Shown one piece after another: positions 1-61,137 of a DNA stretch of 61,137 nucleotides. The notes under the pieces are model-generated. The model was not told where the DNA came from. It saw nothing but the letters and a program-made list of their open reading frames with translations, and made no database searches. Position 1 is the first letter of the stretch; each line of letters starts with the position of its first letter. The position numbers and the translations under genes were made by a program. This DNA comes from a virus. The DNA is taken from positions 1-61,137 of IMG/VR virus record IMGVR_UViG_3300035183_000546. One strand, 5' to 3'.

Positions 1-233
1 TACTCGCTTTTAAAGTAGCAGTTGCAAATAAAAATTTTCATTTGTCTCAGAAAATTGAAAATGTCGAAACGGTTAAAAAGTTTATTGAGTTTGTTCGAAA
101 TAACTATATTTTACAAAATTTCGAGTTCGAAAGTATAGCAACGAAAATTTCGAACAAATCTGACGAGCTCAATTTACGTTTCACGTTGGAGCTTTGTAAA
201 TTACATTTGAGTTCGAATAATTCTAAAAATTAA
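1..233 (+). CDS. Hypothetical protein, 5' end outside the window
   Basis: The frame is already open at the left edge. Codons from position 3 run without a stop to TAA at 231-233, so the true start is upstream of the window and the internal TTG at 42 is only a fallback. About 76 residues are visible; they are rich in Asn, Glu, Lys and Phe and look helical and soluble. No family is recognised. It is followed nine bases later by another small gene, with a terminator behind both, so it is the tail end of a rightward operon. Function unknown. Confidence 0.6.
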   Translation, partial: LAFKVAVANKNFHLSQKIENVETVKKFIEFVRNNYILQNFEFESIATKISNKSDELNLRFTLELCKLHLSSNNSKN

Positions 234-242
234 AAAAAATTT

Positions 243-512
243 ATGGAATTGTTTGAATTGAATAAACTTTCTAAGGAGTTTCACAAAAAAACAGGGGGCG
301 AAATTTTAGCTCCCTGTTTTCATAACAGTAACCAAGGTTTTATCTTTTTTTACTTTATTTTACCCGAAAATGATAAGGAGGTAAATATGTGGACTGTTGC
401 CAATTTTGCAATGGGTTACTTTCCTTGTGAGTATGCTATCCAAATAATTTTTAAAAAAAATAGCAACACAATGGGTAAAATTTTGTTAAAATCCATGGAA
501 AGTTTAAATTGA
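243..512 (+). CDS. Hypothetical small protein
   Basis: An 89-residue protein starting at ATG in an A/T-rich context without a Shine-Dalgarno sequence. The middle contains a short aromatic stretch (FIFFYFILP, about residues 33-41) that is too short and interrupted to be a convincing membrane segment. No domain is recognised. It is the last gene before a strong intrinsic terminator (521-554) and so closes the operon entering from the left edge. Function unknown. Confidence 0.6.
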   Translation: MELFELNKLSKEFHKKTGGEILAPCFHNSNQGFIFFYFILPENDKEVNMWTVANFAMGYFPCEYAIQIIFKKNSNTMGKILLKSMESLN

Positions 513-520
513 TTTTTCTT

Positions 521-554
521 ATGGATATTGTCCCATGACAATATCCATTTTTTT
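521..554 (+). terminator. Strong rho-independent terminator
   Basis: A perfect 12-bp stem (ATGGATATTGTC / GACAATATCCAT) with the loop CCAT is followed by six T residues. It lies 8 bases after the stop codon of the 243-512 gene and ends the first rightward operon. Confidence 0.9.
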
Positions 555-813
555 AATTAAATAAAATTGCTAAAAGCCCGGTTGATAGCTGCCAGCCCTA
601 TGCCTTGTGAGCCTTAGGGTCTCCCGAGCAACACCCCCCCGTTCCCCGCTACACACTAAAAAAAGCCCCGCAAGGCCTAATCTTACTAAAAATTCTGGGA
701 AAAATTTAATCTACTGTATATGGGGATTTCACTAAAGCCCTATAATCCAACATCAAATCCCATTTCCCCATAGCACTTACAACTACTCTCTCAGTTTTTT
801 TCTTTTTGGGTGA
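555..813. other. Structured intergenic region without a clear gene
   Basis: About 260 bases between the rightward terminator and the end of the leftward cluster. It includes a C/G-rich stretch (about 575-650) unlike the AT-rich surroundings, with a small hairpin CCCTA...TAGGG, and an inverted repeat TATGGGGA (719-726) / TCCCCATA (765-772). A 21-codon minus-strand frame (start near 772) lies inside this repeat but has no other support. I found no tRNA-like T-loop or cloverleaf. It may be a transcript 3' end or regulatory region. Confidence 0.4.
658..677 (-). terminator. Probable terminator for the leftward cluster
   Basis: Read on the minus strand, a short G/C-rich hairpin (GGCCT-TGCG-GGGCT, five pairs including two G-U) is followed by a run of seven T. 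It lies downstream of the last leftward gene (814-1098). The stem is short, so efficiency is uncertain. Confidence 0.45.
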
Positions 814-1098
814 TTATTTAGATCCCTGCATTTGCTTCTGTACCTCAGCTTCGAAGAACTCATTTAACTTAAACATTAATTGTTCTATTGCTGATGCCCA
901 TTCTAAATTATCTTTCATCTGATAACTCAATGCCTGGATCGATAAAAGTGCAGCTACATTACCCGCCATAAAAGCTCTACGTTGCTCATTTTTTTGTATT
1001 TCGGGCATTTCTGATTCACAAACACCTATTAAAGATAAATACCTTTGATAATTTTCTTCAGGGTCCTCCGCACACAGATCATTTAGAGATTTAGTCAT
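814..1098 (-). CDS. Hypothetical helical protein
   Basis: I place the start at the ATG at 1098. Its first bases overlap the stop of the upstream 75-residue gene as ATGA, the coupling used elsewhere in this cluster. A longer version of this frame (to 1281) exists, but its first 61 residues only shadow the membrane-protein gene. The resulting 94-residue protein begins MTKSLNDLCAED and is predicted mostly helical, ending in a charged helix (KLNEFFEAEVQKQM). No family is recognised. The coupling to a 2-TM protein suggests that the two products act together. Confidence 0.6.
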   Translation of the reverse strand: MTKSLNDLCAEDPEENYQRYLSLIGVCESEMPEIQKNEQRRAFMAGNVAALLSIQALSYQMKDNLEWASAIEQLMFKLNEFFEAEVQKQMQGSK

Positions 1099-1322
1099 GG
1101 TTTTGAGTTTACTATTATAGTATTTAGTGCTAAATACAATGCTATTATAGGTGTAAAAATCATGAAAGAATTCTTTTGTGGGTTTGACCAGGTGTTTAAA
1201 TCCCAACTTCCTACTATTAAAGCGAATACTAAACTTGTAATTACATAATACACTAGTGTTAGTATTATAAATTGTTTCCACTTAAAAGCTTTGGGTTTAT
1301 TTGTGGGATCTGAGCTAAGCAT
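1095..1322 (-). CDS. Small two-transmembrane protein
   Basis: A 75-residue protein with a short polar N-terminus and two hydrophobic segments (about residues 18-39 and 53-71) separated by a short loop containing WDLNTWSNPQK, so an inner-membrane hairpin protein. Size and topology resemble small holins, but it sits far from the amidase and in a leftward accessory cluster, so a membrane role in host takeover or superinfection exclusion is equally possible. It is the first gene after a promoter-like region (1363-1405) and is translationally coupled (ATGA) to the next gene. The exact function cannot be read from sequence. Confidence 0.65.
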   Translation of the reverse strand: MLSSDPTNKPKAFKWKQFIILTLVYYVITSLVFALIVGSWDLNTWSNPQKNSFMIFTPIIALYLALNTIIVNSKP

Positions 1323-1362
1323 TGTGGTTTTATTTAAAGAGTAATAACTAGCAAGTTTATAT

Positions 1363-1405
1363 TAGTTTTATAGTTTACCACAAAAGTAGTAAAACTATAA
1401 AACTA
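1363..1405. promoter_or_regulatory. 14-bp perfect inverted repeat around a -7-type promoter box
   Basis: TAGTTTTATAGTTT (1363-1376) and its exact reverse complement (1392-1405) flank 15 bases. Within those bases, on the minus strand, lies TACTTTTG (1388-1381), which matches the Bacteroidota -7 consensus TAnnTTTG; a convincing -33 TTTG box is not seen. The site lies 40-80 bases upstream of the leftward gene at 1322, so it looks like a promoter inside an operator. A second small hairpin (AATAAACC/GGTTTATT, 1417-1436) overlaps the stop of the upstream gene. Promoter activity is inferred. Confidence 0.5.
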
Positions 1406-1431
1406 GAATAACACCTAATAAACCTGTGGGT

Positions 1432-1776
1432 TTATTTATTTTCTATAGAAATTGTGTTAGAATTAGGAGAAGAGAGCTCTTTTTTGGGGATTTCGTTTTT
1501 AATAACAGCTGCTAAAGGTATGTATGATTCTAGGGGTATATAAAATACTAAAGTGCGGGTATTAAAGTTATGCTCTTCGGTAGTTGACCTGCAATTTTTA
1601 CCCCATTTACATGGAGAGATTTTCACTGTTAGTCCCGATACTACCCCATTCCAGGCTTCTAAAAGCTCAGATCGATCTAAACTTTCACTACTATACAGTA
1701 AAGCATCACACACGCGACAACGTATATGGATTGCGTACTCGCGTTTTTTAGAGCCTGCATTAACTACTTTGGGCAT
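1432..1776 (-). CDS. Hypothetical protein with four cysteines (zinc-binding-like)
   Basis: A 114-residue protein. Cysteines at C20, C23, C56 and C62 (CRVC ... CKWGKNC) with an intervening helix look like a treble-clef or Restriction-alleviation/Lar-type zinc knuckle: the layout IHIRCRVC followed by AWNGVV is reminiscent of Lar-like phage proteins, but this is only a resemblance. The C-terminal 25 residues are Ser/Asn/Lys-rich and probably disordered. It lies in the leftward cluster of small proteins, 8 bases after the 1785-2003 gene. Function unproven. Confidence 0.55.
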   Translation of the reverse strand: MPKVVNAGSKKREYAIHIRCRVCDALLYSSESLDRSELLEAWNGVVSGLTVKISPCKWGKNCRSTTEEHNFNTRTLVFYIPLESYIPLAAVIKNEIPKKELSSPNSNTISIENK

Positions 1777-1784
1777 ATAAATTC

Positions 1785-2003
1785 TCAGTTTAAATTTAAA
1801 AGTATTACCCTGTAAGTTTTTTCTTCACCTGTACTAAGTATCATAAGCCCAGGGTCTACAGAAGAATAAATATCGCGTAGTTTTACTAAATCTTCACCCT
1901 GAGCACTTGTTAAAAGCATTACTTTTTTGCCCAATTTTAAACTGGATAGGGCAGATATAGCAGCTACTTTAATCAAGGCTGATTGTTGAGGCGTAATCAT
2001 CAC
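1785..2003 (-). CDS. Hypothetical small protein
   Basis: A 72-residue protein in the leftward cluster with two adjacent possible starts (ATG at 2003 and 2000). It has an N-terminal Ala/Ser/Leu-rich helix followed by predicted beta strands (KKVMLLTS, GLMILSTG, YRVILLNL), giving a small alpha/beta protein. No recognised family. Spacing to both neighbours is about 10 bases, consistent with one transcript. Confidence 0.5.
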   Translation of the reverse strand: MMITPQQSALIKVAAISALSSLKLGKKVMLLTSAQGEDLVKLRDIYSSVDPGLMILSTGEEKTYRVILLNLN

Positions 2004-2013
2004 TTGTGAAGTA

Positions 2014-2292
2014 TTAGGGTGATTCTTCTACGGGGTCATTTATAGCTTCGGAATATTCAACATACCAATGACCCAAAAATATAGAGGCATTGTATAGCTG
2101 GTACAAATAACCCCCATATATACGAGTAATATAAAGGTATATACCTGTGTTTCTAGCTAAATCGTTAGTATTTTCAAAATCTATCCAGGTAATCCCATCC
2201 CTATAAAGCTGAGAATAAGTATTAAGCGTTATTTTCAATGTTCTGTGCAGTTTCAAATTTTTCAGTTTTTCGAGTATCAGAGAAGAGCTCAT
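2014..2292 (-). CDS. Hypothetical small protein
   Basis: A 92-residue protein rich in Tyr and Leu in the leftward cluster. The C-terminal half (IYLYITRIYGGYLYQLYNAS) looks like a beta hairpin; there is no membrane segment or catalytic motif. It lies 10 bases upstream of the 1785-2003 gene and 55 bases after the micro-ORF at 2348-2395. Not recognised. Confidence 0.5.
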   Translation of the reverse strand: MSSSLILEKLKNLKLHRTLKITLNTYSQLYRDGITWIDFENTNDLARNTGIYLYITRIYGGYLYQLYNASIFLGHWYVEYSEAINDPVEESP

Positions 2293-2347
2293 TAGTTATA
2301 AAGTTTTAAATTATTTTGTATGTTTTTAAGTCTTCTTGTACACTGCG

Positions 2348-2395
2348 CTAATTTAGGTTTACTACAGTGCCATCAAAGTCCCAATAAATAATCAT
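2348..2395 (-). pseudogene. 15-codon remnant with HAD-phosphatase motif I
   Basis: Minus-strand ATG at 2395 overlaps the stop of the upstream gene (ATGA), exactly like genuine gene junctions in this cluster. The 15 residues MIIYWDFDGTVVNLN carry the hhhhDxDGT(V/L) motif I of haloacid-dehalogenase phosphatases and then stop at TAG; the frame continues 13 more codons to TAA. A functional HAD enzyme needs about 130 or more residues with motifs II-IV, which are absent. It is best read as the decayed start of a former HAD gene, though a very short coupled peptide or chance similarity cannot be excluded. Confidence 0.4.
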
Positions 2396-2724
2396 AAAAC
2401 AATAGGGGTTAATTCACCTAATAATAAGTTTTGATTTTTTACGCTAACTTCTTGGGCTGTTATAATGTATTTAGCTGGGTGTATTTTATTGAGAAGGTTT
2501 AATTGGATGGATGCGAAAAACTTAGCTTGTTCAAGCGTATCATCTAATACGTCGTGAATAATTACTTTATTAGTATGTGGGTTATTAAAGTAAAACCTAT
2601 AAAAACTAATTACTTCTATAGGTAAGGGTACAGCTGTGGGGGGTATTACACTACCCGGTTCTAGTTTTACTACGCTTTTAGTAAATTCGGATTCAATAAT
2701 ATATAAGTTAGCGTTTATTTTCAT
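2392..2724 (-). CDS. Hypothetical protein
   Basis: A 110-residue protein with predicted beta strands at the N-terminus and a central helix (LEQAKFFASIQLNLLNKI). It overlaps the upstream gene by four bases (ATGA) and is itself followed by an ATGA-coupled micro-ORF. No domain is recognised and there is no signal peptide or membrane segment. Probably a soluble accessory protein of the leftward operon. Confidence 0.55.
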   Translation of the reverse strand: MKINANLYIIESEFTKSVVKLEPGSVIPPTAVPLPIEVISFYRFYFNNPHTNKVIIHDVLDDTLEQAKFFASIQLNLLNKIHPAKYIITAQEVSVKNQNLLLGELTPIVL

Positions 2725-3020
2725 GTATATAAGCTATATAAGCTTCTGATTTCTACGGGGAGTTGGTTAATAAATACCATGCGCTCAGCTTCAGGTTTGT
2801 GCATTAAATACCTATAGAGTGCGTCCACGAGAATATCGTTTATCTCTCTATCTTTTTCCCTTATTTTTGAGCATAAGGCTTCTTGGTGGGAACTTATACC
2901 ATTCTCCCAGTGCTGATGGATTTCTAAGTTATCCATTAGGGTATCATATTCAGCTTTTAAAGTCGTGTAATTGGAGTTAGTCGCTAAAAATAAAGAAAAT
3001 GAAAAAAAATCGAAGTTCAT
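2721..3020 (-). CDS. Hypothetical helical protein, first gene of the leftward cluster
   Basis: A 99-residue protein with a hydrophobic start (FDFFSFSLFLA) followed by long charged helices (SKIREKDREINDILVDALY) that suggest a coiled coil or helical bundle. Its ATG is 66 bases from the divergent methyltransferase start, across a small inverted repeat (3050-3083). It ends in an ATGA overlap with the next gene. Function unknown. Confidence 0.55.
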   Translation of the reverse strand: MNFDFFSFSLFLATNSNYTTLKAEYDTLMDNLEIHQHWENGISSHQEALCSKIREKDREINDILVDALYRYLMHKPEAERMVFINQLPVEIRSLYSLYT

Positions 3021-3049
3021 GAATTTATATAGTATGGGGTGATCTGGTT

Positions 3050-3083
3050 TATGCTACAGCGTACGCAACACTAGTTTAGCATA
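3050..3083. promoter_or_regulatory. Divergent promoter region with inverted repeat
   Basis: In the 66 bases between divergent genes, TATGCTA (3050-3056) and TAGCATA (3077-3083) form a 7-bp inverted repeat around a palindromic GCGTACGC (3059-3066). The right arm ends three bases before the methyltransferase ATG. This is operator-like; an AT-rich TATATAGTAT lies on the leftward side. No regulator is identified. Confidence 0.35.
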
Positions 3084-3086
3084 GAT

Positions 3087-4127
3087 ATGCGGATAATTGG
3101 AGTATGTAGCGGTAATGGCGTTAGCCTTTTTCCGTTTAAAGAAGATATTGTTTTAGCCATAGAACCAAGAGCTAAGTTTAAGTTTAAAAATAATGAGCAA
3201 TGGAAATTGAATTTTAATAGTATACCCTTGTATACACAAGTATGTTTTCCTGTAGCTAAGAATATAACAGCTATTATAGGTCATCCTAATTGTGGGAACA
3301 CTTCTAACTTAGCCTATTCGCGAGCTAAGCGTCAAAAAAATCCTTTGGGGGATATAACTGTAGATTTCTTTATCCGTGCGATAAATTTTTATAAGCCCAA
3401 AGTATTTTTCTTTGAAAACTTACCTAAATTGTTACATTATTTACCTAAAGAAAAGCTCTTAGAGCTATGGCCAAACTATAATTTACTTATTACTTGTGGA
3501 TCTGTAGCTAAATGGGGAAATTCCCAGATTTCTAGAGAACGATTAGTTATAATAGGTTTCCGAAAAAATTTAATGCCCGGAATTTTAGAATGCGCTAAAA
3601 GCTTCAAAATCCCTAAATATGAACTAAAAACTACACAAGAATTACTACAAGGTTTAACTTACCCCGATGAAAAGCTCTGCCATATCCGGGAACCTTTCAA
3701 CACTATTGTTTGTATGGAAAAGGATTATCAAAAATTGACTTTAGCTCAAGTTAAAACAATCTGGAATACTGAATTAAAGGGTAAAAAGAGATGGGATGCT
3801 ACTACTACAGGTAAAGGAAATATGAAAAATTTACCTGGAGTATATCGTAATTTAGCGAAAGATTTACCTTTAACAGTTAGGGAGCAGCTAAGACAATTTA
3901 ATCCCGATGGTGAAGTATTAACTCCAAGGGAAATTGCGAGAATCCAAGGTATACCAGATGACTTTAAGCTTTGGTATGAGCCTACTAAAGCTAAGTATTG
4001 CTTAAATAAAGCTCGAATTACTTGTGCTAAAGGACCTCCTTATGAATTATTGAATTACTTTAAAGCTTTACTAACATACCTCGATAATCAAAATCTGCTT
4101 AAAAACTATAAACAGCTGAATAGTTAG
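3087..4127 (+). CDS. DNA (cytosine-5) methyltransferase-like protein, divergent
   Basis: A 346-residue protein with the architecture of C5-cytosine methyltransferases. An N-terminal SAM-binding strand-loop (IIGVCSGNG, residues 3-11) is followed by a catalytic-loop equivalent GHPNCGNTS (65-73) with Cys69, ENL (110-112, normally ENV), QISRER (147-152, normally QxRxR) and a clear C-terminal LTPREIARIQGIPDDF (about 279-294), the family's motif IX-X region. The usual PCQ is replaced by NCG, so the Cys is kept but its partners change. Likely role: modification of phage DNA against host restriction, or a changed chemistry. It is divergent from the accessory cluster and upstream of the endolysin. Confidence 0.7.
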   Translation: MRIIGVCSGNGVSLFPFKEDIVLAIEPRAKFKFKNNEQWKLNFNSIPLYTQVCFPVAKNITAIIGHPNCGNTSNLAYSRAKRQKNPLGDITVDFFIRAINFYKPKVFFFENLPKLLHYLPKEKLLELWPNYNLLITCGSVAKWGNSQISRERLVIIGFRKNLMPGILECAKSFKIPKYELKTTQELLQGLTYPDEKLCHIREPFNTIVCMEKDYQKLTLAQVKTIWNTELKGKKRWDATTTGKGNMKNLPGVYRNLAKDLPLTVREQLRQFNPDGEVLTPREIARIQGIPDDFKLWYEPTKAKYCLNKARITCAKGPPYELLNYFKALLTYLDNQNLLKNYKQLNS

Positions 4128-4151
4128 TATTACAGGAAAAAAACATATATT

Positions 4152-4814
4152 ATGGTGAACATAAACACTTCTAAGAGGTTACGTTCTGGGCAATACTACC
4201 CCCAAACTAACACCAAAACTAGTATATTTTTACACCATACTGCAGGATCTACTGCAGAAAGTACTCTTGAATGGTGGGATCATACTCCCGATATAATAGG
4301 TACAGCTTATGTAATAGATCGAAATGGTCAAATTTACGAAGCTTTTGATCCCTCACGATGGGCTTACCATTTAGGTATACCCAATTTAAAAACTAATATC
4401 CAAAGGACTTCTATAGGTATAGAATTAGTTAGTTTGGGGGGATTAAAACCCGGGGTAAATAATAGAGCTATGTTTTATCCACTTTGGCCAAATACTGATA
4501 AAGGTAAAGCTATTGAACCATCAGAAGTATATAGTATGCCCAATAAAGTTGAATGGCGTGGTTATACTATGTTTCATAAGTATACACTGGAACAAATCGA
4601 AAATTGTATTGGTTTAATGGCTTACTTGATCGAAAAGTTTAAAATTACAGTACAGAAAGATTTGACGCGTTTTTATGAGTATAACCCTGAAGTATTTAGG
4701 CTAAATTTACCAGGAATATGGTCCCATACTACTGTTAGAAGTGATAAATCAGATATTTATCCTGATCCTTTTCTTTTAGATGCTATTCATAGAGCTTTCG
4801 GAACCTCGAAATAA
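4152..4814 (+). CDS. N-acetylmuramoyl-L-alanine amidase (endolysin)
   Basis: A 220-residue Amidase_2/PGRP-fold enzyme that would cleave the amide bond between N-acetylmuramic acid and L-alanine in peptidoglycan at lysis. Visible features are FLHHTAG (27-33, first zinc His), TAYVIDRNGQIYEAF in the core, SIGIELV, and a C-terminal zinc site region SHTTVRSDKSDIYPDP with His192 and Lys/Asp nearby. Only one domain: no signal peptide, membrane anchor or cell-wall-binding repeat, so it needs a holin for export. Candidates are the small membrane proteins at 4934, 18273 and 35142. A large hairpin follows the gene. Confidence 0.9.
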   Translation: MVNINTSKRLRSGQYYPQTNTKTSIFLHHTAGSTAESTLEWWDHTPDIIGTAYVIDRNGQIYEAFDPSRWAYHLGIPNLKTNIQRTSIGIELVSLGGLKPGVNNRAMFYPLWPNTDKGKAIEPSEVYSMPNKVEWRGYTMFHKYTLEQIENCIGLMAYLIEKFKITVQKDLTRFYEYNPEVFRLNLPGIWSHTTVRSDKSDIYPDPFLLDAIHRAFGTSK

Positions 4815-4832
4815 CAATCACTAATTATATAC

Positions 4833-4884
4833 ACTAGAGGGGGTTATAATATATATACTAAAGTATATATTATACCCCTCTAGT
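4833..4884. terminator. Very long hairpin, probable bidirectional terminator
   Basis: ACTAGAGGGG followed by an AT-rich arm, and its complement ending CCCCTCTAGT at 4884, form a stem of about 22 pairs with a small bulge and the loop AA at the centre of ACTAAAGT. It stands between the endolysin and the next gene. The 3' flank is AT-rich but lacks an immediate T run, so it could also act as an mRNA-stabilising or processing structure. Confidence 0.6.
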
Positions 4885-4911
4885 ATTTAAGTAAATTTTT
4901 TAACTTTTAAC

Positions 4912-4932
4912 TACGTACTACGTACCACGTAC
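4912..4932 (+). repeat. Three tandem heptamers (T/C)ACGTAC
   Basis: TACGTAC, TACGTAC and CACGTAC follow one another directly and end one base before the ATG at 4934, where the ribosome would bind. Each unit contains the palindrome ACGT/GTAC, suggesting a binding site for a repressor or a translation-control element. Confidence 0.6.
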
Positions 4933-4933
4933 T

Positions 4934-5614
4934 ATGAAAACTGAGATTTTAAGGCAATTTTTCGGAATACTCAAATTCGCAGCAGTGATTATTATACTTT
5001 TACTAGTATTTAAGCGTTTAGAGATCTCCGATAATGTACTCAACTCAGCTCTAAACAAACATACTGACAGCCTTATAGCCGCTATAGCTTACAAAATACC
5101 AAAAATACAGGGTTCAGAATCAAAACCTACTACAGTTATTCGTTATACTCCTCCAATTTCTACTAATACACTTAGTTTAGACTCTGTATTAAGGGTAGTA
5201 GACAGCTTAAATAAGCGTATAGCTGAGATAAACCCAGTGTTTATTACTTACGAACCTCAAAAACCCAAGCTTTTGTATGCTAAATTTACGGATAAATCTA
5301 TAGCGTTAGATTTACTTAGAGTCGATGGTAGTATTTATAGGGATAATTTTAACGTAGATTACACTAAATATGATTACGAATGGCAAGGAACTAATTTAGT
5401 GGCTTCTGGGCGCAAATACTCTTTGAAAACCCCTCAAAAAATTACTCTGTGGAGTCATCTTAAGTATGAAATTCTACAGGGTGAGCCTGAAGTTGGGTTA
5501 GAAGTTCGCTTAAATCTGTTTAAACATCTAGAATTAGCGGGTCAAACTAGTTTTTACTATACTAGCAAAGTAGAGCCTAAGATTGCTATTACGTTGAGTA
5601 AACAGCTAAAATAA
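4934..5614 (+). CDS. Membrane-anchored hypothetical protein
   Basis: A 226-residue protein with one N-terminal membrane segment (about residues 10-25, FGILKFAAVIIILLLVF), a Lys/Arg after it, a predicted helical stalk (45-95) and a beta-rich C-terminal part (110-226) ending ITLSKQLK. Such a layout (anchor, periplasmic helix, beta domain) would suit a spanin-like or envelope protein, and the endolysin is just upstream, but no diagnostic motif or lipobox is present. It touches the terminase gene (its stop TAATG overlaps the next ATG region). Function uncertain. Confidence 0.6.
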   Translation: MKTEILRQFFGILKFAAVIIILLLVFKRLEISDNVLNSALNKHTDSLIAAIAYKIPKIQGSESKPTTVIRYTPPISTNTLSLDSVLRVVDSLNKRIAEINPVFITYEPQKPKLLYAKFTDKSIALDLLRVDGSIYRDNFNVDYTKYDYEWQGTNLVASGRKYSLKTPQKITLWSHLKYEILQGEPEVGLEVRLNLFKHLELAGQTSFYYTSKVEPKIAITLSKQLK

Positions 5615-8103
5615 TGATTGTAGCACCTAGAGTTAAACGCGTAAAAACAGCGGTATTCACGCGTTATCTTTCGGAAAAGGAATTTGAGATATTAAAAGAA
5701 GTAAGGACTAATGTTTTTAGCTTTTTAAAGTTTATCTGGGTGATTCACCCTGTAAGGGGTAAAGTACCATTTGACCTATACCCCTTCCAAACTACTACGC
5801 TTTACGAATTTTTAAAAAATCGCTTTACTATTATTCTGAAATTTCGCCAAGCAGGATTAACTGAACTAATAGCTGCTTATTGTTTATGGCTAGCTATGTA
5901 CCAGTCTAATAAAAATATCATTATCCTGTCTATTAAAGAGCGTGTAGCTAAGAAATTACTTAAGCGGATAAAGTTTATGTACCGCAATTTACCAGATTAT
6001 TTAAAGGTACCCATTATTAATGGTCGGGGTGAAGAACTGGGTACTAGTACAGATTTAGAATTTGCTTCGGGATCTGTTATTACTTCTGTACCGACTACCG
6101 AAGATGTGGGGCGGTCTGAAGCTGCTTCATTGTTGGTCATAGATGAAGCTGCTATTATCAGATGGGCTGATCAAATTTGGGCGGCTATTTTCCCAACTAT
6201 ATCCACTGGTGGTTCTGCAATTGTTAATTCATGTGTTACTGGTGATACAGAGATTATCGGTAGAAATGGCAATTTTAAAATAGAGCAAGTTTGTCCCAAA
6301 GAATTTGGGGTACAAGATATAAGGTTTATGAACTTAGAAGTACTAACACATAAACTACAGTGGAAAAAAGCTATATATGGATTAAACAAGGGTAACCTAG
6401 AAACTTGGGAAATACAAAATGAATTTGGTGATACAATAAAATGTACTCCTGCTCATAAATTCTTAACCCCCTTTGGTTGGCGTTCTGCCGAAGAAATTGT
6501 AAATAAAAACCTTTATACAATTATTTATAATCATGGCATCAGTAAACTAGAAAAGCCACCCATAACTATACCCCCACAATATGAGGTATTAAAAGAAATA
6601 AGCGGTTTTCCAAATTACCTAATTTCTAACTTGGGTAAGGTATACTACAAGGAAAATAAAAAAGAAAAAGAAGCTAAGCCCAATAAATTAGGCTATAGGA
6701 GAATAAAATTGTGGTCAAGCGGTAAAAATAAAACTTTTCATATATCAAACTTAGTAGCTGAGCATTTTATTGGTAAAATACCCCTGGGTTATGTGGTAGA
6801 CCACATAAATTGTATAACTACAGATGATTATGTCACTAACCTTCAAATAATAACAAAAGCAGAAAATGCTAAAAGGGCTGCTAAATTTAGCCGGGGATTA
6901 AATTTGAATACCAATACTGGTAAAGGGGCTCCTGATCTTCAATTAGTTGGGTATATAAAATATCTCCATGAGCATAAAAACTATGAGCCCGATAAAATTA
7001 TAAGTAGGGTAGAAAGGAAATTTCATAAGCTAATAAGCAGGGCATATATAAGTAGGATAGTTAATAATAAGCGTAATACTAATGTTAAACTTTCTAAACT
7101 CTTCATTAAAAGAAAGTTTAGCGAAACAATTTACGATATAACGGTCGAAGGTGATGAATCCTACATTTCTAATTCTAACTATATATCCCATAACACTCCC
7201 TATGGTGCGGGTAATTGGTTTCATCGTATGTGGGTTGCAGCTTGTTCTGGAGGAAATAATTTTGTACCTATAAGGTTAAGGTGGCAAATGCACCCCGAAA
7301 GAGATCAGGCATGGTATAACGAAATGGCTGCTCAACTTGGTCCTAAACGTACAGCTCAAGAAATAGATGGGGATTTTTTAACTTCGGGATCATCTGTTTT
7401 CCATTTACCAGATATAAAAGCTATTGAAGATGAGCTTAGGGATTTAAGCTATGAAGAACCCCCAAGTATGGGCGGAAAACTTCTAACTTATAAAAGGCCT
7501 CGTCCGGGTATTCGTTATTTTTTGGGCGCGGATATTTCTACGGGTAGAGCTAAGGACTACAGTGCTTATTCTATTTTAGATGAAGAAGGGACAGAAGTAG
7601 AGTGTTTTAAAGCTAAAATACCACCGAATGAGTTTGCTGATTTAATTATGCGCCGGGGAAAACGTTACAATAATGCGTTGTTAGCACCAGAAACTAATGA
7701 TATAGGCTTAGCTGTAACCTCCCGAGTTCAAGCTCAAGGTTACCCCAGGCTTTACTATTCTAAAAAATTACTCAAAGCTAAAGGTAAGAGCAAATATGAA
7801 GAACAAGTGGTCCCCGGATGGCTTACTACTAGTAAAAACCGGCCAGTAATTATTAGTGAATTAGAAGAAGACCTGAGACTAGATAATATATATGTAACCA
7901 ATCCATTCTTTGTACAGGAAGCTTATACATTTATCTATGACGATAGGAATAAACCTATAGCTATGGGTAAAAATAGGACTTCCAAGGAAGCAAGCGATAA
8001 TTTAGCTTCAGAAACTTTTACGGATGATAGTATATTGGCTTTAGCCATTACTAATCATATACGTAAAACTAAATCAATAGGGCCTATTATTTTACCTCGC
8101 TAA
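5614..8103 (+). CDS. terL: Terminase large subunit containing an intein
   Basis: DNA-packaging motor ATPase/nuclease. The 829-residue precursor holds a 321-residue intein (207-527), leaving a typical 508-residue enzyme. Visible features are the adenine-side motif YPFQT (56-60), a P-loop variant RQAGLTEL (78-85) without the usual GK, and Walker B VIDE (175-178). The coupling-motif region IVNS|TPYG is split by the intein. RNase-H-fold nuclease residues are Asp640 in GADISTG, Glu693 in APETND and Asp804/805 in FTDDS. It precedes the portal by one base. No small subunit is recognisable in the window. Splicing is required for function because the insertion lies inside the ATPase domain. Confidence 0.95.
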   Translation: MIVAPRVKRVKTAVFTRYLSEKEFEILKEVRTNVFSFLKFIWVIHPVRGKVPFDLYPFQTTTLYEFLKNRFTIILKFRQAGLTELIAAYCLWLAMYQSNKNIIILSIKERVAKKLLKRIKFMYRNLPDYLKVPIINGRGEELGTSTDLEFASGSVITSVPTTEDVGRSEAASLLVIDEAAIIRWADQIWAAIFPTISTGGSAIVNSCVTGDTEIIGRNGNFKIEQVCPKEFGVQDIRFMNLEVLTHKLQWKKAIYGLNKGNLETWEIQNEFGDTIKCTPAHKFLTPFGWRSAEEIVNKNLYTIIYNHGISKLEKPPITIPPQYEVLKEISGFPNYLISNLGKVYYKENKKEKEAKPNKLGYRRIKLWSSGKNKTFHISNLVAEHFIGKIPLGYVVDHINCITTDDYVTNLQIITKAENAKRAAKFSRGLNLNTNTGKGAPDLQLVGYIKYLHEHKNYEPDKIISRVERKFHKLISRAYISRIVNNKRNTNVKLSKLFIKRKFSETIYDITVEGDESYISNSNYISHNTPYGAGNWFHRMWVAACSGGNNFVPIRLRWQMHPERDQAWYNEMAAQLGPKRTAQEIDGDFLTSGSSVFHLPDIKAIEDELRDLSYEEPPSMGGKLLTYKRPRPGIRYFLGADISTGRAKDYSAYSILDEEGTEVECFKAKIPPNEFADLIMRRGKRYNNALLAPETNDIGLAVTSRVQAQGYPRLYYSKKLLKAKGKSKYEEQVVPGWLTTSKNRPVIISELEEDLRLDNIYVTNPFFVQEAYTFIYDDRNKPIAMGKNRTSKEASDNLASETFTDDSILALAITNHIRKTKSIGPIILPR
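6232..7194 (+). mobile_element. Intein with NUMOD4/HNH homing endonuclease inside terL
   Basis: An in-frame 321-residue insertion. Block A starts with Cys (CVTGDTEIIG). Block B is KCTPAHKFLT, with the TxxH signature. Block F is TIYDITVEGDESYIS and block G is NYISHN, followed by Thr as the +1 extein residue. Between them sit a NUMOD4-like stretch (EISGFPNYLISNLGKVYY), an HNH core (LVAEHFIGKIPLGYVVDHIN ... TNLQIITKAENA) and a C-terminal helix-turn-helix-like part (about 445-490 of the precursor). All splice residues (Cys1, penultimate His, terminal Asn) are present, so splicing and homing are probably active. The boundaries were set from these motifs and the uninterrupted terminase flanks. Confidence 0.93.
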
Positions 8104-8104
8104 G

Positions 8105-9646
8105 ATGGCTAATTTTTTACTTCAACTTTACAATCGAGTTTTTAGGGATTCGAACACCCCTAAGACTATGCCCCCTCGTAAAATAGATCCCAAGGTGTTC
8201 CCCACTGAGCGTATCAGTGAAATGCCTAGAAGCTCAGCGGGTATACTTGAGCTTAAGGATAAGCTAAATATATTTAAACCCGAATTTAGCTTTGAAATGA
8301 TCCCTATAATTAGGAAGCTGGTCAAGCTAAACCCCAATTTGGGTCAAGCTTTAGATAATATAGTGCAGCTGGGTAATACCGGTCACGATATAGTGTTTGA
8401 TTCTGGGGTTAGTGTTAAGGAAGTAGATAATATGAATAGGTGGTTAAACGACCGTAAACATACGTGGTGTGAAGGACAGGCAGGAATGGACGGAGTAGTT
8501 AACCGGATGATCAGCCAATTAATGATTAGCGGGGCTACTGCTACAGAATGGGTACCCCGTAGAGATTTAAAGGGTATCCATTCAATTGTTTTTATTAATC
8601 CCGAAACTATACGGTGGGGTTTTGATAGGCGGTCACAAAAGTGGATCCCCTACCAGAAAGTTGAAAATTCTTTAAACAAAGAATTAATTAAGCTTAACCC
8701 TTTAACTTTTAGGTATTATGCGCTAAACGGGGATGAAGATACTCCCTATGGTTTTCCACCATATCTAGCAGCTTTAGAAGCTGTGTCTATGCAAATGACA
8801 ATGCTAGATAATATCAAGTTTATAGTGGGCCAGTTGGGTTTATTGGGTTTTTTACATGCTCTAATACAAAAACCTGAACAGCAAGCTAACGAAAGCATAT
8901 CTGCTTATACCCAAAGGTTAGAAAAATTCCTTACTGAAACTCGGGATAGTTTAGCTAAAGGTTTTAGACAGGGTATTTTAGTGGGCTATAAGGATGATAC
9001 TGAGTTTGACTTTCACAGTACTACCCGTAATTTAGACGGTATGTCTGAGCTCTACCAGCTAAATGAGCTTAATTTTGCTTCTGGCGCTAAAATGGATGCT
9101 GCAATGTGGGGACGGGGTTATGCTACTTCAGAAACCCAGATTAATGTAGTTTTTTCTAAGCTATTAGCCCAACTTAAAAATATACAGAATATCTTAAAGG
9201 CTAATTTAGAGTTTGGTTATACTTTGGAATTGAGGATGGCGGGTTACAATTTTAATAACCTTACAGTTGTTTTTAATCCTTCTACAGCTGTAGATAAGCT
9301 AAAAGAGCAACAAGCAGAAGAGTATAAGCTTCGTAATTCTCTTATACTTTACTATTCAGGTATAATCAGCTTAGATGAGTTTGCTCGGAGGCATGGTTAT
9401 GAAGCTCCGGATCAAAAAGATATAAGATATTTAGTAAATAATCCTATAACTCCAGAGGAGGCTGCTGAAAAAAGACGGAATCAAAAATCTAAAAGCGCTT
9501 CGGATACTCGCGATAAGCGTAAACGTAAATCTTCTACTAAGCAGTCAGGGGATTTAGCTGAATTATTAATGTTATTGTACGAGCCTAAAGAATCTATAAA
9601 GCAAAAACTCTCTAAATTTACGTCAGATGCCGTTGATGTCTATTAA
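8105..9646 (+). CDS. Portal protein
   Basis: A 513-residue protein positioned directly after terL and before the head protease, as portals are. The central part resembles DUF935/Mu gp29-type portals: IIRKLVKLNPNLGQALDNIV (helical clip/wing), then WVPRRDLKGIHSIVFINPET and RYYALNGDEDTPYGFPPYLA, typical of the portal stem region, followed by long helices. It would form the dodecameric ring through which DNA is packaged and to which the neck attaches. The C-terminus (about 455-490) is Lys/Arg/Ser-rich and low complexity. Its last 20 bases overlap the next gene. Confidence 0.88.
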   Translation: MANFLLQLYNRVFRDSNTPKTMPPRKIDPKVFPTERISEMPRSSAGILELKDKLNIFKPEFSFEMIPIIRKLVKLNPNLGQALDNIVQLGNTGHDIVFDSGVSVKEVDNMNRWLNDRKHTWCEGQAGMDGVVNRMISQLMISGATATEWVPRRDLKGIHSIVFINPETIRWGFDRRSQKWIPYQKVENSLNKELIKLNPLTFRYYALNGDEDTPYGFPPYLAALEAVSMQMTMLDNIKFIVGQLGLLGFLHALIQKPEQQANESISAYTQRLEKFLTETRDSLAKGFRQGILVGYKDDTEFDFHSTTRNLDGMSELYQLNELNFASGAKMDAAMWGRGYATSETQINVVFSKLLAQLKNIQNILKANLEFGYTLELRMAGYNFNNLTVVFNPSTAVDKLKEQQAEEYKLRNSLILYYSGIISLDEFARRHGYEAPDQKDIRYLVNNPITPEEAAEKRRNQKSKSASDTRDKRKRKSSTKQSGDLAELLMLLYEPKESIKQKLSKFTSDAVDVY

Positions 9647-10997
9647 GTTATTGGGTAACAGAGCCTTAGTGTTACCCCATATCAGTGATTCTGCTATACT
9701 TTTAAGAGAGGCTCCAGAAAACGAAAAGTTGGTTAAAAGTTTAGAGTTAGAAAAGCTGGGGCTTTTTGAAGTGGCTTCTCCCGATTTTAACCGTTTTTAC
9801 CCTAACACTACACCCCAGGATTTCGAACCCCGAGAAGAAGAGTTTGTAAAACCTGTATTCAGGATGCTTTCGGCTACAATAGTTAACCCTGCTAATCCTA
9901 TTGACTTTAGTAAACCGGGAGTATTAAAAGCTTCCATGGAAAAACTTTATGGCCAAACAGTTTATGCTAACCATGAAACTTCTGTGGGCAATGAATTAGG
10001 GGTGGTATCTCAGGTAGTATGGCAAAATAGTTATACCACTGATAAGGGTATAAAGATACCCGCGGGTATTAATGGTGTTTTATTAATTGATGGTAAGGCT
10101 AATCCTAAAATTGCTCGGGCTTTGAGCTTAACGCCCCCAGCTATACATTCCAATTCAGTATCCTTAACGTTCGAATGGGCTCAATCGCATCCCAAAATGT
10201 CCCAAGAAGAATTTTTTGCAAAGCTTGGTTCTAGGGATTCAGAGGGTAACTTAGTCCGGAGAATAGTCGTTCAAATTTTAGCCTATTACGAAACTTCTCT
10301 GGTACCACATGGAGCAGATCCTTTTGCACAGCAAATACGAGAAAGCCAGATAGTTAATCCTGTGTGGGCTAAAAACCGAGAAGTATTAACTGCTAATCAA
10401 AAACAGGCGAGTACTATGTTTTATTATGATTACACTAATATACTCGCTTTATCTAACAACTCAACACTATCCGAATTTACTGATGTAATAACAACTAATA
10501 TGCGGGATCATCTAATACTTATTGCTACTCTTTTAAACATTGAGTTAACCGACAAATCAGATGAAGTATTGGTCCAAGAAATTTTGAGCCAAACTAAAGA
10601 GCTTAAGCATAAATTAGCTATGCTGGACACACTTCAAGCTGAAAGCAACCAACTCAAGCAAGAAGTAGCCAGTTTGCAAGATAAACTAAATGCGCAACAG
10701 AGTTTAGTTGCACTTGGCGAAAAAACTAAAGCAGATTTAAGAATAGAAGCTAAGCGTATTTATACAATCCTGAAGGATGGTAAACCCGAAGCAACTATCT
10801 TAAGCATTTTGGATAATGCTGAAGTGGATACCCTAAAAGTTTTACATGCTGAGTACGCTGAGCAGCTTGAAGCTAAGTTTCCGCTGAGCTGCGGGGATTG
10901 TAAAAGCTTAAACGTATCTAGGGCTTCAGCTGTGGTAGGTGAGCCTTCTCCGACTACCACGATTAAGCGTAAAACTGTAAAGTCTGTTTTTGATTAA
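9627..10997 (+). CDS. Head maturation protease, probably fused to scaffold
   Basis: A 456-residue protein. The N-terminal part has a beta-rich protease-like domain with YANHETSVGNELG (His candidate near 115-120) and a segment YYETSLVPHGADPFA that matches the E-x-S-L-V...PA/GADP signature of S78/HK97-type prohead proteases. The C-terminal part (about 310-400) is a heptad-rich coiled coil (ELKHKLAMLDTLQAESNQLK and onward) like a scaffolding/assembly core, so protease and scaffold appear joined. ATGs at 9627 and 9636 are both possible starts. Lies between portal and decoration/capsid genes, which supports the assignment; catalytic residues are not certain. Confidence 0.75.
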   Translation: MPLMSIKLLGNRALVLPHISDSAILLREAPENEKLVKSLELEKLGLFEVASPDFNRFYPNTTPQDFEPREEEFVKPVFRMLSATIVNPANPIDFSKPGVLKASMEKLYGQTVYANHETSVGNELGVVSQVVWQNSYTTDKGIKIPAGINGVLLIDGKANPKIARALSLTPPAIHSNSVSLTFEWAQSHPKMSQEEFFAKLGSRDSEGNLVRRIVVQILAYYETSLVPHGADPFAQQIRESQIVNPVWAKNREVLTANQKQASTMFYYDYTNILALSNNSTLSEFTDVITTNMRDHLILIATLLNIELTDKSDEVLVQEILSQTKELKHKLAMLDTLQAESNQLKQEVASLQDKLNAQQSLVALGEKTKADLRIEAKRIYTILKDGKPEATILSILDNAEVDTLKVLHAEYAEQLEAKFPLSCGDCKSLNVSRASAVVGEPSPTTTIKRKTVKSVFD

Positions 10998-11001
10998 TCA
11001 G

Positions 11002-11025
11002 CCAGACTAAGTTAAGCCCTATAAA
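11002..11025 (+). promoter_or_regulatory. Leader motif upstream of capsid genes (possible late promoter)
   Basis: CCAGACTAA (11002-11010), six bases, then CCCTATAAAT (11017-11026), with TATAAATC resembling T4-type late promoters (TATAAATA). The same CCAGACTAA...CCCTAT arrangement occurs upstream of the sheath gene at 21532-21550. It lies about 55 bases before the decoration-protein ATG. Promoter function is inferred from position and repetition. Confidence 0.4.
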
Positions 11026-11077
11026 TCTTATCGCTGTTTTCTCTTAACCATAGATCTCATCTCTAAACATTTTTAAT

Positions 11078-11809
11078 ATGAGTGGAATTACCATAGTTAC
11101 CAATACTCCCAAGGCTGTAATCAGCAAACACGAGTCACACAAATTACATATTGCCCTTGAAGCCGAGGGCCGAAAAAGCTTACTCACTTTCAGTGCTGCA
11201 TTAGTAGCATCAAACACTATTAATGGTACTGTTAATGGTAATCCTATCCCACAGGTAACTTTTGCTGTAGATAGCGATTCTACAATGGCTGCGATTGCTG
11301 CGGCTATCGCATCAATGGCGGGAGTTAAATCAGCTAATGTGATTCAAGTTGCTGGTGGAACTTCAAATGATAGGGTAATCGAAGTTATCAGCGAGGATCC
11401 CAATACGATTGTATCACTTACTGGATGGGCTGTAACTAATGGTGCTAGTCAAGCTACTATAACCATTAGCGTAAGCGATAAGCGAATTAAATTGGGCATG
11501 CCCGTTCAAATTAATGCTTTGGGTAAACTAGAGCCACTTACTGCAGCTAATGCTGAGATAGATATGGTGGGTGTATGTATTCAAGAAGTAAGTGCAGGCG
11601 AAGAAGCTACCATTGCAGCTAGAGGTTATATGGTTGTGAAGGCTAAAGCTTCTGGAGCTGTTACTCCAGGTAAAGTTGCTTATGCTGGATATGATATGGG
11701 AGCAGGTAGGCCTTTAGTTACTAGTTCCTCAGTGACTGCTGCTAATCTATATGGTTGGGCGCTTGCAGCTGCAACTGCAGATGCCGAAGTAGCTGTAGTA
11801 GTTTGGTAA
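11078..11809 (+). CDS. Capsid decoration protein
   Basis: A 243-residue beta-rich protein immediately upstream of the major capsid protein. Its C-terminal half (about 140-243: GMPVQINALGKLEPL ... TIAARGYMVVKAKASGAV ... GWALAAATADAEV) resembles DUF2190-type head decoration proteins, which stabilise the HK97-fold shell. The segment 35-131 (LLTFSAALVASN ... DSDSTMAAIAAAIA ... GASQATITISV) is an extra domain that also occurs in the tail sheath protein of this phage. Expressed from a leader with a late-promoter-like motif; shares a terminator after the capsid gene. Confidence 0.78.
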   Translation: MSGITIVTNTPKAVISKHESHKLHIALEAEGRKSLLTFSAALVASNTINGTVNGNPIPQVTFAVDSDSTMAAIAAAIASMAGVKSANVIQVAGGTSNDRVIEVISEDPNTIVSLTGWAVTNGASQATITISVSDKRIKLGMPVQINALGKLEPLTAANAEIDMVGVCIQEVSAGEEATIAARGYMVVKAKASGAVTPGKVAYAGYDMGAGRPLVTSSSVTAANLYGWALAAATADAEVAVVVW

Positions 11810-11847
11810 GAATCGATTCATAAAAACTTTTAAAACACTCTTAACGT

Positions 11848-12945
11848 ATGGACCTTAAACGCTTTAAAGCAAGCACTATTAAAGACAGCTTATCTGAAAA
11901 GCTTACTGAAATATCTAGGTTACGCCAGCAGGGCGAACAAGATATTTCTCTAACTGAACTTGCTAGGGAAAATTTTAACATGAGCGTACCAGATTTGGTA
12001 GCTGATCTCGGTATCGAATTAGATAGAGACACAGTTAACAATATAGTAACTCATGCGGATTACCAAAGTATTCGTTGGGTAGTACCCGAAATTTTTAGGG
12101 AAGCTTTAGCTTTGGGCTTACGCAAAAGTCCCATTTGGCCTAATATAACTGCTACGGAGCAAAGCATAAAAGGCTTATCAATTATTTCTCCGTATGTAAA
12201 CATGAGTGATGCTTCACCCGAGAAGGTTAACGAGGCTGAAACTATTCCTTTGGGTTCTATTTCAGTGGGACAAAAGGCGGTAAGCATTTTTAAAATTGGT
12301 AAGGGTATTAAGATGAGCTACGAAGTACGTAATTACGTATCTTTAAACGTGCTATCTATTTTCTTCAGGGATTTTGGGGTTAAAATGGGGTATGCTATGG
12401 ATTCCCTGGCGATCAATACGCTAATCAATGGAGATCAACCCGATGGTTCAGAATCTGCTGCAGTAATTGGTATAACTACTCCGGGTACTTTTGCTTATAA
12501 AGATTTACTCCGGATTTGGATTAGAGCTTCTAGAATGGGGCGCAATTTTAATACTATCGTAGGAGGCGAAGCAGCTGCATTGATAACCTTAGATTTACCA
12601 GAATTTAAGAATAGAGCTACGGGCACTACTGAAGCTAACCTACGCTTACGTACCCCAGTACCTAATACTGCGGACTATTTCATCCATGGAAATATACCTG
12701 CTAATCAGCAACTTTTGATTGATCCTTCTGCGGCATTGATAAAATATAATGCCCAACCTCTGCTTATTGAATCAGAAAAGATAGTATCTAATCAAACTGA
12801 AGCTGCTTATGCTACTTTAACTACTGGCTTTTCAAAAGCGTTCAGAGATGCTAGCTTACTAGTAGATAGCTCTTTGAGTATATCCACTGCTGGCTTCCCG
12901 GCTTATATGGATGTAGATGGGCAGCTTAATGAGCTGATTGCTTAA
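11848..12945 (+). CDS. Major capsid protein (HK97 fold)
   Basis: A 365-residue protein placed after protease and decoration genes and before a very strong terminator, the usual position of the major capsid gene. The N-terminal 70 residues are helical and charged (delta-domain-like, probably removed by the protease). From residue 80 on it shows HK97-type features: FREALALGLRKSP, a long E-loop/spine-like region GKGIKMSYEVRNYVSLNVLS, MDSLAINTLINGDQ, and a C-terminal P-domain with LITLDLPEFKNR. Assembly partners are the portal and decoration protein. There is no additional Ig insertion. Confidence 0.85.
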   Translation: MDLKRFKASTIKDSLSEKLTEISRLRQQGEQDISLTELARENFNMSVPDLVADLGIELDRDTVNNIVTHADYQSIRWVVPEIFREALALGLRKSPIWPNITATEQSIKGLSIISPYVNMSDASPEKVNEAETIPLGSISVGQKAVSIFKIGKGIKMSYEVRNYVSLNVLSIFFRDFGVKMGYAMDSLAINTLINGDQPDGSESAAVIGITTPGTFAYKDLLRIWIRASRMGRNFNTIVGGEAAALITLDLPEFKNRATGTTEANLRLRTPVPNTADYFIHGNIPANQQLLIDPSAALIKYNAQPLLIESEKIVSNQTEAAYATLTTGFSKAFRDASLLVDSSLSISTAGFPAYMDVDGQLNELIA

Positions 12946-12973
12946 CAGTTTTTTTAGTCCAGGTTAATTTAAA

Positions 12974-13001
12974 GGGGAGCTAGATCTAGCTCCCCTTTTT
13001 T
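12974..13001 (+). terminator. Perfect palindromic terminator after the capsid gene
   Basis: GGGGAGCTAGA/TCTAGCTCCCC is a 22-base perfect palindrome followed by six T residues, 28 bases after the capsid stop. It is the strongest intrinsic terminator in the window and would insulate the abundant capsid message from the neck genes. Confidence 0.93.
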
Positions 13002-13042
13002 CTAAGCGACTATTTCATTGTAACTTTATAAGCTTAAACAAC

Positions 13043-13423
13043 ATGAAAAAAAATTTCTATTACAAATTAGGAGGTAAAGCTAATTCTTTTTATGATCCCT
13101 ATAATGGGCTAAGTGTATTACCTTCAAAGCCAGGAGTATGTTCTAGGGTAGGGGCTTTAACCAAAAAAGCTGCTAGTACTGGACATATAATTCCTATTAC
13201 TGAAGCTGAATACCTAAAATTAATTGGTCAGCCTTCAGATACAGCTTCAACTGATGATACACCAGCTGTAGAAAATAGTACAGAGTCTGAAATTTCTTTA
13301 GAAGAAAAACTAAAAGCTTTACCGGGTATTAGCACTAAGAAGGTTAAAAAGGTGCTAAAATGGGATGAAGATGATATACACGAATTCATCGCTAATTACG
13401 ACCCAGAAGAGGATGCTAATTAA
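13043..13423 (+). CDS. Hypothetical head/neck protein
   Basis: A 126-residue protein. N-terminal half: basic, aromatic (KKNFYYKLGG, NSFYDPYNG). Middle (70-90): Thr/Asp/Ser/Glu-rich linker. C-terminus (90-126): a helix-hairpin-helix-like ALPGISTKKVKKVLKW followed by a very acidic tail DEDDIHEFIANYDPEED. It is the first gene after the capsid terminator and is followed by the neck cluster, so it is probably a minor head or connector component. No family is assigned. Confidence 0.55.
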   Translation: MKKNFYYKLGGKANSFYDPYNGLSVLPSKPGVCSRVGALTKKAASTGHIIPITEAEYLKLIGQPSDTASTDDTPAVENSTESEISLEEKLKALPGISTKKVKKVLKWDEDDIHEFIANYDPEEDAN

Positions 13424-13441
13424 TCTGGAAGATTTTTAGTT

Positions 13442-14554
13442 ATGGTTCCAGTAGCCCAGTTTGTAAGTAGTGCAAACTATTTAACTGTATCCTTCACAGA
13501 TACTTCTTTAAATTCACCTACAAGCTGGGCTTGGGATTTTGGGGATGGTAGCCCTGTAAATAATAGCCAAAATCCCATACATACTTACAGTGCTCCCGGA
13601 TTATACGCAGTAACTTTAACTGCAACCAATGCTGACGGTAGTAGTAGTATAACCATTAATCTATCTATAGGTATTCCCCAGGCTAATTTTACTTTTAGCC
13701 CTACACTATTGGTAGTAATTTTTACAGATACATCTACTAATTTTCCCGTGGCTTGGGAATGGGATTTTGGGGATGGTAATACAAGTACTAATCAAAATCC
13801 TACTCATACTTACGCAACTCCAGGAATTTATACTGTAAGTCTAAAAGCTATTAATGCGGGGGGTTTTACAGTTAAATCTAGGACTATTCAGGTTAGTGAT
13901 AGTCCCATATTACCTTTACCCCTAAGGGAATTTATACTTTACAGGTTACCCCAAGGTATAGATTTTGATCCCGAATTAATAGATGCGTTGATTGCTAAAT
14001 GGCAAATGTATTTAGCTCCTCTAGTAACTCCCCCGGTAAATATAGATAATGTATTCTATGAATCTAGTTATCCTCCACTAGTAAACGTGCTTATAGCTAG
14101 CTTAGTAGTATATGAATTACTTATAGATACAGCTAATAATCTAATGCTTAGCTTAGCTTCTACTTCTGGGGGCCAAAGTAGTGGGTCGGGGAGCTCTAGT
14201 ACTAGTGGATCAACCGGTGGTATAAAGAAAATAGTTACAGGCCCAACCGAAGTAGAGTTTCATAACCCTGCAGAAATACTACGGAACTATTTTAAGCAAA
14301 GTAATTCAAGTAGTAATCGTATAGGCCAAGGTAACAGTCCCATGGACGGGATTAAAAATGATATTTGTATGTTGGCTCAGCGATTGGGTATCTGGTTACC
14401 CATATGTCCTCCTATATCAGCTCCCGTATTGGCTCCTTTGATAACTAGCCCAACTCAGGAAAGCATAGGCGAAACTTCTAATTATTATGGGTGGGTAGCT
14501 TCTAAAGCTTGTGCTTGGGTAGATTATGCTCTATATGGATTTAGGTGTATGTAG
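13442..14554 (+). CDS. Head-tail adaptor-like protein with two N-terminal PKD domains
   Basis: A 370-residue protein. Two tandem PKD (Ig-like) domains occupy residues 3-80 and 81-152, each with the diagnostic W-(A/E)-WDFGDG motif and a (N/I)HTY(A/S)xPGxY repeat. They are followed by a helical segment (160-245: [20 protein letters not shown] ... [17 protein letters not shown]) that resembles head-tail adaptor (connector) proteins. A Ser/Gly linker and a segment [19 protein letters not shown] of the type seen in adaptor proteins follow. PKD domains usually bind carbohydrates or mediate surface adhesion, so this neck protein may display them on the virion. Confidence 0.6.
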
Positions 14555-14556
14555 TT

Positions 14557-15018
14557 ATGGTAGACTTCATAGGACCATCAGCTTGGGCTAATTATAAAAA
14601 TATAATACGGGATGCCCATGATACTTTTTTTCAGGATATTATAACTTGGCAAAAGTTTGAGTATGGCTTAGATTATAATTTAGAAGATAATCTGGATAAA
14701 ACTGTAAGCTATATAGAACTTAAATGCCTTGTTAGATATAATGATTTTAGGGTATGGGAAGCTAATCGTAACACTACTTCGGGAGAAGTAGATAGAGAAA
14801 ATATAGCAGTACTATTAAATGTACGCTACTTAGCTGAACTGGGTTTGCTTGACGCTGAGCTAAAGCTAGCTATAAACCAAGCTTTAGACCGCTTTATTCT
14901 TAGGGGTTTAGTATATAAAGCTACCGGCATCTCCCATACTGCACAAGCTCATCAAGAGCCCTTACTAATACAACTAAATTTAACTCGCGATATTTATAAA
15001 ACTGGTAACCCACTTTAG
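14557..15018 (+). CDS. Head-tail connector (stopper-like) protein
   Basis: About 153 residues from the ATG at 14557, two bases after the preceding stop; an earlier in-frame ATG at 14545 would overlap the previous gene by 10 bases and is less likely. Helical N-terminus, then a beta-rich core (KTVSYIELKCLVRYNDFRVW) and later helices (LRYLAEL-type, LKLAINQALDRFIL). Size, composition and position between the adaptor and the next connector genes fit a head-completion/stopper protein of the SPP1 gp16 or HK97 gp7 type. Assignment rests mainly on context. Confidence 0.5.
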   Translation: MVDFIGPSAWANYKNIIRDAHDTFFQDIITWQKFEYGLDYNLEDNLDKTVSYIELKCLVRYNDFRVWEANRNTTSGEVDRENIAVLLNVRYLAELGLLDAELKLAINQALDRFILRGLVYKATGISHTAQAHQEPLLIQLNLTRDIYKTGNPL

Positions 15019-15020
15019 TT

Positions 15021-15572
15021 GTGGCTAAGAAGATTCCCTTTATAGGCTTTGAGTTAACAGGGGATTGGCTGAAGGCTCATAGGTATTTTCAGAATTTACC
15101 CCTAGCGATAAACCGAAGTGTATTAAGTTGCCAAAGAGAGTTAGCTTTAAAAGTATATAGACTAGTAAGATCACACTTGAGGAATCAGGATATTCCGGGA
15201 TGGGATCCCTTAAAGAAGGGAACTATGCAAGCCAGAGTACGAAAGGGATTTTCAGAAGATGATGCTTTATTAGCTAGTAAAGATTACTATTTCCATATAG
15301 AAATGTGGCGGGAAGATAAGGTATACCATGTTGGGGTCCGTAAAGGGAAAAAGCATGCTACTTCTAACTTACACATAGATCAAATAGCTTCCATACATGA
15401 GGCCTGGTCATTCACCCGCGGAAAACCCCACCGGCCACTGTGGTCTTATACTTTCAATACTAAACCTCCTCATGGTATAGGGGGTATATTGGGAGTTAAA
15501 AGGTTTTATGTAGAAACTTTAGTACATAAGCTTTTACTAAGGGGTTATTATGTAAATATCGAAAAACGATGA
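15021..15572 (+). CDS. Neck/tail-completion protein (HK97 gp10-like)
   Basis: A 183-residue protein starting at GTG, two bases after the previous stop. Basic, with an N-terminal helix carrying INRSVLSCQRELALKVYRLV, then a conserved-looking GWDPLKKGTMQARVRKGF and VYHVGVRKGKKH. HK97 gp10/phage Mu gpG-type tail-completion proteins share this helix followed by 'WxPLxxxT...' pattern, so it probably bridges the neck and the tail. Four-base overlap (ATGA) with the next gene. Assigned from pattern and context. Confidence 0.5.
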   Translation: MAKKIPFIGFELTGDWLKAHRYFQNLPLAINRSVLSCQRELALKVYRLVRSHLRNQDIPGWDPLKKGTMQARVRKGFSEDDALLASKDYYFHIEMWREDKVYHVGVRKGKKHATSNLHIDQIASIHEAWSFTRGKPHRPLWSYTFNTKPPHGIGGILGVKRFYVETLVHKLLLRGYYVNIEKR

Positions 15573-16294
15573 GTGTATCTACACCTTTTGTAAATACTGC
15601 TGAAATAGTAGAAAGAACTATTCTGCATAATCTACGCGTGCATTTAGTAGCTAAAAATTACTTACCCGATATAACCTTATATACTAATGATATTAGTGGA
15701 ACTACCGGTTATAATAATGCTATGGCTGCTATTAGAAGGGATAAAGGTTTTTGTATAGAAGTTTTTGGAGTAGCTAGCCCGCATGCTAGGGACCTTAAAA
15801 GAATACCCCGAATAGTAGTAATACCCGACCAAGCTTTACCAGGAGATATAGGGGGTAACCCAGATAGAATTTATGCTGGAAAAGGGCCAGACTCAACTGC
15901 CCCTGAGGGTTTTACCGCTTTAGTTTTACCCCCTCAAACTACTCACTTTATATATGATATACATGTAGCTTGGAATGAGGCTCGCCAAAAACGTGTGCTT
16001 GAGCAAATTGTGGGATTGGCTTTACCTAAGCGAGGTTACATACCCCTATATGTAGATCCAGTAACTTTTGCCGAATCTAAAATGTTTATCCGTCAAATAA
16101 GCCATCGTAATATAGAGTCTGAGCAAGACGGTATAGGCGAATCAATTTATACTTATGAAGTACCTGATATCTTTGAAACTTCTCCTGAAACTGTAGCTAC
16201 GGGTATAGCTCCTATTAATGAAATAACTGTAGAACATACACCGGATAGTAGCGAAAAATCTCAACCCCTGACTAGCTTTAAAGTAAACACTTAA
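15569..16294 (+). CDS. Tail terminator/neck-like protein
   Basis: A 241-residue protein coupled to the preceding gene (ATGA). An N-terminal helix (VERTILHNLRVHLVA) and a mixed alpha/beta core with PRIVVIPDQALPGD and THFIYDIHVAWNEARQKRVLEQIV resemble the alpha/beta fold of tail-terminator proteins that cap the tube and sheath. The C-terminal 40 residues are acidic/Ser-rich and probably flexible. Fourth gene of the neck block; context is the main support. Confidence 0.45.
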   Translation: MSVSTPFVNTAEIVERTILHNLRVHLVAKNYLPDITLYTNDISGTTGYNNAMAAIRRDKGFCIEVFGVASPHARDLKRIPRIVVIPDQALPGDIGGNPDRIYAGKGPDSTAPEGFTALVLPPQTTHFIYDIHVAWNEARQKRVLEQIVGLALPKRGYIPLYVDPVTFAESKMFIRQISHRNIESEQDGIGESIYTYEVPDIFETSPETVATGIAPINEITVEHTPDSSEKSQPLTSFKVNT

Positions 16295-16298
16295 TAAA

Positions 16299-16709
16299 AT
16301 GGCTCAGCAAGACATCTTATATATGGGGGAAGATCAAGAAGTAGAGTTTACATTAACTAAAAGTGATAATACACCCCTAAATTTAGCTACTGAAGTGCAA
16401 GGATTACTGGTAGTTTTTTATAGAGCTTTGGATAATAAACCTATACCAGATGGTAGGTATAGTATGAATCCCGCAACGGGGTATAATTCCACTGATTTCG
16501 AAATTGTAGATGCTGCTGGAGGAAAATTTAAGATAAAACTTCAGGCTGAAGTAACTCGGGGTATTGCTTATGAAACTACTCTTCTTTGTGAGCTTAAGTT
16601 AAAATTTAGTGATCCCGATTTTTCTAACAATGATTTTGAAGTCATAGAACGCCAGATAGTAATTGCTCAGGCTAAGAAAGCTTTAACTTCTAATGAATCA
16701 ACCTACTAA
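16299..16709 (+). CDS. Hypothetical beta-rich virion protein
   Basis: A 136-residue protein almost entirely predicted beta strands (EVEFTLTKSDNTPLNL, GLLVVFYRAL, TTLLCELKLKF), an Ig-like or BppU-type N-terminal fold found in phage baseplate/neck appendages. Situated between neck genes and two gene products with fibre features. Three bases separate it from the next gene. Probably a structural subunit of a virion appendage; not assigned to a named family. Confidence 0.5.
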   Translation: MAQQDILYMGEDQEVEFTLTKSDNTPLNLATEVQGLLVVFYRALDNKPIPDGRYSMNPATGYNSTDFEIVDAAGGKFKIKLQAEVTRGIAYETTLLCELKLKFSDPDFSNNDFEVIERQIVIAQAKKALTSNESTY

Positions 16710-16711
16710 TT

Positions 16712-17086
16712 ATGAGCTGTGCTTTACAAATAGCTGTAAGGCTTAAAAATCCAATATCAGTATCCACGGCATTAAAAGCAAAGCTAAAGGTAGTAGTTAA
16801 CTATGGATTTTCAGTAATAACTTTAGGCCCTCCCAGTAATATGCGTATAGCTCAAAAACCCAGTAATGGTACTTATGGTAGTATAGTGGGGGATTTAGAT
16901 GGAGTTAACACAGTATTTCAAATAAACCCCTATGTTTCGGGTAAACTTTTAGTGTTTTTGAACGGGGTAGTTCAACAACAAGGAAACCCCAATGGAGATT
17001 TTATAGAATTAGATCCGAGCTTGGGAACTATACAATTTGCTTCACCCCCGGCTAGTACAGATATTATTACTATAGCTTATGAATAA
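16712..17086 (+). CDS. Hypothetical virion protein with GTYG/LNGV motif
   Basis: A 124-residue protein. The C-terminal 60 residues contain VNTVFQINPYVSGKLLVFLNGVVQQ and a following 'IELDPSLGTIQFASPPAST' stretch, a pattern widely seen in phage appendage proteins ('vflNGv.q..g...i..~~~tI.F..aP..~D'). It suggests a beta-sandwich for oligomeric fibre attachment. Its last eight bases overlap the secreted fibre-like gene. Function inferred from pattern only. Confidence 0.5.
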   Translation: MSCALQIAVRLKNPISVSTALKAKLKVVVNYGFSVITLGPPSNMRIAQKPSNGTYGSIVGDLDGVNTVFQINPYVSGKLLVFLNGVVQQQGNPNGDFIELDPSLGTIQFASPPASTDIITIAYE

Positions 17087-18242
17087 CTTAAAACTAATCT
17101 TAGTAGTGAGTATACTAGCTTTTTGTACTCCCTTAGTGAATTTTGCACAAACTCTGATAAATGCAAATCAGATCCGTAAGGATCTGACTTTACGCACTGT
17201 AAATAGCAATCAGCTGGGCGTAGATAGTGTTAGTTTAATTGCTACTAAGCATAACCTACTTAAACTGTATACTTCAAGCATAGGTGTAAATGTAATACCC
17301 ATGGGTACAGATTTGTTAAGGTTATGGAAAACTGATACTGTAAGGTTAGTTTTAGATGGATCTCCGGGTATACAGAAAAATTTAGTTTTTAAATCTGATA
17401 GCCTTTATCGCTGGACTGTGGGAGTTGAGGGAAGTGAATTGGGTAGTAATCAGGGTACTAATTTAGTAGTAAAAAGGTTCGCAGATAATGGTACTTATAT
17501 AGATGATGTACTATCTATAGTAAGGAGTAATAAAACTACTACTTTTACAGGTAGTTTGTATGCAAATAATTTATCGGGTATAAATACTGGGGACGAAACT
17601 ACTAGTTCAATTAAATCTAAACTGGGCTCAGCTTCTTCTGTTAGTGATGGTTATCTATTACAGGCTGATTGGAATACTTTTAATGCTAAACAAGATGCTT
17701 TAGGTTTTATTCCCGAAAACTCAGCTAATAAATCTACAAGTACTGAATTAGGCACTAGTGATGTACTCTATCCTACTCAGAATGCTGTTAAAGCTTATGT
17801 AGATAGCCGTAGAATTGTTAAAAGCTCTACTGTAGCTACTGTAACATCTTCTACTTCACTTACTACTTTAAATAATTTATCTACTACTTTACCTGCTAGT
17901 ACTCGGTGGCATTTCGAGGCTAGTGGTAGTATAAGTAGTTCGTCTACAAATGGTGCAAGGTTGGGTTTATTAGTACCCACGGGAGCTACTGTGTATTATG
18001 AGATTATCGCAAATAATAGTTCAGCAACAAACATAATTAGTAATGCTTCTAGTTTTTCAAGCTCTGCTGAAATACCCATAACATTTGGGGCTGTAGCATC
18101 AACAGTAATGCAATGGAAGATTTCTGGGCTTATAGTTACTACTGGGAGCGCTGGTACTTTTGGAATCCAGGGGCGTACTGCGAACGCAGCTAATACCGTT
18201 ACTTTTAATATAGGAAGTAGAATGAGATTAGAAAAAGAGTAG
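17079..18242 (+). CDS. Fibre-like protein with Sec signal peptide
   Basis: A 387-residue protein. Residues 1-23 form a signal peptide (hydrophobic core ILVVSILAFCTPLVNF, AQ at the cleavage site). The middle (about 165-250) has SGINTGDETTSS, a fibre motif common in Bacteroidota phages, followed by GYLLQADWNTFNAKQDALGF and YPTQNAVKAYVDS, typical tail-fibre collar repeats. The C-terminal 130 residues are Ser/Thr-rich and beta-type. A phage fibre made with an export signal is unusual. It may be surface displayed, or a host-derived adhesin may have been captured. It overlaps the preceding gene by eight bases. Confidence 0.65.
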   Translation: MNNLKLILVVSILAFCTPLVNFAQTLINANQIRKDLTLRTVNSNQLGVDSVSLIATKHNLLKLYTSSIGVNVIPMGTDLLRLWKTDTVRLVLDGSPGIQKNLVFKSDSLYRWTVGVEGSELGSNQGTNLVVKRFADNGTYIDDVLSIVRSNKTTTFTGSLYANNLSGINTGDETTSSIKSKLGSASSVSDGYLLQADWNTFNAKQDALGFIPENSANKSTSTELGTSDVLYPTQNAVKAYVDSRRIVKSSTVATVTSSTSLTTLNNLSTTLPASTRWHFEASGSISSSSTNGARLGLLVPTGATVYYEIIANNSSATNIISNASSFSSSAEIPITFGAVASTVMQWKISGLIVTTGSAGTFGIQGRTANAANTVTFNIGSRMRLEKE

Positions 18243-18272
18243 TAAATTCATTAAGCTATAAGTAAGAGTATT

Positions 18273-18572
18273 ATGTTCTTACCCGAATTATCATTAAGTT
18301 ATTTATTGTATTCTTACAGTGGGACGAGTTGGGACCCGGGGGTTTACCAAACGATCACATTGATATTACAACTATTAGCTTTACCCTTATGGGGGTATAT
18401 TACAATTAAGATTAAAAAGCTTAGTAGAAGATCTGCTAATAGGGATATGAAAATAGAAGCTTTAATACATGCTAATAAGCATGTTAATGGTGATCGAGCA
18501 AAAGAGTTTTCCGAAATATATTCTCAGCGCTATAACGAACTAGTTCAGGAATATAAGTTTTTAGACGGGTAA
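18273..18572 (+). CDS. Small membrane protein (holin candidate)
   Basis: A 99-residue protein with a hydrophobic segment at about residues 26-45 (TLILQLLALPLWGYITIKIKK), possibly preceded by a second weaker one, followed by a charged helical tail (SRRSANRDMKIEALIHANK) and C-terminal region rich in Tyr/Glu. This topology suits small holins or membrane linkers, but position between two secreted proteins also allows a role in their export or anchoring. No diagnostic motif. Confidence 0.5.
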   Translation: MFLPELSLSYLLYSYSGTSWDPGVYQTITLILQLLALPLWGYITIKIKKLSRRSANRDMKIEALIHANKHVNGDRAKEFSEIYSQRYNELVQEYKFLDG

Positions 18573-18634
18573 GCTACAAGATTACTACTACTTAGAATAC
18601 TTATAAGGATTGAAAATACTATAATACCAATAAT

Positions 18635-21523
18635 ATGATGAAAACAACTTATTTTCAAAGCTTAGTATTATTACTGCTTGGGTTCTTATGGACCATACCA
18701 ATCAAATTAAATGCCCAAATGCAACCCATTAGTTATTGGACTTGCGATTTACCTAATCCCTCCAATGGGATTAAAGATTCTAAAAATGTAAGGGATTTAA
18801 TTTTCGGTATAGTTCCCCAGATTAAATCGGGTGGGCCTGTAGGTAAGTATGTAGAAGTGGGGGATAACCATGGAGCTTTAACCGCTTCAAGTAATCCTTT
18901 CCCTTCGGGATCTATGACAGTAGAATTTTTATTTAAGCCTTCTAAAAAGTTTAATAATTCTGAAATGTGGCGTGATCAGCCTGGTACTATGAGTGGAGGT
19001 ATTTTTTGGACTAAATTTGGACCCCCAGATAATTCTGTACCCTATATCTATTTTACTACTAATACTGTAGGTCAAGGTAGCCATACTTTATATATACCCT
19101 TAAATAAAAGAGGTAGGGGTTCAGCTAGTTGGTTCATGGACGGGAAATTTCATCATATAGTGTTTAGGTATAATCATACTACTGGTGTAAAGGATATTTG
19201 GTTGGATGGACAATGCCCAACTGGGTTTTCTACGACCATAACTCCCGGAGCATTATCCCAATTGAGCGAAAAAACTTTTTTCTTCTGCAGCTCAGTGCCC
19301 TACCGTCAATCCTATATGGGTTGGGATGAGATAGCTATATATAATGGTGCTATTCCAACAGGTCAAATTTACCAACATTACTTAGATTTTCAAGCGGGTC
19401 AACCATATAGTTTTACTGTAGCAGGAAGCGTTCCTGCTGCTTCGGATATTTCTACGGGTTTAGATACTTTAAGTTTTGCGCCTAATACTGTATTACCTAC
19501 GACAGGAGCTGTAACATTATGCACTGGACCCAGCGCTTTAACTCAACATAAATTTTGCCCCCTACCACGGTATAGACACTCAGTTACAGATGTACCCCCT
19601 TTATTTGACTGGGCTGATCCAATCTATCAAGCGGGTTTGGGTCAAGTAGGCGGGAGCTTTACATACGCTAATGTAGTAGATACCCTAAAAAAATTACTTG
19701 TAGAATTAGGTAGAAATTGGAATTATGCTATGTGGTTATCCCGGTTTGTTGGCCCCAACAGTAATTTAGAGGACACGGGCACAAATCCCGATGGGGCTAT
19801 GCTAAAAGTAGCTAATGATAATCCAGATTTACCGGTTGGGTATATAACCTTAAGAGCTCAAATCAACTTGTCAGGACCCAATACTCCAGCTTTAGGGAGT
19901 AGTAATTACCCTCCCCAAAACTACTTAAGGAATAGCTCTGGGGCTTTTATTCCTTATGGTAATTTCACTAAGATTTGGAGCCCTTTAGCTGATACAGCTA
20001 ATTATAGAGCTGATGGGGAATATACTAGGCAGGGTTTAATCAAAATACTAGCTAAATTACCAAACAGACCTGCAGATAAAAAAATAACGTACATAGAAGA
20101 AAATGGCGAAGTTATTCCGCCTATTCCAGCTAGCGTATTAAGCCAGGATCCCGCTGTAGTAGCTGCGGCTGCAGCTGCAGGTATGAGTGTATTGGAGTTT
20201 GGTTCTAAAAAGTGGTCCGAAGTATGTATAGCATATCGCAACCAGTTTATGAATCTTCCGGGATTACAGAAAACTAAGTACACAGAATACTTACTTAATG
20301 GTAAAAATGATTTTACATGGTTGTGGAAATACACCCGTAATGTAAGTACCCCTATGCGTAATGATATGCACTATTCTACCTCAGATATGTATATTAGATA
20401 TCCCTATAATTGGCGTATGTGGGTCGGAGCTTGGCATGGGTATCAGTGGTTTGCTGAGGGTAGGCTAGATGAAATAGCGGCTAAAGATACTTTGTTTTCT
20501 CCTCACGTTAGTGCAGGATGGGATAGGAAAGAAGAAATGAATATAAGGCCTGCTCAGTATTTGGCATTGCTTAAGCTTATGAACGGGTTAGGAGCAGATT
20601 TTTACTACGTGGGATTTTTCCATGAGGGCTCGGCTCCTTGGCCTTTACCAGAAAATTGGACTTGGCAAAAAATTATAGCTTCATATGCTCAAGCTACTTG
20701 GACTAACTATGCTAAAATTCATCGCAACAGCAGTATAGTTTTAGGGGAGCAATCTACGAGATATGACCCACCTGTACCGGGTCCTTCATTACACTTAGTT
20801 TCTGGGGATCCCCGTATAATAGTAATAGCTCGTAAACATAATACGCTTAATCAATACGCTATTAATTCTGCAATTATACCTTGTACTAATGACACTGGTA
20901 ATGTCCCCGATGTAGATACTGCGTTTGTAAGGTTAGATAATAAAGATATTAAGTTTTTGGTAAGGCCCCAAGGAAGTACTTATGTTTGGGATAATTCTGA
21001 CCCCAATAAACCTGTGTTTTACCAAGTAGATGCTTGGCATGAAAAAACCCATCCTTGGTATTGGGATAGGGGTTTTTACTTCGAAGCTGAAAACTATGGA
21101 AATACTGAAACAGAAAATCAGAAGATTTCTACTGAAATTACTCCGGCTATATTAGCTGGAGATTACACTAATTTTACAACGTATGTAAATACTGTAGTAC
21201 CCGACCGGGGTTACCAGTACTATTTTAAACCTCGATCAGGTACAGGAAGTACTGAATACTATGTTTACATCCGGGTAAAGAATTTAAGCGATACACCACA
21301 AGAAATAACCTTAGGCTGTAACGGTCAAAACCGTAGTACTGTAAAAGTATTGGTTAACTCTAATACTTGGACTTGGATGAATACTCGTAAAAATGGTAGC
21401 CGTATAAAATTTACTGGGATTAGTACAGTCAATGAAAATAACCTCAGGATTTTAGGTAGCCCAAGCGTATGTATTGATAAATTATACATTACTACTAACC
21501 CTAATTGGATTCCAAATCTATAG
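18635..21523 (+). CDS. Secreted multidomain carbohydrate-active protein (LamG + hydrolase-like + CBM-like)
   Basis: A 962-residue protein with a Sec signal peptide (residues 1-28, core FQSLVLLLLGFLWTIPI, ending LNAQ). About 35-255 is a LamG/concanavalin-like domain (SMTVEFLFKPSKKF; HHIVFRYNHTTGVKDIWLDGQ type pattern; GWDEIAIYNGAI). About 325-745 looks like a TIM-barrel glycoside-hydrolase-type domain (YAMWLSRFVGPNSN ... YTRQGLIKILAKL ... YLALLKLMNGLGADFYYVGF). About 810-962 is carbohydrate-binding-module-like (FYFEAENYGNTETEN, TWTWMNTRKNGSRIKF, SVCIDKLYITTNP). Catalytic acids are not identifiable by eye. Probable role: degrade or bind host-surface polysaccharide, as depolymerase or secreted enzyme. 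The double ATG at 18635/18638 leaves the exact start open. Confidence 0.65.
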   Translation: MMKTTYFQSLVLLLLGFLWTIPIKLNAQMQPISYWTCDLPNPSNGIKDSKNVRDLIFGIVPQIKSGGPVGKYVEVGDNHGALTASSNPFPSGSMTVEFLFKPSKKFNNSEMWRDQPGTMSGGIFWTKFGPPDNSVPYIYFTTNTVGQGSHTLYIPLNKRGRGSASWFMDGKFHHIVFRYNHTTGVKDIWLDGQCPTGFSTTITPGALSQLSEKTFFFCSSVPYRQSYMGWDEIAIYNGAIPTGQIYQHYLDFQAGQPYSFTVAGSVPAASDISTGLDTLSFAPNTVLPTTGAVTLCTGPSALTQHKFCPLPRYRHSVTDVPPLFDWADPIYQAGLGQVGGSFTYANVVDTLKKLLVELGRNWNYAMWLSRFVGPNSNLEDTGTNPDGAMLKVANDNPDLPVGYITLRAQINLSGPNTPALGSSNYPPQNYLRNSSGAFIPYGNFTKIWSPLADTANYRADGEYTRQGLIKILAKLPNRPADKKITYIEENGEVIPPIPASVLSQDPAVVAAAAAAGMSVLEFGSKKWSEVCIAYRNQFMNLPGLQKTKYTEYLLNGKNDFTWLWKYTRNVSTPMRNDMHYSTSDMYIRYPYNWRMWVGAWHGYQWFAEGRLDEIAAKDTLFSPHVSAGWDRKEEMNIRPAQYLALLKLMNGLGADFYYVGFFHEGSAPWPLPENWTWQKIIASYAQATWTNYAKIHRNSSIVLGEQSTRYDPPVPGPSLHLVSGDPRIIVIARKHNTLNQYAINSAIIPCTNDTGNVPDVDTAFVRLDNKDIKFLVRPQGSTYVWDNSDPNKPVFYQVDAWHEKTHPWYWDRGFYFEAENYGNTETENQKISTEITPAILAGDYTNFTTYVNTVVPDRGYQYYFKPRSGTGSTEYYVYIRVKNLSDTPQEITLGCNGQNRSTVKVLVNSNTWTWMNTRKNGSRIKFTGISTVNENNLRILGSPSVCIDKLYITTNPNWIPNL

Positions 21524-21531
21524 CTTTTTGT

Positions 21532-21550
21532 CCAGACTAATAACCCCTAT
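21532..21550 (+). promoter_or_regulatory. Leader motif upstream of tail sheath (possible late promoter)
   Basis: CCAGACTAA (21532-21540) followed four bases later by CCCTAT (21545-21550) and TTTAAAA. It repeats the arrangement found upstream of the decoration/capsid genes at 11002-11025 and lies 17 bases before the sheath ATG. Recurrence in front of the two strongest structural units supports a regulatory role. Confidence 0.4.
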
Positions 21551-21566
21551 TTAAAACCTTAGTGTC

Positions 21567-23429
21567 ATGCCCACTGCTGCTCGAGTATCTTTTGATATAC
21601 AAAATTTAACTTTTTCAGCTCCCAACCTATTAAAGGGTATTTCTTTTGTTATGGGGATAACAAAAAGAGGCCCCGTTGCAGATCCCGGTAAACTTATTTC
21701 TACCTGGGACCAGTTTGTAAGGGTGTATGGAGGCTATTTGCCCAATAGTAATTTTGCGTTACTTGCGGAAAGAGCTTTTAACTATGGAGCCCAGCTGAGA
21801 GTTAGCCGCGTAGTACATTATAATGATATTTCTGACCCCAATACAGCTACGGCAACTAAAGCTATCTTAAGCTCGCCTCTTATACTTACTTGGGATAGTG
21901 CTATGGTAGCGGGTAATGTTTTTGATTTCAATTTAGAAGGTGTAGCTAGTGCTCCAGTTAATTTTACTACTGACCATGATACTACTATGGCTTTGATAGC
22001 TGCTGAGTTATCCACTCATCCCCTAATAAGCTCTGCTCATGTAGTACAAGGACCCGCTGCAAATGATGATCTTACTTTAATCTTATTCCCTAAAAAAGAT
22101 CTAACACTTACTTATACTTTAAATGCTGTAATCACAGGGGGAGCCTCACAACCTTCTATTAATGTGACTGAGGCAGATGGAGTGTTAGATAGCAAAAATA
22201 ATAAGCTATTTACGCCTGTACTCAAATATCCGGGAGGAGATTACAATAAAGTATTTATAGCTATATCTAATGCTTCTAATGGTAATAGTGCATACTTTAA
22301 CTTAACCATATTTCATGAAGATGAAGCTGAATTAACTGAGTATTACCCTAATTTGAAAATTCCATCTACTCCTCCCAATATAGCTAATTCTACTTACTTA
22401 GATGAAGTAAAGTTAGCTTCTCAGCTGTTAGACTTTATATACGAAGATCTATCAAGTTTGAGCGGGCAATTGCGCCCTCTTAATGGGCTTTACTTTTTTG
22501 ATGGAGGCCATGATGGTAGTCCTGTAACCAGTACTGATTATATAGGTAATGCTTTGGGTAAAACTGGCTTTTTTGCTTTTGATGAATATGATGATGGTAT
22601 GCAAGTGGCTGCACCCGAAGTAACTGAAGCTTTAATACATGAAGCTGGAGCAGATTATGCAGCTAATCGTAAAGATTTATTGTACTTAGGCCATTTACCC
22701 AATTCTTTAAGTACTAGTATTGCTATAGCTGCCGCTCGTGATGCTATGAACATTGATACGCCCTATGCTATGCTTTTCGCGGGTGGTTTGAAAATATCTC
22801 ACCCTGTAACGGGGTTACCCATTGAGATTTCGGGTATGGGAGATATTTTGGGGATTATTGCACACAGCGATAATTTAGCAGGCGAGTGGTATGCTTTCGA
22901 TGGTATTAATCGGGGTACGGTGAGAAAAGCGCTGGGCGTAGTTAATAACTTTGGTACTCCGGCTAGGTATACTGAATTGAATGTTTTAGCAAACCATCAG
23001 GTAAATATGATGGTGCATAAAGATAAAAGGGTTTATCTAGCGGGTAACTATACAGCTACCATAAGTAATTCGCAAATGTCTTGGGCTGATACTATAAGGT
23101 TTATTATATTTTTACAAAAGAGTTTAAGGCCCATACTAGAAAAGTATTTAAGAGAGCCTTGCGATATTCCTACGTGGAAAGCTATTTTTGACGAGGTTAA
23201 CCCTTTCCTTACCAGCTTAGTTAAAGCTAGGGCTATGTTTGCCTATGTATGGAATGGGGATCAAAACATTAGCCGAATAGAAGACGTAAGGGTTAATACT
23301 TTGGCAGATGTTCAACAGGGTAAGTATAAAGCTAAGCTTTATATTAAGAAGACTCCGGCAATGAATGAGTTACTCGTACAAATTGTGCTGTCTCCTCTTT
23401 CTCTTGATTTTAACATTGTTACTGACTAA
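21567..23429 (+). CDS. Tail sheath protein
   Basis: A 620-residue contractile-tail sheath protein. Its N-terminal part fits the family (SFVMGITKRGPVADPGKLIS, VYGGYLPNSNFALLAERAFN). The central region has DGSPVTSTDYIGNALGKTGFF-type features and a chaperone-like stretch of alpha/beta repeats, and the C-terminus is canonical (FIIFLQKSLRPILEKYL ... FLTSLVKARAMFAYVWNG). Residues 105-205 form an insertion (LTWDSAMVAGNVFDFN ... DHDTTMALIAAELS ... GGASQPSINV) that matches a domain in the decoration protein. It is directly followed by the tube gene (two bases) in one unit behind a leader motif. Confidence 0.9.
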   Translation: MPTAARVSFDIQNLTFSAPNLLKGISFVMGITKRGPVADPGKLISTWDQFVRVYGGYLPNSNFALLAERAFNYGAQLRVSRVVHYNDISDPNTATATKAILSSPLILTWDSAMVAGNVFDFNLEGVASAPVNFTTDHDTTMALIAAELSTHPLISSAHVVQGPAANDDLTLILFPKKDLTLTYTLNAVITGGASQPSINVTEADGVLDSKNNKLFTPVLKYPGGDYNKVFIAISNASNGNSAYFNLTIFHEDEAELTEYYPNLKIPSTPPNIANSTYLDEVKLASQLLDFIYEDLSSLSGQLRPLNGLYFFDGGHDGSPVTSTDYIGNALGKTGFFAFDEYDDGMQVAAPEVTEALIHEAGADYAANRKDLLYLGHLPNSLSTSIAIAAARDAMNIDTPYAMLFAGGLKISHPVTGLPIEISGMGDILGIIAHSDNLAGEWYAFDGINRGTVRKALGVVNNFGTPARYTELNVLANHQVNMMVHKDKRVYLAGNYTATISNSQMSWADTIRFIIFLQKSLRPILEKYLREPCDIPTWKAIFDEVNPFLTSLVKARAMFAYVWNGDQNISRIEDVRVNTLADVQQGKYKAKLYIKKTPAMNELLVQIVLSPLSLDFNIVTD

Positions 23430-23431
23430 TT

Positions 23432-23887
23432 ATGGCAAACATTGCAAACCCTCGTAAAAATTTCCAATTTTCTATTTCTGTGCCCGGGTTAAATCCCTTC
23501 CTTGCACAGAAAGTAACTTTACCCGAGGAATCTATTGATGTAGTAGAGCACGGGGATACTAATTACCTGGTTAAAACTGGGGGTATTCGTAAAGTAGGTA
23601 AACTGGTAGTAGAAAAGATTATGTTTGCTACTGGTGCTGATAATTGGCTGAGAGATTGGATGCTAGAAGTCCAGAACATCACTTTGGGAGGAGGTTTACT
23701 ACCCTCACTATATAAGCGTACAATACGCATAGATCAGCTTTCTAATGATGGTGTAACTATCATTAATACCCATTATTACTATGGGTGCTGGCCTTCTAAA
23801 AGGGATGCTATAGAGCTAGATCGCACTACTTCTGAAAACACTATGGAAAAAATAGAGTTTGAAGTAGATGAGCCAATACAGCAGTAA
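23432..23887 (+). CDS. Tail tube protein
   Basis: A 151-residue protein of the gp19-like tube family: beta-rich, NFQFSISVPGLNPFLAQKV at the start, a KTGGIRKVGKLVVEKI strand pair in the middle, and EKIEFEVDEPIQQ at the end. It sits two bases after the sheath gene, the normal order in contractile phages, and would form hexameric rings stacked inside the sheath. Followed by an intrinsic terminator-like hairpin. Confidence 0.88.
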   Translation: MANIANPRKNFQFSISVPGLNPFLAQKVTLPEESIDVVEHGDTNYLVKTGGIRKVGKLVVEKIMFATGADNWLRDWMLEVQNITLGGGLLPSLYKRTIRIDQLSNDGVTIINTHYYYGCWPSKRDAIELDRTTSENTMEKIEFEVDEPIQQ

Positions 23888-23915
23888 TAGGTTTAAGTGT
23901 TTAACATGTGGCGGG

Positions 23916-23945
23916 GAGGGGAGTAGTACTCCCCTCTGTTGTTTA
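23916..23945 (+). terminator. Terminator/attenuator after sheath-tube
   Basis: A 9-bp stem GAGGGGAGT / ACTCCCCTC with a three-base loop is followed by the U-rich tract TGTTGTTTACT. It sits between the tube gene and the baseplate-assembly gene and would let sheath and tube be expressed more strongly than the following tail genes. Confidence 0.65.
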
Positions 23946-23972
23946 CTATTATTTAGCAAATACTTATAGACT

Positions 23973-24746
23973 ATGCTTACAATACCCCAAAACACTACCG
24001 AAGTAATCTTGCCCGATTTAACTACAGTAACAATACGCGAACAAAACGGGGCAGATGACGAAATTCTTTCTAAAATGAAAAACAGCCGAGATAACTCAGC
24101 TGTAGAAAAGTTTTTAGCTAACATCATAGTAAGTGTAAACCCAGAAACAGATAAACCTTGGACTTATAAAGAAATAGCTGCGTGGCGGTCAAACAAAATT
24201 AATTACTTAGTACTATGTTCGAGGATATTCTCTTTGGGTGAAACTATTACTTTTAAATTTCGTTGCCCAGAATGTGGGTATACAGACCCAAGAGAATTCG
24301 AAGAGGATTTAACTAACTATACTAGTAAGTTTGATAACCTTAAACCTGTTTCAGAATTTCCTTACGTAATTTTACCATTTGTAGATAAACCTGGAGTATT
24401 ACAGCGTACCCTGGAGCTTGCTAGTGGTAAAAAAATACGCTACAAATTTAGAACTGGCTTAGCAGATAGGAAATCACTAGAAATCCCCGAAGAAGAAGTA
24501 TCTTTGAATACTTTACTGGCTATACGGGAGCTGGAATTAGAAACTAGTCCGGGTAAGTGGCTAAAACTTCAAAACTATGAAGTGTTTACTAGCCGGGATA
24601 TGAAAGAGATCCGAGAAGATATTAAGATACATGACCCTATTTTCAATGTAATATCTGAAATCACTTGTACTAATCGTACTTGCAAAAAATTAACTAAGGT
24701 AAATATGATGGAGCAACCGGATTTTTTCTTTCCGGGAGCAATATAA
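23973..24746 (+). CDS. Baseplate/tail assembly protein, T4 gp26-like with zinc finger
   Basis: A 257-residue protein, beta at the N-terminus (EVILPDLTTVTIREQNGAD) then helical, with a zinc-ribbon motif FRCPECGY (93-100 region) and a second Cys pair near the C-terminus (ITCTNRTCKKL). The combination resembles the T4_baseplate family (T4 gp26). The position, between tube and tape measure genes, is that of a tail-assembly chaperone. It could serve both in hub assembly and in tape-measure chaperoning. A small 33-codon gene follows. Confidence 0.55.
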   Translation: MLTIPQNTTEVILPDLTTVTIREQNGADDEILSKMKNSRDNSAVEKFLANIIVSVNPETDKPWTYKEIAAWRSNKINYLVLCSRIFSLGETITFKFRCPECGYTDPREFEEDLTNYTSKFDNLKPVSEFPYVILPFVDKPGVLQRTLELASGKKIRYKFRTGLADRKSLEIPEEEVSLNTLLAIRELELETSPGKWLKLQNYEVFTSRDMKEIREDIKIHDPIFNVISEITCTNRTCKKLTKVNMMEQPDFFFPGAI

Positions 24747-24769
24747 TTCTAGAGCACTGGAACCTGTGT

Positions 24770-24871
24770 ATGGCAGGTTTACACATTTCGCTATCTGAAT
24801 TATATTTGCTCCCCCATTCAATGCGCAAGCAATACTTAAAATATGCCGATGAAACTAGGCCCCGTAGCTAA
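24770..24871 (+). CDS. 33-residue tail-chaperone-like small protein
   Basis: ATG at 24770 opens a 33-codon frame (MAGLHISLSELYLLPHSMRK at the start) ending TAA at 24869-24871, nine bases before the tape-measure ATG. It fills an otherwise gene-free gap of 134 bases. The pattern S-x-x-E-L-x-x-LP-x-x-x-R resembles the short second component of tail-assembly chaperone pairs (GpE/GT-type proteins). It starts 23 bases after the previous stop, so it is probably a separate gene rather than a frameshift product. Too short for strong statistics. Confidence 0.5.
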   Translation: MAGLHISLSELYLLPHSMRKQYLKYADETRPRS

Positions 24872-24880
24872 AAATACTCT

Positions 24881-26935
24881 ATGTTTGGCTTAAATACTTC
24901 TTCTGTTCTTGGTATTGGTTTAAGGTTAACGTTGTATAATAATTTTTCTAACAACGCTAATGCTGTAATCAATTCTATGGGGGGCATAAATAATGCAGCC
25001 CGAATTTTAAAATCTAATTTAGCTGCTTTGCGAGATATAAGCTTAGGGAGTTTAACAGCAGGTTTAGGTATATTAAGGGGTTACAGCAAAGCTTTTAAAG
25101 TTGGCTCCGAATTTAAATTTAACTTAGCTGCAGCGGGTGCAGCTGCGGGAGCAACGAAAGAACAAGTTCATGAAATGGGACAAGTAGCTTTAGATCTATC
25201 CCGTAAGTATAACTATGGGCCGGTAGTATTTGCTAAAGCCATGGAAGATATTGCTAAAGCAGGCGTAGAGGCTAAAAATATACCCGCAGTTATGTCAGCT
25301 ATAGCTCAAACTGCTGTAGCAGCTAGGGAGGAATTGACCGGTGAAATGGGAGTAGCTAAGTTATTTATTGATATGGTTTCAGCCTGGAGAATACCACCTG
25401 GACAATTAACTACTTTTGGGGATATGGTTACTAAAACGGCATTGATATCAACCATAGGTTTTAAAGATATCGCCGAGTCCATGAAGTATTCTCAAGATGT
25501 GCTTAGGGATGTAAAAATGCCCATACATGATGCTTTAGCTATGATTGCATTTCTGGGCAACCAAGGTATTAAAGCTTCAGTAGCAGGAATATCGGCTATG
25601 AACATGTATAAGGAATTTGTACTAGCCGTATCGGGAGCTAGCGATAAAAAAACAAATGCACTAAAAGCTCTGGGATTAGATCCTGCTTCTTTTGTTACAG
25701 CTAAGGGAGATCTGGAGGATATCATGACAATCCTTCAAAAATTCCACTTTGCATTAAAAAATGTGGGATCAGTTGAAAGGCAAAGATATTTGTTTGACAT
25801 CTTTGGAGTAAGGGGTAAGAGGGGAGCTAGCCCTTTAATAGATTACCTAATGGGTGATACCAGTACTTCGGGGGCAATTACTAAATCTTTTAATGATATA
25901 CGCGATAGTATACTTAATTCTAAGGGAGCTAACCAATCAATAGTAGATACACTATCCCAAACTACTGAATACCAGTGGACTTTGTTTACTAATGCACTAG
26001 ATAGATTAGCTATAGCTGTACACGAGGCTTTACCACTATTAATCCCGATTATTAAGGGCCTAACTTATATCATCCAGGGTATTGTTGAATTTTCTCGTAC
26101 CAGTGTGGGTAAGTTTTTTATTACTGCGGGGTTAGTTATAGGTTCTCTTTTAACAGCTTTCGGGGTTTTTGGATTAATCACTAGCTCGGTGGGTTTATTT
26201 CTAATTAGGGGTAAGGTAAGCGCTATAGCTATGGGTAGAGCTATGGTGTGGGCTTGGAATGCAGCGGGAGCTGCCGCTATGAGGTATTTGGGTTTACAAC
26301 AAGCTATTAATGCTCGCCAATTAAGCTTAATACGTCTTTCTGATGGGCGGTGGGCGTGGCGAAATACAATAACTGGGAGATTCGCTAAAGGACCCATATC
26401 AGCTAGTATAGCCGGTGCTTATCCTTTTATAGGTTGGTTAGCTAGATTATCTCCCACTTTAGCAAAGCTAGCTTACCAGGCATTTAGATTAACTGAGGCT
26501 TTCACGGGTATAGGAATGGTAATGCTTTTCCTTGAGGCAGTTGGCGTGGATTTTAAAACTCAGCTGAAAGTAGCTTTGGGAGGTATTATATGGATAATCC
26601 AAAGCGCAATAAACGTTATTGAGGGGATGTTGGAGTGGATCCCGGGAGTTGATTTTGGAGGTGGAGGCTATTCTGCTAGGCAGGCTCGCATAAATAAGAT
26701 TTTCGATAACCTTGATAATGTCAGTTGGAGAGAACGCAATGCTCCGGTTAGTAAAACTGCTAACTTTAATGACAATCGCTATGAGAGCCCAGATTATAAA
26801 AGGTTTTTAAAAAGCAAAGAAACTTCTTACAACCCTGTAATTAACTTGTATATAGATGGTAAATTAGCTTTATCTAAAGCTTTAAATGATTTACAATCTA
26901 AAGAACTTGTAAATTTAGGTTTAAACAACGTATAA
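24881..26935 (+). CDS. Tail tape measure protein
   Basis: A 684-residue protein. The N-terminal 380 residues have the PhageMin_Tail pattern: AGATKEQVHEMGQVALDLSR, KAMEDIAKAGVEAKNI, TVTKTALISTIGFKDIAESM-type and SVAGISAMNMYKEF repeats. About residues 380-470 contain two strong hydrophobic helices (KFFITAGLVIGSLLTAFGVFG), and a third lies around 560-575. The C-terminus is polar. It sets tail length and probably forms the channel through the host inner membrane. At 684 residues it predicts a rather short tail. Preceded by the chaperone-like genes. Confidence 0.85.
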   Translation: MFGLNTSSVLGIGLRLTLYNNFSNNANAVINSMGGINNAARILKSNLAALRDISLGSLTAGLGILRGYSKAFKVGSEFKFNLAAAGAAAGATKEQVHEMGQVALDLSRKYNYGPVVFAKAMEDIAKAGVEAKNIPAVMSAIAQTAVAAREELTGEMGVAKLFIDMVSAWRIPPGQLTTFGDMVTKTALISTIGFKDIAESMKYSQDVLRDVKMPIHDALAMIAFLGNQGIKASVAGISAMNMYKEFVLAVSGASDKKTNALKALGLDPASFVTAKGDLEDIMTILQKFHFALKNVGSVERQRYLFDIFGVRGKRGASPLIDYLMGDTSTSGAITKSFNDIRDSILNSKGANQSIVDTLSQTTEYQWTLFTNALDRLAIAVHEALPLLIPIIKGLTYIIQGIVEFSRTSVGKFFITAGLVIGSLLTAFGVFGLITSSVGLFLIRGKVSAIAMGRAMVWAWNAAGAAAMRYLGLQQAINARQLSLIRLSDGRWAWRNTITGRFAKGPISASIAGAYPFIGWLARLSPTLAKLAYQAFRLTEAFTGIGMVMLFLEAVGVDFKTQLKVALGGIIWIIQSAINVIEGMLEWIPGVDFGGGGYSARQARINKIFDNLDNVSWRERNAPVSKTANFNDNRYESPDYKRFLKSKETSYNPVINLYIDGKLALSKALNDLQSKELVNLGLNNV

Positions 26936-26936
26936 T

Positions 26937-27668
26937 ATGCCCCCTATACCTCCAATAGTACCCATGGGTTTTTCGGAAATTTCCATACCCAGTGTGGGTC
27001 AATTTGGTACTGACTTACGCAGCCGATTACTTGAAAAAATTCGAGCTGAAATACGGGGAGTGAGCCCCGAAGAATTAGAGACTACAGAAGCTAAGCGAGA
27101 ACGCATGCGTACGTTAGTTAAAGGCCGGGGATCCACACAACCAAGTTCAGTACCCTCGGATCATTACCCCGGAAAGGATGTAGCGGAGGGACCTCATGTA
27201 AGGCCCCCTAAGCTTTTTCTTTATAATGTTGAAACAGGTGAGAGGATAGCTTTACAAACTGTACCCAATGAATTAGCGTATTCTGTTAATCCTAATTGGG
27301 TATCATTAACTCCTATGGGTAGGAATAATCCTTTATACCATTACACGGGTTCTGAAGATTCATTAAGCTTAACCTTAGATTGGTATTCCGAAGAAGAAAA
27401 CCGCGAAGATGTTATTCGTAAGTGCAAGCATATAGAATCTTGGTCAAAAAATGATGGTTATGATAATCCTCCTCCCCGTGTAAAGCTTCTATGGGGTAAT
27501 AGCTATTTAAACCAAGCTACTTGGGTCATCTCTGATTGTGAGTATAAACTAAGTAATTTCCATTACTCTTATAATATGCTACCTCAGCAAGCTTACCAAA
27601 AATTAACTCTACTAAGGGTAACTGAAACTAACCTTAATTGGTCTAGTATAATTTCAATAGATAACTAG
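26937..27668 (+). CDS. Baseplate/CIS-tube-like protein
   Basis: A 243-residue protein one base after the tape measure gene. N-terminus (1-30) is Pro/Ile-rich; residues 60-90 form a polar linker. The main domain (90-243) contains PKLFLYNVETGERIALQTVP and SLTLDWYSEEENREDVIRKC with a C-terminal KLTLLRVTETNLNW, matching the CIS-tube/LysM-associated baseplate proteins of contractile injection systems that link tube and baseplate. It is paired with a LysM/gp53-like gene downstream, as in those systems. Confidence 0.6.
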   Translation: MPPIPPIVPMGFSEISIPSVGQFGTDLRSRLLEKIRAEIRGVSPEELETTEAKRERMRTLVKGRGSTQPSSVPSDHYPGKDVAEGPHVRPPKLFLYNVETGERIALQTVPNELAYSVNPNWVSLTPMGRNNPLYHYTGSEDSLSLTLDWYSEEENREDVIRKCKHIESWSKNDGYDNPPPRVKLLWGNSYLNQATWVISDCEYKLSNFHYSYNMLPQQAYQKLTLLRVTETNLNWSSIISIDN

Positions 27669-27669
27669 T

Positions 27670-27966
27670 ATGTCGTTAAATTTAAGGATTAATAACCCCT
27701 ATGCTAATGGCCGTATAGTACTATTGGGAGGTTTAGATGCTGTACTTGATCGTACGCGTTTAAACTATGTACCCAGTAGAAAAGATAAACTCCATAAAGT
27801 AAGAGATTTTGATAGTTTAAGCGATTTAGCCTATGATTACTATGGGGATTCTAAATGGTGGTGGGTAATATATGATATTAACGATCTAGACGATCCTTTT
27901 GATTTAATAGTAAATACTACGCTTATAATACCCGATTTAGAACGTATTAAAGTTTCAGCTCTATGA
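27670..27966 (+). CDS. Baseplate wedge protein, gp53/LysM-like
   Basis: A 98-residue protein with a LysM-type core: DFDSLSDLAYDYYGDSKWWW at 47-66, followed by a helix-loop IYDINDLDDPFDL and the ending NTTLIIPDL. This pattern is that of T4 gp53-like wedge proteins and LysM domains of contractile injection systems. It directly follows the CIS-tube-like gene and overlaps the hub gene by four bases (ATGA). Confidence 0.72.
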   Translation: MSLNLRINNPYANGRIVLLGGLDAVLDRTRLNYVPSRKDKLHKVRDFDSLSDLAYDYYGDSKWWWVIYDINDLDDPFDLIVNTTLIIPDLERIKVSAL

Positions 27967-29762
27967 ATTACGGTTATGGTTCACCTTATGTAAGAGTATT
28001 TTCTAGCCGCGGTGAAATATCTTTTGAGCTTAAGAGTTTTACTTATAAGTATTCGCAGGAAGAAGATGATGTAGCTCAATTGGAATTATTATCTAGTGAG
28101 GTAGATTTACCCGATAGGGCTGATTTGCAAGAGGGTAGTATTATAACTATAACTTGGGGGTATATTAATGGACCCAGTGTAACTCGGAAAGTAGTAATAC
28201 GAGATATTAAAGTAAATTTTAGCTCTGAGGGTATATCTTTAGGGCTAGTATGTACTGATAAAGCTAGTTTAGCTAAAGTAAACAATTCTAAAAAAGTACA
28301 CTCATATACTGATTTAGAAAAATTAGCTAAAGAGCTAGCTGAAAAAAATGGGCTAGTTTTTAAGGGTATAAGTCGCTTAGTTGATGAAAATACTCTTGAA
28401 ATAGATTCTGAAAAAAATTTAGTTACATTTAACACTTATTTTACGCCCTCGGGGGATATAGCAAAGGGGGTAGCACCGGATGCAGTAGTAAAAATCCCTT
28501 TTAAAGCTTATGTTTCCATACCTCAAGCAAGTAGGTCAGATTTTCAACTACTCCGCTATATGGCTAATAATGAACCTGGGGGACCCTATGAAGTAACGGG
28601 TAGGGATGAAGAATTAATAGTACGGAAAAGAGCTTTGAATTTAAAAGCTAAAAAAGCTTTTACCTACAAAGGAGAGCCAGGTAACTTAATAGAATTTACT
28701 CCTGAAAGTAAAAACTTAACTAAAAAATCAGAATCTGTAAATAGCATTGTAAGTGGGTTTGATCCTGAACTTAAAGCGGCTTTTGAAGCTTACGCAAATG
28801 AAACAACTACTAAAGTACCAAAAGTGGGCGGAGATATTGTTGATAGCCCCCTTAATACTGCTAATTTTGGAACTACTCTAAATAGAGTTTTAACGGGCGC
28901 AGCTGCAGGGGCTGCAGGAGGTAGTATATTCCCCGCAGTGGGTACTGCTACTGGAGCTTTAACTGGTGCAACTGTGGGGTTAATTTGGGGTTTAGCTGAA
29001 GAGTTCAGAGATATCGCAACTTCGGATCCCTCCCCGTTTACCCCCCGTGATTCAGCTCAAGAAGTCGTGTTCGGAGCTACTCGTGAAAAAGTAGAAAGAA
29101 TGCTAAATACAAGGGGTTATGTTGAAAAGCTTAAATCAGATCTTCCCAAAAACGTAGAGCAAGATACTCAACAAGTCACTGAGTATAAACACGAAGGGGG
29201 TGTGGGAGTAACGCCCCATGGTTTATTACCCTACAGAGTATTTTCTACTAGTTCGCCCTATTTTTTTAAACCCGATGCTAATACTTCAACTGCTGTAGAT
29301 AATACTCGAGTAGTAAGACTTATTCGAGATACCCCATATGATTATTCTTCTCATAAGGTTACTGTAGAATCTAACCCTAAAGATGCTCAAGCTGAAGCAG
29401 CTAATAGGCAAGCTGAAGCAGCTTTAGAAAAAAACCCAGCTTCAGCTACAGTAGTGGGGGATATTAGTTTGCGTTCAGGAGAAGTTTATTCTTTTTTGAA
29501 TGTATCTAAAAAGTATAGCGGTAACTATTATTGTATAGAATGTGTTCATACTTTGGATAATTCTAAAGGTTTTATAATAACTATGCAGTTGAGGAGAAAC
29601 AGCACGGGTAAAATTCCTGGATTAACGCCAGATAAGAAAGTAGTAACAGATATTAATCCAGTTATAGATAGCCCGAATAAGCAAGTTGCACCCGATGGGG
29701 AAATCGGGATTGAAGATTTATCCATAGTAGATGGTAGTACTTATAAAGAACCTATTGGATGA
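27963..29762 (+). CDS. Baseplate hub protein (gp27/gpD-like) with Gly/Ala-rich insert
   Basis: A 599-residue protein. The N-terminal part (1-270) is the hub fold of P2 gpD/T4 gp27: YVRVFSSRGEISFELKSFTYK, then ELVVRKRALNLKA-type strands. A strongly Gly/Ala-rich hydrophobic segment (about 308-348: TGAAAGAAGGSIFPAVGTAT, TGATVGLIWGLAEEF) follows, reminiscent of glycine-zipper membrane segments and unusual for a hub. The C-terminal part is beta-rich with NFVYCIECVHTL-type ends. Its partner is the gp5/VgrG-like spike encoded next (four-base overlap). Confidence 0.7.
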   Translation: MNYGYGSPYVRVFSSRGEISFELKSFTYKYSQEEDDVAQLELLSSEVDLPDRADLQEGSIITITWGYINGPSVTRKVVIRDIKVNFSSEGISLGLVCTDKASLAKVNNSKKVHSYTDLEKLAKELAEKNGLVFKGISRLVDENTLEIDSEKNLVTFNTYFTPSGDIAKGVAPDAVVKIPFKAYVSIPQASRSDFQLLRYMANNEPGGPYEVTGRDEELIVRKRALNLKAKKAFTYKGEPGNLIEFTPESKNLTKKSESVNSIVSGFDPELKAAFEAYANETTTKVPKVGGDIVDSPLNTANFGTTLNRVLTGAAAGAAGGSIFPAVGTATGALTGATVGLIWGLAEEFRDIATSDPSPFTPRDSAQEVVFGATREKVERMLNTRGYVEKLKSDLPKNVEQDTQQVTEYKHEGGVGVTPHGLLPYRVFSTSSPYFFKPDANTSTAVDNTRVVRLIRDTPYDYSSHKVTVESNPKDAQAEAANRQAEAALEKNPASATVVGDISLRSGEVYSFLNVSKKYSGNYYCIECVHTLDNSKGFIITMQLRRNSTGKIPGLTPDKKVVTDINPVIDSPNKQVAPDGEIGIEDLSIVDGSTYKEPIG

Positions 29763-30463
29763 ACCCCATATTAAAAATACTCAGTACAGTAGTTTTTTCT
29801 GGGATAGAAGTAGCTTTTAAAAGATACTACTCAATGTATCGGGGTTTCGTTGTAGATAACCAAGATCCAGAGGGCTATGGTAGGATTAAATTAAAAGTAC
29901 CCCAGGTTTATGGTGATGATATCTATGACTACTGGGCCTGGCCCAGAAATGTTTTCTCGGGGCCTAATTATGGTTTACAGCTTATACCACCTATAAAGAG
30001 TATGGTATGGGTAGAGTTTGAAATGGGGGATCCCAGAAAACCAGTTTGGTCTCATGGGCATTTTGGTAAGGGTGAAAAACCCCCGAGTTTGAAAGATTTT
30101 AAAGTAATTTGGTTTAAGTCCCCCATTAAAGGCCATTTACTGAGGATAGACGAGGGAGATAGTAATTTTATAGAAATCCATCATGCTGATGGCTTAAAAG
30201 TAAGGATAGAACCTACCCAAGTATTTATAGGTAAAGATATCACTAAGCTTCAACCCGCGGTTTTAGGGGATGAATTAGCTACTCAAGTAAATAAAGAAAA
30301 GGCTAGAGTAGACAAGATTATTGATGCTATAACTAATGCTATTCCTACTGCGGGAGCTTCGGATGGTGGCTCAGGATTACACAGCAGCATGAAAGCTTTA
30401 TTGGGTAACCCCGAACCCCCGGACTACAGTAGCATACTATCAAATAACGTAAAAATAGATTAG
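29759..30463 (+). CDS. Tail spike/baseplate protein V (gp5-N/VgrG OB-fold)
   Basis: A 234-residue protein. Residues 30-110 have the OB-fold pattern of phage baseplate protein V/VgrG: YRGFVVDNQDPEGYGRIKLK, VPQVYGDD, YGLQLIPPIKSMVWVEFEMG, DPRKPVWSHGHFG. Then a beta-prism/needle-like segment (IEIHHADGLKVRIEPTQVF) and a flexible Gly/Ser C-terminus. It would form the central membrane-piercing spike on the hub. No lysozyme domain is inserted, unlike T4 gp5. Confidence 0.8.
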   Translation: MNPILKILSTVVFSGIEVAFKRYYSMYRGFVVDNQDPEGYGRIKLKVPQVYGDDIYDYWAWPRNVFSGPNYGLQLIPPIKSMVWVEFEMGDPRKPVWSHGHFGKGEKPPSLKDFKVIWFKSPIKGHLLRIDEGDSNFIEIHHADGLKVRIEPTQVFIGKDITKLQPAVLGDELATQVNKEKARVDKIIDAITNAIPTAGASDGGSGLHSSMKALLGNPEPPDYSSILSNNVKID

Positions 30464-30466
30464 TTT

Positions 30467-30847
30467 ATGGTAATAGGTAAAGGGTTAGTATTTCCCATAC
30501 AGCTTACTCCTGAGGGTAGGCCTCCTATATCTTCAGATTTAACCTTGCTAGATAGTTCTATTCGTATAATTTTAAGTTGGTATGTGGGTACTCGGTTTTT
30601 TCTGGGGTCATTTGGTAGTGCTTTAGAACAATTATTACGAGAGCCAAAAGATGAAACTTTAGCTTCTCTAGTTAAATTCTACACTAAAGATGCAATATCT
30701 AAATGGGAAACGCGAGTAGAATTACTAGATGTAGAACTAATTAATCAGGATATATATTCATTAACTATCCATATTGCTTACAAAGTAAAATCTACGGGGA
30801 TAACTAATACACTAGTATTCCCTTACTATACTCAAATACCTTACTAA
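30467..30847 (+). CDS. Baseplate wedge protein gp25-like
   Basis: A 126-residue protein with the gp25/lysozyme-like wedge fold: GKGLVFPIQLTPEGRPPISS at the N-terminus, a central helix (LDSSIRIILSWYVGTRFF), the family signature FLGSFGSALEQLLREP, and a beta end TLTIHIAYKV-type. gp25-like proteins join sheath and baseplate and nucleate sheath assembly. Sits between the spike and the baseplate-J genes, as in Mu and P2. Confidence 0.85.
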   Translation: MVIGKGLVFPIQLTPEGRPPISSDLTLLDSSIRIILSWYVGTRFFLGSFGSALEQLLREPKDETLASLVKFYTKDAISKWETRVELLDVELINQDIYSLTIHIAYKVKSTGITNTLVFPYYTQIPY

Positions 30848-30848
30848 T

Positions 30849-32531
30849 ATGCCCGTACAAAATCCTTGGGTAGGTTATTTAGATAGATCCTACCAGCAAA
30901 TAAAGGCTTCTTTACTAAACCGGTTGGGCATACATGTGCCCGAAGTAACCGATCATAGTTCGAGTAATATCTTGGTGATTATTTTGGAAATGTTTGCGGG
31001 AGTAGCTGAAATGCTGGGTTTATATATAGATAATATGTGCCGAGAAGCTTTTTTAGCTACAGCTCGTAGATTTAGCTCTGTTGTAAGATTAACTAAATTA
31101 TTAGATTACAGGATAAAAGCTTGTACTCCGGCTTCAACAGATTTAGTATTAACCTTTGATACTCCAGCTACAGGTATAGGGATTATACCCCTAAATACTA
31201 TGTTTCAGTCATTAAATGGTTTAGTATTCCGGACACTTAAAACTTATATAGTTAATCCGGGTGATACGAGTATAGTTATAGGAGTATCAGAGCTTTCACC
31301 AGTAAGTAATGTAAGCTTAGGTGTTACTACGGGATTACCCAATCAAGCTTTTAGCTTGCCCTCCAATTATGTTCATGATAGTATTACTGTATCTATAAAC
31401 CTAGATTTATGGTTACGGGTTAATTCTTTGGGTTTATCTAAACCTTTTGATAAACATTACGTAGTAGAAATTGATGTAGATGGTGTAGCTTACTTAAAAT
31501 TCGGCGATGGTCAAAATGGGGCAATCCCTCCAATAGGCAATACTGTGGTAGCTAATTTTTATACTACTCTGGGCGAGGGTGGTAACCTAGATAAAAACTT
31601 AATTACCCAAGCTATTAGCCCCATTAATATACCCGGAGTTAGTAATATCTCTATTACTAATCCCAATCCCGCTACAGGGGGTTCTTCTTTTGAAACCATC
31701 GAGCGTATAAGAGTATCAGCTCCTCTAAGCATACGTACTTTGGACAGGGCAGTAACTCGTCAGGATTATATTGATATAGCAAAATTAGCCCCGGGAGTGG
31801 GTAAGGCTGCTGTATATTTTGAATGTGGTAAAGATTTCGATATTTATATAGTACCCATTGGCGGGGGTATAGCTAATACCCCTCTTTTGGACAGCACTCA
31901 GCAATGGATGGATGGGCGGAAAATGATTACTACTTTTATTAGTGTACTACCAGCTGGGCCTACAAGAATACATGCTAAAATAGTGGCTACTGTAAAATTC
32001 AGGCAAGATCCTATATTAGCTTTACAAGATATTAAAGATGCTCTGAGTTTTTGGTTTTCTTACCAGAATCAGGATATTAATAAACGTATAAGGGTATCAG
32101 ATTTATACGCTTTGATAGATAACTTAGCTAGAGTGGATTTTTTAGAGTTAAGCGAATTGTATACTATACCCTATGCAAAGCCCCGAGGCCATACAAATCA
32201 ACTAGTATGGCAGCGTAAAACTTTACCCGCTTCAAATAGCCGTACAGTTTGGAAATTAGAATATGTATTGGTGGGTGCAACGCCTAGCATGCGTATTATT
32301 AAATCGGGTTTATATTTAACTACTATACCTCTGGGCACTACGTTTACAGACCTAGAACAAACTTTTCAGTTTACTCCGGGTTTTGGTGTATACACAGTAG
32401 GGAATCAATGGGAATTTGTAGTATACCCATATAATACAGATATAGTGTTAGATGATTATACTATACCTTCTATAGATTTGGGGGATTTTGATATTGAAAT
32501 AAAAACTCAAATAACTGAGCCTGTTTACTGA
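30849..32531 (+). CDS. Baseplate J/gp6-like protein
   Basis: A 560-residue baseplate wedge protein: helical N-terminus (FAGVAEMLGLYIDNMCREAFL), beta domain, and a central signature GGSSFETIERIRVSAPLSIRTLDRAVTRQDY region (about 275-310) plus KAAVYFECGKDFDIYIVPIGG, typical of Baseplate_J. C-terminal 100 residues are extra beta. It shapes the wedge with gp25- and gpI-like proteins encoded on either side. One base overlaps the next start. Confidence 0.87.
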   Translation: MPVQNPWVGYLDRSYQQIKASLLNRLGIHVPEVTDHSSSNILVIILEMFAGVAEMLGLYIDNMCREAFLATARRFSSVVRLTKLLDYRIKACTPASTDLVLTFDTPATGIGIIPLNTMFQSLNGLVFRTLKTYIVNPGDTSIVIGVSELSPVSNVSLGVTTGLPNQAFSLPSNYVHDSITVSINLDLWLRVNSLGLSKPFDKHYVVEIDVDGVAYLKFGDGQNGAIPPIGNTVVANFYTTLGEGGNLDKNLITQAISPINIPGVSNISITNPNPATGGSSFETIERIRVSAPLSIRTLDRAVTRQDYIDIAKLAPGVGKAAVYFECGKDFDIYIVPIGGGIANTPLLDSTQQWMDGRKMITTFISVLPAGPTRIHAKIVATVKFRQDPILALQDIKDALSFWFSYQNQDINKRIRVSDLYALIDNLARVDFLELSELYTIPYAKPRGHTNQLVWQRKTLPASNSRTVWKLEYVLVGATPSMRIIKSGLYLTTIPLGTTFTDLEQTFQFTPGFGVYTVGNQWEFVVYPYNTDIVLDDYTIPSIDLGDFDIEIKTQITEPVY

Positions 32532-33388
32532 TGAATTTTGCTAACTTTTTCTTTAAACAATTACCTTCATTTTTTAAGCGTAATGATACTTATAAGGATA
32601 GTAGTGGAAAGGGTTTACTAGAAAGGTATTTAGAGATCTTTGGGGAAGAGTTAGATGCCGAAGTAGTACCTTTAATTGAAAACTATATTAAAAATGTAAA
32701 CCCAGAAGAAGTAATACCCAAATACCTTACGCATTTAGCTTATACTGTAGGAAATCCTCCAGATTTATTGGGAGACCCCAATAAGTATGCTAAGCTTTTA
32801 AAGCATATTCTTACTTATTACAAAGTAAAGGGTACTAAAAAGGGCTACGAAATTTTCTTTGCGCTACTGGGTTGGAACGTTACAGTAATAGAATTACCCC
32901 CTTTAGCTTATAGGTTTGATGTAGGTTTAAACCTAGATGGCAATAACAAATGGGCTACTTTTGATAGCGCTTGCCCAAAATGTTCAGATTATGAACTAAT
33001 AATATGGCCTTATAATGCGGATTGCTCAATTCCGGAAATCCCACCCATAGATTTAGCTTTAATACAGTTATTGTATTCAATTATTTATTTCAATGAGCCA
33101 ATTAATGCAACTTTAGTGGCTTTTATTATGGGTGCTTCTGTTTGTGAAGAAGCTAAATTCTGCATAGAAGAAAGAGTAGCCATATCTATTAATAGGTTTA
33201 CTAAGTTTGATCTTAATCCAGTACTCGAGCTCGATAATTTACAAACTATGGACACCTCTGAAAAAATACTTAGTTTTGAAATAAATACTACTTGTCAACC
33301 TCTACCTGACCCTGATACAGTACCTGTACTAGCTACTGAAGCTTTGGAACCGATCCTTACCGAAAATAATGATTATATAAAACCCTAA
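32531..33388 (+). CDS. Tail protein I-like baseplate protein
   Basis: A 285-residue protein immediately after baseplate J. It starts with FFFKQLPSFFKRNDTYKDSS, then LLERYLEIFGEELDAEVVP, IPKYLTHLAYTVGNPPDLLG and YYKVKGTKKGYEIFFALLG. This is the helical fold of P2 gpI-type proteins, which close the wedge and carry fibres. The C-terminal 100 residues include many Cys (CPKC, CSIP, CEEAKFC, CQPLP) and probably form a metal- or disulphide-stabilised domain. Fibre genes follow. Confidence 0.75.
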   Translation: MNFANFFFKQLPSFFKRNDTYKDSSGKGLLERYLEIFGEELDAEVVPLIENYIKNVNPEEVIPKYLTHLAYTVGNPPDLLGDPNKYAKLLKHILTYYKVKGTKKGYEIFFALLGWNVTVIELPPLAYRFDVGLNLDGNNKWATFDSACPKCSDYELIIWPYNADCSIPEIPPIDLALIQLLYSIIYFNEPINATLVAFIMGASVCEEAKFCIEERVAISINRFTKFDLNPVLELDNLQTMDTSEKILSFEINTTCQPLPDPDTVPVLATEALEPILTENNDYIKP

Positions 33389-33392
33389 ATAT

Positions 33393-35117
33393 ATGCCGGC
33401 TGTTATTTCTCCTGTACCTATTTCCGCTTTGCCCATATTTAACATTAATGGTGCTATAGATACTGCTAACGCTTGGGTACCCGCGTCTCTGGGTAATACT
33501 CAAACTTATCGGGTTAACTTGGAACAATTAGCGAGTGTAACTATAAATTTAATCTATGGTGGTAAGGCAGTAGTAGCTAAGGCAGCTACTTCAGCACTAC
33601 TTCCTGCGTTTACTTATGCTAATGGTGCTGGAGGTGTGGGCGCAACGATCACTGCTAATGCTAATGGGGCTCTTCCTTTATTCCCCTTTATTACTTCTTG
33701 GGCTGTTGGGGATATAATTTTAGTAAAAAATCCAACTAAAGCCATAGCTAATGGGGTTTATCAAATAACTCAGTTAGGCTCTAGTTCAACCCCCTTTGTA
33801 TTAACTCGAGTAGCTTCAGCGGATACGGGTCCGGAAAATCATGAGTTGGTAGTATTTGTGCAGAGGGGAAGCGCAAAAGGAGTATATGTTCAGCTTACAG
33901 TAAACCCCGTAATAGGTACTGACCCCCTGGAATTTAACTCACTAAGTATTATGCAGGGAGTCTTAAAGATCTCTAGGGCTCAAGCATTAAGCGCTATGGC
34001 TAATGGTAGTCTTCGGGAAGGTAGGTTATACCATGTGTATGATATATTGCATCAAGGTGCGTATTTTAGGGCCTGGGGTACTAGTAAGCTGGAATCATGG
34101 GGTACTGCAGAATTTATAAACCCCGATTACTCAAATGTTAATGGTCAAATGTTACGCATAAATATGCCATTTTACAATGCTTCTGCAATATGGGGGGATA
34201 ATAGTTCTCAATGGTGGAATCAAATACTGATAGATTTTCCTACACCCTCCAGCAGGCAAAATAAATATGCTATCTATAATGGTTTAGCTTATAAAAATCT
34301 TACGGGTAACAACGGGGTTTCTAATCCCTCGCTGGATACTACTAACTGGGCGCTAGAACCTCGCAGTAAAACTAGCTTAGCTTATGTAGGGCAGGTGAAC
34401 ACTATAAAGTATGATATTGTGGGTGATGTACTAACTCATCGCTTGGATGAGGAACATAACTATTATGAATCGAGTTTTGGGCTAACTGATACTACTTCTA
34501 GATTTGGCGATAAACTTATATCTGGGTGTACATTTAAAGAATGCGTCCTTGATCTATTAAATACACCCAATAAATTAATTAACTGCGAAGTTAGCGAAGC
34601 GGGATTGCAATTTCTAGCTAGTGGGGGATTACTGTGGACTTCTCGCTTGGATAGAGTAACTATTACTAATAGTGGTATCATTGAGATACATACTCATGAG
34701 CTAACCATAGAATATGGACGCATCAATAATCACCCCGGTAATATATCCTTAGACAATACACTACCCAGCCAAATTATGTCTGCTGTACATATAGAATTAC
34801 CTACTACGGGTATACTTAGGTACGTAACTCATAGCGTAGATGGCTCTTTAGACTTAATCAGTCCCGCCAACGCCGGCGCTCAGCAAGTAATAATAGATAA
34901 CGGGGGTAATCCTGGAGTACTAATAACAAATATCCTGTCTTATTTTAATACCATAGTTTTAGCTCCCGCGGGCTGGAGTGTGATTACTTTAGTACATTCT
35001 TATGGTACTTTAGCTTTACCAGGAGGCGTTAACTTAACACTAAACGGGACTAACTCACAATATATTGTACTGACCCGTCACCCTCTGGGAGGCTGGGTAG
35101 CAGTAGCATGGGGATAA
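33393..35117 (+). CDS. Tail fibre protein
   Basis: A 574-residue fibre. Residues 60-180 match the N-terminal module common in phage fibres: TSALLPAFTYANGAGGVGAT, ANANGALPLF, VGDIILVKNPTKAIANGVYQ, TPFVLTRVASADTG. Then a region with TRAQALSAMANGSLREGRLY and, in the last 220 residues, a beta-helix/right-handed repeat with a Gly-rich C-terminus. This is a receptor-binding or collar fibre, located after the baseplate block; specificity cannot be told from sequence. Confidence 0.75.
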   Translation: MPAVISPVPISALPIFNINGAIDTANAWVPASLGNTQTYRVNLEQLASVTINLIYGGKAVVAKAATSALLPAFTYANGAGGVGATITANANGALPLFPFITSWAVGDIILVKNPTKAIANGVYQITQLGSSSTPFVLTRVASADTGPENHELVVFVQRGSAKGVYVQLTVNPVIGTDPLEFNSLSIMQGVLKISRAQALSAMANGSLREGRLYHVYDILHQGAYFRAWGTSKLESWGTAEFINPDYSNVNGQMLRINMPFYNASAIWGDNSSQWWNQILIDFPTPSSRQNKYAIYNGLAYKNLTGNNGVSNPSLDTTNWALEPRSKTSLAYVGQVNTIKYDIVGDVLTHRLDEEHNYYESSFGLTDTTSRFGDKLISGCTFKECVLDLLNTPNKLINCEVSEAGLQFLASGGLLWTSRLDRVTITNSGIIEIHTHELTIEYGRINNHPGNISLDNTLPSQIMSAVHIELPTTGILRYVTHSVDGSLDLISPANAGAQQVIIDNGGNPGVLITNILSYFNTIVLAPAGWSVITLVHSYGTLALPGGVNLTLNGTNSQYIVLTRHPLGGWVAVAWG

Positions 35118-35141
35118 AAATCTTAAAAACAACATAAATCT

Positions 35142-35528
35142 ATGGTACAACAGATAATTAATGAACTTACTCGCATGATCAGCGAAGTGGGTATTTCTAA
35201 TTGGTTTGCAGCTTTTGTGGGTTTACTAATGCACTACTATTTGAAGTGGTTAAACGCTAAAAGTAAACCCGATTATACTTTTGGGTTTTTTTACCGAAGG
35301 TATCTGAGGGCGCTAATACCTTCAGTGCTATGCACTATTTCTTTAGTTATGGGTTTAGTGAGTCCTCTCCCTTCTACAGGGGACTACAATGAAACTATAC
35401 GCTTCGGAGCTAGTACTTTGATAGGCTACGCTAATACTTCGCTCTGGTTAAATGTTATTTCAGCTTTCCGTAATCGGAGCTTAACTATGTTTGGTTTAAA
35501 GTCTTCCAAACGTAAGGGTAAGAGTTAG
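35142..35528 (+). CDS. Small membrane protein, holin candidate
   Basis: A 128-residue protein with hydrophobic segments at about residues 18-33 (ISNWFAAFVGLLMHYYL), 55-75 (ALIPSVLCTISLVMGLV) and possibly 88-105, plus a basic C-terminus (KSSKRKGKS). Three potential segments and a basic tail fit class I holins. It lies in the tail block but 30 kb from the endolysin. As with the other small membrane proteins the lysis role is not provable from sequence. Confidence 0.55.
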   Translation: MVQQIINELTRMISEVGISNWFAAFVGLLMHYYLKWLNAKSKPDYTFGFFYRRYLRALIPSVLCTISLVMGLVSPLPSTGDYNETIRFGASTLIGYANTSLWLNVISAFRNRSLTMFGLKSSKRKGKS

Positions 35529-35562
35529 TAATCCTTTTAAAGGAAGTCTATTCTTATTACTT

Positions 35563-35976
35563 ATGAAACACCAAGAAGCTAAATTTAAAATAAAAGGGAG
35601 ATTGAAAATTTATAGTGTATCCTCCGATAACCAGCGTGTACTTCTAGTAGATAAGAATAATGCTATTCTTCCAAATGCTTCAGATATAGTAGCAAAATTA
35701 CTAGCAAACTATACTTGGCCAATTAGCCATATCTGGGCTTACAAAGCAAACAATCCTTTGGCTAGTGCAAGTGTAACTTATGATCCCGGAGTACCTGCTG
35801 GACAAGCTGTGTTTCGGGCTAGGTTTATTGAAAACTCTTTTAATGATGTTTTTGATGAGCTAAGATTAGCTTCAGCTAATGGCGGGGATTTTTCCCAGAT
35901 TACAGGTCTATCAGTACTCAAAGATAATACTTTGCAGTTAGAAGTTGAATGGCATATAACAGTAATACTTATTTAA
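35563..35976 (+). CDS. Hypothetical virion-associated protein
   Basis: A 137-residue beta-rich protein without recognised domain (strands KFKIKGRLKIYSV, YTWPISHIWAYKAN, TLQLEVEWHITVILI). It sits between the holin-like gene and the last fibre, with short gaps, so it is probably a fibre-associated or baseplate accessory. Similar short beta proteins occur next to Bacteroidota phage fibres. Confidence 0.45.
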   Translation: MKHQEAKFKIKGRLKIYSVSSDNQRVLLVDKNNAILPNASDIVAKLLANYTWPISHIWAYKANNPLASASVTYDPGVPAGQAVFRARFIENSFNDVFDELRLASANGGDFSQITGLSVLKDNTLQLEVEWHITVILI

Positions 35977-35979
35977 GCT

Positions 35980-37326
35980 ATGGCTCAAATCATAAAACAC
36001 AATTATCAAGATCCTTTAAATTCATACCCTTTTAATTTACGCTTGCTCGGATTGTTGCGGGCAGGTAGGTATTGCGGTTTTGATGGGATTAATAAAATTA
36101 ATGGTACTTTAAATCTGGAGTTAACGCATACCGTAACGGGTGTATATCATACACAAGAAAATCTATCTGTGAATGGTCCCCTTGGATCATTGCTTACACA
36201 TCAGGGTATGGTTGTACATGAAGATGCTCCGGTGAGTTTGAGTATAACTTCTAATGCAGGTAATGCGTTTACACGTAAAGATCTAGTTATTTTCGAACAT
36301 GAGTACTTAAACTCGCCCGGAGGTCAAAACGGTATTTATTCAATAGTTCCGGGTTCTCCGGGTGGTCCCTCTTTACCACCCATACCTAATCCCGAAAAAC
36401 AAATTGTTATAGGTATATTAACTATTCCCGCTAATGCTACTGTAGTTGATAACGTAACCTATGAACCTGCTCAAACACCATTACCGGGAGGTCAAAATAT
36501 CATTAGTAATTTTCCCGAACTAGACGCAAGGTATGCTCGCTTAAATACTACTAATGTATTTACGAAACGTCAAAATTTCCCGGCAGCTACGGGGGTAAGC
36601 TTATCAAGCCTATTCGGAACTTTTTCAGGAGGTAAATGGACGCCTCATGATAATGCTAATTCTTTTACTTATCCCGCAGGTCAGCCCAGTATTACTATTA
36701 AAGAGATAGAAGCTACTACTAATAATAATGAAATACTATTGGTAAACCTATCGGTTAACCCAATTACGATTTCTTTAAACGCAGTTCCTTCTTTGGGGGG
36801 TTTAACTATTTTAGGTAATATGGGTACAGGAAATAAGCCTTTAGTATTGGGTACTAACGGGTGGGTAAAATTAGTACAAATCACCAATACTGGATACATA
36901 ATAACAGGTCATTCTCAAATGTTCTCAGATATTTATGAGGGTCGCAAAGCTTATGCTTTAAATCCAACTGATTTTAATGTTACCGGGGGAATTAATAGTT
37001 TAACCGGTCAGGGTTTTAAGTATAAAATTACGGGTAATATCATTGAAATACATTTTAGCTACAGTATAGTATTCAATATCGCTATAAATAACTGGGAAGT
37101 AGATATAGCTAATTTTATGCCATATAATGCGTCACATACTCAAGGACCATGGGCTATTTTTTCTAACAACCTAAACCATAATTCACCCGATACCTACATA
37201 GGGCTAAAAGGAGTTTATATTAATGGGGCTAGTAAAGTTTTAAATTTTACAGATCAAACTAATGGTATTAGTATGGGTGTATTATCTTCTAATGTAGAGG
37301 GTACTATCAGGATCGATATGGTTTAA
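35980..37326 (+). CDS. Tail fibre/baseplate appendage protein
   Basis: A 448-residue protein, the last of the late block. The N-terminus (YQDPLNSYPFNLRLLGLLRAG) is a possible attachment part. Pro/Gly-rich residues 117-130 (SPGGPSLPPIPNP) are followed by LDARYARLNTTNVFTKRQNF, a fibre-type motif, and a beta-rich C-terminal tip. Likely a side fibre or adhesin. It ends three bases from the end of the oppositely oriented sigma-like gene, with no intervening terminator. Confidence 0.6.
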   Translation: MAQIIKHNYQDPLNSYPFNLRLLGLLRAGRYCGFDGINKINGTLNLELTHTVTGVYHTQENLSVNGPLGSLLTHQGMVVHEDAPVSLSITSNAGNAFTRKDLVIFEHEYLNSPGGQNGIYSIVPGSPGGPSLPPIPNPEKQIVIGILTIPANATVVDNVTYEPAQTPLPGGQNIISNFPELDARYARLNTTNVFTKRQNFPAATGVSLSSLFGTFSGGKWTPHDNANSFTYPAGQPSITIKEIEATTNNNEILLVNLSVNPITISLNAVPSLGGLTILGNMGTGNKPLVLGTNGWVKLVQITNTGYIITGHSQMFSDIYEGRKAYALNPTDFNVTGGINSLTGQGFKYKITGNIIEIHFSYSIVFNIAINNWEVDIANFMPYNASHTQGPWAIFSNNLNHNSPDTYIGLKGVYINGASKVLNFTDQTNGISMGVLSSNVEGTIRIDMV

Positions 37327-37329
37327 TTG

Positions 37330-38013
37330 TTATCTCTTTAGTTCGGAGTTACTAAAGTATTCTTTTGCTTCCTCTAAGCCAGCTTTGATCTCTTGCTTGA
37401 GCTTTTTCAAGTAATCAATTACTTGGGGATCATCATCCCAACCTAAGTATTCTGCTATTAAACTACAGGGTAATCCTTTTTTAATGTTTTTACCCATTTC
37501 TTTAGCTTCTCTAAGTATGTAGTCGGGAGGGTTAAGTTCTAGTTCCAGTATAAAAAAAGCGTCTCCCGATAAATTATTTTTTAAGTAATCTAAAGCTTTA
37601 CTATAGAGGTCTTCGGGATCGTTCTCTATCGGGGGTTCATAAGCAGTAGTAGTAATTACTGTACTTTCTTGAAAAGCGGGGTCATCTATATTTAACATAG
37701 TATGATGATCTTTAAACTTAGCTTGGTAGCTTGACCGCATAAGTCTATACTGGTAAGTTTCTAAAGCTCTTATTATATAACCTTTAAGATCTCCTATATT
37801 AGTTGTATCATGTTTACTTAGGTATTGGTTATACGCCCATATAAACTTTACATTAAAACAAGAAAGTATTTCTTTGTAATCTACCCCAAATTTTCTAGCA
37901 TCAATGTTAAAAGCTAATTTTTTTCTAAGGGGTTCTGTTTCGTGGAAAATGGTTTCGAAAACTCTGGCATCTAAGTTAGCCGTCATAGGCTTAAGGCGGT
38001 GGGATTCATCCAT
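37330..38013 (-). CDS. Sigma-factor-like transcription protein
   Basis: A 227-residue protein. Residues 45-95 look like sigma region 2: FNVKFIWAYNQYLSKH, then IGDLKGYIIRALETYQYRL. Residues 165-220 look like region 4, a helix-turn-helix (SLIAEYLGWDDDPQVIDYLK). The size suits a minimal sigma, comparable to T4 gp55 that directs late transcription. It lies convergent with the late fibre gene and divergent from the replication operon. The assignment is by pattern, not by strong motif; a chance helical similarity is possible. Confidence 0.5.
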   Translation of the reverse strand: MDESHRLKPMTANLDARVFETIFHETEPLRKKLAFNIDARKFGVDYKEILSCFNVKFIWAYNQYLSKHDTTNIGDLKGYIIRALETYQYRLMRSSYQAKFKDHHTMLNIDDPAFQESTVITTTAYEPPIENDPEDLYSKALDYLKNNLSGDAFFILELELNPPDYILREAKEMGKNIKKGLPCSLIAEYLGWDDDPQVIDYLKKLKQEIKAGLEEAKEYFSNSELKR

Positions 38014-38218
38014 AAAGTGATTTTTTTGAAGTTTAGATTTCCAAAATTAAAAACCTTTATATAAGGGAAATTATAAACCTTGAATATATTTATTAACATC
38101 GGGTAGGGTATAGAATTACTATTACAGGAATAGCTTTTAATTAACAATTTACTACCGATAGTTTTTAGACCTTTGTTTACGGGATTTCTATTAAGGAATA
38201 CAGTTCCACGTTTATTTT
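38014..38218. promoter_or_regulatory. Divergent intergenic region between sigma-like gene and replication operon
   Basis: About 205 bases with no gene. It contains CCTTTATATAAGG (38054-38066, nearly palindromic, TATATAAG core), AT-rich stretches with TATAAACC, and an inverted pair ATCGGGTAG (38098-38106) / CTACCGAT (38152-38159). These are likely promoters in both directions; exact boxes cannot be placed. Confidence 0.45.
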
Positions 38219-39616
38219 ATGGATGAAATACAGTACGAGTTTGACCTTGATTTTCAAGAAGCGCTATTACGCTTTATAGCCCAGGATAAGGAGGGTCCTC
38301 GTGCATTAAAGCTTTGTAACCCAAAACATTTTGGATTACCCGAATTGAGGTATATAGCTATAGCTTTTAGTAAGTATTATTCTAAAAATAAGCGTTTACC
38401 TCCGGGTAAAGTATTATTCCGCGAATACTTAAGGCAGCTATATTTAACTAGTCCATCTTTTTCTAAGCTTAAGGATTCTGAAAGAAAAGCTATTAATCAA
38501 GTAGTTGGCCGGATATATAATGGACCTGTAAAGGGTGGTGAGGATATATTGGAAGCCGTTACTAAGTTTAAAGCTTATGTACAACTACGGGAAGTATTAG
38601 AAAATGTAAACCTTAAGGATTTTAGTCAATATGAGAGTTTTGCTAAGAGTGTAGTAGAAGCCATACGTATAGATTTAGAACACTCCCAAGATTTGGGTAC
38701 TTTTTTAGTGCGCGATGCTCGTAAGCGTCAGATTGAAAGGCAGTTAAAACAAGAAGTATTCCCTACACCTTTTATGCAGATAAACAATTGGACTAATGCT
38801 GGAGGTTATACACGTGGGAGCTTGATTTGCGTACTTAGCCGGGAAAAAACTTTTAAGACGGGTTTTTTAGTCAATTTAGCTAAGGGTTATATGCGTATGA
38901 AAAAACGCATATTATATATTGACTTAGAGAATGGCCAGGATAGTATAGCCCTAAGGTTTGAACAAAGTTTACTTAAGATTACTAAAGCTCAGTTGTTATC
39001 TGGCGATTATGACGAGAAACTTTTAAAGCTTTTACGTAAATATAAGCGTTTGGGGGTAGAAGTAGACATTAAGCGTATGCCCGCATACACTACTACTGTA
39101 AACCATATTCAAAATTACATTGATGAGCAGTATCGGAATTACGGTATAAGGTATGATAATTTGATTATTGATTATGTGGGTATAATGGGATCACTAAGTG
39201 GTAAGAGAGATGATGATGAGCGGATCTCAGATGCGTATGTAGATGTAAAAAACTTAGTACTCCGTAATGGGTACGAATCTTGCTGGACAGCTCATCATGT
39301 TAATCGAAAGGCTTTTGTAAGGGAGGCTACTCAATTTCAAGCAGATGATACAGCTAAGTGTATAGATATTAATCGCCATGTAGATGCTTTGTTGGGTATT
39401 AATGCTAACGATGAGGAAAAGGCAGGTAATGTAGCTCGCTTAGAAGTAATAGAGCAACGGGATGGTTTACCCAGAGCTAGAATGCTATTCTGGCTGAATA
39501 TAGCTCAACAGCATATTAAAGAATTTACTAAAGTTGAATTAGAACGCTATAGACATGCTGTAGAAAACTTAAGTGAGCAAGAGCGTATAGATAAAGGTAA
39601 GAACAAAGATTTATAA
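38219..39616 (+). CDS. DnaB-like replicative helicase (gp41-like)
   Basis: A 465-residue RecA-fold helicase opening the replication block. Residues 1-150 are a helical N-terminal domain. The P-loop region (about 205-216) reads CVLSREKTFKTGFLVNLA, a variant in which the canonical GKT is FKT and Gly residues are missing. It is followed by ILYIDLENGQD, a Walker B NLIIDYVGIMG (about 313-323), and a C-terminal sensor region (CWTAHHVNRKAF, LLGINANDEEKAG). Likely replication-fork helicase working with the downstream primase. Start ATG has no SD. Confidence 0.78.
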   Translation: MDEIQYEFDLDFQEALLRFIAQDKEGPRALKLCNPKHFGLPELRYIAIAFSKYYSKNKRLPPGKVLFREYLRQLYLTSPSFSKLKDSERKAINQVVGRIYNGPVKGGEDILEAVTKFKAYVQLREVLENVNLKDFSQYESFAKSVVEAIRIDLEHSQDLGTFLVRDARKRQIERQLKQEVFPTPFMQINNWTNAGGYTRGSLICVLSREKTFKTGFLVNLAKGYMRMKKRILYIDLENGQDSIALRFEQSLLKITKAQLLSGDYDEKLLKLLRKYKRLGVEVDIKRMPAYTTTVNHIQNYIDEQYRNYGIRYDNLIIDYVGIMGSLSGKRDDDERISDAYVDVKNLVLRNGYESCWTAHHVNRKAFVREATQFQADDTAKCIDINRHVDALLGINANDEEKAGNVARLEVIEQRDGLPRARMLFWLNIAQQHIKEFTKVELERYRHAVENLSEQERIDKGKNKDL

Positions 39617-39619
39617 AAT

Positions 39620-40585
39620 ATGCACCCTAGTAAGCCAGTATACTCAGAAGTTACTTTAGCTAAATTATATACTTTTGTAACCCGTCAATGGGGTCTTAGG
39701 GAATACCGAAGAGGTTGGTTAAAAGGGGATTGTGTTTTTTGTGGTAAAATTGGTAAGCTAGGGGTTAACTTAGAAGAAAACCGAGTAAATTGTTTTGTAT
39801 GTGGTAGCCATGGTTCAGTTATTAAGGCCATTTTAGAAGTTTCTGGATTTAAAACTTTTACTGAAGTTTATAATAGTTTAAAGTTACTCGAAGATAGCAC
39901 ATATTTAAAACCACGCTTAATACCCCAACAAAAAGCTACCAAACCCAAATTACCCGAAAGTTTTAGGCTTTTATCTTTAGGCGAAGGCTATTTAGCTGAC
40001 TTAGCTAGGAAATACATTATTAAAAGAGGGTTTAATCCTGATGAATTATCTGCTAAGGGTATAGGTTATTGTAGTCGGGGGGAGTATTCTGGGTGTATAA
40101 TTTTACCCTATTATCAAGCGGGCGAATTAGTATATTTTATAGCTCGAAGGTTTATTATGACTGGCGCAAAATTTAAGTATCCAAAAACTGAAGATTTTGG
40201 GATAGGTAAAAGTGAGCTTATATACAATGCAGATAGCTTAGCTATTTATAATAAGATTCGCATAGTAGAATCTGTGTTCAATGCAGAAACTTTAGGTCCT
40301 ACAGCTATTGCATTAGGTGGTAAAGTAATTTCTGAAACTCAGCTGAGTATGGTTATCAAGAGCCCTTGTAAATATGTATCTATTTTATTAGATCCCGATG
40401 CAATAGTTTTAGCTTATAAATTAGCTTTAGTTTTAGCAGAATACAAGAATGGGGTTAAAGTAATTAAGCTACCCGATGAAGAAGATGTAAATAGCTTGGG
40501 TAAAGCTGAAACTTTAAAATTAGAAAAACAAGTTCCATGGAAACAGTACTCTGAGCTTTATCGTGAATACTTAAGCTACTTATGA
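39620..40585 (+). CDS. DNA primase (DnaG-type)
   Basis: A 321-residue protein with a zinc-binding motif CVFC ... CFVC (Cys 38, 41, 58 and 61), a central primase region, and a TOPRIM domain with IRIVESVFNAETLGP (about 213-227) and SILLDPDA (about 254-260) supplying the acidic metal ligands. It makes RNA primers for lagging-strand synthesis and should act with the adjacent helicase, three bases upstream. Short C-terminus, no helicase fusion. Overlaps the next gene by four bases. Confidence 0.82.
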   Translation: MHPSKPVYSEVTLAKLYTFVTRQWGLREYRRGWLKGDCVFCGKIGKLGVNLEENRVNCFVCGSHGSVIKAILEVSGFKTFTEVYNSLKLLEDSTYLKPRLIPQQKATKPKLPESFRLLSLGEGYLADLARKYIIKRGFNPDELSAKGIGYCSRGEYSGCIILPYYQAGELVYFIARRFIMTGAKFKYPKTEDFGIGKSELIYNADSLAIYNKIRIVESVFNAETLGPTAIALGGKVISETQLSMVIKSPCKYVSILLDPDAIVLAYKLALVLAEYKNGVKVIKLPDEEDVNSLGKAETLKLEKQVPWKQYSELYREYLSYL

Positions 40586-41445
40586 AAAGAGATCCTTCTA
40601 TACATATACGCTATTCAGCATTCCTGCTAGTATTTAAAGATATATGCGCTAAGTATAATCTACCCAAAAATAGCTTTATTAAACTAGCAAAAGAGGTTTT
40701 GATAGCCAGTAAAGCTAAGAGTTGTACTAATAGAGTACTTTTAGCTAATACTGATAAAGCTATAACTAAGGGTATTAAGTTAGGAGCTGCAGAAAGGGAT
40801 AAAACTGTGATGTTCGCAAAAGTACTATTATTAAAGCGAAGGCAGCTAAAACATGCTCAAATAAAATTAAGCACACCCGGAGATAAAGATTGGATTCATT
40901 TAAAAAGCTTAACTAGCCTTGCTTTAGAATTTTGTGAATCATTTGGATTAACTCAAAAGGAAGGGTTTGAGCAATATATAGATACTTTACTCAGTTTATT
41001 GAAACCTTTCCACTTGGGGAAAGCTCCTTCTATGCACTCTAAAATACTATCAGTATACGAAGCTAAAACTATCATACGCACTGATCTAAGCGCTGAAGTT
41101 ACTAAGCGTATGTATGATTTATACGTAGCTAAAAGCTTAGAACGTATGGGTTTCTGTCCCCCCTACAATAAAAACCCCGAAGAGTACGCGAATTTTGTTA
41201 AAGCTAAAGATTTAGCTATTAAAGCTGGAGTAAGCGTAGAGCATTATATTAACGCTCAATTTGCTGGGTTAGAGTGGACGGGTAATATACCCATACCATC
41301 ACAGCTAGTTAGCGATAAGGCTCAAATTAGATTAGCTAAGTATTTAGCTGAAAACAACCTTAAAGCAAGCCATCAGAAAAAATCTACTAGTATCAATTGG
41401 AATAAAATTAAGTCCCATGGTAACACTTCACATAGGTCCCAGTAA
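40582..41445 (+). CDS. Hypothetical replication-region protein
   Basis: A 287-residue, basic, helical protein, coupled to the primase by a four-base overlap and overlapping the UvsW-like gene by 29 bases. No catalytic motifs; a long helix LTSLALEFCESFGLTQKEGF and a Lys/Ser-rich tail. Placement between primase and helicase suggests a loader or accessory of the replisome (T4 gp59-type), but no sequence match supports this. Confidence 0.45.
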   Translation: MKRDPSIHIRYSAFLLVFKDICAKYNLPKNSFIKLAKEVLIASKAKSCTNRVLLANTDKAITKGIKLGAAERDKTVMFAKVLLLKRRQLKHAQIKLSTPGDKDWIHLKSLTSLALEFCESFGLTQKEGFEQYIDTLLSLLKPFHLGKAPSMHSKILSVYEAKTIIRTDLSAEVTKRMYDLYVAKSLERMGFCPPYNKNPEEYANFVKAKDLAIKAGVSVEHYINAQFAGLEWTGNIPIPSQLVSDKAQIRLAKYLAENNLKASHQKKSTSINWNKIKSHGNTSHRSQ

Positions 41446-42817
41446 AAGCCAGGTTGAAGGGGCTCAAGTTTATTTAAAAGAACTAAGAGAAGAGTTTAAA
41501 TTAAGATCTCCTGGTTACTTTTACTCTAATAAATGGCGATTACGACAATGGGATGGTTATGTAAGGTATATTACTGAAAGGGGTTATTATCCTACTGGCC
41601 TATCAGAAGATATTGTAAAGTATCTGATCAAGAAGAATATAAAGTATAGTATTAAGTTACAGCGAGAGCCACTTGGAGTGTATCCTATTCCTCGGAAATT
41701 GGGTAAGCTAGAGCTACGCCCTTACCAGTTAAATGCCGTAAAAGCTGTAGTTACTAAATCTTTAAAGGGTAATCCTTTTCCCAGGGGTATATTACATGAA
41801 GCGACTAATGCAGGTAAGAACTTAATCGCAGCCGCTTTGTTTAGAGCTTATGGACCTTACGTAAGGCTTATTTTTATTATTAATCGAACGCATATATACC
41901 AACAGGCCATACAGGAATTAGGTGAATTGTTACCAGGCGAAATAGGCTGGATAGGGCCTAATAGGGATATCAAATATAATAGGTTTATGGTGTGTATGGC
42001 CCAGAGTTTAGTTTCCCAAATAAAAAGCTTAAAACAAACTTTTTACCAATTTGATATATGTATCGTAGATGAGTGTCACTATGCCTCGAGTAAAACTTAT
42101 AAAGTTTTACTTGAAAAACTAGAATACGCCCAAGTAAGAGTGGGTATGTCGGGAACACCTTTAAAACACTCCGACAAAATTAAAAACATGAATATCATCG
42201 CCTACTTTGGAAATATACTCCATACTACCCACAATATAGAATTAATTTCTAAGGGCTATTCTACACCCGTACAGGTAACTATAGTTAAGGGTAATACTAA
42301 AGTTTTTAAGAATTGTTCCTATAAAGAAGAAGAGGAACGAGGTATAGTTAATAATGAACAAAGGAATAAGCGAGCTATTAAACGTATAATGCTCAGAGTT
42401 AAACAGGGTAACATGCCTATTTTAGTAGTTTGTAAATACCATTACCATACTGAGCAAATTTACAAATTAGTAAAATCTACGTTTCCAGAGCTAAAAGTTA
42501 ATTACATTCATGTAAAGGTAAAAGATAGATTAGAGAGGTTAGAAAAATTTAAGCAGGGTAAATACCATATCTTAGTAAGTTCATTGTTAATAAAAGAGGG
42601 TAAAAATTTACCTCTTACTAAAGCTATAGTGTACTTAGCTGCGGGATCCTCAGCTATAACTATTTTACAAGTTATAGGCAGGTTGCTAAGAAAACATAAA
42701 AGTAAGCAAAAAGTATATTTTGATGATTTCAGGGATAAGGGTAAATACTTATCTAAGCATACTCGGAAGCGGCTAAAAGAATATAAGTTAGAAGGATTTA
42801 CTATTAAGATAAAATAA
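41417..42817 (+). CDS. SF2 helicase, UvsW-like
   Basis: A 466-residue protein with SF2 motifs in order. The Q-type region is LRPYQLNAV; motif I is EATNAGKN (128-135); motif II is DECH (218-221); motif III is MSGTP (near 239); motif VI is QVIGRLLRKH (about 425-434). The N-terminal 90 residues (KWRLRQWDGYVRYI) resemble the UvsW-specific domain that binds branched DNA. It probably remodels recombination forks. The P-loop ends GKN where GKT/S is expected, so its ATPase is either adapted or weakened. Confidence 0.82.
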   Translation: MVTLHIGPSKSQVEGAQVYLKELREEFKLRSPGYFYSNKWRLRQWDGYVRYITERGYYPTGLSEDIVKYLIKKNIKYSIKLQREPLGVYPIPRKLGKLELRPYQLNAVKAVVTKSLKGNPFPRGILHEATNAGKNLIAAALFRAYGPYVRLIFIINRTHIYQQAIQELGELLPGEIGWIGPNRDIKYNRFMVCMAQSLVSQIKSLKQTFYQFDICIVDECHYASSKTYKVLLEKLEYAQVRVGMSGTPLKHSDKIKNMNIIAYFGNILHTTHNIELISKGYSTPVQVTIVKGNTKVFKNCSYKEEEERGIVNNEQRNKRAIKRIMLRVKQGNMPILVVCKYHYHTEQIYKLVKSTFPELKVNYIHVKVKDRLERLEKFKQGKYHILVSSLLIKEGKNLPLTKAIVYLAAGSSAITILQVIGRLLRKHKSKQKVYFDDFRDKGKYLSKHTRKRLKEYKLEGFTIKIK

Positions 42818-42818
42818 T

Positions 42819-43268
42819 ATGCGCAGGAAAGCTAGAAGTAAGTTAAACCAGAAAGTACCATTGGATAAACCCTTTAATTATAGTATGTTGGGGTCAGTAA
42901 GTGATCCATGTTTCGGAAAAGGGTATGATGCTACTAATACAATTTGTCAAAGTTGCGGGGATTCTGAATTTTGTGCTATAGTAATGAGCCAGAATTTAAA
43001 AACTCGTAGATTGAAAATAGAGAAAGCTAATGTTTTTGTAGATGCCCCGGTGTATAAAAAAGTAAGCAGTAAAAAATTGGGTATTTTCTTAAAACCCTAT
43101 TTAAAAGGGGGTAAAACATTAACCTATGACCAAGCTAAAGAGTATGCTATTCAGCATTTGGGGTTAAAACCCAGTAGAGCAAATTTAGTTTTTAAGCTTT
43201 TGCTCCGTAAAAACAAGAAATTTAAACTTCACAATCAAAACTTATATTATAATGGAAACCCGAAATAA
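42819..43268 (+). CDS. Hypothetical protein with Cys cluster
   Basis: A 149-residue basic protein directly after the UvsW-like gene. Residues 30-53 contain DPCFGKGYD, CQSCGD and EFCAIV, a four-cysteine group that could bind zinc. C-terminal region helical, Lys-rich. Widespread among phage replication clusters in outline but no function known. It overlaps the next gene by 17 bases. Confidence 0.5.
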   Translation: MRRKARSKLNQKVPLDKPFNYSMLGSVSDPCFGKGYDATNTICQSCGDSEFCAIVMSQNLKTRRLKIEKANVFVDAPVYKKVSSKKLGIFLKPYLKGGKTLTYDQAKEYAIQHLGLKPSRANLVFKLLLRKNKKFKLHNQNLYYNGNPK

Positions 43269-44052
43269 AGCAGCTTTAGTAGCAGCTAAACCTATTGACC
43301 ACAGTTCACAAATCTTTGATCTTCAGAAAAATCTTTTACGCGAATATACTAAGTTATCTAGAGTACCCGAGAGTGTAGACTTAAAAACTTTAGATGGCCA
43401 GAATTTTATTCGCTATATTATAGCTTGTTTAAATACTGAATTGGCTGAAACCTATGAGCAGTATTACACTAATTATAGCTTAAGCCAAGATCCTTTGTTT
43501 AAGCACGAAAATTATCCTGATTTGTTGTTTGCGTTTAATAAAGAGATCGGTGACGTAATACATTTCGCAATAGAATTATTGATTTTTTCTAAGATTGAAT
43601 ACAAGGAATTAGAAACCTTTGTTGAGCATAAAGCTATTAGCCAGGGTTACAGTGCTCCTAGAGATGAAGACCCTTTCCGATTAGCCCACAAGTTATGCTT
43701 AGATGAACTGGTATCTCATGGGATAATCCAAAGTTTACCTCGTAGACCAGTATATACTAATGCAGATCTAATGTTTTTGGGGGGTAGGGTTTTAGCTCCT
43801 GAAATTATAAGCGAGTCTGAAAGACTTTTGTGGCATGTTACTTGTGCTATGAATCTAGCGGGTAACACTTTAAAGCTTAAAAATTGGTCCTCTAATTCAA
43901 GCGTAGGAGATATTAATGCTTATACAGAGAAAATTTGCGAAGCATTTATATTGTTGTTCCGGGTATTTATAATATGGGGTTGTTCTCCAGAAAGCTTATT
44001 TAGAGTCTATTCAGTATCTAACTACATTAATTTAGAAAGGTTAAAGCAGTAA
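43252..44052 (+). CDS. Dimeric dUTPase/dCTPase-like NTP pyrophosphatase
   Basis: A 266-residue all-alpha protein. Metal-binding signatures of the MazG/dimeric-dUTPase fold are visible: CLNTELAETYEQ (Glu63, Glu66) and FNKEIGDVIHFAIELL (Glu98, Asp101). T4 gp56 (dCTPase/dUTPase) belongs to this superfamily. Likely role: hydrolyse dUTP and/or dCTP to the monophosphates feeding the adjacent thymidylate-synthase-fold protein. The second half (140-266) is helical and unassigned. Part of a nucleotide-metabolism cluster of three genes. Confidence 0.68.
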   Translation: METRNKAALVAAKPIDHSSQIFDLQKNLLREYTKLSRVPESVDLKTLDGQNFIRYIIACLNTELAETYEQYYTNYSLSQDPLFKHENYPDLLFAFNKEIGDVIHFAIELLIFSKIEYKELETFVEHKAISQGYSAPRDEDPFRLAHKLCLDELVSHGIIQSLPRRPVYTNADLMFLGGRVLAPEIISESERLLWHVTCAMNLAGNTLKLKNWSSNSSVGDINAYTEKICEAFILLFRVFIIWGCSPESLFRVYSVSNYINLERLKQ

Positions 44053-44055
44053 AGT

Positions 44056-44940
44056 ATGAATGAATTCGAGTTTAGTACTTCTCAAGAAGCTTGGGCTTCT
44101 ATGAATGAATACTTATTTGTGCAGGAAAAGCTTATTACTGAAAAAGATCAGGGTAAAAGAGTGGGTAATGCTATGGTTATTTATGATAGCATTATACATG
44201 TTAAAAAACTATGGGTAGACCCTGAGTTTGATTTTAATGATATGTTTGGGTACAAAATACAAAAATGGGTTACACTAGTTAAAAACTATGTAGATTTTAA
44301 CTACTTGGACCTTGTAACTCAAGAAGTGCGGAGTAAGGAACGCAAGAAAAATGTTCAGTATAATGTAACTTTCCATTTTAGTAATAGATACTCATCGGGT
44401 AAAGATTGCCTAATAGCTTTAACTTTTTCGCGCAGGGTAAATTTGGATGTGCCCGTAATAATTTTTAATCTAAGAGCTTCTGAAGTAACTAAACGGTTAC
44501 TTTGGGATTTTTTATTAGTACAGCGTATAGCAGAATATGTTTATGGGCCCAAACAAAAATGCCTACTCCAGCTTCATTGCCCAATGATGTTTATTAATAC
44601 TGAGTCATTTACAATGTACCACACTTACAGAGATTTACGTACGCTTTTACCCAAAGGTCAAAAATTGGAGCCTCATCAACAAAAGGTAATGGAAAGCCTT
44701 GATAAATTCTTAAAAGTAAATCCTTTAGAGTTGACTTATAGAGTACACAGACGGCCTGTAAGGCAGCTGCAGCGAGATGAACATGGAAAATCTTTACATG
44801 GGGCTAAACCATTAAAAGCAAAACATATAACTTTAACTAAACCTACTTACCCTTTAGAAGTACTTACTCAGAAACAAGTAAAGCAGTACCGTAAAAAAAA
44901 TGGACTCACTTCGAATATCCAGAAACCAGCTTTACATTGA
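44056..44940 (+). CDS. Thymidylate-synthase-fold protein, possible dCMP hydroxymethylase
   Basis: A 294-residue protein. The region 116-190 aligns by eye with thymidylate synthases: Cys118 (KDCLIALTF) is spaced 22 residues before Arg140 (LRASEV, equal to the RS of TS). Asp151 lies 11 residues after that Arg, at the place of TS Asn177. In T4 dCMP hydroxymethylase an Asp replaces this Asn and selects dCMP. MYHTY (187-191) fits the later His/Tyr motif. No PCH at the Cys. Located between dUTPase/dCTPase-like and dCMP deaminase genes. The alignment is unaided by software, so the call is tentative. Confidence 0.5.
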   Translation: MNEFEFSTSQEAWASMNEYLFVQEKLITEKDQGKRVGNAMVIYDSIIHVKKLWVDPEFDFNDMFGYKIQKWVTLVKNYVDFNYLDLVTQEVRSKERKKNVQYNVTFHFSNRYSSGKDCLIALTFSRRVNLDVPVIIFNLRASEVTKRLLWDFLLVQRIAEYVYGPKQKCLLQLHCPMMFINTESFTMYHTYRDLRTLLPKGQKLEPHQQKVMESLDKFLKVNPLELTYRVHRRPVRQLQRDEHGKSLHGAKPLKAKHITLTKPTYPLEVLTQKQVKQYRKKNGLTSNIQKPALH

Positions 44941-45352
44941 AGTAGCTAGGCTTTTAGCTAAACGGAGTGTATGTAGAAGGTTACAAGTGGGTGCAGTAAT
45001 AGTTGCCGAAAAGAGGATAGTTTCTACGGGTTATAATGGACCTCCTAAAGGATACCACCACTGTGAAAATTGTGATTTACAAGGTGCTTGTATAGAATCT
45101 ATTCACGCGGAAGCTAATGCTATAGCATTTGCTGCTAGTCAGGGCATAGCTACTAAAAACACTATACTTTATTGTACGCATTCACCTTGCGTACAGTGTG
45201 CAAGGCTAATTATTCAAGCGGGAATAATTAAAGTTTATTATTTAGAACAGTACCGAGATAATCAAGGGTTATTATTACTTAATTCGTTAGGAGTAAAAAC
45301 CCAGATGTATGTAAATGAAGGTTATGAAAAAAGTTTACAGGGTAATATCTAA
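44900..45352 (+). CDS. dCMP deaminase
   Basis: A 150-residue zinc deaminase converting dCMP to dUMP. Catalytic site IHAEANA (His69, Glu71) and SPCVQC (Cys97, Cys100). An additional Cys group (HHCENC, GAC) around 54-64 probably forms the second zinc site seen in phage dCMP deaminases. GAVIV and STGYNGPPKGYHHC are family hallmarks. It overlaps the preceding gene by 41 bases and the polymerase by 38 bases, indicating a compact co-transcribed set. Confidence 0.9.
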   Translation: MDSLRISRNQLYIEVARLLAKRSVCRRLQVGAVIVAEKRIVSTGYNGPPKGYHHCENCDLQGACIESIHAEANAIAFAASQGIATKNTILYCTHSPCVQCARLIIQAGIIKVYYLEQYRDNQGLLLLNSLGVKTQMYVNEGYEKSLQGNI

Positions 45353-47471
45353 ATTTAACGAAATACCTAAACTTATAGAGGATTGCATAAGTACTGGTTA
45401 TTGTTGTTATGATTTTGAAACTTCGGGTAAGTATTATAGTCCCGATAGTTATCCTACTTCCATAGCTATAGCTTATCAACCGGGTTTTGTACATGTAATC
45501 CCTCTGGCTCACCCTGCATCCCCCTTTAAAGAAGTTTATCTAAAAATCTTAAACCAAATAGGGCATAAGCTTATAGAGAATGAAGAGGTAGTAAAGATTG
45601 CTCATAATGCCAAGTATGAAATGCAGTGGTTTTTAAGATATGGGTTTATTCACAGAGGGAGAGTATTTTGTACTATGTTAGCTAAATACTTACTGGATGA
45701 AGTAAGGCCTCATGATCTTAAATCAATTACTGCTAAATTTTACCCCGATAGCTTGGGTTATGATGATGAGGTAAATATATTAGCTAAGAAGTATGGGTGG
45801 GGTAACATCCCTTTAAAAAAGTTGACTAAGTATAACGCTTTAGATGTGTATTATACATTTAAACTAGCTATAAGGTTTGAAGATAAACTCATTAAAGCGG
45901 GGTTGTACAGCCTTTACCGAAATCTATATATGCAATGTACCCATGTTATAGCGGAATCAGAGTTTGTGGGTATAAAAGTAGATACTAGTTATTTAGAAAG
46001 AATTTCTGCAGAATATGCTGATAAACTAGTAGAAATTGAAACTAGCATTACCCGTAATAAGATCCTGAGGCGTTATATACGTAAGTATAGAGAGCAGCAA
46101 TTTAGCGATCTTATAGCAAAAGCTAGAGTAGAAATAGAGTATTTAAGGCGTAGAGGTCAAGAAAGGCAAGCTTTAAATAGGGAAAAGAAAATAAGCTTAT
46201 GGTTAGCAGGTAAGGCTACTACTCAAAAAGAGGCAAAAATACTACAAGATTTTAACCTTAGATCTGTACCTCAGTTAGTGAATTTACTTTATGAATCTAA
46301 GTATGGTTTTAAATTTCCCATAATAGACTATACTTGGGATAATAAGCTAAATAAGCCCAGTAATAAGCCTTCTACTTCAGAGGCTACATTGTTGAAATTA
46401 CAGTCCAAGGATAAACATGGTTTTATTGAAAAGTTACTAAAGCATCGAGAAATATCTAAATTACACAGTACCTATATGGAAGGGCTAAAACCCTTAGTAC
46501 AAGAAGATGGTTATATTCATGGTAACTTTAATATAGCTGGTACAGTAACTGGGCGTTATAGCTCTACTGAACCCAACTTGCAAAATATCCCTCGCAGCAT
46601 TACTGCTTATGATATAAAGAAAATGTTTGTACCCCCAGAAGGTATGCTTTTAGTAGAAGTAGATTATAGCCAAGCAGAATTACGGGTAGTAGCTGAAATA
46701 GCTAATGATAAAGCTATGATTGATATTTTTAAACGTAACTACAATATACATGTAGCTACGGCGTGTAAAATGAACGGGGGTATACAGCTATATGATGAAG
46801 TAAAAGCTATACTAAAAGATGAAAATCATCCCAAACATGAGTATTGGGAAAAAGCTAAAAAACGCGGTAAAATTCTGAATTTTTCTATCCTTTACCAACA
46901 AGGAGCTGAAGCTACAGCTGAAGCTTTAGGTTGTTCTGTAGAAGAGGGTAAAGAATTTCAGCGTAAGTGGTTTAAACAATTTCCCGGTGTAGCTAAGTGG
47001 ATAGAAAAACAGAAAAGAATAGCTTACCAACAAGGATTCGTAAAAACTTTATTTGGTTCTAAACGCAGATTACCGGATATATATTCTGTAAATCGTGGTA
47101 CTAGGGCAGAAGCAGAAAGGCAAAGTATTAATTCTCCAATTCAGGGTACTTGTGCTTTATTTACTAATTTTGCTACAGTAGAAATACGTAAGGCTAAACT
47201 AAGGGGTGAACTACCATGGTACTTACATCAGCCTTATACGGTGCATGATTCTATAGGCTTTTATGTTAAGCCAGAAGATGTACACTGGGTAGTAGCTTTT
47301 ATACTTAATGTAGCTCAAAACTTACCCACAGATAAATACTTTGGTTTTAAAATGAAAAAAGTAAGTATGAAAGTGAGCGCTGAAGTGGGTAAAACATGGG
47401 CTGATCTTAAAGATTATAACCCTGAAGAAAATTATGCGAGTTGGCTAAGTGAAGCTACTCCTGAAAAGTAA
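45315..47471 (+). CDS. DNA polymerase, family A
   Basis: A 718-residue replicative polymerase. The 3'-5' exonuclease domain starts with YDFETSGK (Asp33/Glu35). Polymerase motif A is VEVDYSQAELR (Asp450), motif B is RGKILNFSILYQQG (around 517-530) and motif C is VHDSIGF (His644, Asp645). Insertions of helical sequence lie between the exonuclease and polymerase domains (about 250-390). A second ATG at 45324 is an alternative start. It overlaps the dCMP deaminase by 38 bases. Works with the gp32-like SSB and the helicase/primase of this window. Confidence 0.95.
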   Translation: MKVMKKVYRVISKFNEIPKLIEDCISTGYCCYDFETSGKYYSPDSYPTSIAIAYQPGFVHVIPLAHPASPFKEVYLKILNQIGHKLIENEEVVKIAHNAKYEMQWFLRYGFIHRGRVFCTMLAKYLLDEVRPHDLKSITAKFYPDSLGYDDEVNILAKKYGWGNIPLKKLTKYNALDVYYTFKLAIRFEDKLIKAGLYSLYRNLYMQCTHVIAESEFVGIKVDTSYLERISAEYADKLVEIETSITRNKILRRYIRKYREQQFSDLIAKARVEIEYLRRRGQERQALNREKKISLWLAGKATTQKEAKILQDFNLRSVPQLVNLLYESKYGFKFPIIDYTWDNKLNKPSNKPSTSEATLLKLQSKDKHGFIEKLLKHREISKLHSTYMEGLKPLVQEDGYIHGNFNIAGTVTGRYSSTEPNLQNIPRSITAYDIKKMFVPPEGMLLVEVDYSQAELRVVAEIANDKAMIDIFKRNYNIHVATACKMNGGIQLYDEVKAILKDENHPKHEYWEKAKKRGKILNFSILYQQGAEATAEALGCSVEEGKEFQRKWFKQFPGVAKWIEKQKRIAYQQGFVKTLFGSKRRLPDIYSVNRGTRAEAERQSINSPIQGTCALFTNFATVEIRKAKLRGELPWYLHQPYTVHDSIGFYVKPEDVHWVVAFILNVAQNLPTDKYFGFKMKKVSMKVSAEVGKTWADLKDYNPEENYASWLSEATPEK

Positions 47472-47513
47472 GCATTGGGTAATTGGGTAAACTATTAGTT
47501 TTTAAAGTTATTT

Positions 47514-48074
47514 ATGTTGTTAGTTAAGAATGGTTTTGAGATAGAAAAGAGATGGTTAGTAGTGGATAGGCATTTAGATTACAGTAAATTAGGTATAGGC
47601 TTTGAGCTTTATGATGAAGTGCTAAGTAAAGGCAGAGTAATAGAACAGGGTTATATTAAGCAGCTTAAAGATAAACAATCAGTTATAGATTTACTGGAGT
47701 TAGAAAATTTATCCATCTCAGAAAATAAAGTTGAACTGCCGAATATGCTTATGAGGGTAAGGCGTATAGACAACCAAGAGTATGAACTAACCCTTAAAAA
47801 TACAGCGCCCGTAAAACAAAGGGAAATAGAATTTAAGTTAACTCCGGGTGAATTTAAAGAGTTGTGGAGGTTAACTAAAGGTGCTAGGGTATATAAGAAA
47901 AGAGCTGATATTAAAAGGGATAAGTTTATGGTAACTTATGACGCTTTCATAGATAGGTTACTACTAATCGCTGAGATAGAAGTAGGTAGGGTGAGTAATT
48001 TAAAGCTTTTACCCAAAATAGGTTTAGATGTAACTGGTAAAGAAGAATGGTCTAACAAAAATTTAGCAAAATGA
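47514..48074 (+). CDS. CYTH-domain (triphosphate tunnel) protein
   Basis: A 186-residue protein with the CYTH/TTM signature EIEKRWLV at the N-terminus (Glu9, Glu11, Lys12, Arg13), QGYI (about 46-49), MRVRRID, YELTLKNTAPV, REIEFKLT and IAEIEVG. These acidic and basic residues line the triphosphate-binding tunnel. Enzymes of this family hydrolyse inorganic triphosphate, thiamine triphosphate or RNA 5'-triphosphates, or make cAMP. It overlaps the next, P-loop kinase, gene by four bases, so the two probably act together on a nucleotide or RNA end. Confidence 0.8.
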   Translation: MLLVKNGFEIEKRWLVVDRHLDYSKLGIGFELYDEVLSKGRVIEQGYIKQLKDKQSVIDLLELENLSISENKVELPNMLMRVRRIDNQEYELTLKNTAPVKQREIEFKLTPGEFKELWRLTKGARVYKKRADIKRDKFMVTYDAFIDRLLLIAEIEVGRVSNLKLLPKIGLDVTGKEEWSNKNLAK

Positions 48075-48697
48075 AAATAGCTTTCACAGGTTCTAGCGGA
48101 GCTGGTAAAACTACGCTAGTAAAGTATGTATCAGCACAATGGGGGTTACCCCATATCTCGGGATCTTCCGGGGATATTTTAACTGCAGAAGACAAGGAAA
48201 TTTTGGGGATGCACAACTTCCCAGGTGGAGGTCATGCAGCTGTGATAAAGTATTCTGCTTTAAATGCCGAATATGGTGTAATAAACCAAAATCTATTACT
48301 CCAACGTAGGACAGAATTGATCGAAAACAATCATACATTTGTGACTGATCGAAGCCCCTTGGATAATCTAGTTTATTTTATAAATCAGGTGGGTTTCCAC
48401 CCTTCAGTAAGTGATCAGACAATAGAAGCTTTTGCTCAAAAAGCTTTAGCTGCTTGGAACAAATTACATGGGGTGATTTATGTTAAACCCGTACAACCAG
48501 GAGAAGTAGAAAAAAATCACAGCAGGGTAGCTAACAAGTTTTATCAGCGTTCCATTGATGCGCAATTCCAGTATTGGTTGGATAATTTCTTTGGGAAAGA
48601 TGGTCCTCGTGTATTAGTTATAGATTGGTGGAATTTACGCGAACGTAAACAGGCTGTAGATGAGCTGTTAAGTACTCTAAAAATTTTACATGGCTAG
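48071..48697 (+). CDS. P-loop nucleoside/nucleotide or RNA-end kinase
   Basis: A 208-residue AAA_28/NadR-type kinase: Walker A GSSGAGKT (7-14), TDRSPLDNLVYF (DR motif, about 94-104), later WNLRERKQ. The fold is that of small nucleoside, nucleotide or polynucleotide 5'-kinases. Coupled by ATGA to the CYTH gene, an arrangement suggesting combined triphosphatase and kinase activity on 5' ends or a dNMP kinase feeding modified nucleotides. The substrate cannot be assigned from sequence. Confidence 0.7.
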   Translation: MKIAFTGSSGAGKTTLVKYVSAQWGLPHISGSSGDILTAEDKEILGMHNFPGGGHAAVIKYSALNAEYGVINQNLLLQRRTELIENNHTFVTDRSPLDNLVYFINQVGFHPSVSDQTIEAFAQKALAAWNKLHGVIYVKPVQPGEVEKNHSRVANKFYQRSIDAQFQYWLDNFFGKDGPRVLVIDWWNLRERKQAVDELLSTLKILHG

Positions 48698-48703
48698 TAG
48701 ATT

Positions 48704-48919
48704 ATGGGTGCAGAGATAAGGGTTAAGTATGACCCCAAAGAATTATCCCATAGGTATCTAAAGGATTTAATAGCTAAAGGTTCTATGGTATCAGTTAGTT
48801 TTCGTGGGGGTTATTTCTATAAAGTAATCACAGAGAGTGAATTGAAAAGAGCTGAGCAAAGGGGTTATTTTTACTTAGCTGAGTTATCAGCTAAAGCAGA
48901 CCTATACAGAAAATTATGA
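48704..48919 (+). CDS. Hypothetical small protein
   Basis: A 71-residue basic protein six bases after the kinase gene, coupled (ATGA) to the next gene. A strand pair (MVSVSFRGGYFYKVI) and two helices give an alpha/beta fold. No family is recognised. Confidence 0.5.
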   Translation: MGAEIRVKYDPKELSHRYLKDLIAKGSMVSVSFRGGYFYKVITESELKRAEQRGYFYLAELSAKADLYRKL

Positions 48920-49386
48920 GCAAACTACAAAAATTATACGAGATAGCTAAGCATTCTAAGGAAATGCAGATTGCTATAAAGTATGGCGATGAAGTTGTTA
49001 AATTTAATTTACACAAAGAACTAATAACTTCAGAGCAAGCTTTAAGTTTAGATATAAAAAGGCAACCTACTGTATATGCTTTTTTGGGCTTAGTAGAAGT
49101 ATCTTTAAGGAATAAATTAAGCGAAATAGAAGCTAGAGCTAATAGGGTTTATTCTGAAGCTTATTTAGCTCATAAGAAAAAACTCAGCGTTATAACTAAT
49201 AAGCCCTATTCAGATGATGTAGCTAGGCATTCAGCTTCAGTTAATCCTAAGTACTTAAAATTATTAGCTGTGCGTAGAAAGCTTGAAAAGGATCATGGTA
49301 CAGTAAAAGTGTGTTTAAAAGCTTTTGAGCAACGCAAAGATTTAATTCAAACAGCTTCTGCAAATCGCCGAAAAGAATTAAGCTAG
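48916..49386 (+). CDS. Hypothetical protein upstream of SSB
   Basis: A 156-residue helical protein; a central long helix (YAFLGLVEVSLRNKLSEIEA) and a C-terminal helix with RRKLEKDHGTVKVCLKAFEQ, then a basic end SANRRKELS. Such helix-rich proteins preceding a gp32-like gene occur in other phages but their role is unknown. Ends 36 bases before the SSB start. Confidence 0.5.
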   Translation: MSKLQKLYEIAKHSKEMQIAIKYGDEVVKFNLHKELITSEQALSLDIKRQPTVYAFLGLVEVSLRNKLSEIEARANRVYSEAYLAHKKKLSVITNKPYSDDVARHSASVNPKYLKLLAVRRKLEKDHGTVKVCLKAFEQRKDLIQTASANRRKELS

Positions 49387-49422
49387 CTGTGTAAACTTTT
49401 ATAAAATACAAATAAATACATT

Positions 49423-50154
49423 ATGGAAAAATCATCATCTAAGACAAAGCCTAAAAACAAATCTTTAAAAGAAAGGCTAAGAGAAAGGCGAAAAGCCTTA
49501 GCTAAGGGCGAAGGAAATTCTGCATTCTTTTTCCCTAAGGAGGGTACAACTAGGTACCGTATTCTTCCCGTGGATAGCGAACAAGATTTTGCTATTGAGT
49601 TAGTCCATTTTTACTTGGGTCCTGAAATTAAGGGCGTAATTTCTCCGGCTACTTTTGGAGAACCCTGTGCTATAATGGATGCTTACAATAAATTAAAAAA
49701 TTCTAAGCACGAAGATGATAGGGAAAAAGCTAGAGATTTAAAGCCTAAGAAAAAAATAGCTTTACCTGCTATACGGTATATAGATGAGCGGGGAAAACAA
49801 GTGGATAAAGAAGCTGGAGTAAGACTTTTGCTAATCGGTACCAAAGTATATGCTGAGTTACTCGATCTTTACCTGGACGATGAAGCGGGGGATTTTACTG
49901 ATCCAGTAAGCGGTTACGATATTAAGATTAAACGCAGTGGTTCTGGTATGACTGACACTGAGTATAAAGTAATACCCTGTAAACCCACTCCTTTAGCTAA
50001 GGAGTATGCTAAACAGCATTACGATCCAGAAGCTATGCTTAGAGAAGTTATGACTTCTTACGAAGAAACAGTTGATAAGATAGAAGAATTTCTAGGGGGA
50101 TCGCTGGAAGATACTAAAGTAACTAAAAAGAAAAAGAAGAAAAAAGTTTCATGA
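49423..50154 (+). CDS. Single-stranded DNA-binding protein, gp32-like
   Basis: A 243-residue protein. N-terminal basic arm (SLKERLRERRKALAKGEG), then the OB-fold core with SAFFFPKEGTTRYRILPVDS, PAIRYIDERG and KIKRSGSGMTDTEYKVIP, matching T4 gp32-type ssDNA-binding proteins. Unlike T4 gp32, whose C-terminus is acidic, this one has an acidic patch (VDKIEEFLGG) and then ends in a Lys run (KVTKKKKKKKVS). Preceded by an AT-rich segment TTATAAAATACAAATAAATA. Immediately upstream of RecA, with four-base overlap. Confidence 0.75.
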   Translation: MEKSSSKTKPKNKSLKERLRERRKALAKGEGNSAFFFPKEGTTRYRILPVDSEQDFAIELVHFYLGPEIKGVISPATFGEPCAIMDAYNKLKNSKHEDDREKARDLKPKKKIALPAIRYIDERGKQVDKEAGVRLLLIGTKVYAELLDLYLDDEAGDFTDPVSGYDIKIKRSGSGMTDTEYKVIPCKPTPLAKEYAKQHYDPEAMLREVMTSYEETVDKIEEFLGGSLEDTKVTKKKKKKKVS

Positions 50155-51269
50155 GCCGTAAAAGTAGAGTATTAAAAATACTGTCCCCCGCGAAAATAGC
50201 TAAAAAATACCCTACTTCTGGCTTAGCTAGTGATATTGCTGTAGAAGCAGAATCGTGTTTAAGAATACCTACTCGTATAATAGCACTTAACTACCAACTA
50301 AATGGGGGTTTACCTTGGGGTAAAATACTTGAAGAATTTGGTGAAGAATCCACTGGTAAAAGTTTACTAGCCGCAGATTTTGGGTATTGCACTATAGCTT
50401 TAGGTGGCGAAGTTATTTGGGCTGATGCTGAAAATTCTTTTGAAGCTAGCTGGGCTATTAAGAATGGTTTAGATCTGAGTAAAATACACCTGCTAACTCA
50501 AGAAAACTCAATTGAAGTTATATCCGATTGGGTGGCTGACACAGCTGTTTCAATACGCAGTAGATTAGTTAAAAATGAACCAATACTTTTCGTATTAGAT
50601 TCTACTGCGGCTATTGAGACCATCGATAACATAGGCGCTTCACAAGTAGATATGAAAGCGCAGATGGGTAATCGAGCTAAAAAGATTTATGAATTTTTCA
50701 GAATGCGTAGTACTATGTTTAATCACCTGGGCGTAAGTTGCATATTTATCAATCAGCTAAGGCGAAAGATAGGTGTTAGCCAATGGGAAGATCCAGATAC
50801 TACGCCAGGGGGTGCAGCTGCAAGGTTTTACGCACACCAACGGTTAAAATTATCTAGGGGTAAACAGATAAAAGAAAAGATACGAGGAGTAGAAGTAAAA
50901 GTAGGTCAAAATGTATTTTTTAAAACTGCTAAAGATAAAACAGGACCTCCAAGATCAACCACTCAAGGTAGAGTGTATTTTTTAGAAAACAAAAATAGAC
51001 CAGTAGGTTTTGATAGATATTTCATGTTACCCGAATTGCTGGTTATTAAAAATGTTCTAGATCGTAAGAAAGGTAATTCTAGGTATTACTTGGATGGTAA
51101 GATGTTGGCTAACGGGGAAGAAGCTATGCTTAAATTATTAGCAGAAGATGATAAATTACGCCAATTACTGATTAAAAAATCCCGTATAAATACGATTAGT
51201 AGGACTAGAGCTAAGTTAGCCAAAATTTCTGAAAATCTATACAGTATCAATAATTACGAAGAATCATGA
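50151..51269 (+). CDS. RecA/UvsX-like recombinase
   Basis: A 372-residue strand-exchange protein. Walker A GEESTGKS (64-71), Walker B FVLDSTAAIE (about 146-155), and the RecA signature CIFINQLRRKIGVSQ with a following loop L2 region (TPGGAAARFYAHQRLKL). Functions with the gp32-like SSB and UvsW-like helicase in recombination-dependent replication. The C-terminal 70 residues are basic and helical. Coupled to both neighbours by ATGA overlaps. Confidence 0.92.
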   Translation: MSRKSRVLKILSPAKIAKKYPTSGLASDIAVEAESCLRIPTRIIALNYQLNGGLPWGKILEEFGEESTGKSLLAADFGYCTIALGGEVIWADAENSFEASWAIKNGLDLSKIHLLTQENSIEVISDWVADTAVSIRSRLVKNEPILFVLDSTAAIETIDNIGASQVDMKAQMGNRAKKIYEFFRMRSTMFNHLGVSCIFINQLRRKIGVSQWEDPDTTPGGAAARFYAHQRLKLSRGKQIKEKIRGVEVKVGQNVFFKTAKDKTGPPRSTTQGRVYFLENKNRPVGFDRYFMLPELLVIKNVLDRKKGNSRYYLDGKMLANGEEAMLKLLAEDDKLRQLLIKKSRINTISRTRAKLAKISENLYSINNYEES

Positions 51270-51541
51270 ACTCCAAAGAAATAAGACCTACTTACGCGAC
51301 CCTAAGAAAAAATTTTACTGAGGCAGTTAGGAAAGTAATCCCTTCTGGTTTTACTCATTTAGTAATAACTTACGGGTGTAAAAATTGCTTACACGTAACA
51401 GTTTATCTTACAAAGTTTAAAGTAATATGTCTGTTATTTAGTTCTGCTAGGGCTAAGCAAAACGCATTCAATGCTATACTTAAAAGCTTAAGACAAGCAG
51501 CTCCACCATTTTATAGTGTTTACTTATACATTAGTTTTTAA
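51266..51541 (+). CDS. Hypothetical small protein
   Basis: A 91-residue alpha/beta protein with a beta stretch YGCKNCLHVTVYLTKF and helix RAKQNAFNAILKSL. Two Cys (CKNC) may pair. Overlaps both neighbours (ATGA, and TAATG with the next). No function is inferred. Confidence 0.5.
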   Translation: MNSKEIRPTYATLRKNFTEAVRKVIPSGFTHLVITYGCKNCLHVTVYLTKFKVICLLFSSARAKQNAFNAILKSLRQAAPPFYSVYLYISF

Positions 51542-52440
51542 TGGCTAAAAAAATACTTTTAATAGATGGCTCTAATACCGCGTATAGAGCTTTTTATGCT
51601 TTTAACAAGCTTACTAATGAAGGTAAACCTGTATCTATAATTTATGGTATGCCCAATATAGTGGGTAATTTACTTAATAAGCTTGGGCCCGATAAAACTA
51701 TTATAGTTTGGGATGGTAGGAAATCTCGCTTACGCATGAATTTATACCCCGGCTATAAGGCTAGTCGTAAAAAATTAGAACCCGAGGTAAGATTAAACAT
51801 GATAGAACAATTAAATGTTGTAAGGCTATTTTTCAGGGCCTTGGGTATAAAACAGTATCATCATATAGAACTTGAAGCTGATGATCTGATTTTTTACTTA
51901 GCTCGTAAATTTTTGAAGAAAGGGTATAAAGTAACCATAGTATCCAACGATAAAGATTTTCATCAGCTATTGGGTCCAGGATTAAAAATTTATAACACAT
52001 ACCTGGAAAAATTAATACATACCGGGAACTTAAAAAAACTGTTTGGATATAGTCCTCAAAATGCCTTGGATTATTTATGTCTGGGTGGGGATAAAAGTGA
52101 TAATATAGCTAAAGTTAGGGGGTTTGGGGAAAAAACTTTACAGGAATTTTTTAATAGGTATTCTAGTTTTGATGCTTTTTTGAAATCAGGGGAAACATTT
52201 AAGAAAGTAGATACTAAATTACTAGCAAATACCTATAGGTTAAATTTTAAGCTAATAAGTTTAAACTACCATTATAGGAAAGAACTAAAGCCGCGTCTGG
52301 CCCAAAAAACCCTACAATTAAAACCCCTGTTTAAAGTGGCTATAAATAAGAAAGAGTTAGCTAAGCTATGTAAAATATACGGAATCCGTACATTTATGAC
52401 ATCTAAGTTTTTAGCTCCTTATTATCGTAATGCTACGTAA
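51541..52440 (+). CDS. 5'-3' exonuclease (FEN/RNase H-like)
   Basis: A 299-residue flap nuclease of the Pol I N-terminal type: LLIDGSNTAYR (6-16), DGRKSRLRMNLYPGYKASR (57-75), ELEADDLIFYLAR, IVSNDKDFHQLL and the H2TH-like CLGGDKSDNIAKVRGFGEK. Acidic residues for two metals are present. Removes RNA primers and flaps; the phage family A polymerase lacks this domain, so it is supplied here in trans. Overlaps the DUF1643 gene by 11 bases. Confidence 0.88.
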   Translation: MAKKILLIDGSNTAYRAFYAFNKLTNEGKPVSIIYGMPNIVGNLLNKLGPDKTIIVWDGRKSRLRMNLYPGYKASRKKLEPEVRLNMIEQLNVVRLFFRALGIKQYHHIELEADDLIFYLARKFLKKGYKVTIVSNDKDFHQLLGPGLKIYNTYLEKLIHTGNLKKLFGYSPQNALDYLCLGGDKSDNIAKVRGFGEKTLQEFFNRYSSFDAFLKSGETFKKVDTKLLANTYRLNFKLISLNYHYRKELKPRLAQKTLQLKPLFKVAINKKELAKLCKIYGIRTFMTSKFLAPYYRNAT

Positions 52441-52933
52441 AGCTATTTTTAGCCAGGATGGTAAGCATCGACTACTGTTAATCCGCAAGTGGAAAAGTAA
52501 AGGTAAAGTAGGGTGTTGGATTATGCTTAACCCATCTAAAGCAGATAATGTAAGAGATGATAATACTGTAAGGTGGTTAATTAAATTCAGTAAAGCACAT
52601 GGCTATCGTAAATTCTATGTGCTGAATCTCTTCACGTATATTACGTCTGAACCCAAAGTGTTGGAAGTATTAAAAGAAGCTAAAGCTAATAAAGCTTTAA
52701 ACTATAAATTAATTTCGAAATACGCTCTAAAAGCTGATGTAGTTATATGTGGCTGGGGTACTTGGGGATTTATTGATCGCCAAGGAAATACTGTTAAAAA
52801 TTTACTTAAGAGTATGAAAATTAAAGCTTACTGTTTGGGTTTAAGTGAGGGTGGCCATCCTTTTCACCCTATGTTTGTTGCCCGTAAAGGTGATAGTTTT
52901 ATAAACCAAATAAAATTACAACGGTATGTGTAA
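52430..52933 (+). CDS. DUF1643 family protein
   Basis: A 167-residue protein with the family pattern: an RKWKSKGKVGCWIMLNPSKA block, DDNTVRWLIKFSKAHGYRKF, VLNLFTYITSEP, VVICGWGTWG, and GLSEGGHPFHPMFVA. The enzymatic role of DUF1643 is not established. The HP and LNPS motifs are strongly conserved in the family. It overlaps the preceding nuclease by 11 bases and the SbcD-like gene by eight. Confidence 0.82.
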   Translation: MLRKAIFSQDGKHRLLLIRKWKSKGKVGCWIMLNPSKADNVRDDNTVRWLIKFSKAHGYRKFYVLNLFTYITSEPKVLEVLKEAKANKALNYKLISKYALKADVVICGWGTWGFIDRQGNTVKNLLKSMKIKAYCLGLSEGGHPFHPMFVARKGDSFINQIKLQRYV

Positions 52934-53924
52934 ATCTAAAGTTTTAGCTATAGCTATAGCAGATTTACATTTGCATGACTGGGTTGATTTTTCAGTAGAT
53001 CACTCTAGATTAAAGCAAATAGCTAAATTAGTTAAAAGCTTAATAGAAAAGTGTAAATCTAAAAAAGTACCCTTAATAGTAGCAGGGGATTTTTTCCATA
53101 ATCCTCATAACCTTAGTAATATAGTTTTAGAAGAGTTTGCTAACATCTTAGCTTATGCTAAAAAGCTAAAAGTAAAGATAATAGCTATATCGGGTAATCA
53201 TGATATGGCTTATAAGAATACGCTAACTCATAAAAGCTGTAGTTACATTAATACATTCAGTATCTTATTGGAAAATACCTTTAAATGCGTAGATGATCGA
53301 CCGTTTATTACTTCAGAGTTATTAATCCAGGGTATACCTTATTTAGATAATAATCAAGGTTTTAGTGAATTATTAGAAAAGCGTATAGCCTTAGCTAAAA
53401 AAGCTATTTATAAGGATAAACTAAAAGTATTAATACTCCATACGGATCTACCAAAAGTTAAAAATGCTTTTGGGCATGAATTGAATAGCTTTGGTAAATT
53501 ACCACATAAGTTAAAGCTAAAACTTAAAAATTTTGACCACGTTATAGTGGGCCATATACATGTACCACAAAAAGTGTTCAAAAATACTACAATGCTTGGC
53601 GCACCCTATCAGCAAACTTGGGGGGATTCGGGAGTAATTTGTAACTATTGGGAAATTTACGGGGATAAACTTGTAAGTATAACTATTGATGATATGCCTA
53701 AATTTTTAGTGGGAGAGCCTAAGGATAGTGGGGACCTAAATTTTTATAGACCCCCAGAAAAACCAAGCCTAACTGAATTTCCTGAAGTAAAGACTTTAAG
53801 CTTTGACAAAAAGCTAGGGTTAAGGAAATTAGCTAAAAATTATACTAAAGCTAATAAACTATCAGCATCACAAGCTAAAATTCTTTTAAAATTTATCGAA
53901 AATGAGTTACCCCATAGTGTTTAA
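52926..53924 (+). CDS. SbcD/gp47-like nuclease
   Basis: A 332-residue calcineurin-like metallophosphoesterase of the Mre11/SbcD/gp47 family: IADLHLHD (Asp13, His15), AGDFFHNP (Asp55), SGNHDMAY (Asn91, His92) and VGHIHVPQ (His210, His212). Works with the SbcC-like ATPase encoded next (23-base overlap) to process DNA ends in recombination-dependent replication. Confidence 0.92.
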   Translation: MCKSKVLAIAIADLHLHDWVDFSVDHSRLKQIAKLVKSLIEKCKSKKVPLIVAGDFFHNPHNLSNIVLEEFANILAYAKKLKVKIIAISGNHDMAYKNTLTHKSCSYINTFSILLENTFKCVDDRPFITSELLIQGIPYLDNNQGFSELLEKRIALAKKAIYKDKLKVLILHTDLPKVKNAFGHELNSFGKLPHKLKLKLKNFDHVIVGHIHVPQKVFKNTTMLGAPYQQTWGDSGVICNYWEIYGDKLVSITIDDMPKFLVGEPKDSGDLNFYRPPEKPSLTEFPEVKTLSFDKKLGLRKLAKNYTKANKLSASQAKILLKFIENELPHSV

Positions 53925-55785
53925 GAGATTAAGCGTACAGGGCTTCGGGAATATCGGCTCAATAGAGTTAAATCTAGATAATCCGGGTTTAAATGTCGTA
54001 GTAGCACGTAATGGTACTGGGAAAACTACATTGTTTTCAGCTTGGTTTTGGTGTATAACAGGTTACACGTTGAAACCCAATAGTAAAGTTACGCCTTGGG
54101 AACCTGTTAGGGGTCCAAATTACAAAGGAACACGTGTAAAGTTAGAATTTCAGGTGGGGAATGAGATGTATATATTAGTTAGGCATGCTAACTATATGGG
54201 TAATACCTTCGGAGTAAAAGGTCGTAATAGCTTAAGGCTTTTTAGGGGTCTTAAGAAAACAGAAGTTAAGTATAAATACAAAAGTGAGCTTCAAAAGTAT
54301 ATATATCAGCTATTAGCTACTTCAGAGGAGTTACTTAAAAATACAATTGTTTTCGGGCAAAAGTTAAAAAGATTCATAGAACAAAATTCGGCAGATCAAA
54401 AACAATTACTTGAAGAAGCTTTTGAAATAAGCTATTTGAGGAATGCAAAAGAATACCTCGATAAACAAATAAATTCTTTAAGCATAGAAGAAAATCTTAG
54501 CCTAAAGAATTTACAAGCTTTAGTAGATAAGGCTAAATTAGAAAAGCAATTATATTTATCTACTAAACAAAGTTACCGTAAAGAGCTTGAAAATTATCAT
54601 AATACCAAGAAAAGCTTAATTAAGGATATAGGTGATTTAAAAGCTAAACTTCAACAACTTCCCAATGTTAAAAAAGATATAGCTAACCATTACAAAGCTA
54701 TAGAGCATACTAACAAACTTATTCAGCGCATAGAAAGTAAGTTACGTTTACTTAAAGATGTTTCGGATAAAGATTTTAAATTTAGCTTGGAAATTATAGG
54801 GAATAAAGGTACTATTGATAGTTTACTTGCAGATCGTAAAGTATTACTTAAAGAATACAAAACTAAAACTATATGCCCAAGTTGTAATAGGCCTTTGGAT
54901 AAAACCTCTAGATTGGCTTTTAAAGCAGAACTTAAGAAAAGTTTAGAGGATCTAAAAATAAAGCTTAAGGATTTACAAATAAAGAATAGAGCTTTAGAGA
55001 CATTTAGGAAAAACGTAGCGGGTAAAGTAGCTAAACAAGAAAAATTACAGGCTAAGTTAGCGAGTTTTAGATCTAGGCTAACACTATATAGTTTAAAAAT
55101 CCAGGATTTAAGCAAAAGCTTAGAAGCTAGTAATATAACTTTTGGAGAACTGAAAAGTAAAGAAAAACAATTAGCGAGTTTACTAAAACCTAAAAAACCT
55201 TCTGATTTACTAAAGTTAAAAGAAAACTATAAACTATCTAAAGCTAAAAGCCTTGAAGCTAAAGCTAGTTTAAATAAAATAAAGCAAAAACTCGAAGAAT
55301 ACAAGTGGTTAGCTACAGTACCTTTTTCTAATTCTGGTATTAAAGCTTTTATCTTTAACCACATGCTTAAAGAGGTAAATAGGGTTTTGGAAAGTTATGC
55401 TAGTATAGTAGGTTTTAGAATAGAGTTTAGTATAGCATTAGATAAATACCATAAGAATTTAGAATGCCATATAACTAAAGGGGGTGTAGTAGTAAATTAT
55501 GCTGAATTGTCAGGGGGAGAGAAACAATTAGTGGATATTTATACAGCTTTTGCTACGCATGAAGTAGTAACTTTAGTTAAAAATCCCTCTAACCTTATGA
55601 TTTTAGATGAAATCTTTGAAAGCTTAGATAGTAGTAATGCAGAAAAAACTATGCAGTTTATCCTTGCTAAGGCTACTACAAAAACTATATTTTTAATCAC
55701 TCATAATCTAAATTTTATACCCACCGGGGCTAAGTATTTAAGGCTATATAAGAATAAACTGGGGCAAGCTAGATTGGAGGTTTAA
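53902..55785 (+). CDS. SbcC/gp46-like ATPase
   Basis: A 627-residue SMC-like protein: Walker A VVARNGTGKTTLFS (33-46), long coiled coils (about 180-320 and 330-480), a zinc hook CPSCNRPL (325-332), ABC signature LSGGEKQLVD (536-545) and Walker B LMILDEIFESLDS (about 565-577). The zinc hook joins two molecules. Together with the gp47-like nuclease it forms the phage Mre11-Rad50 analogue. No frameshift is evident. Confidence 0.92.
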   Translation: MSYPIVFKRLSVQGFGNIGSIELNLDNPGLNVVVARNGTGKTTLFSAWFWCITGYTLKPNSKVTPWEPVRGPNYKGTRVKLEFQVGNEMYILVRHANYMGNTFGVKGRNSLRLFRGLKKTEVKYKYKSELQKYIYQLLATSEELLKNTIVFGQKLKRFIEQNSADQKQLLEEAFEISYLRNAKEYLDKQINSLSIEENLSLKNLQALVDKAKLEKQLYLSTKQSYRKELENYHNTKKSLIKDIGDLKAKLQQLPNVKKDIANHYKAIEHTNKLIQRIESKLRLLKDVSDKDFKFSLEIIGNKGTIDSLLADRKVLLKEYKTKTICPSCNRPLDKTSRLAFKAELKKSLEDLKIKLKDLQIKNRALETFRKNVAGKVAKQEKLQAKLASFRSRLTLYSLKIQDLSKSLEASNITFGELKSKEKQLASLLKPKKPSDLLKLKENYKLSKAKSLEAKASLNKIKQKLEEYKWLATVPFSNSGIKAFIFNHMLKEVNRVLESYASIVGFRIEFSIALDKYHKNLECHITKGGVVVNYAELSGGEKQLVDIYTAFATHEVVTLVKNPSNLMILDEIFESLDSSNAEKTMQFILAKATTKTIFLITHNLNFIPTGAKYLRLYKNKLGQARLEV

Positions 55786-55823
55786 TACTAGTATTGAATA
55801 CTATTAGGGTAAAATCTTTATGT

Positions 55824-56357
55824 ATGAACCAGAGACGTAAGGGTAAAAGAGGCGAAAGGTTAGCGTGCCAGTGGCTTAGATCTTGGACGGGTATGGAATT
55901 TACTTCTGTCCCTTCTTCTGGTGGTTTACGTTGGAAAAAAACAGAAAATATAACTGGAGATGTAGTATGTACGCATAAAGATCACCATTTCCCATTCAGC
56001 GTAGAAGTAAAATTTCATAGGAGTTTAGATTTGGAAAAGATGATCCGTAATAATGTAAAATGTACTGTAAGGGATGAGTTTTGGAAGCAGTGCTTACAAG
56101 ATAGCCAACGTAATAAGCGTATACCTATGTTGCTTATGCGCTATAATGGTTTACCCCGTAATTTCTTCTATGTACTTATGCGCTATGGTGACGCAAAACT
56201 ATTTAAAGTATTAAGCCCAGAGTTTCGTAAGAATTATTTAAAGTCAGGTAGCTTAATTATTACGCATACTGAATTTTTACAGTCTTTAGATTATAGGGTA
56301 GTAGAACAAAAATTAATAGCTAAACTTATAAGTGAATATGGCGAAGAAACTCAGTAA
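55824..56357 (+). CDS. PD-(D/E)XK nuclease (Holliday-junction-resolvase/RecB-like)
   Basis: I start it at the ATG at 55824, giving 177 residues beginning MNQRRKGKRGERLACQWL; an upstream in-frame TTG at 55794 is possible but its extra 10 residues have no support. Active-site pattern: Glu11 (GKRGERL), Gly-Asp46 (ITGDVVC) and Glu61-Val-Lys63 (SVEVKFHR), the signature of PD-(D/E)XK nucleases. The GG/K-rich approach (GGLRWKKTEN) is typical of phage resolvase-like endonucleases. Located at the end of the recombination genes. Confidence 0.72.
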   Translation: MNQRRKGKRGERLACQWLRSWTGMEFTSVPSSGGLRWKKTENITGDVVCTHKDHHFPFSVEVKFHRSLDLEKMIRNNVKCTVRDEFWKQCLQDSQRNKRIPMLLMRYNGLPRNFFYVLMRYGDAKLFKVLSPEFRKNYLKSGSLIITHTEFLQSLDYRVVEQKLIAKLISEYGEETQ

Positions 56358-57066
56358 ATATGTGTGGCTAGTCATAAATATAAATACTGAGTATTTTAAA
56401 TCTATTAAGAAAGACTTAGCTAAGTACCCCGAATTTAAGGGCATAAGCGTATTTGTACCTACTGTAAAGATTATAAAGAAACAAGTTAAAAACAAGATAA
56501 AATACGAGCGTATACCTTTACTATTCAATTATGGTTTTTTACGAGTTATGCGCACTAAGCTAAACTTAGAACTAACTAAACAACTCCAGGCAAAAATTCC
56601 AGGCATCTATTCTTTTATGCGTAACTCAGCTAGGTCTACTTATAAGCCCCCAGAGTTTAATACTCAGAAACATACTGTAAAAATAACGCATGAAATGCCA
56701 TTAGCTTTTACTTCTAAGTTAGAAGTAAATCGCATGAAAGTTACAGCTAAAAAATTGGGTATTTACTCTAAAGCTGAAATTGATAAACTACAACCCGGGG
56801 AACGAATAACTTTAAAAGGTTACCCCTTCGATGGGTTAACTGCTACAGTAGTATCAGTTAATAAGCCACGAAAAAAATTGAAAGTAGAAATCATCACTCA
56901 ACAATTTAGCCGTATAGTAGAAATAAGTTTTGATAATACCCTGTACAGTATTTACCATCAAAATTATGATCCTCTCAAGAAGGGTAAAGAGAAAAGCTTA
57001 GAGGATATAGCTTACCATACTAGAAACAACAGCGATAAAGTCATGTTTTATGGCCAAGCTCACTAA
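56338..57066 (+). CDS. NusG/RfaH-like transcription antitermination factor
   Basis: I start at the ATG at 56338, two codons inside an in-frame GTG at 56332; it overlaps the preceding gene by 20 bases. N-terminal NGN-like domain: KYVWLVININTEYFKSIKKD, ISVFVPTVKIIKK and a KYERIPLLFNYGFLRV stretch, as in NusG's binding face. C-terminal KOW-like part: LQPGERITLKGYPFDGLTAT and VVSVNKPRKKLKVEI. It would bind RNA polymerase and modify elongation. A phage-encoded NusG paralogue suggests transcription control beyond the sigma-like gene. Confidence 0.65.
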   Translation: MAKKLSKYVWLVININTEYFKSIKKDLAKYPEFKGISVFVPTVKIIKKQVKNKIKYERIPLLFNYGFLRVMRTKLNLELTKQLQAKIPGIYSFMRNSARSTYKPPEFNTQKHTVKITHEMPLAFTSKLEVNRMKVTAKKLGIYSKAEIDKLQPGERITLKGYPFDGLTATVVSVNKPRKKLKVEIITQQFSRIVEISFDNTLYSIYHQNYDPLKKGKEKSLEDIAYHTRNNSDKVMFYGQAH

Positions 57067-57976
57067 AATGCCCGGTTGGGCTATACTTACTGAAGATGAA
57101 AAAGTAGCTTTAAGTTTAGCTTTTGCTCACGATAAAAGTAGTTGGGAAGCTGGGGAAATCATGAAAAAGCCCCATTACAAATACCTAGAAATAAAAGCTA
57201 GAGCTGCGCATTTCTTAAAAATTTTTACAGAGTATTTCAGGTTGTATCCTTCCTTAATACCCGATAAGCTAAATACTAGTGAAAGCTTCAAGGATTACAT
57301 AAGGTTAACTGTGGGTAAACGCATGAAAGTTCGTGAGGCAGTGGCTTTAATAGGTAACCCCGACTATGTTAAAACAAATACGAGGAATGAATCGCTACTA
57401 AAAGATTTTAAATTGCTTGAAAAATCTAATGCTAAGCAAAATGTAGATTTTTTTAGGCTTTTAGTAGAATTTGATAAGTGGAACAATTTTAGGATTTTAC
57501 CCCCTGGAGCTCAAGAGCCTACTGCTTTCAAGCGTAGGAATAAGCATAAGAATAAGAAATTACTTAAAGCTTATTTCAACTTAGATAGTTTGGTTATGGA
57601 AAAAATACAGGAGCTAGCTAAGAAACAGAGTAAAGACCCAAAGCTATTTTTACCTCTAATAGATAAATCAAAACCTACTAAACCCGTAATGATAATCCCT
57701 ATAACTGTGGGCTCCGTAGAGATGTTAAGCGAGTTAAATCTTTTCATATTTAAAGATGAAATCATAGCAGCTAAGTATGGCTCATTAGTTTGGGAATATA
57801 TGACTAAACAATTTAAACATTGCAGGGATGGTCAAGTATTCTGGCCTCAATATAGGCAAATAATAAAACATGCTGTAAATTATCATACTATCCAACACAT
57901 AAACATCTACAAACAACGCAACATTATAACTAAAGATTTTGGTAAGCGTGATAACTTATACTATGTTAAAGTATAA
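57050..57976 (+). CDS. Hypothetical protein
   Basis: A 308-residue basic, helical protein overlapping the NusG-like gene by 17 bases. N-terminus ILTEDEKVALSLAFAHDK and a helix KARAAHFLKIFTEYF look like DNA-binding or packaging helices; the middle is Lys-rich (KRRNKHKNKKLLK). No domain is recognised. Last gene of the replication transcript; a 78-base gap follows, with a promoter-like box. Confidence 0.5.
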   Translation: MAKLTKMPGWAILTEDEKVALSLAFAHDKSSWEAGEIMKKPHYKYLEIKARAAHFLKIFTEYFRLYPSLIPDKLNTSESFKDYIRLTVGKRMKVREAVALIGNPDYVKTNTRNESLLKDFKLLEKSNAKQNVDFFRLLVEFDKWNNFRILPPGAQEPTAFKRRNKHKNKKLLKAYFNLDSLVMEKIQELAKKQSKDPKLFLPLIDKSKPTKPVMIIPITVGSVEMLSELNLFIFKDEIIAAKYGSLVWEYMTKQFKHCRDGQVFWPQYRQIIKHAVNYHTIQHINIYKQRNIITKDFGKRDNLYYVKV

Positions 57977-58024
57977 GCTAAAATTTATTTTCAGGGCTTA
58001 TATACAAGGTTTTTAATTGGTTAT

Positions 58025-58032
58025 TATATTTG
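58025..58032 (+). promoter_or_regulatory. Promoter -7-type box upstream of 58055
   Basis: TATATTTG (58025-58032) matches the Bacteroidota -7 consensus TAnnTTTG, 23 bases upstream of the ATG at 58055 and followed by TATATAAATT. A TTTG -33 box at about 19-21 bases further upstream is not clear, so activity is uncertain. It would start the last cluster of small genes. Confidence 0.4.
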
Positions 58033-58054
58033 TATATAAATTAAAAATAAAAAC

Positions 58055-58594
58055 ATGGCTAAACACAAAAAAGAGTTACACATTAATGACCGAGTAGAAA
58101 AAATCCATTACTACTTATCTAGGATGCGTTATATAGATCTTCAACGCGAATGTATCTTACGGGGCATAGATTTTAACCTCTTGGTATCTAGTGATATAAA
58201 TGGTTTATCTCAATGGTTAGTAAGACATTGGGAAGATCCAGCAGAACCCACTAGGCTCAATAGCTTTGACGATTGGAGAGCTAAGCTTTTAAAAGAGAGA
58301 GGTATAGATGAACCTTTTGTGAAATTGGGTTACGTGGGTAAGAGAGATGAAACTACTGGGGTAATACTAGCGGGTAAGAAACCGAGGTTATTAACCAAAA
58401 TTAGGAAAAAGGCTAAAAGTAGGAATGATGCTTTAGGGGGTATTTTTACGGGCACTAAAAAAGAACTAACTTTTTTATGCGCAAAAGAAGGTAAAGATTT
58501 AGAAAAAACCATCGAAATAGTACTAGAAAAATTCCCAGAAGCTGTAGAAAAAAGTATTCGTATTTGGTACAATAAAGCTAAGAAGCTAAAATGA
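58055..58594 (+). CDS. SAP/Rho-N-like putative nucleic-acid-binding protein
   Basis: A 179-residue protein. Residues 18-52 resemble a SAP/HeH or Rho-N helix-extension-helix (MRYIDLQRECILRGIDFNLL then GLSQWLVRHWEDP). A basic linker (IRKKAKSRND) precedes a C-terminal helical part with LEKTIEIVLEKFPEAVEKSI. Likely a small DNA- or RNA-binding protein. First gene of the rightmost cluster, preceded by the promoter-like box. Overlaps the next gene by four bases. Confidence 0.5.
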   Translation: MAKHKKELHINDRVEKIHYYLSRMRYIDLQRECILRGIDFNLLVSSDINGLSQWLVRHWEDPAEPTRLNSFDDWRAKLLKERGIDEPFVKLGYVGKRDETTGVILAGKKPRLLTKIRKKAKSRNDALGGIFTGTKKELTFLCAKEGKDLEKTIEIVLEKFPEAVEKSIRIWYNKAKKLK

Positions 58595-59283
58595 AATTGA
58601 AAACTAAAGTAAAGGTTAGTGATTATTCTAAGTTTTTTTATCGTTCAGTTAGGAAGCGTAAACATAGCAAGAGGAAAGTTATTATACCTTATTATTACTA
58701 TGTCGTGGATATGACTAATCTACAAAATCCTCGGTTAATATCTTTAGCTTGTGTAGATAAAGTATGGGCTGAACATTATCGATCATCACTACCTAATCCT
58801 TCTAATTATAGTATTATTACAGGCCAAGAAGCTATAGATAAAAAGCTAAAATTTAGAACTATTCCGCTTAAACCCAGCTTAACTTCTTTAGATCTAGTTG
58901 TTTTAAGGACAAGTGCTTTAAAGCGCTTAAAGACTAGGCATATTAATCCTATTAAGAGAAGTATAACTCGGAGTTACAGAACAAAACTTGAACAAGTTAC
59001 TGTTACTTATAAAGGTCAAACCTATTTCTTTTATACTATGCGTAAAAATCCTCAAGAATCATCGAATGAATTTTTACGTAATAAATACCAAAAAGGGAAA
59101 ATACCTGTAAAAATACCCCCCGAAGTAATCAAGCAAACAATTCGGTTGGGTTTTACTAACATTAAACCCAATTGGTTTTTTATAGTTAATGGTAGAGTTA
59201 ATCCAGAACGTATAGCTTATGAACGAAGAATACGAGAACTCAAACCCCAACGTTGTTATCGATACGGTATACAACATCTGTAA
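58591..59283 (+). CDS. Hypothetical basic protein
   Basis: A 230-residue strongly basic protein (many Lys/Arg, for example SVRKRKHSKRKV and RHINPIKRSITRSYRTK), without a recognised domain. Its charge suggests nucleic-acid binding. It overlaps the next gene by 65 bases, more than usual in this genome. Confidence 0.5.
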   Translation: MKLKTKVKVSDYSKFFYRSVRKRKHSKRKVIIPYYYYVVDMTNLQNPRLISLACVDKVWAEHYRSSLPNPSNYSIITGQEAIDKKLKFRTIPLKPSLTSLDLVVLRTSALKRLKTRHINPIKRSITRSYRTKLEQVTVTYKGQTYFFYTMRKNPQESSNEFLRNKYQKGKIPVKIPPEVIKQTIRLGFTNIKPNWFFIVNGRVNPERIAYERRIRELKPQRCYRYGIQHL

Positions 59284-59632
59284 GTTATTCCCGGAATTTA
59301 CTTCTAACGGGTTTACTTTAGCTTCTAAGCCCAATTGTTTTTATTTTATATTGGGTAACCTTAAACTACTAAAAGCTAAAAAAGGTGATGACCCAAGATC
59401 TTCTGTAGATTGTCTAGAGCTAAATGCCGAAAACGATAAACTTACTTTAATAAGGGGCTTAAAAATAGCGCTTTCAGAACCTATTAAAGAACTTTACCAT
59501 AAGGATTTTGCTAATAAAGTTTTAGCAAGCCGTAAAAAGCTAGAGCTTAAAAGTAAAGGTAAGGATGTTTGGAGTTTATGGTTAAAAGTGTACGATAAGT
59601 GGGGGTTTACTAAAGATTGCATAGAACTATGA
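59219..59632 (+). CDS. Hypothetical protein
   Basis: A 137-residue alpha/beta protein starting inside the previous gene (65-base overlap; no later ATG near the stop of that gene gives a better start). Contains a helix SEPIKELYHKDFANKVLASR and a Trp-rich end KDVWSLWLKVYDKWGF. Unassigned. Ends in an ATGA coupling with the next gene. Confidence 0.5.
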   Translation: MNEEYENSNPNVVIDTVYNICKLFPEFTSNGFTLASKPNCFYFILGNLKLLKAKKGDDPRSSVDCLELNAENDKLTLIRGLKIALSEPIKELYHKDFANKVLASRKKLELKSKGKDVWSLWLKVYDKWGFTKDCIEL

Positions 59633-60168
59633 ATAATGCTTTGTTTACTAAGCGTTTTAATAAAGCTATAGCTAAATACTGGCGTAGCGAGCTTGGATGG
59701 CATTATTTCTGTAAAACAAATACTTCGCGTAAAGCCTACAGGCTACTTCTAGCTTTAAAGTTATATCCTAAACATAAGTTATATGTATTAAATATATATA
59801 GAGCACTAGAGGTAGCTTTGGCTAACCCAGAAAGATTTAAGAATACCCATAAATTAAAGCTAGCTATTAAATTATGGAAAAAACATAAAAAACAATGGTT
59901 AAAACATTTCAATGCAAAGTATGCAAATAAGCCTAAAAAACGCATAAGCGCTAAGAAAGCTTTAGAGGTACAAAAAGCATTGGGTTTTAAGTATACTAGC
60001 CAATTATTAAACTTTAACCCGGATTTACCTTACATACGCTCTAATATACATCGGAATTTGGTATGGCCAAAACAAAGCAAGCAACTACAAAAAATGTATC
60101 AATTACAACCACTAGTGGGGATAGAGGGTTATACGGCGGTGGAAGTACCCAAAAAGTTTCTTCAATAA
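59629..60168 (+). CDS. Hypothetical basic protein
   Basis: I take the start at the ATG at 59629, coupled to the preceding stop as ATGA; an earlier TTG at 59617 is less likely. 179 residues, very basic (KLWKKHKKQWLKHFNAKYAN, KPKKRISAKKALE), helical, probably nucleic-acid binding. Overlaps the next gene by 106 bases, so one of the two ends may be a mis-start. Function unknown. Confidence 0.5.
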   Translation: MNNALFTKRFNKAIAKYWRSELGWHYFCKTNTSRKAYRLLLALKLYPKHKLYVLNIYRALEVALANPERFKNTHKLKLAIKLWKKHKKQWLKHFNAKYANKPKKRISAKKALEVQKALGFKYTSQLLNFNPDLPYIRSNIHRNLVWPKQSKQLQKMYQLQPLVGIEGYTAVEVPKKFLQ

Positions 60169-60398
60169 CCCCATATAAGCCTTTAAGTATACCCCCTCGT
60201 GAAATGTATTTAGTTAGAGCTTTACAATCTACGGGGTCTGGGCCTAATAGTTATAGAGTTAAACAAGGACGTTTATACCTGTGTTACAAAGGTCTAAAAT
60301 GCTTTTATAGGATAACCTCTAAGAATAAGGTGATTTATATACCTGAAAGGTATGCAAAAGTTGTAAAATCTAACATTTATAAAACAGATAAGCCATGA
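60063..60398 (+). CDS. Hypothetical protein
   Basis: A 111-residue protein starting MAKTKQATTKN; its first 106 bases overlap the previous gene in another frame. The next in-frame ATG (60203) would avoid this and leave 64 residues. The Ser/Thr-rich N-terminus is probably flexible; the C-terminal half (YRVKQGRLYLCYKGLKCFYR) looks like an SH3-like beta domain. Start uncertain; coupled by ATGA to the next gene. Confidence 0.45.
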   Translation: MAKTKQATTKNVSITTTSGDRGLYGGGSTQKVSSITPYKPLSIPPREMYLVRALQSTGSGPNSYRVKQGRLYLCYKGLKCFYRITSKNKVIYIPERYAKVVKSNIYKTDKP

Positions 60399-60721
60399 AA
60401 AGTATTTGGTTCATTAGTGTAAGCTTACTAGCTATAGTGTTAATGGCTATAAGCATAATTTTTATAGTGCTGTTGATCTTAGTGGATATAGTTATTAAAT
60501 TAGGGCATGTTATACTATTGGGTTTTTCTATGCTCTTACTAAAGGTAAAACATTTAAGATTAATCAGCGGATTATATAATAGCTTAGGCTATATACATAA
60601 GCTATTCGAGCTTTGCGAAAAAAATTTAAATTGGGCCTTAAATAAGTTAGTACGTTTCACGGAATTATGTAAGTATTATGTTGAAAGGGTAAAAAATGAT
60701 ACTAATTTTAACGGGTCCTAA
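60395..60721 (+). CDS. Small membrane protein
   Basis: A 108-residue protein with two hydrophobic segments (about residues 5-31 and 37-50: LAIVLMAISIIFIVLLILVD, VILLGFSMLLL) followed by a helical, amphipathic C-terminal half. Probably an inner-membrane protein. ATGA-coupled to the preceding gene. Membrane protein of unknown role. Confidence 0.55.
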   Translation: MKSIWFISVSLLAIVLMAISIIFIVLLILVDIVIKLGHVILLGFSMLLLKVKHLRLISGLYNSLGYIHKLFELCEKNLNWALNKLVRFTELCKYYVERVKNDTNFNGS

Positions 60722-60759
60722 CTAGAATGCGTGTATAGAGTAATCTATTAATTCATACT

Positions 60760-60777
60760 ATAAATCACATAAATCAC
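60760..60777 (+). repeat. Tandem 9-mer ATAAATCAC x2
   Basis: Two exact copies of ATAAATCAC, preceded by CTAT so that TATAAATC is formed, similar to the TATAAATC before the capsid genes. They lie 8 bases before the acidic-tail gene and may be a promoter or operator site. Confidence 0.4.
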
Positions 60778-60785
60778 AAAACATT

Positions 60786-61137
60786 ATGCTAAACATTGAA
60801 AGCCTTAAGGGGCAAAAAATCAAGTCCATAAAAGATTTGGGCAACGGTACTTCGTTAGTAACACTAGCTGACGGTACAACTGTATTAATTATTAATGCGT
60901 CTCTACTAGCTGTAGGAAAAGGTAAAAGTAAGAGTAAGCAAGAGGATGAGGATGAGGATGAAGAGGAAGAAGAAGAGGAAGAAGAGGAAGAAGAAGAGGA
61001 AGAAGAGGAAGAAGAGGAAGAAGATGAGGATGAGGATGAAGAGGAAGAAGAGGAAGAAGATGAGGAAGAAGAGGAAGAAGAGGAAGAAGATGAGGATGAG
61101 GATGAAGAGGAAGAAGAGGAAGAAGAGGAAGAAGATG
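60786..61137 (+). CDS. Protein with long Asp/Glu-rich tail, 3' end outside the window
   Basis: ATG at 60786 opens a frame that continues past the right edge; 117 complete codons are visible. Residues 1-45 form a small beta-rich head (KIKSIKDLGNGTSLVTLADG, TTVLIINASL), then a basic linker GKGKSKSK, then from about residue 53 (60942) an uninterrupted run of Glu and Asp, about 65 residues and still going. Such acidic tails can mimic DNA, bind basic proteins, or act in phase separation. Preceded by a tandem 9-mer. Role unknown. Confidence 0.7.
   Translation, partial: MLNIESLKGQKIKSIKDLGNGTSLVTLADGTTVLIINASLLAVGKGKSKSKQEDEDEDEEEEEEEEEEEEEEEEEEEEEDEDEDEEEEEEEDEEEEEEEEEDEDEDEEEEEEEEEED
60942..61137 (+). 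repeat. GAG/GAA/GAT low-complexity repeat reaching the window edge
   Basis: Imperfect tandem arrays of GAGGAAGAA and GAGGAT units, including a longer duplicated block (around 61020-61060 and again from about 61085). It encodes only Glu and Asp and runs to the last base, making it a likely point where an assembly would stop, and a site prone to length variation. Confidence 0.85.

Follow-up and report, generated by a model that had tools for sequence, protein, structure and literature searches.

Inteins within the large terminase subunit (TerL) are known from mycobacteriophages, in which seven terminase insertion sites have been described, including TerL6-f in the coupling motif; five representatives were shown to splice and two to have cleavage activity, both of the latter with LAGLIDADG endonucleases (Kelley et al. 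2016, PMC5050341). Inteins are also typical in the TerL of uncultured gut phages, the delta crAss-like phages, where the example given is of the Hint-Hop type (Yutin et al. 2021, PMC7886860). Going by its title as cited in PMC5050341, the work of Dalgaard et al. 1997 reported an HNH intein. None of the literature searched, the coverage of which left many subscription papers outside, described a TerL intein of the NUMOD4-HNH type.

The DNA analysed here, a stretch of 61,137 nucleotides from a virus (IMG/VR record IMGVR_UViG_3300035183_000546, referred to below as the window), is that of an uncultured contractile-tailed phage. Genes for a portal, head protease, major head protein, tail sheath, DnaB-like helicase, PolA-type polymerase and UvsX-like recombinase were found within positions 8105-12945, 21567-23429, 38219-39616, 45315-47471 and 50151-51269. 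The TerL gene is a single uninterrupted open frame of 829 aa (5614-8103) with an in-frame insert of 321 aa (6232-7194) between exteins of 206 and 302 aa, which together make 508 aa. The locus is organized as follows.

5614..6231, + strand: TerL N-extein, 206 aa, ATPase domain to motif III, ending in IVNS; gap 0 to the C-extein in 77 relatives; aligned with T4 gp17
6232..7194, + strand: intein, 321 aa, with intein start and end models at the borders, an AlphaFold model (pLDDT 93) and Foldseek matches
6232..6234, + strand: Cys1, the first splice nucleophile (residue 207, TGT), invariant in 16 homologues
6445..6456, + strand: block B, TPAH, intein residues 72-75, of which T72 and H75 do not vary among 16 homologues
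6592..6714, + strand: NUMOD4, intein residues 121-161 (PF07463, 23.4 bits, exactly the cut-off)
6748..6870, + strand: HNH_3 core, intein residues 173-213 (E 1.6e-11, insert alone)
6799-6804, 6838-6840 and 6865-6867, + strand: HNH residues D190-H191, N203 and N212, which align with D74-H75, N87 and N96 of I-HmuI
6937..7062, + strand: three-helix HTH-like unit, intein residues 236-277, helices in the AlphaFold model
7084..7194, + strand: C-terminal splicing half (TIGR01443), ending in His320-Asn321 at 7189-7194
7192..7194, + strand: terminal Asn, residue 527 of the open reading frame (AAC), Asn321 of the intein, invariant in 16 homologues
7195..7197, + strand: Thr+1, the first C-extein residue; Thr at +1 in all TerL and PolA members of the lineage examined
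7195..8103, + strand: TerL C-extein, 302 aa, beginning with TPYG; remaining ATPase and nuclease domain, stop codon included

Both ends of the insert were recognized by intein profiles, TIGR01445 (intein_Nterm) matching residues 207-285 with an E-value of 8e-8 and TIGR01443 (intein_Cterm) matching residues 506-528 with an E-value of 1e-4, each above its curated cut-off. Pfam detected HNH_3 and Intein_splicing in TerL, and with the insert alone as query the latter family (PF14890) reached 38.9 bits against a cut-off of 35.8. The insert carries the residues of a class 1 intein (Cys1, TPAH, His-Asn and Thr+1), which are conserved among homologues; the penultimate His was present in most of the 16 homologues aligned and replaced by Gln, Arg, Lys or Ser in some. 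The initial annotation had assigned the insert these borders, this length and these splice residues. It was correct to the codon, and independent models placed both ends at these borders. The NUMOD4 and HNH core that it had named was likewise supported, by the HNH_3 match and by a NUMOD4 score lying at the cut-off.

An AlphaFold model of the intein built with 16 homologues had a mean pLDDT of 93 and a pTM of 0.76. Foldseek matched this model best to I-HmuI among PDB entries (1u3e, E 7e-9) and then to many intein structures, and the best PDB match by sequence was likewise I-HmuI (E 2e-11). The predicted architecture is that of a Hint splicing fold surrounding an I-HmuI-type endonuclease, with the active-site residues in register with those of I-HmuI; the HNH residues are preserved in the window's copy and throughout the full-length homologues that were aligned. 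I-HmuI itself is a separate homing endonuclease of 174 residues that lies outside any intein, unlike the window's copy. Helices 236-249, 253-264 and 270-277 of the model make up a helix-turn-helix-like unit, for which profiles of HTH families matched some homologues and hardly matched the window's copy. Going by the layout of I-HmuI, we take these C-terminal helices to be the DNA-binding part. The initial annotation had described an extra helix-turn-helix; the three helices are there in the model, but the unit looks like what endonucleases of the I-HmuI type ordinarily have at the C-terminus for DNA binding.

Alignment of intein-free relatives with T4 gp17 placed the insertion site between the residues equivalent to Thr286 and Thr287 of IIITTTPNG (T4 numbering counted from the 3ezk alignment), of which we take TTT to be the terminase coupling motif. 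This agrees with the proposed location of the junction IVNS/TPYG (the slash marks the insertion point) in the ATPase coupling motif. Mutations in the T4 coupling motif abolish packaging (PMC9958956). It is reasonable to infer from this position, as had been suggested, that unspliced TerL would be inactive and that splicing would be needed for TerL function. The TerL6-f site, located by setting Athena gp6 against ChrisnMich gp4, which has no intein, reads IILIQ/TRWH and corresponds by motif to IVNS/TPYG, being in the coupling motif and likewise before Thr. The Athena protein is a Terminase_6 from a different phage group, and its intein of 254 aa has trace similarity to that of the window (E 0.013). 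Judged by these comparisons, the window's intein shares the TerL6-f site and falls outside the TerL6-f family. The statement that inteins at conserved terminase sites are known is thereby borne out for mycobacteriophage TerL6-f.

Among 95 related TerL contigs, 77 lacked the insert, and in these the extein matches adjoined exactly at NS/TP with a gap of 0; a full-length homologue occupied the same site in 15 contigs, the window counted. Because 77 relatives join the flanks at the same codon boundary and 15 contigs hold a full-length homologue, the insert is not a product of chance. Alignment of the intein-free flanks to other terminases had been proposed as a check and gave these codon-exact empty sites. 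Homologous sequence in related terminases had been proposed as a refutation, which was mis-stated: some of them do have it, as the same intein, and in most the site is cleanly empty. Inteins are over-represented in the 95-contig set, since it includes loci found by the intein query itself; in a scan based on TerL, six of the best 80 loci were filled. All complete homologues keep Cys1, the final Asn and Thr+1. One contig (L029:3501-4106) held at NS/TP a mini-intein of 202 aa without NUMOD4-HNH, in which part of the HTH region was kept. Homologous inteins were also observed nine codons (27 bp) upstream, at TLS/TGG, in L026 (3501-4526) and L103 (5044-6078), with NS/TP intact, and L027 contained an additional partial copy. 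Block A of the L103 intein is degenerate (CAIYETPIF), with Cys1 and the C-terminal end kept. A single-sequence search of viral contigs with the intein gave no matches, and an alignment-based search gave 26 loci. Of these, L030-L041 were set aside, because their similarity covers no more than part of the N-terminal splicing half; most of them lie in other terminases, polymerases or helicases.

The occurrence of such inteins was not restricted to TerL. Homologous HNH inteins were found in PolA at HG/T(T/V)(S/T)GR, the first slash being the insertion point (L014:4001-4990, L015:4001-4984 and L028:1851-2840). These inteins, the first two from phages DP SC_2_H4_2017 and DP SC_6_H4_2017, are homologous to that of the window from end to end, in Hint and HNH, at about 32% identity; they lie in DNA polymerase I and end in Ser-Asn, whereas the window's intein ends in His-Asn. 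The PolA site of the window's own polymerase (45315-47471) is empty and reads GTVTGRYSS, and phage MT121964 has a PolA intein and an empty TerL. The top matches in BFVD, a collection of predicted viral structures, were two proteins labelled "large terminase" from uncultured sources (1170 and 847 aa) and one labelled "DNA polymerase", and members of the lineage seem to have been deposited without an intein label. The best viral-structure match was A0A8S5V9W7, the large terminase of 1170 aa, and this length, taken alone, would fit TerL with two inteins. The only NUMOD4-HNH match in the window record was the intein itself. Free-standing NUMOD4-HNH genes were seen in the records behind L008, L002, L013 and L042, at four places in the L008 record and some with internal stops; they may be where the intein endonuclease came from, or decayed relatives of it. 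Terminase inteins at the corresponding spot were already known, and what is notable here is the endonuclease type and the presence of one lineage at two TerL sites and in PolA. We suggest tentatively, with the balance tilting slightly against it, that one HNH intein lineage may have moved among at least three sites in two genes (TerL NS/TP, TerL LS/TGG 27 bp upstream and PolA HG/T(T/V)(S/T)GR), always before Thr and with its I-HmuI-type endonuclease re-targeted each time, and that neighbouring inteins would thus compete for the same stretch of terL.

The distribution of the intein among relatives was patchy, with at least 12 changes of presence or absence on a maximum-likelihood extein tree, and its inheritance was incongruent with that of TerL. 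The window's intein grouped with that of L016 in the intein tree (support 99/100), and the two are more alike (65.6% protein identity) than their exteins (57.5%); in most of the other pairs listed the exteins were the more alike. The TerL of L016 grouped with that of L008 (SH-aLRT 98), whose intein is distantly related. A tree that forced the L016 and L008 inteins together was disfavoured, not rejected (p-AU 0.06), and one that forced L016 with the L008, L011 and L124 inteins was rejected (p 0.00014). Because of the 12 or more changes on the TerL tree, and because the nearest relative of the window's intein sits in a distant TerL, the lineage looks mobile. Two near-identical TerLs, L082 (the L026 contig) and L047, differed by the presence and absence of the sister intein at the upstream TLS/TGG site, with DNA identities over the first 100 bases of 99% upstream and 96% downstream of that site. 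For the window's copy there were no two near-identical genomes of which one had the intein and the other lacked it, and the closest TerL with an empty site, L042, was 64% identical. No clear gradient of co-conversion around the site was detected in the pairs tried. The NUMOD4-HNH segments of L011 and L124 differed by five synonymous and no non-synonymous changes; in the dN/dS comparisons of the window's own pairs, synonymous sites were saturated or nearly so. The GC content of the intein was 0.319 compared with 0.371 and 0.385 in the exteins, and GC3 was 0.255 compared with 0.286 and 0.255, differences too slight to argue from for a foreign origin. Considered together, the distribution, the trees and the substitutions support active homing, short of proof. 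An active mobile element controlling packaging had been proposed; the mobile part of that proposal agrees with the changes and the incongruent trees, while control of packaging is unsupported except for the need to splice, as we saw no sign of conditional splicing.

These observations also bear on whether the intein might splice with an endonuclease that no longer homes, being kept by vertical descent and occasional recombination of whole terL. This would agree with the L029 mini-intein, an example of loss of the endonuclease part, and with the correlation of intein and extein identities across pairs (r 0.68). The HNH residues are nonetheless intact in every full-length copy aligned, gain or loss has recurred at the exact codon, and the window and L016 inteins resemble each other more than their exteins do, and we regard this explanation as rather unlikely. 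A regulatory switch, in which controlled splicing would time or condition packaging, draws on the location in an essential motif alone, the one in which T4 mutations abolish packaging. It is very improbable in our view, as most relatives package without the intein (77 empty sites), selfish mobility accounts for the patchy distribution and the attached endonuclease, and nothing regulatory was identified. One might also envisage a group I intron, or misassembly that put a free-standing HNH gene into terL or fused the two, in view of the free-standing NUMOD4-HNH genes of related phages and the HNH introns known in terminase genes (PMC7344957). Such a reading is already contradicted by the two Hint halves that flank the HNH and the splice residues that mark the exact borders, by the frame that is open throughout and by the same codon-exact insertion in many independent contigs, and we give it almost no credence; Rfam had no match in 5500-8200 except a sub-threshold U7.

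The locus is, in our judgement, very probably a class 1 intein (Cys1...Asn, Thr+1) interrupting a T4-like large terminase at its ATPase coupling motif, with an I-HmuI-type NUMOD4-HNH-HTH homing endonuclease, that would splice itself out and home into terL. The 829-aa precursor would splice to give the 508-aa TerL and a free intein of 321 aa. In a co-infection, the intein would cut or nick the terL of a related phage that lacks it, within the conserved DNA that surrounds NS/TP, and recombinational repair would then copy it into the cut terL. TerL is a phage marker gene, in which unrecognised inteins lead to wrong lengths, domain calls and trees. In this lineage L026 and L047 form a natural pair, one having the intein and the other lacking it, and L029 supplies a mini form; these may be used to learn how HNH inteins, compared with the commoner LAGLIDADG ones, home and change sites.
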